A stretch of DNA of 40,033 nucleotides, from the NCBI GenBank assembly GCA_947258495.1, contig CAMYIN010000104.1, positions 1-40,033 on the forward strand, in the 5' to 3' direction. Source of the DNA: an uncultured Gammaproteobacteria bacterium. GTDB taxonomy: Bacteria > Pseudomonadota > Gammaproteobacteria > Arenicellales > JAANXG01. Each line of letters begins with the position of its first letter. Position 1 is the first letter of the stretch. The translations under genes were made by a program, and so were the position numbers. This document shows positions 1 through 40,033 of the stretch, piece after piece. The notes below the pieces were generated by a model. The model did no database searches. It saw only the letters and a list, made by a program, of their open reading frames with translations, and was not told the DNA's origin.

Positions 1-69
1 TCTAGATCAGAATTTACCCACACATTTCCGCGTAGACCCCTTTTTGTAAACAGGACCGCTCTGTGTATC

Positions 70-1176
70 ATGCACGCATTGATTTCGATGTTAACAAGCA
101 AACTTCTCAATTACCAATTCTCCGTTGTAATGCGTGATCCAGTCGCCGCTGCGTCCACCGCTATCGTGAGGACGTGCAATCGCCACGCCCGATCGCATCT
201 GCCGAGGCGTTTCTCACGACCCTTGGCGATCCGCGTGCTGGTGTTTTTTCTAATCACCACGTTTAAGGTCTCCGCGGCTCCGATCACTCCGGGATCGGAC
301 GAAGCTGCGGCGCGGTCGGAACTCTCCCGCTTGATTCCAAACGGCAAGCTCTTATGGGTCAACAACAAGAAAATTCATTTCGGTTCGCTGGGGAACTGGC
401 GGCCCCGCACTGTTACGAAAAAGGGCCACGAGGAATATCGCCCGCGTTGGTCGCCGGACGGACGAAAAATCGTTTTCCAGCGGGGCGACTCGAGCGTGTA
501 CATCATGAACTCGGATTTCACGCACAAGCTCCTGGTGCTTTCCGGCGCGCATACGCCGGACTGGACGGGGGATGGCCGCGCCGTCACCGGAATATCCACC
601 GATGGTTACCGCGTCTTGAAATACGATCTCGCTACGAAACAGACTTCGGTTGTCTACGATGCGCGTCAACGTGGATACAACGGCCAGCGAATGTCGCAGA
701 CCGCGGAACTACATGTTAGCGGGCGGTATCTGCTCACGTTTCGGGAACAGCCGACGCATGCCACGGAAATCATCGACCTTGAGCAACAACGTTACCTCGC
801 GAATCCCCAAATGCTTCGCGGCGACTGCAAGCCCTCCTGGTCGCCCGACGGCTCCTACCTGCTCACCACCGCACGGACCGGCAGCCGCCCGGTGCTGCGC
901 GCCGACTTTGACGCCAAACGCGGCAAGCTGGGGCCATCGCGCCATTTCGTCGGCATCGATACGATCTTGCGTTACTGGGCACACGACGGACGGGTATCGA
1001 ACGACGGTAAATGGGTGGTTTTCAGCGGCAAGATTCTTATCGGACCCGGTATGTTCGGAAAACGTGAAATCTACATCTGGAACATAGGCGGAAACGACGC
1101 CGACGCCGTGCGCCTGACCTTCGAAACCGGTGACGATCTGTCTCCAAGCCTGTTTGTATCCGGGCCAGCGGCTTGA
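70..1176 (+). CDS. Exported TolB-like beta-propeller protein
   Basis: The protein carries several WD40-like/PD40 blades: RPRWSPDGRKIVF near residue 125, a degenerate TPDWTGDG blade, KPSWSPDGSYLL near residue 260, and VSNDGKWVVFSG near residue 315. These repeats are typical of TolB-like propellers, which usually bind partners in the periplasm. A signal-peptide-like stretch (LAIRVLVFFLITTFKVSA, then AAP) lies at residues 52-70. It is too far from the first ATG for a normal signal peptide, so the true start may be ATG 130 or TTG 223; no strong ribosome binding site decides this. It is not TolB itself: there is no tol-pal context and it is shorter than usual. The subtilase gene follows 341 nt downstream behind its own promoter. 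Function is unknown beyond a probable binding propeller. Confidence 0.75.
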   Translation: MHALISMLTSKLLNYQFSVVMRDPVAAASTAIVRTCNRHARSHLPRRFSRPLAIRVLVFFLITTFKVSAAPITPGSDEAAARSELSRLIPNGKLLWVNNKKIHFGSLGNWRPRTVTKKGHEEYRPRWSPDGRKIVFQRGDSSVYIMNSDFTHKLLVLSGAHTPDWTGDGRAVTGISTDGYRVLKYDLATKQTSVVYDARQRGYNGQRMSQTAELHVSGRYLLTFREQPTHATEIIDLEQQRYLANPQMLRGDCKPSWSPDGSYLLTTARTGSRPVLRADFDAKRGKLGPSRHFVGIDTILRYWAHDGRVSNDGKWVVFSGKILIGPGMFGKREIYIWNIGGNDADAVRLTFETGDDLSPSLFVSGPAA

Positions 1177-1248
1177 TGTCCGGCTCCGCCGATGGGGCGC
1201 CGGCACCGCCGTATCGCCCACAGATTGAGTCGCAGCATGGACTATCGT

Positions 1249-1278
1249 TTGACAGATTCCTCGAGACGGTGGAATAAT
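1249..1278 (+). promoter_or_regulatory. Sigma-70-type promoter for the subtilase gene
   Basis: TTGACA at 1249-1254 (6/6 to the -35 consensus) is followed by an 18-nt spacer and AATAAT at 1273-1278 (5/6 to the -10 consensus). Transcription would start near 1285, giving a leader of about 230 nt before ATG 1518. The gap 1177-1517 shows no convincing gene. It includes a short palindrome AAGCGCTT near 1301 and nothing else recognised. Confidence 0.55.
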
Positions 1279-1517
1279 TTTGCCCGCGCGGCAAAGGCGT
1301 AAGCGCTTGAAGCGATAATAATTTGATCGAAAATTGCGAACTCGCTTGCCGCAACCGTTACGGGGCGAGGGTTGCATATCGTCGTTGTTCGCGTGTCGAC
1401 CTCATCTCTATCGAGTAGCGTGGTTCTGCCGAGACCGCATTTTAGTCGAGGCGGTAACCGTTTTCGTCGGATTCGGATCTCCGTCGTTCTCTGAGACTAT
1501 CCCTGGGAGTGCCATCG

Positions 1518-3716
1518 ATGTTACCGAAAAATATCCTGCCGTCCGTCATCGTCCTCATTATCACATCGGGGTTAGCGGGGGCTGCCCACGGCGCCCCGGC
1601 GGAGCCGTTCCCGGAATTCGAGACCCAAGGCGGGCTCGGCATCATCGGTGTCCTGGTGCCCTGGGGCGAGGGCGCCACGGGCGGCGGCGTACCGGTGGCC
1701 TTGCTGGACACCGGCGTGAGGTTGGATCACGTCGACATCGGTCCGAATGTGCTCCCGGGCTTCGACTTCGTCAACGGCGACAGCACGGCCAACGACGACA
1801 GCCTTATCGGTCACGGCACTCAGGTCGCCGGCATCATCGCCGCACTGCGGAACGGTTTCGGCACCGTCGGCGTCGCCTACGACGCCCAAATCATCCCGGT
1901 GAAGGTGCAGGACCAGGAGCAGACACGAAGAAACGAAGACATGATCGCGGGCATCGATTTCGCCATTGCCAGCGGCGCGCGCATCATGAACCTGAGCATC
2001 CAGGGCGAGACCACGCCCGAGATAGAAACCGCCCTGATCAACGCGGCGGCCGCCGGGACCGTGGTCGTGTTTGCCGCCGGCAATCAAGGATTCGTCAGGC
2101 CGACCCGGTTTTCCAGGGTGGCGGCGCGTATGGGCGGTCACGGCATCATCGTCGGTTCGGTCGACGCCAATCTCAACCGGGCGTCGTTCAGCAACGAAGC
2201 CGGCGCATTCGCGGATCATTTCATGGTGGCGCCGGGGGTCACCATTGAAACCACGACCAACTCCAGCCCCAGCGCCCTGATCCGAATTACCGGCACCTCC
2301 GCGTCGACGCCGTTCGTATCCGGGGCGGCCGCCGTGTTGCTGTCGGCCTTCCCCAACCTGAGCGGCGCCCAGGTGGTGCAGATCCTGTTCGAGAGCGCCA
2401 CGGACCTGGGGGAACCGGGCGTGGACCCGGTCTACGGCCACGGCCTGCTGAACCTGGCTGCGGCCATGCAGCCCGCCGGGGACCTCTCGGTACCCGGCGG
2501 CGGCGGTTCCAGCTCCTCGTTCGCCGCGGGAGCACTGGTTCTGGGCGGCGCCCTCGCCTACGCCATCCAGCAGAAAGGCAAGAAACTGGAAAAGACCTTG
2601 ATCCTCGATCGGTACGATCGAGGCTACACCGCAAACCTTCCGGACTTGATCACGGTACGTGATGAACTACCCGGGCTGGACAGCCTGTTGGATTCCATGG
2701 ATGCGGAAACCGAATGGCTGTATCTGCCGCTGGCCGCGAACCACGCCGTGACCATGCGCTACGCGTCGTCGAGGCCGCGGGCCGGGAAGGCGAATTTGGA
2801 TTTTGATCCCTTCGTCCCGGAGCACGAGCAACTGCCGAACTGGGAGATGTCCCTGAGCGGCGACCTAGGGGAGCGTTGGGGCTACGCATTCGACCTGAAC
2901 ACCAGACCCGGGCGGGGTTTCGGCCTCGGCGGCGACGGTGAATCCTTGGGCGAGTACACCTTTCTCAGCGACGCCGCCTTCATGGCGCCCTATCTCGGTT
3001 TCGGTGAATCCGCGAACAGCGCCAATATCCGCTACGGATATTCACGCCATCTGGATTTCAAGCTGGGCTTCGTCGCCAGCGACGACGATACCGACGACTA
3101 CGGACTGAAAAGCGACGCCGTCGTCCTCGAAGGAAACTTTCATCCTCATGACAGGGCTTCGTTCGCCCTGCAATTCGGTCAACTCGATGAACACGGTAGC
3201 ATGTTCGGTGGTGCCGCCGCAGGACCTTTCAGCGTCGACACATCCGACACTATGTCTGTGGGCATCTCAGGGCGTGTGCTCCTCGGCAAAGACTTTGCGC
3301 TGTTCGGCAGCTATCACCGAGGCGCCACCCGCGTAGCCGACAGGGCCGGCAGCGTGATTCAAGACGTGGACACGCTGTACAGCGAGTCTTACGGAGTCGG
3401 TCTGTCGGCAAGATCCCTGTTTCGCCGCGGCGATCGTTTTGGTTTCGCCGTCTCGCGTCCGATGCGCGTCGCCGCCGGAAGCGCACGCCTAGACGTGCCG
3501 ACCTCCATCGATTCGGACGGACGCATCGTCAGCGAGAGTGAACGGATCGATCTATCACCTGCGGGACTCGAAACCGACGTCGAAGCCTATTACAAGATAA
3601 GGGCGCGAAAGGGAGCGGAATACGGGCTCCATCTGCTGTTTCGCGATAATCCGCATCACAATGCGGAATTGTCCAACGACGTGCGCATGTACATGACGTA
3701 CGTTTCGCGATTCTGA
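1518..3716 (+). CDS. Secreted S8 subtilisin-like protease with barrel-like C-terminal region
   Basis: This is a subtilase with the complete catalytic triad: Asp64 (LLDTGVRLDH), His99 (GHGTQVAG) and Ser261 (GTSASTPFVSG), plus oxyanion Asn189 (AAGNQG). A signal peptide occupies about residues 1-26, ending AHGA. After the protease domain (about 40-320) comes a Gly/Ser linker and a short hydrophobic segment (FAAGALVLGGALAYA). Then follow about 370 residues of alternating polar/apolar strands ending YVSRF. A terminal Phe is typical of outer-membrane barrels assembled by BAM, so an autotransporter-like, surface-anchored or self-secreting protease is inferred, not shown. ATG 1518 was chosen over GTG 1509 because GGGAG at 1505-1509 lies 8 nt upstream of it. 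Length is 732 aa. Confidence 0.88.
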   Translation: MLPKNILPSVIVLIITSGLAGAAHGAPAEPFPEFETQGGLGIIGVLVPWGEGATGGGVPVALLDTGVRLDHVDIGPNVLPGFDFVNGDSTANDDSLIGHGTQVAGIIAALRNGFGTVGVAYDAQIIPVKVQDQEQTRRNEDMIAGIDFAIASGARIMNLSIQGETTPEIETALINAAAAGTVVVFAAGNQGFVRPTRFSRVAARMGGHGIIVGSVDANLNRASFSNEAGAFADHFMVAPGVTIETTTNSSPSALIRITGTSASTPFVSGAAAVLLSAFPNLSGAQVVQILFESATDLGEPGVDPVYGHGLLNLAAAMQPAGDLSVPGGGGSSSSFAAGALVLGGALAYAIQQKGKKLEKTLILDRYDRGYTANLPDLITVRDELPGLDSLLDSMDAETEWLYLPLAANHAVTMRYASSRPRAGKANLDFDPFVPEHEQLPNWEMSLSGDLGERWGYAFDLNTRPGRGFGLGGDGESLGEYTFLSDAAFMAPYLGFGESANSANIRYGYSRHLDFKLGFVASDDDTDDYGLKSDAVVLEGNFHPHDRASFALQFGQLDEHGSMFGGAAAGPFSVDTSDTMSVGISGRVLLGKDFALFGSYHRGATRVADRAGSVIQDVDTLYSESYGVGLSARSLFRRGDRFGFAVSRPMRVAAGSARLDVPTSIDSDGRIVSESERIDLSPAGLETDVEAYYKIRARKGAEYGLHLLFRDNPHHNAELSNDVRMYMTYVSRF

Positions 3717-3739
3717 TAGTCGTCATCACTGATCCACCG

Positions 3740-4477
3740 ATGCACTCCGAACAACTCGCCGCACAAATAGAACCCTTCGATTCCTTCTGGGAGGCGCCCA
3801 GCGATATCGAAAAGGGTTATCGCACGTTCTATGAGTTTTACAAGCACAACTATTTGAAGCACCTTCCCGGGGATCGAGATGCACGCATACTCGCGGTCAG
3901 CTGCGGGCCTGGATATTTCCTCAATCTCCTGACGTCCGAAGGATACCGTAATGTCTTCGGGATCGACTCCGACGCGGGAAAGATCGAACTCGCCAAAAAC
4001 AGGAATCTCTCCTGCGAACAGCAGCGTGCGTTCGAGTACCTGGAAACCAGGACGGACGAGTTCGACGTCATATTCTGCGAGCAGGAAATCAATCATCTCA
4101 CCAAAAAAGAGATCATCGAATTTCTGCGACTCTGCCATCGGAGTCTACGGCCGGGCGGTTCGATCATCGTGCATGCGCTGAATGGCGCGAATCCGATCAC
4201 CGGCGCCGAAGCGTTGGCTCAGAATTTCGATCATTACAACACCTTTACCGAATATACGATGCGTCAGGTGCTCGAACACAGCGGTTTCGAAAACGTAAAA
4301 GTGTTTCCGCTCAATCTCTACGTGTTTTTCAAGAACCCTTTGAACTACGTACTTATCGCCCTTTCCACGCTCTACACGCTGTTTTTCCGCGCTAGCTTCA
4401 TCCTCTACGGCAAATCCAACAAGCTTTTCACCAAGAAGATCGGCGCCGCGGCCGTAAAACCGATTTCCGAAGGCTAG
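3740..4477 (+). CDS. Class I SAM-dependent methyltransferase
   Basis: A Rossmann-type methyltransferase: motif I is VSCGPGYF (53-60), the acidic residue ending strand 2 is Asp76 (GIDSD), and the later strand is FDVIFCEQ (108-115) with LRPGGSIIVHAL (136-147). The Asp/Glu usual at the start of motif I is Ser56 here. A hydrophobic stretch at about residues 201-223 (NYVLIALSTLYTLFF) could anchor the protein to the membrane, which is uncommon for this fold. Such enzymes often methylate sugars or lipid-linked intermediates in glycan clusters, and this one converges on such a cluster. The substrate cannot be read from the sequence. It begins 23 nt after the protease stop without an obvious ribosome binding site. 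Confidence 0.82.
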   Translation: MHSEQLAAQIEPFDSFWEAPSDIEKGYRTFYEFYKHNYLKHLPGDRDARILAVSCGPGYFLNLLTSEGYRNVFGIDSDAGKIELAKNRNLSCEQQRAFEYLETRTDEFDVIFCEQEINHLTKKEIIEFLRLCHRSLRPGGSIIVHALNGANPITGAEALAQNFDHYNTFTEYTMRQVLEHSGFENVKVFPLNLYVFFKNPLNYVLIALSTLYTLFFRASFILYGKSNKLFTKKIGAAAVKPISEG

Positions 4478-4526
4478 GCGAGCATCCACAAACAGCGGGC
4501 GGTCCCGCCCCCGTGCGGTGTTGCCG

Positions 4527-4540
4527 AGCCCGATCGGGCT
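4527..4540. terminator. Palindrome between convergent genes, possible bidirectional terminator
   Basis: A perfect 14-nt palindrome (AGCCCGATCGGGCT) lies in the 90-nt gap between the convergent methyltransferase gene and the end of the glycan cluster. A second GC-rich hairpin (GGGCG, four-base loop, CGCCC) is at 4497-4510. Neither has a T-tract, so this is only terminator-like. Confidence 0.35.
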
Positions 4541-4567
4541 GACCCGCGAACCGCCGGCCGCTTGGGA

Positions 4568-7318
4568 TCAATCCGTCACCGGAACCGCGGCATCGGACAC
4601 CAGCCGGAATCCGGAAATGCGCATCGCCGCGGCGCGCCTGTCCCGGCCTACGACGCGACGCACGACGCGATCCTCAATCGCCTCCACCGCGGTCCCGGGT
4701 TTCGCGCCTTTGACCCCTACGATGACGTGCGACGCGTACGTGTCGCGCTTTCTCGGATCTTGCGTCGCGCCGATCGACCGGAACTCGTTGAAGACCCCGT
4801 CCGACACGTGTATACCGCCGACGCGATTCAGCGCCACGGCGACTATGGATCCTTGGGGTATTCGTGCAAAAAACGCGATCAGGCGTTCATGTTCCACCGC
4901 CTCCTTCCCCACGTCGAACCCGCTGCGGTCGATGACGGCGCCTTTGACCGGGTCCATGGCGACCACGCTGTATCCCCTGTGTCGCGGAAGTTCCAGGTTC
5001 GAACCGTTTACCCAGATCGCGGCGGTGCTGCCGTAGGGCTTGCCGGCGCTCGTAACGACGATATCCACGGGCGAATTGGTCCCGGTGTTGCCGATCCGGT
5101 AGCGGCGATCATTGACGGTGTCCACCGTAATCCGGTAACCGTGTTCGAGCGTGAGTTCGTTCGGCCGGACGCGATAATAAGGGCGGGTCAGGTCGATGCG
5201 GCGTTCCGCGTCGCCGCTCGTGTTCTCGATACGTTGCAACAGCCTGCCGTTGAATTTCACGTCGATGAAGTCGCGTTTCCCGTCGTCGTCGGAGACCGTA
5301 AGGGAAAGCGCTGCACGCGGGCGTTTCTCGATCCGGTCGGTGGACAGCATGCGCGTCCAAGTCCAGTTTCTTTCCGACCTCGGTTCCAACTCGAATACGA
5401 TGACGTCATCGAATTCTCCCACCGTCTTCAATCCTGTTGACGGGCTGTTCTTGAATTCGATCCAGCTTCGCCTTTCCTCCGGGTCGCGGAACCAGTTCAA
5501 ATGAATGAGCAGGTAGCGCAGCTCGTGCACCGACCGCAGCATTTCGACCTTTCCGGTGCGCGGCAAAGCCGCCAGCGAGTAGGCCACGTCCGCCGAAAAC
5601 GGCGGATAAAAACCGCTGACGCCGTTCACCAACGGCTTTCCGTGGTAGAGGGACCAGAACACGTAGGTGGAATCGATCGATTCGTGCTTGGTAGGGAACT
5701 CCATGATTGCGAAGTCGTCGCGTTGCGACGCGAGCCATCGATAAACCGGGGGCGGATCGTTCCAGGAGACTTCCTGATACGTGAGAGGCGCCGGCAGATA
5801 TTCAATGAGCGCCGCCAGGGGTGCGGCGTAGACCAGGTAGCGCCAACGTCCCCGGTAACGCAGCTTGTTCTCCAGAAACACGAGTCCGAAGCCGGCGAGC
5901 AATCCAAGCAGGAACAAGGCCAGAAAAGCAAGCCGAAGTGAAATTCGTATCGCCGAAAACCCGGGGAAGAATTCGTAGACGTAGCGGTAGACGCCCGCCC
6001 CCACCGGTTGACTCTTATAGTGCATCACCGGGCCGAGCGTCAGCAGCATGCACAAGAGGGCCAAAACGCCCAGCAACAGCGGCCAGTCCGCAGCGCCGAG
6101 GACCCGATCCCGTACGTTGTCGCGTCGCCACAGGTATCCCTTGAACAACATCGCCGAGACACCCGCGGCGAGCAGCACGAATACGAGATAGCGCACCGTC
6201 GCGGCGCGCCCGAGCGACTCCGTGGACGACGCGCCCGTATCGGGACTGATCAGGAGATAGACCATGACGATGAACACCGCGAAAGCGAACCAGGCCGTCA
6301 ACCGCAATACCAGGCGGTCGAAGTGCAAGGGTATCGTGTTCCGTCCCCGCGTCGACAGGAACAGCGCAATGGTCGACAGTGCGTAGACGGTGAAGCCGGG
6401 AAACAGGCCGGGGTACCGGGTCGAATCGGCAAGTCGATAAAAAAGGTGTTCCTTTCCCGCATCGAAGAACGAGAGCATGTCGCCGCGAAAATGATTGACA
6501 TCGTCGAGGGTACGCTCGAAGCCGAGTTCTCGGGCGGCCTGCAGGTACGGCCACGCCACCGGAAGTACCGCAAGGACAAAAACCACGGCGCTCGCAGCGC
6601 CCATCAACAGGGTGCGTACTCCCCAGCCGCGGGGTCGGAGCGCATGAAAACCCAATGCTAGCAGAAGCAGCAACAGCGCGAGGGGAATGCCTCCGTACCA
6701 GATGGTTATCGCCTGCAGCCACAGCCACAACAGCGCCATAGACAAATACCGGAGTTTTTGTTTCTCCAAAAAACAGACAAAAGCCAGGAACGCCAGCGGC
6801 ACGGCAAAAGACAGGTGTATGTTCAGAAAATTGTAATAACCCGTTCTGAATGGAGATACGCAGAAGACGATACCCGCCAGGAGGCCGGCCGCTTCACTGC
6901 CCGTGATACGGTGTGTTGCGTAATACGCCGACCAACCACAGAGAGCCTGAAACAGCAGCAGCGTGACGTTGTAGGCCAGGATCGGATTCTCACTGACTGC
7001 GAGAACGGGTGCGCCCACCAGTGCCGCCGGAACCAGCAGCGGTTCCGAAAATGCGAGGGTATTGCCGTAGGGATAGAAAATGTTGGTGTCGAAAAGCTGC
7101 AGCGGATTGCTGAACAGGGTTTTAGCAACCCATGCCAGCATCCAGGTAAAGAGGTAGGGATCGTTGTAGCCTCGCAGGTAGCGATCGAGGTGCAGGACCA
7201 GTGGAAACGTATAACCGCAAACGATGAGCAGAAACAGGAGATATACCGACGCAAGGCGCAGCGGTGAACGCGTCGTCGACCTCGCCGCAGGCCACACGTT
7301 ATCGTTCCACAGCGTCAT
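4568..7318 (-). CDS. Large YfhO/GT-C-like membrane glycosyltransferase-type protein
   Basis: About 916 aa. The N-terminal half has roughly 10-12 membrane segments. It is followed by a large, probably periplasmic, C-terminal domain from about residue 510. The first loop contains an acidic patch (GYNDPYLFTWMLAW). It is followed by NIFYPYGNTLAFSE (79-92) and FCVSPFR (154-160), which recur in the protein encoded at 8210-10483; the two are paralogues. The C-terminal domain shares LVNGVSGFYPPFSAD with that paralogue. The layout fits YfhO-like or GT-C enzymes that transfer sugars from polyprenyl-phosphate donors outside the cytoplasm; no activity is proven. ATG 7318 is used, but GTG 7330, abutting the upstream stop, is possible. 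This is the last gene of the minus-strand cluster. Confidence 0.78.
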   Translation of the reverse strand: MTLWNDNVWPAARSTTRSPLRLASVYLLFLLIVCGYTFPLVLHLDRYLRGYNDPYLFTWMLAWVAKTLFSNPLQLFDTNIFYPYGNTLAFSEPLLVPAALVGAPVLAVSENPILAYNVTLLLFQALCGWSAYYATHRITGSEAAGLLAGIVFCVSPFRTGYYNFLNIHLSFAVPLAFLAFVCFLEKQKLRYLSMALLWLWLQAITIWYGGIPLALLLLLLALGFHALRPRGWGVRTLLMGAASAVVFVLAVLPVAWPYLQAARELGFERTLDDVNHFRGDMLSFFDAGKEHLFYRLADSTRYPGLFPGFTVYALSTIALFLSTRGRNTIPLHFDRLVLRLTAWFAFAVFIVMVYLLISPDTGASSTESLGRAATVRYLVFVLLAAGVSAMLFKGYLWRRDNVRDRVLGAADWPLLLGVLALLCMLLTLGPVMHYKSQPVGAGVYRYVYEFFPGFSAIRISLRLAFLALFLLGLLAGFGLVFLENKLRYRGRWRYLVYAAPLAALIEYLPAPLTYQEVSWNDPPPVYRWLASQRDDFAIMEFPTKHESIDSTYVFWSLYHGKPLVNGVSGFYPPFSADVAYSLAALPRTGKVEMLRSVHELRYLLIHLNWFRDPEERRSWIEFKNSPSTGLKTVGEFDDVIVFELEPRSERNWTWTRMLSTDRIEKRPRAALSLTVSDDDGKRDFIDVKFNGRLLQRIENTSGDAERRIDLTRPYYRVRPNELTLEHGYRITVDTVNDRRYRIGNTGTNSPVDIVVTSAGKPYGSTAAIWVNGSNLELPRHRGYSVVAMDPVKGAVIDRSGFDVGKEAVEHERLIAFFARIPQGSIVAVALNRVGGIHVSDGVFNEFRSIGATQDPRKRDTYASHVIVGVKGAKPGTAVEAIEDRVVRRVVGRDRRAAAMRISGFRLVSDAAVPVTD

Positions 7319-7330
7319 CGAAAAGACCAC

Positions 7331-8185
7331 TCATGACGCGTAGAGCCGCATGTTCCGAACCTTTTCGCTCGTGGCGACCACACCGGCGCGTAGTCTTGCC
7401 GCCCAGCCCCTCCAGATGGATGCCGCGGAGGTGAGCAATAAAACCGACAGCCATAGCGCAACCACGAGCGGTCCGGCCCACGGCGTTTCGTTCTGCACGA
7501 TCCGTTCCCTGTCGAACGATATTTGCACCCTCGGCCTGGATCGCACGCGACTGGACAGACGCAGTGCGCCTTCGCTGTGGACCAAGGCGTTTTGATCGTC
7601 CACACGCAGCATTTTTGTCTGCTCACGATCCTCGAAGACGGAAACGGGAATGCGCCAGAAGAGAAAATCCGTAGCGTACGTCAAGCTGAATATGTCGTAG
7701 GCGCGCGAATCGCGGCCGAAATACAACAGCGCGGACTCATTCGTATCCCGCATTGACGGGGGCAGCACAAATTCCACAACGGCGTTTTCGGTCCCCCGCG
7801 CCGCATAGGCCGACCGGGCCCGCGATGCATCGCCGTCGTCCGCAGGTATGAGCACGAGCTCGAGCGAGGCCGGGATGTAGCGTATGCCGACGGCAACGGT
7901 CGTCACCGGAACGCTGGACAACGAGAAAAATGCGACGGCCGTGAAGGCGGCAATGACAAACCACAATATCCGCGTACGCCGGGTCAACAGCCCGGGAAAA
8001 ACCTTGATTTCCAGAAAAACGATGCCTCCGTGCACACCGCACCACGCAAACAGAAAAACCAGATATGGATTGTGAATACCGATACGGTACAGCAGAACGG
8101 CTCCAATCAGCGTGACGATGCAGAGGAAGAGGATATATCCCCAATCTGCGTACGCCCGCGAATGTGTCGGGGTCTGTGTGCACAT
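7331..8185 (-). CDS. Small membrane protein of unknown function in the glycan cluster
   Basis: 284 aa, not recognised. Three N-terminal hydrophobic segments (about 16-34, 39-60 and 73-92) precede a soluble, probably extracytoplasmic region of about 140 residues (95-235). A last membrane helix (about 240-260) is followed by a basic tail (RGWAARLRAG). The middle region reads like a beta-sandwich but has no motif I can name. It lies between two related YfhO-like genes, 24 nt after one and abutting the next, so it is almost certainly co-transcribed and probably works with them, as a partner or an accessory binding subunit. That role is inferred from position only. Confidence 0.7.
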   Translation of the reverse strand: MCTQTPTHSRAYADWGYILFLCIVTLIGAVLLYRIGIHNPYLVFLFAWCGVHGGIVFLEIKVFPGLLTRRTRILWFVIAAFTAVAFFSLSSVPVTTVAVGIRYIPASLELVLIPADDGDASRARSAYAARGTENAVVEFVLPPSMRDTNESALLYFGRDSRAYDIFSLTYATDFLFWRIPVSVFEDREQTKMLRVDDQNALVHSEGALRLSSRVRSRPRVQISFDRERIVQNETPWAGPLVVALWLSVLLLTSAASIWRGWAARLRAGVVATSEKVRNMRLYAS

Positions 8186-8209
8186 TGCGTCAATCGGCGG
8201 CGCTGTCTA

Positions 8210-10483
8210 TCATTGCGTCGAGGTAACCTGGAGGGCGGTTCGGTAAAATCCGAGATCCCGTACCTCCCAACCGTAATGCGGCGGAAGACCCGCTTCGTCT
8301 TTTTCGTAAGCTATCAATTCCAACACGATCTCGTCCCCTTCTATCTCGCGACGGTACTTCAGCGGCACAATGACCTCGTACTGGCGCAGAGCATCCGAGA
8401 TTCGATGTCGGGAAAATTCGGTTCCGTTTACGATCACCCGAAATCCTGCAAGACCTTCGTCGGATACGTTTGTTGTTCTAGCCGAAAACCTCAGAAATCG
8501 GTTCTGACCCAAGACGTCGCTGCGGACTCTTTTGAGGATCCTCCGGCTTGTGTACGCAGCGGGTTTCAAAGCGTACAGGGAGTACCATTCGTCGTCAGCC
8601 AACCGCTTCCAGCGTTGCTTGAGCGCGTCGTAGGGAAAAGGGCTGCGCCAACTTCTCGCAAAATGTCCTGTCCATCCCTTGTCCAAAATGAGATACACGG
8701 GCGGCCAGATTTCAGAGAGTCGATCGGTGATTTCGCCGATCCGCCATTCCCTGACGAGAGAACTCAAAACGTCGTACGCGCGAGGAGCAAATCCAGAATG
8801 ACCGTTCACCAGATAGCGATAATTCCCAATGGTGTGCATGACGATATTCGCGTCCACTTCCCGCCATCCGGCGGGCATGAGAAAAATAACGCTTTCCTCT
8901 GGTAATTCCTGCAAGCTGCGCGCGACTTTTGAATTGATCCGATCGACATAATCGGTGTACTCGTAGGGCAAGCGGGCGACATAAGACGGCTGTTTCAGAC
9001 CGTGCCCCTCGTAGATGAGAAAAAGCGGTAAAGCCAGGCTCAGGTACGTTGCTTTCGGTCTTCGGCGTATCAGGCCGTCCAAGGTCCGACAGCCGGCAAC
9101 GATCCAGTAGACCAGGACAATGATTGCGAACCGACTCAAGCCGCGCAGTGCCTCGAACATGGGAAACGTCGATAACGCCTGAAACACGGGATTCACCGAA
9201 AGCACGTGCAGATTTCGGTCCGAACCGTAGGTTACGGACGGTCCCAGGGTGATGAAAAAGCTGAACACCGCGGCCGCACCCAGGGCCACGACCACGGTAT
9301 CGGGGTGGCCGCCGTTACGCGGCCACAACAATACATACAGATGTACCAGCGCCAGGAGCACGATGATCGGCGTAAGCATCGCGTTCCAGTGTGCGACCCA
9401 GGATCTATCGTGGAGAAATATATTGAGCAGAACGACGAGCCAGAACAATGACCAGAGAAAAAACTTGAGCAACAACGTCGCACGTTGCAGTCCTCCGTCT
9501 GCAGGATCCAGCCGAAATCGCTGTGTTCTCTCCGCGATATTGGCCGCTATGAGGATGCACAGGCTCGCCCCCGGGAACAACACCGTTTCCACCATGCGCC
9601 AACCGTGGGGGGCGAACAAGCCCCCCAACAGCGGTGATTGGCCCGTGTATAGATAGTGCAGCGGTTGGGCGAAGTGCTTCGCGTGATCGGAAATCGTTCG
9701 CACGTAGCCGCCTTCAAATCTGAGAACGGCGTAGGGATAGAGATATATGCTCCCTATGACCGTCGTCAACACAACGAGTATGGCCGTGCTGACGATGAGG
9801 TCTTTGCGCAGTACACGTTCTTTGTGGTGTATGAGAAAGACTACAACGATGAAAAACAACGGCAATAAAGTGATCAGCGTGTAATAGATACTCGATGTCA
9901 GTGAGATCCAGAACCCAGCACAGAAGAGAATCGCGTTCGCAATCGACGGATGCCGCAGCCAGCGAATGGTCAATAACAACAGCAACGGAATGACGAATAC
10001 CAGAGTCATATTGAATTCGACATAATACGCGAGGCGAAACGGCATCAGGCAGAAAATCAAGCTGCCTATGTAAGCGGCAACGCGTCCGACGGACAGTTCG
10101 CGCAGTAGCGCGAACATGGCGACGCCTGACAACGACCAAAACGCCAGCATCGTCCCGTTGAAACTGAAGAACAGGTTCTTGGAATAAGCATACAAAAGGG
10201 CGTAAACGAACGACGGCGGCCAGAGCAATTCGCTGAAAGCGAGAGAATAGGAGTGGGGATAGAAAAAGTTCGCATTGAAATCAGGAAGCAGCACGTTTCC
10301 TGCTCCTATGTTATGCGCGTTCCAGGCCATCCACTGTCCCATCAACTTCGTATCCCAGTGCTCCGCAAGCCCGGAAATAAAGAACGAGCTCCACGGTCGA
10401 ATCGTCAACAGTACCGCGGCGAGGAGCGCGATGAACAGTAAGCCGAGCTCTACGGACCTGGAGACGAGGGCACGCACGCGCAT
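8210..10483 (-). CDS. YfhO/GT-C-like membrane glycosyltransferase-type protein
   Basis: About 757 aa with many membrane segments in the N-terminal two thirds and a C-terminal soluble domain. The first loop has LAEHWDTKLMGQW, an acidic site where GT-C enzymes place a catalytic Asp. NFFYPHSYSLAFSE (72-85) and FCLMPFR (144-150) align with the paralogue encoded at 4568-7318, as does LVNGHSGFAPRAYD in the C-terminal domain. ATG 10483 is chosen because GGGGAA lies just upstream (10487-10492); an in-frame TTG at 10546 lacks such support. The likely role is periplasmic sugar transfer from a lipid-linked donor, inferred from family architecture. Its upstream gap of 114 nt is one of the larger gaps in the cluster, so an internal promoter is possible. 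Confidence 0.77.
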   Translation of the reverse strand: MRVRALVSRSVELGLLFIALLAAVLLTIRPWSSFFISGLAEHWDTKLMGQWMAWNAHNIGAGNVLLPDFNANFFYPHSYSLAFSELLWPPSFVYALLYAYSKNLFFSFNGTMLAFWSLSGVAMFALLRELSVGRVAAYIGSLIFCLMPFRLAYYVEFNMTLVFVIPLLLLLTIRWLRHPSIANAILFCAGFWISLTSSIYYTLITLLPLFFIVVVFLIHHKERVLRKDLIVSTAILVVLTTVIGSIYLYPYAVLRFEGGYVRTISDHAKHFAQPLHYLYTGQSPLLGGLFAPHGWRMVETVLFPGASLCILIAANIAERTQRFRLDPADGGLQRATLLLKFFLWSLFWLVVLLNIFLHDRSWVAHWNAMLTPIIVLLALVHLYVLLWPRNGGHPDTVVVALGAAAVFSFFITLGPSVTYGSDRNLHVLSVNPVFQALSTFPMFEALRGLSRFAIIVLVYWIVAGCRTLDGLIRRRPKATYLSLALPLFLIYEGHGLKQPSYVARLPYEYTDYVDRINSKVARSLQELPEESVIFLMPAGWREVDANIVMHTIGNYRYLVNGHSGFAPRAYDVLSSLVREWRIGEITDRLSEIWPPVYLILDKGWTGHFARSWRSPFPYDALKQRWKRLADDEWYSLYALKPAAYTSRRILKRVRSDVLGQNRFLRFSARTTNVSDEGLAGFRVIVNGTEFSRHRISDALRQYEVIVPLKYRREIEGDEIVLELIAYEKDEAGLPPHYGWEVRDLGFYRTALQVTSTQ

Positions 10484-10597
10484 TGATTTCCCCGAGTGGA
10501 TGCGATCCCCATTCGGGACCGATGACTTACGGTGAAGAAAGGACAAAGGTCTAATATTGTGAGCTCCGGATTCTGCAGCCGCGCCTCCTTGTACGGT

Positions 10598-11584
10598 TCA
10601 AAGCAATCCTTGGTCTCTGTACCACTTCACCGTTGCGGCGACCCCCTGGGCAAAATCCACCTGTGACCGAAAGTTCAATATTGACGCGGACTTGTCCTGA
10701 GCAAATGTAAAGCTCTTTTTGAAAAAATCCATTCGACGGCGGTGCAACGGCGGTTGAATCCCCAGAGGTCTCAAGGTCTTCTCCATCACCGTAGCGGCTG
10801 CGGTGAAGGGCCACAAGGGCGCTCGGAAACGAGAGGGTTTTCGCCCGAGCGCCGAGGCGATGGTGCGGGCCATGTTTTCGGTTGTCACCGCTTCCTTGCC
10901 GGACAACACGAATATCTCCCCCACCGCGTTGTCTTCGCCGGCGGCCGCGAACATGCCGTCTATCAGATCATCAATGTAGATCAGGTGATGAAGATTCCCT
11001 CCGTCCCCGATCATAAAAAACACGTTCTTGTCGATCGCCCGAAACAATTTCAACAAGCGCCGGTCACCCGGACCGTAGGTCTCCGATATCCGCACTATCA
11101 CGGCGGGGATCCTGTCACCGTGGGCGATGACCTGTTGTTCGCCCTCCCGTTTCGTCACTCCGTAGATGTTATCGGGATTGAGCGGCGAATCTTCATCGAT
11201 GACGCCCTCCAAAGACCCATAGACGCCGATCGTACTTCCGTGGACGAATCGACGCACACCGGCGTCTATGCTGGCTCGCAGGAGTGCTGTGGTTCCGTGT
11301 ACGTTGACGTCCCGGAAATGTTGATCTGCGACGTTCGCTTCGTGCTGCGCGGCCGCCAAGTGAAACACGGTATCGACGCCGTCGACGCACGCCGTCAGGA
11401 TTTCCGCATCGAGAACGGAACCCAGCGTTACGGCTGCACCGGCCGATTCGATAACTTCTCGATTCTTGGTCTCCGGCGACGCATTTTCCTGTGCAAGCAC
11501 TCGCACGACATCGCCGCGCTGCAGACAGCGAAGTGTGAGTCTCGAGCCGATGAACCCCGTGCCTCCCGTAATTAGAACCTTCAC
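10598..11584 (-). CDS. Extended SDR family NAD-dependent epimerase/dehydratase
   Basis: 328 aa when started at GTG 11584. The N-terminus is VKVLITGGTGFIGSRL with the nucleotide-binding GGTGFIG at 7-13. The SDR catalytic set is visible: Ser117 (HGSTIGVYGS), Tyr141 and Lys145 (YGVTK). Relatives act on nucleotide sugars (UDP-glucose 4-epimerase type) or on other lipid or steroid substrates; the exact substrate is unclear. GTG 11584 is preferred over an in-frame start at 11665 because an SD-like GGGGAG lies 9 nt upstream, the protein then begins right at the Rossmann strand, and the longer form would overlap the preceding gene. It follows the GlpD-like gene by 37 nt. Confidence 0.87.
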   Translation of the reverse strand: MKVLITGGTGFIGSRLTLRCLQRGDVVRVLAQENASPETKNREVIESAGAAVTLGSVLDAEILTACVDGVDTVFHLAAAQHEANVADQHFRDVNVHGTTALLRASIDAGVRRFVHGSTIGVYGSLEGVIDEDSPLNPDNIYGVTKREGEQQVIAHGDRIPAVIVRISETYGPGDRRLLKLFRAIDKNVFFMIGDGGNLHHLIYIDDLIDGMFAAAGEDNAVGEIFVLSGKEAVTTENMARTIASALGRKPSRFRAPLWPFTAAATVMEKTLRPLGIQPPLHRRRMDFFKKSFTFAQDKSASILNFRSQVDFAQGVAATVKWYRDQGLL

Positions 11585-11621
11585 TCGATATTTCTCCCCT
11601 TTGAACGTGGCGCGTGGTACG

Positions 11622-13334
11622 TCAACCGAGTGCCGTTTCCACCTTGCCGCAACGCCTGAACCCACTTCGTTCCTGGAAATAAGCGCTCAGGCCTGCGCGT
11701 TCCTGTTCCGCCCGTTGTCTGCTCCAGCCGGATTCGGCGGCCATCACGTCAACGCAGTCCTCGAGCGCCGCATCGCCCGGATACCCGCCCGTGCCGAGAT
11801 CGGTTCGGCGACAGACGACATCCTCGAGCGTCATGGCCATTTCTTCGCGAACCGCGTGTACGATTTCGGCGCGCAGCGTATGCGACGATCGCACAAGGCC
11901 TTGCCATTGAGGCCGTTGACTGCGGAGCGCAAGCACGTCCTCATAGCGCGAGCCGTGGTTATGCAGCAACGCGCGCAAGCTGCGGTCATCCAGCTCTCCG
12001 GCGTAACGATCCGTAGCCTGCTTGCACAGTCGCCCGAACGATTCCATATCGCCCCCCCAGACTGGTTGCCTGTCGGTATCCGAGGGCGGGGCAACACGTC
12101 CCAGTCTTTTCAGAACCAGCTGCACGACCCTTGCAGCTTCCAGACGCGCGGTGGTGTATCTGACGCCAATGAGCGATAGCAATCCTTCTACGCCGTGTTC
12201 TTTTCCGTGATCGATGATCCGTGATCGCTTGCCGTAACTCAGGTTGACCGAATCCGGCGTGTTCCGCCCGAACAGCACCAGTCCCGCGTTGCACATGCAA
12301 ACCTCATCCGCGCTTAGATCCAAACCGGGAAAACCGGCGTTGATCTCGTCGACGAACGATTCGATGTCCGTATTCGACACCGAGACCGCATCGGGAGCAC
12401 CACGATGGACGACATGCCAAACCCCGACGAGGGTGTATTCCCGCCAGGGCACGACGAACAAATGCCGGGTTTCACGGCTCAGGATCGCGTCCGGGTCGCG
12501 GGTCCTGGCCGGAACCGCGAGGGCGTAATTCGACGCGAAGCGCCGTGGAACCACGAAAAACGCATCGCGGGAGAACGTCGATGCGGGGCGCAGTTGCGCA
12601 CCTTCCATGGTATTGAGCAGGGGCTCGGTCCAGGGCCCCGCGGCGTTGACAACAAACGTTCCTCGGATATCGAATTCATCGCCGGTCAGCGTATCCCGTA
12701 CGCTGACGCCCGTGATCCGATTTGCGTCATGCGTGAATCGCACGGTTTCCACATAGTTGGCGGCATCGACGCCCAACGCCGCCGCGGAGCACAGGAAAGC
12801 GAGCGCTAGGCGCGGTGGACTGTACATCTGCCCATCGTGAAACACGGCAGCTCCCGTCAGATCGTGCGCCGCGAATTCCGGAAAATGCGCCAGGAGCTCC
12901 TCGCGGGTGATGAGCGCTCCGTGTGCGATTCGGCGTTCAGGATCCTTAATGCCGCGGTTGCGGTCGATGGTAAGCAAATCGTACAACCGCATTCCCCCCC
13001 ACATGATCCCCTTGCCTTTGCGGCCGTGGCCATAAGTCGGCACGACGATCGGCAGCGGCTTCACGAGATGCGGGGCGATACGCAGAAAGGCGCTGCGCTC
13101 CAGCGCCGACTCGCGCAAGCGAATGACGTCGCCGTGCTGCAGATAGCGTAGGCCGCCGTGGACGATTTTGAAGCAATTCGCCGAGGCCGCGCCGGCAAAA
13201 TCCTCGCGTTCGACCAACGCCACACTCAATCCCCTGCGCACCGCATCCCACGCGGTGCAGATACCGAATATCCCACCGCCGACTATGATCAGGTCGTACC
13301 CGCGGGAAGTAAGCTTATTGAGGTCGCGTTTCAT
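11622..13334 (-). CDS. GlpD-like FAD-dependent glycerol-3-phosphate dehydrogenase family protein
   Basis: 570 aa. An N-terminal FAD-binding Rossmann motif (DLIIVGGGIFG, about 14-24) is followed by the family signature KIVHGGLRYLQHGD near residue 56 and the APHLVKPLPIVVP segment. A C-terminal helical DAO_C-like domain spans about 430-550. The length suits the GlpD/GlpA family, which oxidises sn-glycerol-3-phosphate to DHAP and passes electrons to quinone. The sequence before the signature is AASANCFK instead of the more usual TSSRSSK form. Its place between a GT4 gene and an SDR gene, without glpF/glpK/glpR neighbours, suggests a role in making or recycling a glycan building block instead of glycerol catabolism. 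That is inference. Confidence 0.83.
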   Translation of the reverse strand: MKRDLNKLTSRGYDLIIVGGGIFGICTAWDAVRRGLSVALVEREDFAGAASANCFKIVHGGLRYLQHGDVIRLRESALERSAFLRIAPHLVKPLPIVVPTYGHGRKGKGIMWGGMRLYDLLTIDRNRGIKDPERRIAHGALITREELLAHFPEFAAHDLTGAAVFHDGQMYSPPRLALAFLCSAAALGVDAANYVETVRFTHDANRITGVSVRDTLTGDEFDIRGTFVVNAAGPWTEPLLNTMEGAQLRPASTFSRDAFFVVPRRFASNYALAVPARTRDPDAILSRETRHLFVVPWREYTLVGVWHVVHRGAPDAVSVSNTDIESFVDEINAGFPGLDLSADEVCMCNAGLVLFGRNTPDSVNLSYGKRSRIIDHGKEHGVEGLLSLIGVRYTTARLEAARVVQLVLKRLGRVAPPSDTDRQPVWGGDMESFGRLCKQATDRYAGELDDRSLRALLHNHGSRYEDVLALRSQRPQWQGLVRSSHTLRAEIVHAVREEMAMTLEDVVCRRTDLGTGGYPGDAALEDCVDVMAAESGWSRQRAEQERAGLSAYFQERSGFRRCGKVETALG

Positions 13335-13361
13335 ACTTTCGCGAAAGCGCTCTATTACGTG

Positions 13362-14525
13362 TTATTGCGCGATCTCTTGAAACATGTCGAGGTAACGCGC
13401 GGCGAATGTGTCGACATAAAAATCGGCGATGTATCGGGTATTATGTTTCGCCATTTCGCTCCGCAATTCGTTGTTTTCCAGTAATCGGCCCAATGACGAC
13501 AGGTACCGTTCCGTATCACCAAGCTCGACGACAAACCCCGTTACCCCGTCTCGAAGAAATTCGACCTGCCCGCCTTCGTTGTAGCAAATCACGGGCAGAC
13601 CGCATTTCATGGCTTCCAGGAAGACGATCCCGAAACCTTCGTGGGTGGCCGTGGACACATAGACGTCCGCCGCGCTTAGGTACTCAAACTTTCTATCGTC
13701 ATCGACCCGGCCCGTGAATTGCACTTTTCCATCCAATCCAAGGCGAGAAACTGTTTTCAACAGCTCGGGCTTCTCCGGCCCGTCTCCAATTAATACGAGA
13801 TGGGCAGGGTACTGTTCCTGCGCACGCTGAAACACCTGCAGCAGTTGATGCAGGTTCTTCCTCGCCACCAGGCGCCCCACGGTAACCAGTATCAAACGAT
13901 CATCCGGCAATCCGAGGTCCGGCTTCGAAGCCGTCTTGACGGGGTCGGCGGTGACGCCGATGGGTATGACCTCGATTTCGCGTTCGATGCCATAGAGCGT
14001 TACCGCTTTTTGCTGTATGTCGCGGGATTCCGAGACGACGCGAGTGGCGCCATTGATCATGCTCCTGACCACCGACTTGAGACCGGGGATCCTGTGCGGC
14101 GACAAATTCTTGCTGGGATCGTAGATATCGCCGCCGAGTATGCACAATACGTTCGGGAGTCCGTGTGATCGCGACAGGTAAGCGCCGGCAGGTCCCGACG
14201 GAACCGCGAAATACGTATTAATCACGTTGAACCGATCGTTGCGCATCAGCCGCCGCCCCGCCCGTATCGCCAGCGGGACGTAGCTCAGCATGGACCAGAT
14301 CGTCGCAACGTTCTGACTGTTGCGCAGCATCACCGGGACCCGTTCCACCTCCACGCCGTTGATAGTTTCTCGCGCATCCAGTTGGTCGAATCGGGTCGTC
14401 AATACCGTTACCCGATGCCCATTCGCCACAAAGCACTCGGCGAGATCGCGGCACATCACGCCCCCGCCTCCCCCCACGGGGGGATATTCGTAATTGACCA
14501 TCAGAATGCTCAGGCGTCGGCTCAA
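13362..14525 (-). CDS. GT4-family glycosyltransferase (GT-B fold)
   Basis: 387 aa. The N-terminal acceptor domain begins with YEYPPVGGGGGVMCRDLAE, the glycine-rich loop usual for GT4 enzymes. The donor-binding domain has VGRLVARKNLHQLLQVF and the EX7E motif EGFGIVFLE followed by AMKCGLPVI. It would transfer a sugar from a nucleotide donor to a lipid-linked or growing glycan acceptor at the cytoplasmic face of the membrane; donor and acceptor are unknown. The longest frame starts at TTG 14525, 7 nt after the gmd stop; ATG 14501 is a possible alternative but would leave a short first strand. It is translationally close to gmd and so in the same operon. Confidence 0.88.
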   Translation of the reverse strand: MSRRLSILMVNYEYPPVGGGGGVMCRDLAECFVANGHRVTVLTTRFDQLDARETINGVEVERVPVMLRNSQNVATIWSMLSYVPLAIRAGRRLMRNDRFNVINTYFAVPSGPAGAYLSRSHGLPNVLCILGGDIYDPSKNLSPHRIPGLKSVVRSMINGATRVVSESRDIQQKAVTLYGIEREIEVIPIGVTADPVKTASKPDLGLPDDRLILVTVGRLVARKNLHQLLQVFQRAQEQYPAHLVLIGDGPEKPELLKTVSRLGLDGKVQFTGRVDDDRKFEYLSAADVYVSTATHEGFGIVFLEAMKCGLPVICYNEGGQVEFLRDGVTGFVVELGDTERYLSSLGRLLENNELRSEMAKHNTRYIADFYVDTFAARYLDMFQEIAQ

Positions 14526-14532
14526 GATTCTT

Positions 14533-15522
14533 CTACGTCGGACCTTTCGAGCTCAACATACGTAAATCGTACATCACCATTTCACCAATCATCTCGTCGA
14601 AAGACACTTTCGGTTTCCACCCGAGCAAGGTCCTGGCTTTGGTCGCATCCGCGACAAGAACCACCTCTTCAGATGATCTGTAAAATCTCTTATCGAGTTC
14701 AACGTGGTCTTCGTAATTGAGGTCGACGCATAGGAAGGCAAGTCGCAGCAGTTCCCTCACGGAATGCGTTTCACCGGTGCCTATCACGAAGTCGGTCGGC
14801 TGGTCTTGCTGCAGCATGAGCCACATGGCTTCTACGTATTCTCTTGCATGACCCCAATCCCGACGAGCATCAAGGTTCCCGAGTTTCAGTTTTTCTTGCA
14901 GCCCGAGTTTGATCCGGGCGACGTTGAACGAAATCTTTCTCGATACAAATTCATAGCCGCGCCGCGGTGATTCATGATTAAAGAGAATTCCACAGCTCGC
15001 AAAGAGGTCGTATTGCTCTCTGTAGTTCGTAAGCAGATGGTATCCGGCCAACTTGGAAATTCCGTACGGCGAACGCGGATGAAATACAGTTGACTCATTC
15101 TGCGGACTTTCCTGCGAACGCCCGAACATCTCGCTGGACCCTGCGAAATAAATATGACAGTCCGGCGTTCTCCGCTTGATCGCCGACAGCAGATAATGCG
15201 TGCTCTTTACGTTCGTTGATATAATGTCGAAATCGTCGTCGAATGAATAAGACACAAAACTCTTTGCCGCGAGGTGGTAACACTCGATCGGCTGAACGGC
15301 GTCCACGAGCTGATTCACCGCTGATTCACTCTCAATAGACACCGCGTGAAGATGAAGATCATCAATGATCCCCTGCAACCGCCACATTCTGTTTATCGGA
15401 TCCTCCAGCGCCTCCTTGCGAACGACACCATGTACTTCGTAATTCTTTGCGAGAAGAAGCTCCGCCAGATAACTTCCGTCCTGACCCGCTATGCCCGTGA
15501 TTAAGGCTTTACTCTTTGCCAA
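14533..15522 (-). CDS. gmd: GDP-mannose 4,6-dehydratase
   Basis: 329 aa. It shows the Gmd N-terminus KALITGIAGQDGSYLAELLL, the catalytic region AGSSEMFG and YGISKLAGY, then LFNHESPRRGYEFVSRKI and the GNLDARRDWGHAREYVEAMW signature. The enzyme converts GDP-mannose to GDP-4-keto-6-deoxymannose, precursor of GDP-fucose, GDP-rhamnose or GDP-perosamine. No GDP-fucose synthase or Rmd is clearly present here, though the SDR at 10598-11584 could be the next step. The start is TTG 15522, the only plausible start before the Rossmann strand, with AGGAA about 10 nt upstream. The gene overlaps the end of the preceding membrane protein gene by 14 nt, which suggests translational coupling. Confidence 0.93.
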   Translation of the reverse strand: MAKSKALITGIAGQDGSYLAELLLAKNYEVHGVVRKEALEDPINRMWRLQGIIDDLHLHAVSIESESAVNQLVDAVQPIECYHLAAKSFVSYSFDDDFDIISTNVKSTHYLLSAIKRRTPDCHIYFAGSSEMFGRSQESPQNESTVFHPRSPYGISKLAGYHLLTNYREQYDLFASCGILFNHESPRRGYEFVSRKISFNVARIKLGLQEKLKLGNLDARRDWGHAREYVEAMWLMLQQDQPTDFVIGTGETHSVRELLRLAFLCVDLNYEDHVELDKRFYRSSEEVVLVADATKARTLLGWKPKVSFDEMIGEMVMYDLRMLSSKGPT

Positions 15523-17332
15523 TGATCTTCATTCCTGCTACGGCGATATTGGTAATAGTCACCCATCCTTTGGATTCTCTCGGATCCAATCGGAGTGGCA
15601 GACACTTCGGCGCGGAGATCAGAAAGACCAGGTCGGTCGAACCCGCGTCGTATTTCAACCGATGGGCATCCGCTTCGCGGAATCCATTTCCTCTGTTGAC
15701 ATACACCTTGAACTTACCGCCTTTTTCCGCTTGCACGCCCACCTGCAGCCACAGGTTTGTTCCGAAATACGCACATAATCCGGCCTCCTCGACATCCAGC
15801 ACGAACCAGGGATCCACCCCCGACGACTGTATGACCACACCTCGATCGTTTTGCGTAATCGCTCGAACGTGGGGGCTTTTTTCTGCAATAAGCACTTTCT
15901 GCAGATCGACGGCGCGCACGTCCGTGAGCTGTATACCCGCGATCGGCGGCGGGGCATTATAGTCGGTAGACTTGTAAAATGGCACGACATATCGAACCAG
16001 GGCATGCACGTGCACGCCGACCAAAAGAATTATGGCCGCGGTATATAAACCTGAACGCGCCGCATTGATCGGTATTTCTACCCTGTTGTAGGCGTTTGCC
16101 GCTCCGGCCACGAGCCTGCCGCCGAAAACGCGAAATGCGGACAGAAAAAGAACAATGACCGCCAGGAATACGGGCAGCAGATATTTTCCCTGCATCTGTA
16201 TATCGTTATTCACATTCGTCCATACATAGGCCGCAATCTGAAAGCACAAGGCGAATACGAGTAACGCTTCGAACAGATGCCTCCGCCATACAACCGTGGT
16301 TCTGAGACGAACGCTGCACGATCGCCACACCGCTTCCACCGTGCTCGCAACGAAGTAAAGCAGGGCTCCGAGGAACACCGTAAGATACAAACCGTATTGC
16401 CAGGGACCCATTCTCAACCGAAGCCAGTCCAGATTTCCGATCGTAGAGGCTATCGTCTTTCGCCAGAAATCGTCGTGATTGCCCCACAACAGATCGGCGT
16501 ATCCTATGCCGCGCGCCTGAAAACCGAACCTGGTCGTCTCCGGGAATTGCGTGTGTCTTTCCGCTACCTCCCTGGTAACGTCGGTCAAGAAAGGATCCCC
16601 CACGCCGTAATGGTGCATGTTGAAGAGAATCCACCAACCGCCCGACAGAATGACTATGACTGCACCGACCCCCGCGTAGCGCGCCAACGATCGCAAGGGA
16701 ACACGTACTAGCGCTAGGAAGAACAGGATTACCGTCGGTCCCAGCAACCATGCCGATTGCTTTGAGACAAGCACCAAACCGCAGGCGACGCTGAGAAACA
16801 CGACATTCAACCAGGAAAGGCCCCACTTGTAGATCGTAATCAAACTCGCCAGCAAAAGCGTCGCCGTAAAAATCGCGCCGACATCGTCATTGTTATACGA
16901 AGCGATAAAAGTAAATTGTGGTAGAAGACCGAATAGCAGCGCACCCGCAAACCCATACCAAATACTATGGAAAAATACACCGACCGCGTAAAAAGTCACG
17001 GCGACGGTCAGCGCGGCAAGAAATGCCGATCCTCTTCTATACATCACGGTGCGAGGCGCTTCCCAGTAAGAGGTAAAAGTCACCATCGCCGCTGAGACAA
17101 CGTAGGATAGCGGAGGTCTCAGCGCGCGTGTTCCACCGTACGCGGTGAAATGCAGTTGTTCTTCGTCTTGTGCTAGAACAGGTAATCGTTTGTGGCTGTG
17201 AATGAAATTTACTATGTCGTTATGCGCGCGATAATCCGGCCCGGCACCGCGAGGTAAATGCGTACCTGTTGCGAGGTAATAGGCGAAGAAAACAACAAAT
17301 ATCACGACAGAGCCAAGCAATGTATTGCGCAT
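15509..17332 (-). CDS. Polytopic GT-C-like membrane protein
   Basis: 607 aa with about 10-12 hydrophobic segments and a C-terminal soluble domain of about 150 residues. An N-terminal signal anchor (LLGSVVIFVVFFAYYLATG) is followed by a first loop with GAGPDYRAHNDIVNF. Acidic residues there fit the GT-C pattern of a catalytic Asp in the first extracytoplasmic loop. The overall layout resembles DUF2142/PMT-like proteins of cell-surface glycan clusters. The likely role is transfer of a sugar from a polyprenyl-phosphate donor in the periplasm; no substrate can be assigned. It lies 67 nt after the preceding membrane protein gene and overlaps gmd by 14 nt. Confidence 0.78.
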   Translation of the reverse strand: MRNTLLGSVVIFVVFFAYYLATGTHLPRGAGPDYRAHNDIVNFIHSHKRLPVLAQDEEQLHFTAYGGTRALRPPLSYVVSAAMVTFTSYWEAPRTVMYRRGSAFLAALTVAVTFYAVGVFFHSIWYGFAGALLFGLLPQFTFIASYNNDDVGAIFTATLLLASLITIYKWGLSWLNVVFLSVACGLVLVSKQSAWLLGPTVILFFLALVRVPLRSLARYAGVGAVIVILSGGWWILFNMHHYGVGDPFLTDVTREVAERHTQFPETTRFGFQARGIGYADLLWGNHDDFWRKTIASTIGNLDWLRLRMGPWQYGLYLTVFLGALLYFVASTVEAVWRSCSVRLRTTVVWRRHLFEALLVFALCFQIAAYVWTNVNNDIQMQGKYLLPVFLAVIVLFLSAFRVFGGRLVAGAANAYNRVEIPINAARSGLYTAAIILLVGVHVHALVRYVVPFYKSTDYNAPPPIAGIQLTDVRAVDLQKVLIAEKSPHVRAITQNDRGVVIQSSGVDPWFVLDVEEAGLCAYFGTNLWLQVGVQAEKGGKFKVYVNRGNGFREADAHRLKYDAGSTDLVFLISAPKCLPLRLDPRESKGWVTITNIAVAGMKIIGKE

Positions 17333-17399
17333 ACCGTTCTACTATTGTTCGGTTTCTTCGTTGGTAGCTATCGGGACGGCGGCCGCGACGTATACGGGA

Positions 17400-18929
17400 T
17401 CAGGAAAGATCGTTGGTCTTGAATATCAAGACCTGATCTCCCTTACGACTTCGAAACCGCTTCATTGGCTCGCGCAACAAGCGTTGCCTCAACCATCGTT
17501 CCTTTTCCGGGTGCTTGCGACTTATATTGATCGCGAAATAATCGTATTTGCGCCAGCTTCTGTCTTCAAACAGCGCTGTAGTTCTGGACCAATCATAGTT
17601 GGCGTCATTTCGATACGCGTTCTTTCCCGAATAATAAATCAATATCAAGTTGTTGCTATGTAGATTCGATTCCGCCGGAGTATTCGCGCTTATCCAGTGA
17701 CCGGCATCGCGCAGATAATGTTTATCCGTGAAAACGTCAAGCCCTTTTATTGTTACTACTGCACACAATGCCATCGTTGCCGGAAACAGCCATCGCGGAT
17801 TTACAATATTGGTTTTACTTCTCCAGTCTTCGTATAGCGAGGATAGAATGAACGGCGCCAACAGCATTAACGTCAATATCAGCGCCATCATATATCGCCT
17901 CACCACGAATCCCATGACTATCTCGAAGCCGATAACAACGAGAACATTGATTCCTATCACACCGAGCCACAGGCCATACACCCGGTTCGTCGGAAAAGTA
18001 ACCTTTTTGACCATTCCGTATCCGACGATCAAAGCGTAAACAACCGACATGCCCCGCACCAGCTCAGCCAGCGCCACGACGATCATCGAGCTGACATAGA
18101 CCAACCAGGCATATCTTTTGGACGAATATTGCAGGAAATCGTCACGCAGTAGCTCGATTTTTTTATCGATGCCTTCCCCGATACGGTCCCACGCGTGCAA
18201 CACCCCCTGCACCGCGGAATCGGTCGTATCTTTTGCATCCAGAAACGCTTCGTGACGGAAACCCCAGGAAACCAAGGCCGAGAATAGAATCGCTGCAATC
18301 ACAAAGATGATCAGTGACAACAGCCACTTGGATCTTGTCAAAAGCCCGGTTTTGGAGGCGAGCAAGATCGGCGTGCCGACTAGAAACGCGGCAGCCTCCA
18401 CTCGAAACAGGAAAGCGCTTAGCAAACAAGCCACCCATGCAACGATTGACGCCCTGCTGGATGTCTTCCAGTAGCGGAACAAAAACAGCATGGACCACAT
18501 GTAAAACGCCAGAAAACCCGCATCCCGGATGATGTACGGACGATATTTGTTCAGCGTCGGCAAACTCAAGATGATCAATGACGCGATAAGCAATGTACGA
18601 CGATTCCCACCGAGCTCGTGGATCACGGCGATAAATGCGATCACCAGCAGCACGTACAACATCGCGTTGAGCAAATGTGCGGATAATTCGATATTGAGTC
18701 CGGTCACTGCGGATACGAACGAGATCAGCATTGGATAGAACGGCCACACATATAAAGATGTGACCGATGACCAGTCGCCTTCATAGATCTCTCCAGCAAG
18801 TCGAAAGTAATACACGCCGTCGTTGTTCACGACGGGATCCGCCCACACGCACCAAAGGGACAGTATGAGACTGACAGCAGCGGAAAGAACAACCAGTCGA
18901 TAATTGCTGTAGAAAAAATTAGGGGACAT
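17400..18929 (-). CDS. GT39/PMT-like membrane glycosyltransferase
   Basis: 509 aa with about 10-11 membrane helices. The first loop has WADPVVNNDGVYYFRLAGEI, where Asp residues resemble the catalytic acidic site of PMT/RgtABCD-type GT-C enzymes. Those enzymes take sugars from polyprenyl-phosphate donors at the outer face of the inner membrane. A short C-terminal domain ends in a basic patch and QVLIFKTN. Its ATG overlaps the stop of the small frame just upstream (TAATG on the minus strand). It is the first solid gene of the glycan cluster in transcription order. The specific sugar is unknown. Confidence 0.8.
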   Translation of the reverse strand: MSPNFFYSNYRLVVLSAAVSLILSLWCVWADPVVNNDGVYYFRLAGEIYEGDWSSVTSLYVWPFYPMLISFVSAVTGLNIELSAHLLNAMLYVLLVIAFIAVIHELGGNRRTLLIASLIILSLPTLNKYRPYIIRDAGFLAFYMWSMLFLFRYWKTSSRASIVAWVACLLSAFLFRVEAAAFLVGTPILLASKTGLLTRSKWLLSLIIFVIAAILFSALVSWGFRHEAFLDAKDTTDSAVQGVLHAWDRIGEGIDKKIELLRDDFLQYSSKRYAWLVYVSSMIVVALAELVRGMSVVYALIVGYGMVKKVTFPTNRVYGLWLGVIGINVLVVIGFEIVMGFVVRRYMMALILTLMLLAPFILSSLYEDWRSKTNIVNPRWLFPATMALCAVVTIKGLDVFTDKHYLRDAGHWISANTPAESNLHSNNLILIYYSGKNAYRNDANYDWSRTTALFEDRSWRKYDYFAINISRKHPEKERWLRQRLLREPMKRFRSRKGDQVLIFKTNDLS

Positions 18930-19365
18930 TAATCAGGTTTGATATGCCGGCTATTGAAAGAACATTGATTCACGGCGACTTTTTTCCATTGACGCGGTGT
19001 TGCGGTCACGTTGGATCCATTTACGTGGTTTACCATCAAGTGCAAGCAGACTTTCAGCTTGATTGACGACGGCAAAGACTTTGAAATTACATTCATTTCG
19101 CCGATTTGAAAGCCGTTACTGTCGAACAACATGAAGCGCGTGTTCGTTTTACCGCCATGAACTGCGATGCGGCCGCTGATCGAAATTATGGCTCGTTACC
19201 TTCTGTTTCCACCGGCGCCCGTAGGGCGTTCAGCAATAGACAAACGGCCAAGAATAAGAACGAGAACGTATGAAACTTCTCAAGATATCGCGCATGGCCG
19301 ACGACGATCGGACTGGCGTCCGGCCGGGGGGAAATACTATCACAATACACCGACGACCCGGACAC
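18929..19365 (-). pseudogene. Possible frameshifted small exported-protein gene at head of glycan cluster
   Basis: Two short minus-strand frames adjoin here. The first starts at GTG 19365 with AGGAG at 19374-19378 (8-nt spacing) and runs 59 codons to a TAA at 19186; it contains a signal/anchor-like stretch FSFLFLAVCLLLNAL. The second is open from 19195 to a TAA at 18929-18931. It encodes a beta-rich segment (RIAVHGGKTNTRFMLFDSNG and on, ending SRHIKPD) and has an internal ATG at 19132 but no ribosome binding site. One frameshift would join them into an anchored protein of about 140 aa. The TAATG junction to the next gene suggests past or present coupling. It could equally be non-coding DNA. 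Nothing else is seen between 19366 and 19494. Confidence 0.3.
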
Positions 19366-19494
19366 CGGTACCGCTCCTGCAATGCGTTGTCCGATTGATG
19401 GACAGTGGCCGCAGGCACAAGCCGTAGACCTGCATGGAACGCCGAGCCGCAGCGCGGGACCGGGAAACCCCGATTTCAGTTTTCTGTGGGATTC

Positions 19495-19516
19495 CGGAGC
19501 GGATCCAGTCGCTCCG
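19495..19516 (-). terminator. Hairpin downstream of the coiled helical protein gene
   Basis: CGGAGCG and CGCTCCG form a 7-bp stem with an 8-nt loop, 11 nt past the TAG stop at 19528-19530. No T-tract follows on the minus strand, so termination here is uncertain. Confidence 0.35.
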
Positions 19517-19527
19517 TGATACGGGCG

Positions 19528-20718
19528 CTACAAATTCAGGCGTGTGGTCAGATCGGCCTCCGCTGCAACCTTCGCCACCAATAAATCTTCACCTATGTGA
19601 TCCCAGGGCGAGCTGTCAACAGAGATCTCCTGGGAAACGCGCCTTGAAAATCTGTCAAACGAGTAATCGTCGTATTCGTGAATGAGATTGGCAGTCGCTT
19701 CCAAAAAGGGTATCAAGCCTTCATATTTTCTCAGTTTTTCCCGTTTGGATCGAAGGTCTTCGTCTTCGGTTTTCGATTCAAAATATTCTTCCGTATTCGA
19801 AGTGATAGTTTCTACGGCCTTATTGAAGTTATTGAAATCCAGAACGAACATCCCGTACGCCTTTTGATACAGCTTGAAATAATCGACGATGAAATTTTTT
19901 ATCTGCTCAAGCCGAGGATGATACTTGAGAGCGCGCGTAAACCGCATAAAAATATCGTCAACATGCTCTTTCATCACCACTGCCTGATCCTGCTTCTCCC
20001 GCATGTCTGGATTCATCGCCATCTGACACATGAATTTGATTTCCATCAACAGCGAGCTGATGTGTTTCGCCTCCAGTTTTGCTTCCCTCTGTGCGGCCGC
20101 AAGTTGTTCTTTTGCACTGGCGTAATCGAAATCACCCAACACCTCCTGTTTCATCGATTCTTCAACTTCTCCGCCTGCGCGCATCGCCAGCTTGCCAGAC
20201 AAACGATCTTTCAATCGCCTGCTTGCGTCCTGCGCGATGCGAAACTCGTGGGTCCTTTTGGCTTCCTCCTCGCGCAGCTCCAGGTAATGAGAAATCAACT
20301 GATCGAAACGTACCAGTTTCTGCTGAAACAAATGGGTAAAGGTCAAAAACGGCGCAAAGAAATCTGAATTTTCCTGTGGAGTAAGTTGCAGTTTCGATAT
20401 GTATTGCTTCAGATAGTTGATCTTTTTACTGATGATCTCGACGCTTGTGGATATGCTCGTGCTGATCTTTGAGATTGCGCTGAATGCTTCGTGCAACTCT
20501 TTATTGACTTTCAATATCTCCACCAGTTTGCGCAGCATGGTCTCTTCACCGCTGGTGCGAATGAACAGAGCCTGCAAACTGCGTCGGGCGTCGTTGAGCT
20601 GAGCCTGGGTCATCAACGCGTTCTGCTCGATAAACGAGAGAGCAGTCATGACCACGAGCATCTCCTTCTGTTTGTTCAACAGATTGTGCTCAGGTCTATT
20701 ATTCACCGCTCTGTTCAC
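19528..20718 (-). CDS. Helical, coiled-coil-like protein of unknown function
   Basis: 396 aa, not recognised. No signal peptide or membrane segment is seen, so it is probably cytoplasmic. The sequence is almost entirely predicted helix, with charged heptad-like runs (LELREEEAKRTHEFR, AAAQREAKLEAKH, KTEDEDLRSKREKLRKYEG). A Ser/Ile-rich stretch lies near residue 85 (ISKISTSISTSVEIISKKIN). The start is uncertain: GTG 20718 gives the longest form, but AAGGAG at about 20662-20667 precedes GTG 20655 and ATG 20649, which would remove 21-23 residues. It follows der by 164 nt with its own promoter-like element, so it may be expressed separately. Structural or scaffold roles are possible but unsupported. 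Confidence 0.7.
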   Translation of the reverse strand: MNRAVNNRPEHNLLNKQKEMLVVMTALSFIEQNALMTQAQLNDARRSLQALFIRTSGEETMLRKLVEILKVNKELHEAFSAISKISTSISTSVEIISKKINYLKQYISKLQLTPQENSDFFAPFLTFTHLFQQKLVRFDQLISHYLELREEEAKRTHEFRIAQDASRRLKDRLSGKLAMRAGGEVEESMKQEVLGDFDYASAKEQLAAAQREAKLEAKHISSLLMEIKFMCQMAMNPDMREKQDQAVVMKEHVDDIFMRFTRALKYHPRLEQIKNFIVDYFKLYQKAYGMFVLDFNNFNKAVETITSNTEEYFESKTEDEDLRSKREKLRKYEGLIPFLEATANLIHEYDDYSFDRFSRRVSQEISVDSSPWDHIGEDLLVAKVAAEADLTTRLNL

Positions 20719-20795
20719 TGCTCAATCCAGATCACTCGTCAATACCAGGACATCCGTCGATGGCGACCGCCCCTGCACACGCAAACCATGGAAAA

Positions 20796-20801
20796 ATTAT
20801 A
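20796..20801 (-). promoter_or_regulatory. Perfect -10 element upstream of the helical protein gene
   Basis: TATAAT reads on the minus strand here, about 71 nt of leader before GTG 20718. The -35 region (TGAACC at an 18-nt spacing) matches poorly, so an activator or extended contacts would be needed. It lies in the 164-nt gap after der. Confidence 0.4.
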
Positions 20802-20882
20802 GCACCGGGACCAGCTGTTGGTTCATATCCATTCGGGCCGATACGGCTCAGGCCGGGAAAGGCACCCATATCCCGGCGTTGT

Positions 20883-22208
20883 TCAAGGATTTTTGTTTTC
20901 GTACGGATTTGCCGCCCGTTTCAAGGCGATCCGCACCGGGGTACCCTGCAACCCGAATCGGTTGCGAAATCGCTTGGATAGAAACCGCAGATAGGACTCT
21001 GGAATCTTACGTGCCGCGTTTCCATGTATTACGACCAGGGGCGGATTTTTACCCCCCTGGTGGGCGTATTTGAGCCGTATTCTTCGATTTCCGACGATCG
21101 GCGGTGGCACCGACCGAACCGCCTCGCGCAGGGCTTCGTTGAGCTGGGGAGTCGGCAACGAGGCCACTGCGGCGTCGTAGGCGGCCACTATCGCGGGGAG
21201 CACGCCACCGAGTCCGCCCCCGTATCTGGCGGATACGAAAAGCGGTTCCACGCCGTCCAAAAATCGCAGCTTTCGCTGCACATCGAGCCGCACGCGGCGG
21301 CGCTGCGCGCCACTGAGGTGGTCCCACTTGTTGATCACGAGCACCAACGAACGGCCACTCGACCAGACGAGACCGGCTAAACGGGTATCCTGTTCGACCA
21401 CCCCCTGCTGCGCATCCAAAATCAGCACTACGACGTGAACGCGCTCCAAGACCCTGAGGGTCTTCAGCGTAGCAAAATGCTCCAAGCGCTCTACGATCTT
21501 GGATTGGCGCCGCAGTCCTGCAGTATCCACCAGAATGAAATCCCGGCCCTCCAGTTCAAGCGGGACTTCGACGCAATCGCGTGTAGTTCCAGGTTGATCG
21601 AATACCACCATCCTTGTTTCACCGAGCAGGGCATTTGCCAACGTCGATTTACCGACATTGGGCCGGCCCATGATCGCGAAACGCGGCACTTGATCCAATG
21701 CTTCACCCGGCCCACTGCCTTGCCTGTCTGCGAGAACCGAATCCAACAGCGCACGTACTCCGGTTCCGGTGCGGGCGGATATCGGATACGGTGTTCCCAT
21801 GCCAAACTCGAAAAACTCCGCGACCACCTGTTCCTTGTCCAGGCCTTCGGTTTTATTAACCGCCAAGAAAACCGGTCGTCCCCGCAGGCGCAGGTACTCT
21901 GCGATTTCCTGATCCAAAGCGTTTGGCCCCTCACGTCCATCCATCATGAAAATGATCGCGTCCGATTCGCTCACGGCTGCGTCGATCTGATCCTGCAACA
22001 GTCGATGCAAGGGATCGACTTCCGTGATCATTCCGCCGGTGTCGACCACCCAGTAAGACTGTTCGCCGTATCTGCCGGTCCCGAACAAACGATCTCGAGT
22101 GACCCCCGGCTGATCATCCACCAAGGCGTCACGACTGCGCGTCAATCGATTATAAAGCGTCGACTTGCCGACGTTTGGCCGTCCGACGATAACGATAATG
22201 GGTTTCAT
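20883..22208 (-). CDS. der: Ribosome biogenesis GTPase Der (EngA)
   Basis: 441 aa with two tandem G domains. Domain 1 has GRPNVGKS (9-16), DTGG (56-59) and NKTE (118-121). Domain 2 has GRPNVGKS (181-188), DTAG (228-231) and NKWD (293-296). A C-terminal KH-like domain follows from about residue 345. Der is an essential GTPase for 50S subunit maturation. It is somewhat shorter than the roughly 490 aa of the E. coli protein, mainly in the linker between the G domains. It is the distal gene of the conserved block hisS-yfgM-bamB-der, 52 nt after bamB. Confidence 0.98.
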   Translation of the reverse strand: MKPIIVIVGRPNVGKSTLYNRLTRSRDALVDDQPGVTRDRLFGTGRYGEQSYWVVDTGGMITEVDPLHRLLQDQIDAAVSESDAIIFMMDGREGPNALDQEIAEYLRLRGRPVFLAVNKTEGLDKEQVVAEFFEFGMGTPYPISARTGTGVRALLDSVLADRQGSGPGEALDQVPRFAIMGRPNVGKSTLANALLGETRMVVFDQPGTTRDCVEVPLELEGRDFILVDTAGLRRQSKIVERLEHFATLKTLRVLERVHVVVLILDAQQGVVEQDTRLAGLVWSSGRSLVLVINKWDHLSGAQRRRVRLDVQRKLRFLDGVEPLFVSARYGGGLGGVLPAIVAAYDAAVASLPTPQLNEALREAVRSVPPPIVGNRRIRLKYAHQGGKNPPLVVIHGNAARKIPESYLRFLSKRFRNRFGLQGTPVRIALKRAANPYENKNP

Positions 22209-22260
22209 CGAGTGCCATTGAATGCAGGCGTAGACGTACCGTAGGCCCCTGTACGAAGAT

Positions 22261-23415
22261 CTATTTTTTCAGTGTCAGAGCGGTAAGGGAACCGTCTCGG
22301 GTCAGAATCAGGAGTTGCGATCCACTGGCGACGATGGGCCGAATCACCGCGCCGCCTTTCAGGCTCTCACGCCCTACCAGCGCCCCGTCCTTTTTTTCCA
22401 TAATATGCACGTAACCTTCATTGTCACCGACGACGAGATAATCCCCCAACCCGACCGGCGCACTCAATTGTCGTTGTTTCATGCTTTCCTGTCTCCACAG
22501 CGTCTCGCCGGTGAGACGATCCAAGGCATATACATCGCCCGTCACGTCGGACAGATACAATTTACTGTCGTCCACCGACAAATCCGCATACGTCGACAGA
22601 TCCCTTGCCCACAGAATACGACGACTTCCGAGAGCCAACGCGGTAACCCGCCCTTGATATGCCGCGACGTAGATTACGCTGCCAATCATTACCGGCATTG
22701 CGTCAATGTCTACAAGCCGTTCAATTTCGTTGCGGCCTCTCGGTTGCGCGACGTTCACATCCCACAGAATACGCCCACTTTCCATTTCCGCTGCGACGAT
22801 CTTGCCGCTTGCGAATCCGATGACGACGACCTGTTCGTACAGCAACGGCCTGCCGGCGCCACGAAGCGAGAGGCTGGGAACGGATCGGCGAAAAGACCAT
22901 CGCGTCTGACCGCTGGCCGAAGACAATCCGAATACCCGCCCGTCACCAGTACGGACGGCCACCATTCCGTAAGCCGCAACCGGCGGCGCCAGTACTTCGC
23001 TGGAAACCCGTTGCTGCCAAACTTCGCCGCCGTCTCGCACGTCCAGCGCGTAGACGACGCCCTTGGAAGTGCCCAGCAGCACCAAACCGTCACCGCTGCC
23101 GACTCCGCCGGATATATCCGCTTTCAGGTTTTTCACCCACTTACGCTTGCCATCGGCCAGGCCGACTGCGTAGATGCGCCCCTGACCATCCGCGGTGAAG
23201 ACGGCGTCGGCGTGCACCGCCGGTGTCAGCAATACACCGCTCTTGCCGCGACTGGATCCGGAATCGAACCTCCAGTTCTGGGCCAACTGCACCGATGCCT
23301 GAATATCCGGCAACTCGGGTATCTGCGGTTCTGCAGCATCTTTGTCGCCGCGCCTGAATCCGCCGCCGCAGGAAAGCAGAGCGAAAACGGAAATGATCAC
23401 GAGAATTCGTTTCAT
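22261..23415 (-). CDS. bamB: Outer membrane assembly lipoprotein BamB
   Basis: 384 aa. The lipoprotein signal has lipobox LLSC with lipidated Cys16. The mature part is an eight-bladed PQQ-like propeller, visible as repeats such as VYALDVRDGGEVWQQRV, GRVFGLSSASGQTRW, ALALGSRRILWARDL and VYALDRLTGETLW. BamB is the propeller subunit of the BAM complex and supports folding of outer-membrane barrels. Its ATG overlaps the upstream yfgM-like stop (ATGA), and der follows, as in many gammaproteobacteria. The barrel-like subtilase in this window would be a natural BAM client. Confidence 0.97.
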   Translation of the reverse strand: MKRILVIISVFALLSCGGGFRRGDKDAAEPQIPELPDIQASVQLAQNWRFDSGSSRGKSGVLLTPAVHADAVFTADGQGRIYAVGLADGKRKWVKNLKADISGGVGSGDGLVLLGTSKGVVYALDVRDGGEVWQQRVSSEVLAPPVAAYGMVAVRTGDGRVFGLSSASGQTRWSFRRSVPSLSLRGAGRPLLYEQVVVIGFASGKIVAAEMESGRILWDVNVAQPRGRNEIERLVDIDAMPVMIGSVIYVAAYQGRVTALALGSRRILWARDLSTYADLSVDDSKLYLSDVTGDVYALDRLTGETLWRQESMKQRQLSAPVGLGDYLVVGDNEGYVHIMEKKDGALVGRESLKGGAVIRPIVASGSQLLILTRDGSLTALTLKK

Positions 23416-24056
23416 TGGTTTGTGCCGGCCGCCGCGTTGTCGACTTTCAATCGTAGAATCTCGCCGTACGTCGACCCCTCAGGCAGGTTTTCCAAAGCGC
23501 TCTGATAGGCCTCACGCGCTTGGGCATGCTCGCCCAGGGACAAGTGCAGATCGCCCTGGAGTTCCCGGTATTCGGATTCGAAACCTCCGTGATCCGTGAC
23601 GTTCAGCATTTCCTTGACCTGCTCATTACGGTTTTCCGACAGCAGGATACGCGCCAGGCGCAAGCGCGCCGCGTGCACGGTCGCCTTATCCGCGGAATTG
23701 TCCATTGCCCATCGCAGCTGACCTCTGGCGCTGTCCAAGTCTTTGTTCTCGAAGCTGATCTTTGCGAGCAACAAGGCCGCCGTTCCCGCGTAGGGCGTAT
23801 TCGCAAAGTTGTTCATGATCTCGGCTCCAATTTTTTCGGAAACCTCCAGGTTCTGCTGTCGATAGGCGGCCAGCATCGATTCGTACATCGCGGACGCCGT
23901 CTCCGACTGCGAGGACTTATAATCACGCCAAAAATTGACACCGACGATGATTCCGATACCCACGATAGCACCGACGATTACCGAACTCCCGTTCTCCTTC
24001 CACCACGATTTGAGACGTTCCGCTTGCTCGTCGTCGCTCAAATGAAGATCAACCAT
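23412..24056 (-). CDS. yfgM: YfgM-like tetratricopeptide membrane protein
   Basis: 214 aa. A short cytoplasmic N-terminus (DDEQAERLKSWWKENG) precedes one membrane helix (about 25-43, VIVGAIVGIGIIVGVNFW). A periplasmic TPR region covers the rest, with a recognisable TPR-like ending (GDLHLSLGEHAQAREAYQSAL). E. coli YfgM associates with SecYEG and with PpiD and helps periplasmic chaperone hand-over. The gene lies between hisS and bamB, the conserved position, starts 8 nt after the hisS stop and overlaps bamB by 4 nt. Confidence 0.93.
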   Translation of the reverse strand: MVDLHLSDDEQAERLKSWWKENGSSVIVGAIVGIGIIVGVNFWRDYKSSQSETASAMYESMLAAYRQQNLEVSEKIGAEIMNNFANTPYAGTAALLLAKISFENKDLDSARGQLRWAMDNSADKATVHAARLRLARILLSENRNEQVKEMLNVTDHGGFESEYRELQGDLHLSLGEHAQAREAYQSALENLPEGSTYGEILRLKVDNAAAGTNQ

Positions 24057-24064
24057 TTTTTCCG

Positions 24065-25357
24065 TTACCGATTTGTTTCTTTGTCTGTTTCACTGTTCGA
24101 CGTGCCAACGAAGGCGGAAACCGCAGCAAGCACATCCGGTTGTTGCACCGTCACCTGTTTGTTTTCACCCCGAAGCGGTTTCACGATACAGTTTCCGGAC
24201 GCCAACTCGTCGTCTCCCAAGATCACCGCCACGTGAGCACCGCTTTTGTCTGCGCGCTTCAACTGATTTTTTATGCTTCCCTCGCCGCAATGGCAAACGA
24301 CGCGCAGTCCGGCGTCCCGCAGTTCTTCGCCGAGGACCATCCCCGCCCGCCTCGCCGCGCTGCCAAGTGTAACCATGTACGCGTCGGGGTTCTCAGGGCC
24401 CTTCACGGCGTTTGATACCAGCTCCACCAGCCTCTCAATTCCCAGGGCGAAGCCTACTGCGGGCACTGGCTTTCCACCCAACTGTTCCACCAAACCGTCG
24501 TAACGCCCGCCGGCGCAGACGGTACCCTGGGCACCGAGACGGTCGCTGGTCCACTCGAACACGGTCAGGGAATAGTAGTCAAGACCTCTCACGAGACGCG
24601 GATTGACGCGAAACGGAATACCGAACGCTCGCAGATGTTGCTGCAAGGATTCGAAATGGTCTCGCGACTTTGAATCCAAAGAGTCCAAGATACTTGGCGC
24701 ATCCGCAAGCGCATTCCTCGTCTTCTCGTCTTTGGAATCCAGTATCCTCAATGGATTCGTCCTGAGCCTGTGTTGACTGTCTTTATCGAGCTGCGATGCG
24801 CGCGTCGACAGGAATTCCACCAACTTCTCGCGATACTTATTCCTTGCTTCCAGATCCCCCAACGAATTGATCTCCAGCACAATCTCATCGAGATTCAATT
24901 CGCGCCATATCCTGGCTACCAGCGCGATCAATTCCGCATCAATATCCGGTCCCTCCCAACCTACGGCCTCGGCGCCGATCTGATGAAACTGCCGATGCCG
25001 CCCGCGTTGCGGCCGTTCGTGCCGGAACATTGGACCGAAGTAGTACAAGCGCTGCTGCTGCTTGTGGAAGAGCCCGTGCTGAATTCCTGCGCGTACGCAG
25101 CCTGCGGTACCCTCCGGGCGCAACGATATACTGTCTCCGTCTCGATCGGTGAAGGTGTACATTTCCTTTCCTACGATATCCGTTTGCGTACCAATGGAAC
25201 GCGCGAAAACCTCGGTTTTTTCGAGCAACGGCAGCCGGATTTCACGGTAACCGTAGGCTTCCAATACCCTTCGCGCTGCATACTCCGCGTGCTGCCATAT
25301 CGCTGCACCGGCAGGCAGAATGTCTTTCATGCCCTTAATCGATTGGAGCCTAGTCAT
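24065..25357 (-). CDS. hisS: Histidine--tRNA ligase
   Basis: 430 aa from ATG 25357. Class II motifs are clear: motif 2 in RHERPQRGRHRQFHQ, the histidine-specific region LVRGLDYYSLTVFEW, and motif 3 in AVGFALGIERL. A C-terminal anticodon-binding domain spans about 330-425. It charges tRNA-His. ATG 25357 matches the family N-terminus (IKGMKDILP); an in-frame TTG at 25396 would add 13 residues and overlap the rodZ stop. In relatives ispG lies between rodZ and hisS; here the genes are nearly adjacent. Confidence 0.97.
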   Translation of the reverse strand: MTRLQSIKGMKDILPAGAAIWQHAEYAARRVLEAYGYREIRLPLLEKTEVFARSIGTQTDIVGKEMYTFTDRDGDSISLRPEGTAGCVRAGIQHGLFHKQQQRLYYFGPMFRHERPQRGRHRQFHQIGAEAVGWEGPDIDAELIALVARIWRELNLDEIVLEINSLGDLEARNKYREKLVEFLSTRASQLDKDSQHRLRTNPLRILDSKDEKTRNALADAPSILDSLDSKSRDHFESLQQHLRAFGIPFRVNPRLVRGLDYYSLTVFEWTSDRLGAQGTVCAGGRYDGLVEQLGGKPVPAVGFALGIERLVELVSNAVKGPENPDAYMVTLGSAARRAGMVLGEELRDAGLRVVCHCGEGSIKNQLKRADKSGAHVAVILGDDELASGNCIVKPLRGENKQVTVQQPDVLAAVSAFVGTSNSETDKETNR

Positions 25358-25392
25358 GGGCGGTGCGCGGCGAAGCCAAGCGACGTCGAAAC

Positions 25393-26346
25393 TCAATTAT
25401 TTTCTTGTACGTCAACGACAAAGCGTGCGTAGAGACCGGTTTGATGAGGTGTAATATCAAACGGTTTCCCATTCAGCTGCATGCTCACGCCGGCCGCGTT
25501 TCCGAGGAAGATTCGAAATGGAGGTGCGCCTTCGACTTCCAGGGCGTGGCCGGGGTTGAAACTCTCGTGCACCAGACGCGCGTTCTTCGCGTCGCGTATT
25601 TCCACCCAGGAGGCGTCCGAAAAACGCAACTGGACCTTTCCAATTCGCTGCGCGGCGGCGGCTGCGACCGCATCATTTCCGCCGCCGGGGGACGGGTCGT
25701 CGCGATTCGCTGTCGCGAGCTGTTCGCGATCCCTAGCCGGTTCCGGTTGGTCTCCACGCGACGGGATATTGCGCCCACCCGTGGCTTTCGATTCGGCGGT
25801 GCTCTCGGACATCGAAGGCGCCACAGGCCTCGCCGGTGTATCTTCCGCGGTACGCGAACGGGCCGCGTTTGCAGCGGGTTGCTTTACATCGCCGCGGGTT
25901 TCGCTGGTGGTCCGATCGGCAAACAGGTCCTGATCGAAATCCAGCCCCCCCTGCGATCTCCACCAGGCGATCACCAGTACGACAAGAGAGATTCCCAGCC
26001 CGTAACTCATCAGCCGCACCCAGCGGTCGCTGCTTCTGGCCTGACGTTGTACCGATCGTGCGACCGCTGGCATGGGTTTCGCGGCGGGTTCCGGCTGTAA
26101 CGGTGGCAACACCGATTGCTCGTCGATCTTAACGAGACGCGCGTAACTTCGCAGGTAGCCGCGAACGTAGGTCAACCCCGGGAGGTCGGCGTAATCGTCA
26201 CACTCCAGCGCCCGGATCTGAGATGCAGACAATCTGAGCTCACCGGCGACCTCTTCCACGGTCAACCCCAGTCCTTTCCTTGCCTTTTTGAGCGCAGTAC
26301 CGGGGCTCAAGGGTTCAATGCTGGGGGCTTCGTATTCCGAAATCAT
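25393..26346 (-). CDS. rodZ: Cytoskeleton protein RodZ
   Basis: 317 aa. The N-terminal helix-turn-helix domain (about 15-75) contains ARKGLGLTVEEVAGELRLS and LPGLTYVRGYLRSYARLV. One membrane helix follows (about 111-129). A Pro/Ser/Ala/Arg-rich periplasmic linker leads to the C-terminal DUF4115 domain (VQLRFSDASWVEIRDAKNA in essence, about 235-310). RodZ links MreB to the cell-wall elongation machinery and supports rod shape. Its ATG overlaps the stop of the upstream pilF/pilW gene (ATGA). Confidence 0.95.
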   Translation of the reverse strand: MISEYEAPSIEPLSPGTALKKARKGLGLTVEEVAGELRLSASQIRALECDDYADLPGLTYVRGYLRSYARLVKIDEQSVLPPLQPEPAAKPMPAVARSVQRQARSSDRWVRLMSYGLGISLVVLVIAWWRSQGGLDFDQDLFADRTTSETRGDVKQPAANAARSRTAEDTPARPVAPSMSESTAESKATGGRNIPSRGDQPEPARDREQLATANRDDPSPGGGNDAVAAAAAQRIGKVQLRFSDASWVEIRDAKNARLVHESFNPGHALEVEGAPPFRIFLGNAAGVSMQLNGKPFDITPHQTGLYARFVVDVQENN

Positions 26347-27104
26347 TTTCGACTTCGTGTCAACGTTTCTAATTCCTTGGCCTCTTTCGATCCCGCGAAC
26401 TTGCTCCGAAGGAGCACGGCATATTCTTCTGCAAATTCAGGCGCCTGCAAGGTATTCTCGATCTTGTACGCAAGCAGAAGGCTTGCCGGGGTGTTTGATG
26501 CAATGGCGAAATATCTTTCTATGTAGCCCCTCGCGGATAAATAATTTCCACGCTGATAATGAATATTGGCCATATGGTACAACGCCGGCGCCAGAGTCGG
26601 ATTGACCCGTAGGGCTTTATGCAGATGGGGCTCAGCCTCTTCGGACTTGCCGTGACTCACCAGGCATTCCCCCGCCCGCAAATTGGTGATTTCCGGTTGG
26701 CGATAAAGAGGATTCGCCAGGGCGTTTTCGTACTGTTGCAGGGCTTGTCGTAAACGCCCGCGTCGACAAAGGAACGTGCCGAAATCGTGCGCCGCTCGTG
26801 AGTTCTCGGCGTCCGATCGTACGGCATGCTTGTAGTACTTCTCCGCTGCGCCGTCGTTGCCTAGTCGATCCTGCAGCGCCGCCATGGCGTGATTCGCCGC
26901 GGAATGATCGGGCTCGACCCGTAGTGCGTGTTCCAACTCTTCGCGTGCGATTTCGAACTGGTTGCGCTTCATATAATTTATCGCGAGTTGCGTGCTGACG
27001 TCGGCACGCTTGCGGGCATCTGCAGGTTTTCCAATGGGTTGATCGGTCGCACAGGCGAACAGCCCCGACAACGTCACCGCATAGAGCCAAATTCTTATTT
27101 TCAT
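26343..27104 (-). CDS. pilW: Type IV pilus biogenesis lipoprotein PilF/PilW
   Basis: 253 aa. The lipobox is LFAC with lipidated Cys18. It is followed by about six TPR repeats, for example [19 protein letters not shown] and [14 protein letters not shown]. The family is the pilotin that targets or stabilises the PilQ secretin in the outer membrane. The position between rlmN and rodZ matches other gammaproteobacteria (PilF in Pseudomonas, PilW in Neisseria). It overlaps rlmN and rodZ by 4 nt each, so the four genes ndk-rlmN-pilW-rodZ read as one unit. Confidence 0.94.
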
Positions 27105-28204
27105 GCGTTCAATTCCACCGTTCTGTGTCGCCAGCGTTCGGACCGGTGCGTTCGGTCGCGGAATCTGCCCGCCAGCTGCCCGCAGGCCGCGTCGATATCC
27201 TTTCCCCGTGTCTTACGCGTTATCGTCATGATGCCTGAGGCCAGTAACGTATTACGAAAACGATCGATGTCAGCGTCGGTGGAGCGCTCGTATCCAACTC
27301 CGGGCACGTCGTTGAAGGGGATCAGATTGACTTTGGCCGGCATTCGACGCAGCAGTCGCACGAGTTCTTGGGCATGGCCCGGCGAGTCGTTCACGCCACG
27401 CAACATCACGTATTCGAAAGTTACCCTGGCCCGAGTGTCCCGCGCCACGTATTCCCGACATGACCGCATCAAGTCGGTGATGGAATACTTGCGGTTCAAC
27501 GGCACCAGCTGGCTTCGAAGTATATCGTTGGGGGCGTGCAGGGATATTGCGAGACTTACGGGGCAGACATCCCGTAACCGGTCGATTCGAGGGACGATAC
27601 CTGCAGTGCTCACGGTTATGCGCCGACGCGACAAGCCGTATCCGAAGTCGTCCAGCAGCAGACAAATGGTTCGCACAACATTGGTAAAATTCAGCAAAGG
27701 CTCTCCCATACCCATGAACACGACGTTGGTAATCACTCGCTGCGGTGCTGTTTGGCAATTCAACAGCCGGTGCGCCAGCCATACCTGACCAATGATTTCT
27801 GCGCACGATAGATCGCGGTTGTAGCCGTGTCTTGCGGTTGAGCAAAAAGTACAGTTGAGCGCACATCCGACCTGGGATGAAATGCACAACGTGCCGCGGT
27901 CGGATTCGGGAATGAATACCATCTCAATACAGTTTCCATCGCTCAATCCCAACAGCCATTTTCGCGTCCCGTCGGCGGCGACCTGGTCCGCAATTACCGA
28001 GGGCGCCTCTATGCATGTTACTGCCCGAAGCTTTTCCCTGAGCGCTTTGCTCAGATTGGTCATAGCGTCGAACTCCGTCTCTCCCCGCTGGTGCACCCAT
28101 TGGATGAGTTGGTCTGCACGATAATGAAGTTCGTCCAGGGCCTGGAAAAACTGTCTCAGGGTCGGACGGTCGAACCCCAATATGTTGATAGTCGAGTCGG
28201 GCAT
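27101..28204 (-). CDS. rlmN: Dual-specificity 23S rRNA/tRNA adenine C2-methyltransferase RlmN
   Basis: 367 aa radical SAM enzyme. The cluster-binding motif CALNCTFC gives Cys114, Cys118 and Cys121. The two catalytic Cys match Cys107 (TLCISSQVG) and Cys341 (DIDAACGQL). It makes m2A at A2503 of 23S rRNA and m2A37 in some tRNAs. Its ATG (28202-28204) directly abuts the ndk TAG stop. Length matches the family. Confidence 0.97.
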
Positions 28205-28636
28205 CTAACGGGTTCGGGTAAAAAGCTCACTTTCGTCGAAAAAGAACTGCACTTCCTGCGCCGCGGTCTCCGGACTGTCCGAGCCGTGGACGGCGTTTGC
28301 TTCCACGGACGAAGCGAAATCCGCGCGAATGGTTCCCGGAGCCGCCTGTTGCGGGTCCGTCGCGCCCATCAACTCTCTGTTTTTTTCGATTGCGTTCTCT
28401 CCTTCCAACACCTGTACCATGATCGGGCCTGTTTGCATGTACCGCACGAGATCTTCGAAAAAGGGGCGTTCCTTGTGAACCGCGTAGAACGCTTCAGCCT
28501 GTTGCTGCGTAAGGTGTGTCATTTTCGCCGCCACGATCTGCAGGCCGGCGCCTTCGAAGCGCCGGTATATTTCACCGATGATATTGTGTCCCACTGCGTC
28601 CGGTTTGATTATGGACAAAGTGCGTTCAGTCGCCAT
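28205..28636 (-). CDS. ndk: Nucleoside diphosphate kinase
   Basis: 143 aa, the standard length. Lys11 (IIKPDAV) and the phosphorylated His117 (NAVHGSDS) are present. It equilibrates nucleoside di- and triphosphates. GGAGAG lies 5 nt upstream of the ATG. It is the first gene after the terminator-like hairpin that closes the iscR-iscA-mtaB unit, so a promoter is expected in 28640-28670, although none is clear. Confidence 0.97.
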
Positions 28637-28666
28637 GCAGTCTCTCCAACTAATTGATAATTATGC

Positions 28667-28689
28667 GAAAAGAATCGCGCTTGCGCGAT
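28667..28689 (-). terminator. Rho-independent terminator after mtaB
   Basis: On the minus strand ATCGCG, loop CAAG, CGCGAT is followed at once by TCTTTTC. The hairpin lies 50 nt past the mtaB stop and before the ndk ribosome binding site, so it would separate mtaB from the ndk operon. Confidence 0.6.
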
Positions 28690-28739
28690 CGAAGGGCGAA
28701 GCGAATTTCCCAACGAATCAGGGGCGCGTAGTGTACCGT

Positions 28740-30095
28740 TTACCCCATGGAACGGGCAATGAGGGTATCGCCAAGCACACCGGTGTATCGCACGCGGCGC
28801 CAATCGCCGACTTCCTCCGCCGCGGCAGCAACGAACACCGGAATATAGTCCGCCGCCCGTCCACGCTGATGTCCAGGTGGGGGATGTCCGCCCCCCTCGA
28901 TCAGTACCGTTTGGCATTCACCGATCCGCCGCTGCAGCAATCGGGCCCGTATCCGCTCCGCCTTGCCCCGCAGTCGCGCCGCACGTCGTTTACGCACGCT
29001 GATGGGAACCTGCAGGCGTTCGGGAATACGCGCCGCCGGTGTCCCTTCTCTTTCCGAGTAGCAGAATATATGGGGATAGGCAATGTCGAGGCGCAGGACC
29101 ATGTTCTCCGTGTCCAGGTACTGATCATCGGTTTCGGTGGGGAACCCGACCATGATGTCCGCGCTCAATACCAGATGCGGTATGCTTTGCCGCAAGCTCC
29201 GCACCCGGTCGTAAATCTGTTCCGCGGTATAACGGCGTTTCATGCGCTTCAGAATCCGGGTATTTCCACTTTGTAGGCTCAAATGTAGATGCGGACAAAA
29301 CCGTCGATCGCGAGCAATCATTTCAATCAGCCTGTCGTCGATGTGCGCGGGGTCGATCGAACTGAGACGAACGCGAAAATCTCCCTCCAGGGACGATAGC
29401 TGCGTGAGCAATGCGACGAGGTTGCTGCCGGCTTCGTGAGACGGCAGGTCCTCTCCATAGGCACCGAGGTCTATGCCGCATACCACGACCTCTTTGTAAC
29501 CGTTCGTGATCAGTCTGTGGAATTGCCGTATCACCTTGGAGGCCGGCAAGGAACGACTCGGCCCCCGCGCCCGATGGATTATGCAGAATGTGCAACCTTG
29601 GTCGCAGCCCTGCTGTACTTGCAGAAAGGCGCGTGTGCGTCCGTGCATTTCGGATATGAGACCATCCGGTAGAACCACATCCCGATCGATGTCACCAACT
29701 TCTATATTGGCGAGTCGGCCGTCGACGAGCTTGGGCAGCAATCGTTCCATGTTCAACTTCCTGTCGTTTCCCAGCACCAAATCGACACCGGGTATGCTCG
29801 CCGCCGCGTGCGGATTCATTTGCGCATAACATCCCGTTACCACTATCAAAGCGTCGGGATTTCGACGTACGGCTCGGCGTATCTCCTGCCTCGCCTGACG
29901 GTCGGCCTCGCGGGTCACGGTGCAGGTATTGATAATGTACAGATCGGCAGATTCTCTGCCGCCCACGCCGTTCCAACCGCGGTCGTGCAGGGTCTTGGCG
30001 ATGTATTCGGACTCGAAGGTGTTGACTTTGCAGCCGAGCGTGATGATGCCGAACCGCTTGTTGCCGCTCTCTCGGCCGCGGTCTTCCTGCATCAT
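28740..30095 (-). CDS. mtaB: tRNA t6A37 methylthiotransferase, MtaB-type
   Basis: 451 aa. The N-terminal UPF0004 domain has the three auxiliary-cluster cysteines Cys22 (LGCKVN), Cys58 (NTCTVT) and Cys89 (TGCYAQ). The radical SAM motif CDQGCTFC gives Cys164, Cys168 and Cys171. A TRAM-like C-terminus follows from about residue 385. This arrangement and the GCKVN form fit MtaB, which makes ms2t6A in tRNA, better than MiaB (GCxMN) or RimO. The gene follows iscA by 65 nt, so a [4Fe-4S] enzyme sits directly behind an Fe-S carrier gene. MtaB is patchy in gammaproteobacteria, where MiaB is the usual family member. Confidence 0.88.
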   Translation of the reverse strand: MMQEDRGRESGNKRFGIITLGCKVNTFESEYIAKTLHDRGWNGVGGRESADLYIINTCTVTREADRQARQEIRRAVRRNPDALIVVTGCYAQMNPHAAASIPGVDLVLGNDRKLNMERLLPKLVDGRLANIEVGDIDRDVVLPDGLISEMHGRTRAFLQVQQGCDQGCTFCIIHRARGPSRSLPASKVIRQFHRLITNGYKEVVVCGIDLGAYGEDLPSHEAGSNLVALLTQLSSLEGDFRVRLSSIDPAHIDDRLIEMIARDRRFCPHLHLSLQSGNTRILKRMKRRYTAEQIYDRVRSLRQSIPHLVLSADIMVGFPTETDDQYLDTENMVLRLDIAYPHIFCYSEREGTPAARIPERLQVPISVRKRRAARLRGKAERIRARLLQRRIGECQTVLIEGGGHPPPGHQRGRAADYIPVFVAAAAEEVGDWRRVRYTGVLGDTLIARSMG

Positions 30096-30160
30096 ATCCG
30101 TACGGTCGCGCCGGGGTGAGTTTTCAGACGACGGATCGAGCGTGAGCCCGAACGCCGTGC

Positions 30161-30484
30161 TTAGACGTTGAAACTTTCCCCACAGCCGCAGGTATCCTGG
30201 ACTCTTGGATTGTGGAATTGAAACGACTCGCTCAGGCCTTCTTTCCTGAAATCGATCTCGGTGCCATCGACATGAGTCAAACTTCCGTCGTCGACGATGA
30301 CTTTAACGCCGTGACTCTCGAAAACGTGATCGTCGGCGTTGATCTCGTCGGCAAGATCGACGACATACGCATACCCGGAGCACCCGCTTTTCCTGACTCC
30401 AAAGCGTAAACCCTGGCCTTGTCCACGCGCCGCCAAGTGTTCTCGTACTCGGTTTGCGGCGTTCTCCGTCAACGTAACTGACAT
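30161..30484 (-). CDS. iscA: Iron-sulfur cluster assembly carrier IscA
   Basis: 107 aa, the same length as E. coli IscA. The three conserved cysteines are Cys35 ([10 protein letters not shown]) and Cys99/Cys101 (CGCGESF). A-type carriers deliver iron or [4Fe-4S] clusters to target enzymes. The gene starts 12 nt after iscR and precedes mtaB; iscS and iscU, which normally lie between iscR and iscA, are absent here. ErpA or SufA are possible alternatives, but the ending CGCGESF and length fit IscA best. Confidence 0.93.
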
Positions 30485-30496
30485 GACTCGATTCCT

Positions 30497-30955
30497 CTAA
30501 TGTGTCGACTGGGCCGACGTACGGCTGTTCTGCCACATGGCTACTTGCTTTACATGGGGTTGAGCGAGAAGGTTTCCAAGACTGATGCCGGTAAGAAAAT
30601 TTCGTATCTGCACACTCAAATCCTGCCACAGATAATGCGTCAGGCAGGGGCTGTCGTCCTGACAGTTCAACTGCCCGCCGCATTGCGTCGCGTCGATGTG
30701 CTCTTCGATGGCATCGATGATCTGCGCTATCGATATCTCCTGGGGGGAACGGCTGAGGCTGTACCCGCCGCCCGGCCCGCGTGTGCTTACGACCAGGGCC
30801 TTGCGCCTGAGCTGCGCGAACAACTGCTCCAGGTAGGAAAGCGATATCTTCTGCCGCGCGGATATCTGCGCCAGCGACACCGCGCCCTTGTCGTGATGGA
30901 TCGCCAAATCCAGCATCGCCGTCACCGCGTACCGCCCCTTCGTCGTCAGTCTCAT
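30497..30955 (-). CDS. iscR: Rrf2-family Fe-S regulator IscR
   Basis: 152 aa. The winged-helix N-terminus (MRLTTKGRYAVTAMLDLA) and the Rrf2 wing RGPGGGYSLSR are present. The cluster ligands match E. coli IscR exactly in number: Cys92, Cys98, Cys104 and His107. In E. coli the [2Fe-2S] form represses isc genes, and the apo form binds a second site class. A promoter with a near-consensus IscR type 1 site lies directly upstream, so autorepression is likely. The C-terminal tail carries no recognised motif. Confidence 0.97.
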   Translation of the reverse strand: MRLTTKGRYAVTAMLDLAIHHDKGAVSLAQISARQKISLSYLEQLFAQLRRKALVVSTRGPGGGYSLSRSPQEISIAQIIDAIEEHIDATQCGGQLNCQDDSPCLTHYLWQDLSVQIRNFLTGISLGNLLAQPHVKQVAMWQNSRTSAQSTH

Positions 30956-30988
30956 CTACCGCTCCGAATCGCTTTTACGAACCGGCGG

Positions 30989-31017
30989 ATTGTCGCTTAG
31001 TTGACTAATTTTATCAA
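30989..31017 (-). promoter_or_regulatory. iscR promoter
   Basis: On the minus strand TTGATA (31012-31017, 5/6) and GACAAT (30989-30994, 4/6) are separated by exactly 17 nt. Transcription would start near 30982, about 27 nt before the iscR ATG. The -35 element lies in the last codons of cysE. Confidence 0.6.
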
Positions 31018-31021
31018 TTAT
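30997..31021. promoter_or_regulatory. Putative IscR type 1 operator
   Basis: Against the E. coli type 1 consensus (form ATASYYGACT, then RWWWYAGTC, then RRSTAT) 21 of 25 positions agree on the plus strand. The core TTAGTTGACTAATTT and the right half ATCAATTAT are visible. The site covers the spacer and -35 of the iscR promoter, as in E. coli, and overlaps the cysE stop codon. It was matched by eye. Confidence 0.6.
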
Positions 31022-31820
31022 TCTTCGCGCCCGAGTCTGGGTGCGACGCCGCGGCAGCGGCCCCTTCTTCGCTGGCGTCCCCAAGGTGATCGACCTCGAT
31101 CTCGGGTATCCGTAGGCCGCCCACGTCGATTCCCGCTTGCGTCAGCTTCTCAACGATCTGCGCCAGACGCTCATCGGTCTCGTGCAGATGATCCAGGATA
31201 CAATCGACCGCGTGCGCTACCGGATCGCTCATTTTCCGCGTCTGCCCGTAAGCGTCAAAACCGATCCGTTTCGCCATCTGTGCACGTTTGGGATCCACCG
31301 CCTCCTCTCGCCGCTTTGCGATGTGTCCGGGTATTCCGATAACCGTAGCGCCCGGGGGCACGTCCCTGACCACCACCGAATTGGAGCCGACGCGCGCGTC
31401 GTCCCCGATGGTGATGGGACCCAAGACCTTGGCCCCCGCGCCGACGACCACATTGTTCCCAAGTGTGGGATGACGCTTGATCTTTTCCCAGGATGTTCCG
31501 CCGAGGGTGACGCCCTGATACAACGTGCAGTCGTCGCCGATAATCGCGGTCTCGCCTACGACCACGCCCATGCCATGGTCGATAAAAAATCGCCGTCCGA
31601 TCTTTGCTCCAGGATGAATTTCGATGCCGGTCAACCAGCGAACTCCGTGAGACAGAAATCGCGCCAGCCAATACCAACGTCGGTTCCAGAGCCAGTGATT
31701 GATGCGATGCCCAACGATCGCGTGAAGCCCAGGGTAAGCGGTTAATACTTCGAGCGTCGAGCGCGCCGCCGGATCGCGCTCGAAAACGTAGCGTATCTCT
31801 TCTTTCAGTCTTTGAATCAT
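31014..31820 (-). CDS. cysE: Serine O-acetyltransferase CysE
   Basis: 268 aa. An N-terminal helical domain ([29 protein letters not shown]) is followed by a left-handed beta-helix of hexapeptide repeats ([20 protein letters not shown], then [11 protein letters not shown]). Active-site histidines fit [13 protein letters not shown] and KRHPTLG. It makes O-acetylserine for cysteine synthesis. The last codons overlap the iscR promoter, linking sulfur supply and Fe-S regulation by position. The C-terminal tail after about residue 195 is longer than in many short SATs. Confidence 0.96.
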
Positions 31821-31863
31821 CGTTACCTACGCAATTATCGCGCTATCGGGCGCGGGGTCAGGT

Positions 31864-32619
31864 TCATGAAATCTTGTTCGTAACGTTCTGCTCCACGGCG
31901 CTGAGTATGCCGCGAAGTATCTGCATCTCTTCCTCGTTCGGTCGGGCCTTGTTGAACAATCGCATCAATTTTCGCATGAGTTTCGTCGGAGGTCTGGCGT
32001 TGGGAAAGTCCAGATTCAGCAAGACGCGTTCCAGATGATCGTAGAAAGACCGCATTTGCTTCCAGTCCACGGACATAGACGGCTTTTCGACTGAATCCAC
32101 CTGCTCTCGATAGCACGCCAAAAACAATTCGTAAGCCATGATCTGTGCCGCACTGGCCAGATTCAAGGACGCAAAATCCGGATGTGTAGGGATGCGAACA
32201 AGATAATGGCACCTATCCACGTCCGGATTCGACAATCCGCTCCGCTCCTGTCCAAATAGCAACGCCACCGGCCCGCTTGCGCTATCTACGATCATCCGCA
32301 GCGCGGCCTGGCGCGGAGACATTTGAGGCCAATCTATCGAACGCGGCCGCGCGGTGGTACCGACCACCAAACGGCAATCGCTGAGCGCGGCGTCGAGCGT
32401 GTCGTAGGTTTCCGTTCGGGCCAACACATCCTCGGCGCCCGCCGCCCGCCGGGTCGCCTCCTGGCTTGGAAACTCGGCCTCCGGCGCTACTAGTATCAAC
32501 CTGCCCAGGCCCATGGTTTTCATCGCCCGCGCCACCCCGCCGATGTTGCCGGGATGGGTGGGCGCAACGAGCACAATTCGGATTCGCTCCGATCGGAACT
32601 GCAAATGGCTTTCTTTCAC
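31864..32619 (-). CDS. trmJ: tRNA (cytidine/uridine-2'-O-)-methyltransferase TrmJ
   Basis: 251 aa SPOUT methyltransferase. The N-terminus IRIVLVAPTHPGNIGGVARA and the motif VALLFGQERSGLSN are the SAM-binding knot signatures. TrmJ methylates ribose at position 32 of several tRNAs. It is divergent from suhB and 43 nt ahead of cysE, the same order as in other gammaproteobacteria (suhB / trmJ-cysE-iscR). Confidence 0.96.
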   Translation of the reverse strand: MKESHLQFRSERIRIVLVAPTHPGNIGGVARAMKTMGLGRLILVAPEAEFPSQEATRRAAGAEDVLARTETYDTLDAALSDCRLVVGTTARPRSIDWPQMSPRQAALRMIVDSASGPVALLFGQERSGLSNPDVDRCHYLVRIPTHPDFASLNLASAAQIMAYELFLACYREQVDSVEKPSMSVDWKQMRSFYDHLERVLLNLDFPNARPPTKLMRKLMRLFNKARPNEEEMQILRGILSAVEQNVTNKIS

Positions 32620-32691
32620 CGACTCGCGCCACTACAATTCGGCGCCCAGACTCGTGCCCGAATCAACGTCTGCATTCTCCAGGAGATGACT

Positions 32692-33474
32692 ATGCACCCC
32701 TTGCTCAACACCGCTGTCAAAGCGGCGAGAAACGCGGGCACACTGATTGTACGCTATCTGGATCGTACAGATCGAATCGATGTAGAAGAAAAGGGACGCA
32801 ACGACTACGTTACCGAAGTGGACCGCGCGGCCGAAGGTGAGATCGTGCGGGTTGTGAGGCACGCCTACCCCAATCACGCGATCCACGCAGAGGAAAGCGG
32901 AAAAACTTCCGGAGACGACTACGAGTGGATCATCGACCCGCTGGACGGTACCACGAATTTTCTTCACGGATATCCCCAATTCTGCGTTTCCATCGCAGTA
33001 CGCAGAAAAGACAAAATTATGCATGCGGTGATTTTCGATCCTCTGCGCAACGAATTGTTCACGGCGTCGAGGGGAGGCGGCGCCCATCTCAACGATCATC
33101 GTATTCGCGTGAGCGGTACGCTACGCTTGCGCCAGGCTTTGATCGGCACCGGCTTTCCGTTCAAAGCGTTGGAACGGATCGACGACTGGATCGCCATATT
33201 CAGGGACGTACTGATAAAAACCAGCGGTATCCGACGAGCGGGGTCCGCCGCGCTGGACCTCGCGTACGTGGCGTGCGGCCGTTTCGACGGATTCTGGGAA
33301 CTCGGTCTGATGCCCTGGGATATAGCGGCGGGCTGTCTGCTCATTGAAGAATCCGGCGGTCTCGTCAGCGACACCAAGGGCAACCAAGACCACCTTACGA
33401 CGGGCAACATCGTCGCCGGGAATCCAGAAATCCACCCCCTGCTGCTGCGCATCACCCAGTCGCACCTGCGCTGA
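32692..33474 (+). CDS. suhB: Inositol-1-monophosphatase family protein SuhB
   Basis: 260 aa. Metal and substrate motifs: Glu67-Glu68 (HAEESG), DPLDGTTNF at 82-90, and WDIAAG near 212. In E. coli SuhB also takes part in rRNA antitermination complexes. ATG 32692 has AGGAG 6 nt upstream and gives the family N-terminus [13 protein letters not shown]; longer frames would run back over trmJ. It is followed by mutS with only 2 nt between stop and start. Confidence 0.95.
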
Positions 33475-33476
33475 GC

Positions 33477-36074
33477 ATGGTCTCCATTCAAGCGCACACA
33501 CCGATGATGCAGCAGTATCTAGGCATCAAAGCCCGTTATCCGCGGACCCTGTTGTTTTACCGCATGGGTGATTTCTATGAGTTGTTTTACGACGACGCAG
33601 AGGAAGCCGCAGCGTTGCTCGACATCGCTCTTACCCAGCGCGGCAAATCGGCCGGCAAACCGATTGCCATGGCCGGCGTGCCGGTGCACAGCGTGGAGCA
33701 GTATCTCAGCAAACTCGTTAGGCTGGGGCGCACTGTCGCGATTTGCGAACAGATCGGTAATCCCGCGAAAGGCAAAGGCCCGGTGGAACGTAAAGTCGTG
33801 CGCGTCATCACGCCGGGTACGCTGACCGACGAAGCATTACTCGAGGACGGTCGGGAAAATCTGTTGGCAGCGGTTTATCATTCGCGCAATTCACAATTCG
33901 GCATCGCCACCCTGGAAATCTCCAGCGGTCGTTTTCGCGCGCACGAAGTGACCGGCGAAGAGGCGCTCGACAACGCCCTCGAACGCCTCAACGCGGCGGA
34001 GATAATTGCCGCCGATCCGCTTCGAGGCTTGGTGGCGAAATCCGCCGGCGCCGCCGTGCAGTCGGTGCCCGAATGGTATTTCGACCTCGAAACGACCACG
34101 AGACTATTGACCGAACAACTGGGCACCCGGGACCTCGCCGCCTTTGCCGGTGACGAGCATCCCGACGCGGTCTCGGCGGCGGGGGCCCTGCTGCAATACG
34201 TCAGAGACGCGCAATACGATTCCCTTCCCCACGTGCTGGACTTTTCCATCGAACGCGCCAGCGAATACATCTTTCTCGACTCCGCCACTCGGAAAAACCT
34301 GGAACTGGAGAAGAATCTTTCCGGCGGGCGGGAAAATACGTTGCTGTCGCTTTTGGATCGCTGTGCCACGCCCATGGGCTCGCGGCTCCTGAGGCGTTGG
34401 CTCCACGGCCCATTGCGCGATCGATCACGTGTGCAACGGCGGCTCCACGGCGTCGCCTGCCTTTTGGATTCCGACGACTCGGAATTGCACGGGATGCTAG
34501 CCCAGATCGGCGATATGGAAAGAATCCTGTCTCGAGTCGCATTGCTGAGTGCGCGACCTAGGGATTTGGTTCGGTTGCGTCTGGCCTTGGGCGCTTTGTC
34601 TGCGATCGTCGGCGCAATCCGTCACCACGACGCCGAAGTCATTTCCAAGATAATGGGAGTGCTTGGTCCATTTCCGGCAGTCCTCGATCTGTTGCAGCGT
34701 GCGGTCAAAGAGGAACCGGCGCCCCTCATACGTGACGGTGGCGTCGTCCGCGACAATTACGATGAGGAACTGGACGATCTGCGAAAATTGAGTCGCGACA
34801 CCGGCGAATTTCTCATGGACCTGGAACGGCGTGAACGGGAATCGACGGGAATCAAGAATCTTCGTGTTCAGTACAACCGCGTGCACGGTTTCTACATCGA
34901 GGTCACCAAGTCGCAGGTCAGCTCAGTGCCGGAGCACTACATACGCCGTCAGACGCTAAAAAACGCGGAACGTTACGTGACAGCGGAATTGAAAACTTTC
35001 GAAGAGAAAGTCCTGAGTTCCAGAGAAAAGGCGCTGGCGCGGGAGAAACGGCTGTATCAGGAATTATTGGAACAGTTGGCGTCCGGGGTGCGCGATTTGC
35101 TGGAGTGTGCACGGGGTCTGGCGAAACTCGACGTATTGAACACCTTTGCCGAGCGAGCGGTCTCCCTGCAGCTTACCGCGCCCCTATTGACAGCGGAAAC
35201 GGAACTGCATATCGACGCCGGCCGCCACCCCATCGTCGAACAAAATCCGGACCATCCCTTCATCGCCAACGATTGCTCGCTGAACGCAGATAGGAAGATG
35301 CTCATCATTACGGGACCGAACATGGGCGGCAAGAGCACATACATGAGGCAGACCGCGCTTATCACGATAATGGCCTACAGCGGATGTTACGTGCCCGCAG
35401 ACAGAGCGGTGCTCGGCCCGGTGGACCAGATTTTTACGCGCATCGGCGCCTCGGACGACCTCGCGGGTGGGCGCTCGACCTTCATGGTCGAGATGACCGA
35501 AATGGCGCGCATCCTTCGCCACGCAACGCAAAGCAGTCTGGTACTGGTCGATGAAATCGGGCGCGGCACCAGCACCTTCGACGGCTTGGCGCTCGCCTGG
35601 GCCTGTGCGATCGATCTCGCGGAACGGGTCAGGGCGTTTGCGCTGTTCTCCACCCATTATTTCGAAGTCACGCAACTCGCGGACCCCTACCCCTGGGTCG
35701 AAAACGTCCATCTGGATGCCGTGGAACACGCCAACCAGATCGTATTTCTGTATGCCGCGAAATCCGGACCGACGAATCAATCATACGGAATCCACGTCGC
35801 GCAGCTGGCCGGAATACCCGAGTCGGTGCTCGATCAGGCACGAGCGAAGCTCGCGGAACTGGAGAGTCACTATAGAGACGAGAACGCGCCCGTCGGGGAC
35901 TCGGGACGACAACTCGGTATATTCAAGGAAATTGCCCCTGAGCCGCCGGTCCACCCGTTGATAGAGAGACTCCAGGTCGTCAATATCGACGATCTATCGC
36001 CGAGAGAAGCGTTGGATCTGTTGTACGAATACGGGCGCGACCTGGAATCAGGATCTGGGCGGCGGAGCAAGTAA
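33477..36074 (+). CDS. mutS: DNA mismatch repair protein MutS
   Basis: 865 aa. The mismatch-reading Phe-X-Glu is Phe33-Tyr34-Glu35 (GDFYELF). Walker A is GPNMGGKS at 613-620, followed by the conserved [21 protein letters not shown] and STHYFE motifs. It recognises mismatches and recruits MutL. The start lies 2 nt after the suhB stop, an unusual pairing likely to be translationally coupled. Its last 27 nt overlap the end of the convergent gene on the other strand. Confidence 0.98.
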
Positions 36075-37739
36075 TAATTGACTGAAGCTTCCGCTGCGGT
36101 CCAGCACCCGCAGCGGGGTGACGGCTTGACTCGTACCGACCGATTCGATAACTGAAATTTTTTCTCCCAACAGCTCTGTTCCGCGCGACACGATCAGAGA
36201 AGTCGGAGACTTCAACACCGCGTTTCCCGACAAAAGCAGCCCTGGAAGGGATTCATTTTTGGAGGCGCGGTGGACCAGTACGGGCCTGACATCCGGCGCC
36301 AGCAATTCCACACCGAAATCGAGTACGTCTTCGGCAAGACAACGCATCCAGCGGACGACTCCGACTCGCCACGTGCCGCGAGAATTGTCTTTGACCGACG
36401 TCACGTCTCCGACGTGAATCTGCAGGGATGAGGGCTTGACGATCTGCAAACACAGACCCGAGGCGCTCTCGTTCTTGGTTCGGCAAGTGTGCGACTGATA
36501 GACCACGGGAGCGCGCCATGGGTCTGAGGGTTCCGGCTCTTCCGAACTCTCCTCTTGCGATGCGGCGGAGATCGGAACGGCCAGATCGACGTACCGCTCG
36601 GCCGCCGGCGGCGCAGCGGCGGAGGCATCAATTTCGTCGTTCGCGTCCGCCGGGCTATTTTCGAAGCGCTTCTCACCGTTCATAAAATAATGAATGGCAC
36701 CGACGCCACAGCAAATCGTCACGACTTCCTGTTTTTCCTTCCTTGAAGATCGGCGCTTGGTCTTGATCCCGCTCAACATTCGTCCGGCGCGCCGGATCAA
36801 ATCGACGTCGCTGGCATCGAGACCGACTTTGTCGCCGTCATTGCGAAGTGACCCAAGCGCGATATCTCTTTTCAAATTACGCAGTACGCTGTGCACCTCG
36901 CGTACGACATCCAGGGCATTGAGTAATCGAAACTGATCGTTTGTCGCAACATGTTGCGCTTTTTCGAGCGGCACCGGTGCAGCGTCCGCAGACAGGCCAA
37001 TAACGAATTTGCCCGTGGGATCCCTCTTGCCGAGATCCGCCGAAATCTGCGCGCTACTCTGCCAGTGAAGAAACAACCGATAGAGCTTTTCACATTCTCC
37101 CTGCATTAACCCATAGGGGTGGCACGCTCCCACCAACACGATCTGCTGATAGCTGTCGCTGATTGTGCACAAACCGTCTGGCGACCCGGAATCGGGCGCG
37201 GCAACGGGAAAATTGAGCAAACTGTGTGTCTCCGCGAAAAGATAGAGTTGATGCAGTTCGCACCACACGCCCGCGGGGAGTGGACTGTAATTCTGATACG
37301 CGTTGAGCAGCTCCTGTCCCAAGAAGTGCATCGATCGCTGCAACGCCAAGACCAGTTCCGATTTATTGGGCTTGCTCTTGAGATTCAGATCGTTGGCGAC
37401 GATCTTGTAGCCGTTCGCGACCTCGCCCAGCAGTTTTCCAATGAGCGTATAGAACTCGCGATTTCGTCCGGAAAGCGGGTAGGAAGCCGAGGCGAGGTTC
37501 TGTCGAAGCACATCCACCGCCGCGTTCACCGGTTCCCGATACAGTTCCATAATGGATACGCGGTTCTCGGCATCCAGTGCGGTTCGATTCTGGCCGAACA
37601 GCGCCTGCAACAATCGTTCCGCGCTATCCTTGGCGCTCGCCTGGGGCAAGGATGCGAGCCAATGTTCCACCCGGCGCGGCCGGACTTCGGCGGCGAGATG
37701 CTTTTTTGCTCGAATCTTGGGAACCGAAACCGCAAGCAT
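36048..37739 (-). CDS. PilZ-like domain protein of unknown function
   Basis: 563 aa, no signal peptide or membrane helix. The first 300 residues are helical and not recognised. A low-complexity acidic/Ala segment at about 360-400 leads to a C-terminal region of about 170 residues with NESASG (NxSxxG), [13 protein letters not shown] and LDFGVELL. These fit a degenerate PilZ domain; the usual RxxxR is missing, so c-di-GMP binding is doubtful. Similar long PilZ-type proteins are known in gammaproteobacteria, but the role is unclear. It converges on mutS with a 27-nt overlap and diverges from fdxA. Nearby type IV pilus gene pilW makes a pilus or signalling link thinkable but unproven. Confidence 0.72.
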
Positions 37740-37848
37740 TACCTGATTTTCCTGAGAAATAGGCTTTTATTTCATAAGCATAGCAGAACTTCGCCGCCCG
37801 TCGACCTCGTCGACAACGCAAATCCGCTGCAATCGAAGCCCGCTCTCA

Positions 37849-37877
37849 TTTACCCGTAGAACCCGAGACCGTAAAAT
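37849..37877 (+). promoter_or_regulatory. Promoter for the ferredoxin gene
   Basis: TTTACC (4/6) at 37849-37854 and TAAAAT (5/6) at 37872-37877 are 17 nt apart. Transcription would start near 37884, about 46 nt before the ATG. The divergent gap 37740-37929 shows nothing else clear. Confidence 0.4.
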
Positions 37878-37929
37878 ACCGCCCCCTTGACGAACAGCGG
37901 TAAAAAATAAGCGTACCGGAGCCAGACTT

Positions 37930-38253
37930 ATGACCTACGTGGTCACGGAATCCTGTATTAAATGCAAGTACACCGATTGTGTCGAAGTGTGCCCGGTCGA
38001 TTGCTTCCACGAAGGCCCCAACTTCCTGGTGATCGACCCGGAGGAATGCATCGATTGCAGCTTGTGCGAACCCGAATGCCCAGTCAACGCAATTTATGCC
38101 GAGGACGATATTCCCTCGGGGCAGGAGAAATTCCTCGAACTGAACGCAGATTTGGCGAAAGACTGGCCGGTGATTACGGAGAAGAAACCGGCGCCGCCCG
38201 ACGCCGCGGAATGGGAAGAGGTGACGGACAAGCTCCAGCATCTGGAGCACTAA
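37930..38253 (+). CDS. fdxA: 7Fe ferredoxin FdxA
   Basis: 107 aa. Cys9, Cys17 and Cys50 are placed to bind a [3Fe-4S] cluster. Cys21, Cys40, Cys43 and Cys46 would bind a [4Fe-4S] cluster, the pattern of Azotobacter ferredoxin I shifted by one residue. Cys12 and Cys25 also correspond to extra cysteines in that protein. The C-terminal tail ([18 protein letters not shown]) is typical. It is a small soluble electron carrier. It appears monocistronic, with its own promoter and a hairpin after the stop. Confidence 0.96.
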
Positions 38254-38260
38254 CACGAAA

Positions 38261-38303
38261 AGAGGCGGCACTCCCGCCGCCTCTGGGTATGTGTGTCTTT
38301 TCC
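38261..38303 (+). terminator. Hairpin terminator after fdxA
   Basis: AGAGGCGGC and GCCGCCTCT (38261-38269, 38276-38284) form a 9-bp stem with a 6-nt loop, 7 nt past the stop codon. The T-rich run follows only after 11 nt (38296 on), so strength is moderate. Confidence 0.6.
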
Positions 38304-38771
38304 TTTTCCAATGGTCACCCGTATCGAAAGTCTTCGCGACACGCCACCCACGACCTGTACGCTGTCCCAATGACAGGCCGCGCATCCTTGCAAAGAAACT
38401 ATAAACCAGCACCTGTGCAAATACAACTCCCTAATATTATTAATAATTACAATTAGTTATATTAATTTTGACGCTTTCAATATTCTGAAACAATTGTACG
38501 CCGCAGGCGCTTGCGAAGACCTCCACGAAGGCCCGTCACGCGGGGGTCCGCGCCGCGGAGACCGCGCACAGGCGCCAGCGCGCGAGGTCGGCGCGTGTCC
38601 CGCTTCGCGCCATCTCACCCGGCGCGGTGGCATACTCCGGCGAACGCTCGATCAAGACAAAAAACAAGGAGTTACGGCTTGCAACTCGAGTTCTTCAAGA
38701 CGTAACGGCTACGGCGGGGCGCATTTCCAGGCCGTCCGACGCACCGCCGGCGCGCTGCGCGATTGTGCGGC
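38304..38771. other. Gene-free stretch with AT-rich island and orphan ribosome binding site
   Basis: No convincing gene lies here. An island of about 65 nt (38430-38495) is over 75% A+T in otherwise GC-rich DNA and contains TTGACG at 38468. It is followed by about 200 nt of very GC-rich sequence. A strong SD-like AAGGAG (38666-38671) precedes TTG 38679, which opens only an 8-codon frame ending at TAA 38703. The palindrome AACTCGAGTT lies in that frame. A small RNA or a decayed gene is possible, not shown. Confidence 0.4.
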
Positions 38772-39257
38772 CTAATCTCTAAAATTCAGGTATTGCAGCG
38801 GCAATCCCAGCCCCGCGTCGCGAATCACCTCGATGGCGCGCTGCAGGTCGTCGCGCTTTTTACCCGACACGCGCACCTGATCACCCTGTATGGACGTTTG
38901 CAGCTTAAGTTTGCTTTGTTTGAGTATCTTTACGATCTTCTTGGCGGAGTCCGCGTCTATCCCGTGTCGAATCGCGATCTCTTGCCTGGCCTTCCCCCCC
39001 GCCGTCTGCTGGGCATCGTGTTCGACCAGGCATTCCAGATCAACGCCTCTTTTCGCCATCTTGGCGTAGAGGATATCGCGTGCCTGACCAACCTTGTACT
39101 CGTCGTCGGCATACACCGTTAAGCGTTCTTGTTCCTGTTCGACTCTGCTGTCGCTGCCCTTGAAGTCGTAGCGATTCGTGATTTCCCTATTCGCCTGGTC
39201 GACGGCGTTTCGCACCTCCTGCCAATCCACCTTGGACACTACATCGAATGACGGCAT
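38772..39257 (-). CDS. yajQ: YajQ-family nucleotide-binding protein
   Basis: 161 aa, close to the 163 aa of E. coli. The start MPSFDVVSKVDWQEVRNAVD and the ending LPLQYLNFRD are signature regions of the family. YajQ proteins have two ferredoxin-like domains and bind nucleotides; the Xanthomonas homologue binds c-di-GMP. ATG 39257 is chosen because it gives the conserved N-terminus and has AGGAA about 9 nt upstream; in-frame starts further up add 60 unrelated residues. The 252-nt gap to the next gene (39258-39509) contains no clear gene, only a -10-like TATAAA at 39472. Confidence 0.96.
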   Translation of the reverse strand: MPSFDVVSKVDWQEVRNAVDQANREITNRYDFKGSDSRVEQEQERLTVYADDEYKVGQARDILYAKMAKRGVDLECLVEHDAQQTAGGKARQEIAIRHGIDADSAKKIVKILKQSKLKLQTSIQGDQVRVSGKKRDDLQRAIEVIRDAGLGLPLQYLNFRD

Positions 39258-39509
39258 CGCAATCGTTCCTGCGGCTGTAATCGTATGAGCGGAATGATAA
39301 CAGCGTCCACGAAGGGCTCCCAGCGACCGGATTCCACGGCGATCGTCCCGGGGTCCGAGTTCGAAGATCGCGCCCCTGCCGCCGTCGGCTGCGCGACGCT
39401 CGGGCCTCACCACCGAGCCCCGCTGGATTCTCGGCATTTTTCATTTAAACTTATACCTCAGCATCAACGGATATAAATCTAAAAATCAATGGGTTTGGGC
39501 ATTGTCCTG

Positions 39510-40033
39510 ATGCGGATCCAGCATTCCTCTATAGCTGCTTTCCACCGACGTGCGAGCGCGCTGGCCGCCATTCCGCTGCTGTTTCTGCTGCTCATCGAAT
39601 ACGCGTCTGCGGCTACGATATTCGTTTACCAGCGAAGCGACGGTTCGCGCTTGATCACCGATCATGTTCACCATGAACCGGGATTCCGGCTGGTGAAGAC
39701 GTATGGAGTCGACGAAAGCGGCTGGGCCAACACACCCGCCCGTCGACCGTATCGTCTGCGCCCGGTGCGTTCACGCTTTGACAATCTGATCTCGAACACG
39801 GCGTCGCGGTTCGGTGTGGATGCGGCCCTGGTCAAGGCTGTCGTGCATGTCGAATCCGCGTTCGATCCCTATGCAGTTTCCCGCAAGGGAGCTTCGGGTT
39901 TGATGCAGTTGATGCCGCAGACCGCCGAACGGTACGGCGTTAGGAGCCTTTTTGATCCACATCAGAACGTTGCAGGCGGAGTGCGCTACCTCCGCGATCT
40001 GCTGAGTGAGTTTGGCGGTGATCCGCTGCTCGC
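39510..40033 (+). CDS. Lytic transglycosylase, SLT family (5' part)
   Basis: The gene runs off the window; 174 codons are visible. A signal peptide (LAAIPLLFLLLIEYASA) precedes a short N-terminal segment (IFVYQRSDGSRLITD) of DUF4124-like type. The SLT catalytic domain follows, with Glu115 in VVHVESAFDP and the conserved KGASGLMQLMPQTAERYGV. These enzymes cleave peptidoglycan glycan strands to 1,6-anhydromuropeptides in the periplasm. ATG 39510 gives a standard signal peptide; no strong ribosome binding site is seen. No gene symbol is given because several MltC/Slt-like groups fit. Confidence 0.9.
   Translation, partial: MRIQHSSIAAFHRRASALAAIPLLFLLLIEYASAATIFVYQRSDGSRLITDHVHHEPGFRLVKTYGVDESGWANTPARRPYRLRPVRSRFDNLISNTASRFGVDAALVKAVVHVESAFDPYAVSRKGASGLMQLMPQTAERYGVRSLFDPHQNVAGGVRYLRDLLSEFGGDPLL

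Follow-up and report, generated by a model that had tools for sequence, protein, structure and literature searches.

A subtilase joined to a predicted porin-like outer-membrane barrel in an uncultured gammaproteobacterium

A subtilase gene in an uncultured gammaproteobacterium of the order Arenicellales raises the question of whether its product anchors itself in the outer membrane and, if so, by which type of barrel and on which side of the membrane the protease resides. The gene was analyzed within a window of 40,033 nucleotides that comprises one entire contig (CAMYIN010000104.1, here C104) of assembly GCA_947258495.1. The assembly totals 3.18 Mb in 217 contigs and is ~74% complete by estimate. 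The sequence GGGAG is located immediately 5′ of the ATG of the gene, which specifies a protein of 732 residues. The features of the gene and protein are collected in Table 1. The elements named in the original prediction, namely the S8 domain, a Gly/Ser linker, a hydrophobic helix, a strand-rich C-terminal part and a YVSRF end, all were recovered at the positions proposed for them.

Table 1. Features of the S8-barrel gene and its product (positions within the window; residues of the 732-residue protein).
Feature	Position	Strand	Basis
Whole gene, S8 protease plus predicted C-terminal barrel domain, 732 aa	1518..3716	+	ATG to TGA
Probable Sec signal peptide, ~residues 1-26, cleavage near AHG/A	1518..1595	+	Reading of the sequence
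Peptidase S8 catalytic domain, residues 55-309	1680..2444	+	PF00082 and structural match to subtilisins
Catalytic Asp64	1707..1709	+	Invariant in 37/37 aligned sequences
Catalytic His99	1812..1814	+	Invariant in 37/37 aligned sequences
Oxyanion Asn189	2082..2084	+	Asn in 34/37, Asp/Glu in 3
Catalytic Ser261 (GTSAST)	2298..2300	+	Invariant in 37/37 aligned sequences
Gly/Ser linker, residues 326-334	2493..2519	+	Sequence; many relatives also Gly/Ser-rich there
Hydrophobic stretch rich in Ala and Gly, residues 335-352, predicted to be helical	2520..2573	+	Sequence and AlphaFold2
Conserved pre-barrel motif LEKTLILDRYDRGYTANL, residues 357-374	2586..2639	+	Alignment of 37 sequences
Predicted outer-membrane beta-barrel, residues 401-732, YVSRF end	2718..3713	+	AlphaFold2, porin matches, strand connections
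Conserved segment EHGSMFGGAAAGPFSVD, residues 558-574, largely a single long barrel connection	3189..3239	+	Alignment, strand connections

The N-terminal half of the protein was assessed by a Pfam scan and by alignment of the window protein with 36 full-length relatives (set A1, 37 sequences), from which L007, a near-duplicate as judged by eye, and the fragment L028 were left out. Peptidase_S8 (PF00082) was the single domain matched in the 732-residue protein (residues 55-309, E 1.2e-45) and the match spans the entire profile (positions 1-288 of 288). The Asp/His/Ser triad is invariant in all 37 sequences, and the domain in the full-length structural model resembles subtilisins with a Z-score of about 33. 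Thus, the protein is a member of the S8 family with a full-length domain and triad, and the claim of a complete catalytic domain is borne out. The probable signal peptide has ILPSVIVLIITSGLAGAAH as its hydrophobic core. In three relatives of one lineage (L026, L029 and L036) the column that corresponds to Asn189 of the window protein is occupied by Asp or Glu while the triad is kept; because the oxyanion Asn is replaced, the protease of these three proteins may be weak or dead.

The C-terminal region was modeled with AlphaFold2 both within the full protein (26 sequences; pLDDT 77.0, pTM 0.68) and alone (27 sequences; mean pLDDT 77.3, pTM 0.78). The isolated part was strand-rich and 17 strand segments from residue 401 onward were nearly equal in the two models, which are not independent as their alignments are largely shared. 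When the isolated domain was compared with the PDB by Foldseek, P. putida OprB ranked first (E 2.5e-5) and the remaining 49 of the best 50 matches listed consisted almost entirely of porins and other barrels of the outer membrane, with TM-scores that were modest at about 0.40. VIA-align gave V. cholerae OmpT a Z-score of 18.4 (262 residues, 3.4 Å), followed by OprO (18.2), OprP (18.1) and OprB (17.7). The best 50 VIA-align matches listed also were nearly all porins and the last residue of the model was aligned in every one; no autotransporter barrel was among these 50, although one may lie beyond them. Fold searches with the full-length model were filled by subtilisins. The models therefore point to a barrel-type fold that matches porins and not to a soluble or repeat fold, as had been anticipated from the sequence. 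As the C-terminal region is predicted to adopt an outer-membrane barrel fold, the protein is best interpreted as an outer-membrane protease that anchors itself.

Sequence profiles were in agreement among the relatives. The OprB family (PF04966) was the main Pfam match in this group, with matches at E 1 or better in 13 of the 37 aligned sequences (best E 4.1e-9). When nine relatives were scanned singly, six matched toward the C-terminal end of the profile, the matches stopping at positions 344-370 of 372, and two of the nine exceeded the cut-off of 22.9 bits (L060, 38.0 bits; L073, 29.6 bits). These OprB matches are sequence-level support that is independent of the structural model. The window protein itself has no PF04966 match and is not an OprB family member by the curated cut-off. 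Its residues 335-732 alone gave no Pfam or NCBIfam match even at E 1, and a profile search of the C-terminal domain against PDB sequences produced one chance match (E 1.8). Family-averaged hydropathy alternation in 10-residue windows had a mean of 1.67 in the C-terminal domain compared to 0.87 in the S8 domain of these sequences. The strand-like periodicity that had been perceived in this region thus is genuine for the domain overall, but is weaker for individual strands: 5 of the 17 predicted strands alternated at p < 0.05 versus shuffles and a few showed no alternation. The terminal Phe to which the original prediction drew attention is present in the window protein, but is shared by 25 of the 37 aligned sequences and is not universal.

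Among 145 genomes drawn as relatives, 80 contained relatives of residues 322-732; the figure for the class was 13 of 274 genomes and, by profile search, that for the phylum was 30 of 398, the genome of origin being counted in each case. The phylum search gave 35 matches outside the window, for 29 of which a locus was extracted. A DNA-pattern scan of named genomes yielded 28 loci, all titled metagenome-assembled and mostly from Gammaproteobacteria, including Arenicellales and Arenicella. The S8 domain was present in 37/37 sequences of set A1 and in 26/29 of the wider-family proteins extracted; the C-terminal domain therefore almost always accompanies a subtilase. The three exceptions were L095, which was read in the wrong frame, L115 (394 residues) and L116 (694 residues as extracted, cut at the locus edge). 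L095 was left out of set A9, and L115 and L116 were left out of the tree described below, as was L042, a row of A2 without the motif pattern. The fragments L054 and L066, the latter used in A8, and L065, which has a broken frame, were left out of A6. In L065 (positions 4137-5426) the S8-barrel frame is interrupted in the assembly, with a 430-residue frame left before the stop. A scan of contigs with the single protein as query found no relative, and the matches listed in a plasmid search covered at most about 40% of the query, all within the S8 part.

The number of strands in the predicted barrel was estimated from the connections between them in the 37 sequences. Shorter connections (2, 3, 4, 2, 4, 7 and, last, 4 residues) alternate with longer ones (24, 36, 10, 15, 12 and, last, 10 residues), one of which accounts for most of the conserved stretch at residues 558-574 with the family consensus ExGSLFGGSSGGxFSVD. 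The alternation breaks at residues 640-695, and the strand count is ambiguous because this segment is readable as one long hairpin or two. A single hairpin with a bulge at the invariant Gly654 would give 14 full strands plus the short strand 401-406, and two hairpins would give 16 plus the same short strand. Many VIA-align alignments start ~20-55 residues into the target, including those with the OmpF mutants 1hxt, 1hxx and 1gfo (29-37), and three start later (89, 142 and 146), a pattern that would arise if the first strand of the target were left unpaired. The count of 14 therefore would fit better than 16, provided that the porin strand positions and the numbering used are correct. A prediction of a closed barrel, of 12 strands or another number, had been named as support for the original proposal; a barrel-type fold is predicted, with strands that appear to fit 14, perhaps 16, rather than 12.

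The C-terminus is periplasmic in known outer-membrane barrels. If this applies here, the two-residue turn at 407-408 is periplasmic and residues 401-406 are a descending strand, so that the helix and pre-barrel motif would reach this strand through the lumen or from the exterior, which is the autotransporter arrangement. Given the barrel, this strand parity makes display of the protease on the surface reasonably probable. Solved porins have both termini in the periplasm, and their N-terminal domains are periplasmic also, for example, the attachment domain of OmpM1. In a topology of this type the S8 domain would be a periplasmic protease tethered beneath a porin-like barrel, a possible but less probable arrangement that draws on the porins being the best structural matches, and on the roughly 80 residues from S8 to barrel, which need not thread the pore. 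Moreover, the pre-barrel motif was modeled more confidently with S8 present: the block mean for residues 361-370 was 88 in the full-length model versus 73-76 in the isolated domain, so that the motif may pack on S8 rather than in the lumen. However, the alternation of connections would make 401-406 descending, and a loose tether would not need the Asp364 and Arg368 residues of the motif to be invariant, as they are in 37/37 sequences. In addition, no I9 propeptide family was among the Pfam matches of the 37 sequences, and an unrestrained periplasmic subtilase therefore would be risky. A charge swap between motif position 368 and barrel position 558 also was considered, as both sites seem to be altered in L039 and L048, two proteins of a single genome, and was dropped as several members have Ala at 368 yet retain Glu at 558 by eye.

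The protein has the part order of the subtilisin-group autotransporters of type Va (NalP, SphB1, EprS and fusolisin; Group 15), with a probable signal peptide, S8 domain, predicted linker helix and predicted C-terminal outer-membrane barrel in one polypeptide, and the way of working likely is the same. The NCBIfam EprS model matches 13 of the 37 sequences and fusolisin 12; the window protein matches EprS only, far below the cut-off and within the protease part. That it is a classical autotransporter of the NalP/SphB1/EprS kind with a diverged PF03797 barrel nevertheless is improbable. PF03797 was absent from the sets of 37, 9, 27 (E 1) and 28 (E 0.1) proteins scanned, which partly overlap, and a comparison by hhalign of the family profile with PF03797 barrels of related genomes gave a probability of 6.7%, compared to 99.9% over 192 columns against more distant S8 proteins (A2). 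The distance from motif to C-terminus is 363-379 residues in the 37 sequences, and the barrel, unrelated to PF03797 by these profile tests, appears to fit 14-16 strands rather than 12. In Group 15 proteins a beta-helix of ~200 residues is thought to follow the protease, according to passages of PMC9289746; there is no space for this element in the window protein, in which only about 80 residues separate the end of S8 (about 322) from the first strand (401). The term autotransporter-like consequently is apt for the predicted type of outer-membrane barrel, but not as a statement of classical kinship, the best folds being porins. A search of 60 genomes detected PF03797 in 21, with one clear copy in the genome of origin (L078; contig C204, 168.6 bits, 509-residue frame). 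None was found in the genomes of 12 other members of the same family (G001-G012), each of which does match the S8-barrel C-terminal domain.

The linker of the window protein contains GGGGSSSS (residues 327-334) followed by the hydrophobic stretch FAAGALVLGGALAYAI (residues 335-350). The helix was placed at 344-357 in the full-length model and at 338-353 in the isolated domain with low to middling confidence; block means for residues 331-360 of the full-length model were 43, 58 and 70. A hydrophobic helix between the domains had been regarded as unusual for classical autotransporters. The linker forms a pore-spanning helix in the latter, in the relevant passages of PMC9289746, and so the helix itself is not exceptional, but its hydrophobic composition is odd and is largely a trait of one clade. 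The best 19-residue hydropathy of the helix region had a mean of 1.90 within set A1 (n = 37) versus a median of 0.92 in 28 proteins outside the set, in which the segment often holds FGDA or MGDA. For 70 C-terminal domains a tree was constructed by a quick method from the motif to the end with the helix left out; in this tree the 37 rows of A1 formed one fully supported group, and hydropathy was ≥1.5 in 35 of these rows compared to 1 of 33 outside. The label 'hydrophobic' requires four changes on this tree; the helix thus is clustered without a clean single gain, and its share in the clade is somewhat biased because A1 was chosen by similarity to a helix-containing query. As the barrel and a looser DxYxRxY motif persist in relatives that lack the hydrophobic helix, the latter appears to be the elaboration of one clade and probably is no obligatory anchor.

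A segment of this composition could in principle halt transfer at the inner membrane, which is a point against an outer-membrane location. An inner-membrane stop-transfer role was examined and rejected as the main reading: a crude sum of a membrane-insertion scale over 19 residues was <0 in just 3 of the 37 sequences, 2 of the 37 were below a hydropathy of 1.5 in the helix region, and L005, L006 and L074 have charged residues within the helix.

The Gly/Ser stretch, hydrophobic helix and basic residues are shared with GlyGly-CTERM substrates of rhombosortases, and this tripartite pattern is evident in many relatives. If the Gly/Ser-hydrophobic-Lys segment were an internal GlyGly-CTERM-like signal, cutting by a rhomboid would release or anchor the protease apart from the barrel. 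In five loci (L063, L064, L067, L069 and L070) a rhomboid-like gene, at about 2.8-3.5 kb, precedes the S8-barrel gene in the same orientation, with its identity backed by Pfam in L063 only (PF01694, E 3.5e-15), but the five loci have one gene block in common. The same-genus genome G001 has a rhombosortase above the cut-off (116 bits), on a different contig from its S8 gene (L063). As 14/14 control genomes also match below the cut-off, only matches above it were counted; these occurred in 7 of 109 genomes searched and none was found in the genome of origin at its ~74% completeness. Furthermore, GlyGly-CTERM is defined as located at the protein C-terminus, in the passages available from PMC3237569, whereas the segment here is internal with about 380 residues after it, and TIGR03501 was not among the NCBIfam matches of the 37 aligned sequences. 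The likeness is superficial by the tests made, and an internal GlyGly-CTERM was rejected as very improbable.

A comparison of the loci of the window gene and its relatives revealed no gene partner that is conserved across lineages. Genes of glycan-synthesis type recur nearby: a methyltransferase gene follows both the window gene and L058, a GT2 enzyme is encoded near L058, a PMT_2 match below the cut-off is located in L060, the block of L063 includes a carbamoyltransferase, and L062, L066, L068 and L072 have glycosyltransferase-like neighbors by eye. Neighbors of other relatives include DsbB, NUDIX, ThiF and M1 or M16 genes, and cysS by eye. In the window, the S8-barrel gene is followed, at 3740-7330, by the methyltransferase gene and by an opposite-strand gene for a 920-residue protein with an ILEI domain, and a same-strand gene for a PD40 propeller-type protein (70-1176, E 1.7e-13) is located about 340 bases upstream of the S8 gene. 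A gene for a protein of ~510 residues is directly upstream of the S8-barrel gene in L068 (2317-3861) and L072 (2426-3952), and had no Pfam match at E 0.01.

Overall, the protein is best viewed as an outer-membrane-anchored, autotransporter-like subtilase, to which we assign a probability of roughly 0.55. The modest TM-scores (~0.40), the differing positions of the helix in the two models, the alternation in 5 of 17 strands and the lack of a Pfam match to the domain in the window protein count against this reading. In the proposed mechanism, the S8-barrel protein would be exported by the Sec pathway, after which its C-terminal ~330 residues would form a porin-like barrel, presumably with the help of the BAM complex; the number of strands would be about 14, possibly 16. 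Inside this barrel, which they may plug, the linker helix and conserved DxYxRxY motif would descend as far as the periplasmic turn that precedes the first full strand, leaving the S8 protease on the cell surface. The displayed protease would cleave proteins of the surface or the environment, and might also cut its own linker.

The outer-membrane-anchored subtilase would share its predicted barrel fold with the porins OprB (PF04966), OprO/OprP and V. cholerae OmpT, as reflected in the matches to the C-terminal part of the OprB profile in 13/37 sequences, but the family adds an N-terminal S8 domain and seems to lack a counterpart of the first porin strand or strands. Type Vd autotransporters, such as the patatin-like PlpD, are described, in part in passages of PMC9289746, as likewise displaying an enzyme by a barrel of >12 strands; in contrast, neither patatin nor POTRA domains were among the Pfam matches of the window family. 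Each part of the protein thus is of a known kind, and the combination of S8 with a porin-like barrel other than PF03797 apparently is unnamed: none of the titles and abstract openings searched, which lie mostly outside subscription journals, describes an S8 protease with a porin-like barrel. Tentatively, the family might constitute a distinct subtype of self-displaying protease, widespread in Pseudomonadota, with a porin-derived translocator of 14-16 strands that is unrelated to known type V barrels and in which a conserved DxYGRxY plug in the lumen replaces the beta-helix stalk and pore helix of classical autotransporters.

If the favored reading is correct, environmental proteobacteria possess a sizeable family of surface proteases that the autotransporter model of Pfam misses, and self-display extends beyond the known type V barrels. 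The family then would be a test case for how an enzyme domain is held or passed by a porin-like barrel, which ordinarily is an open channel. The shift by clade from a polar to a hydrophobic linker helix also provides a natural series on the limit of hydrophobicity for passage of outer-membrane proteins through Sec.
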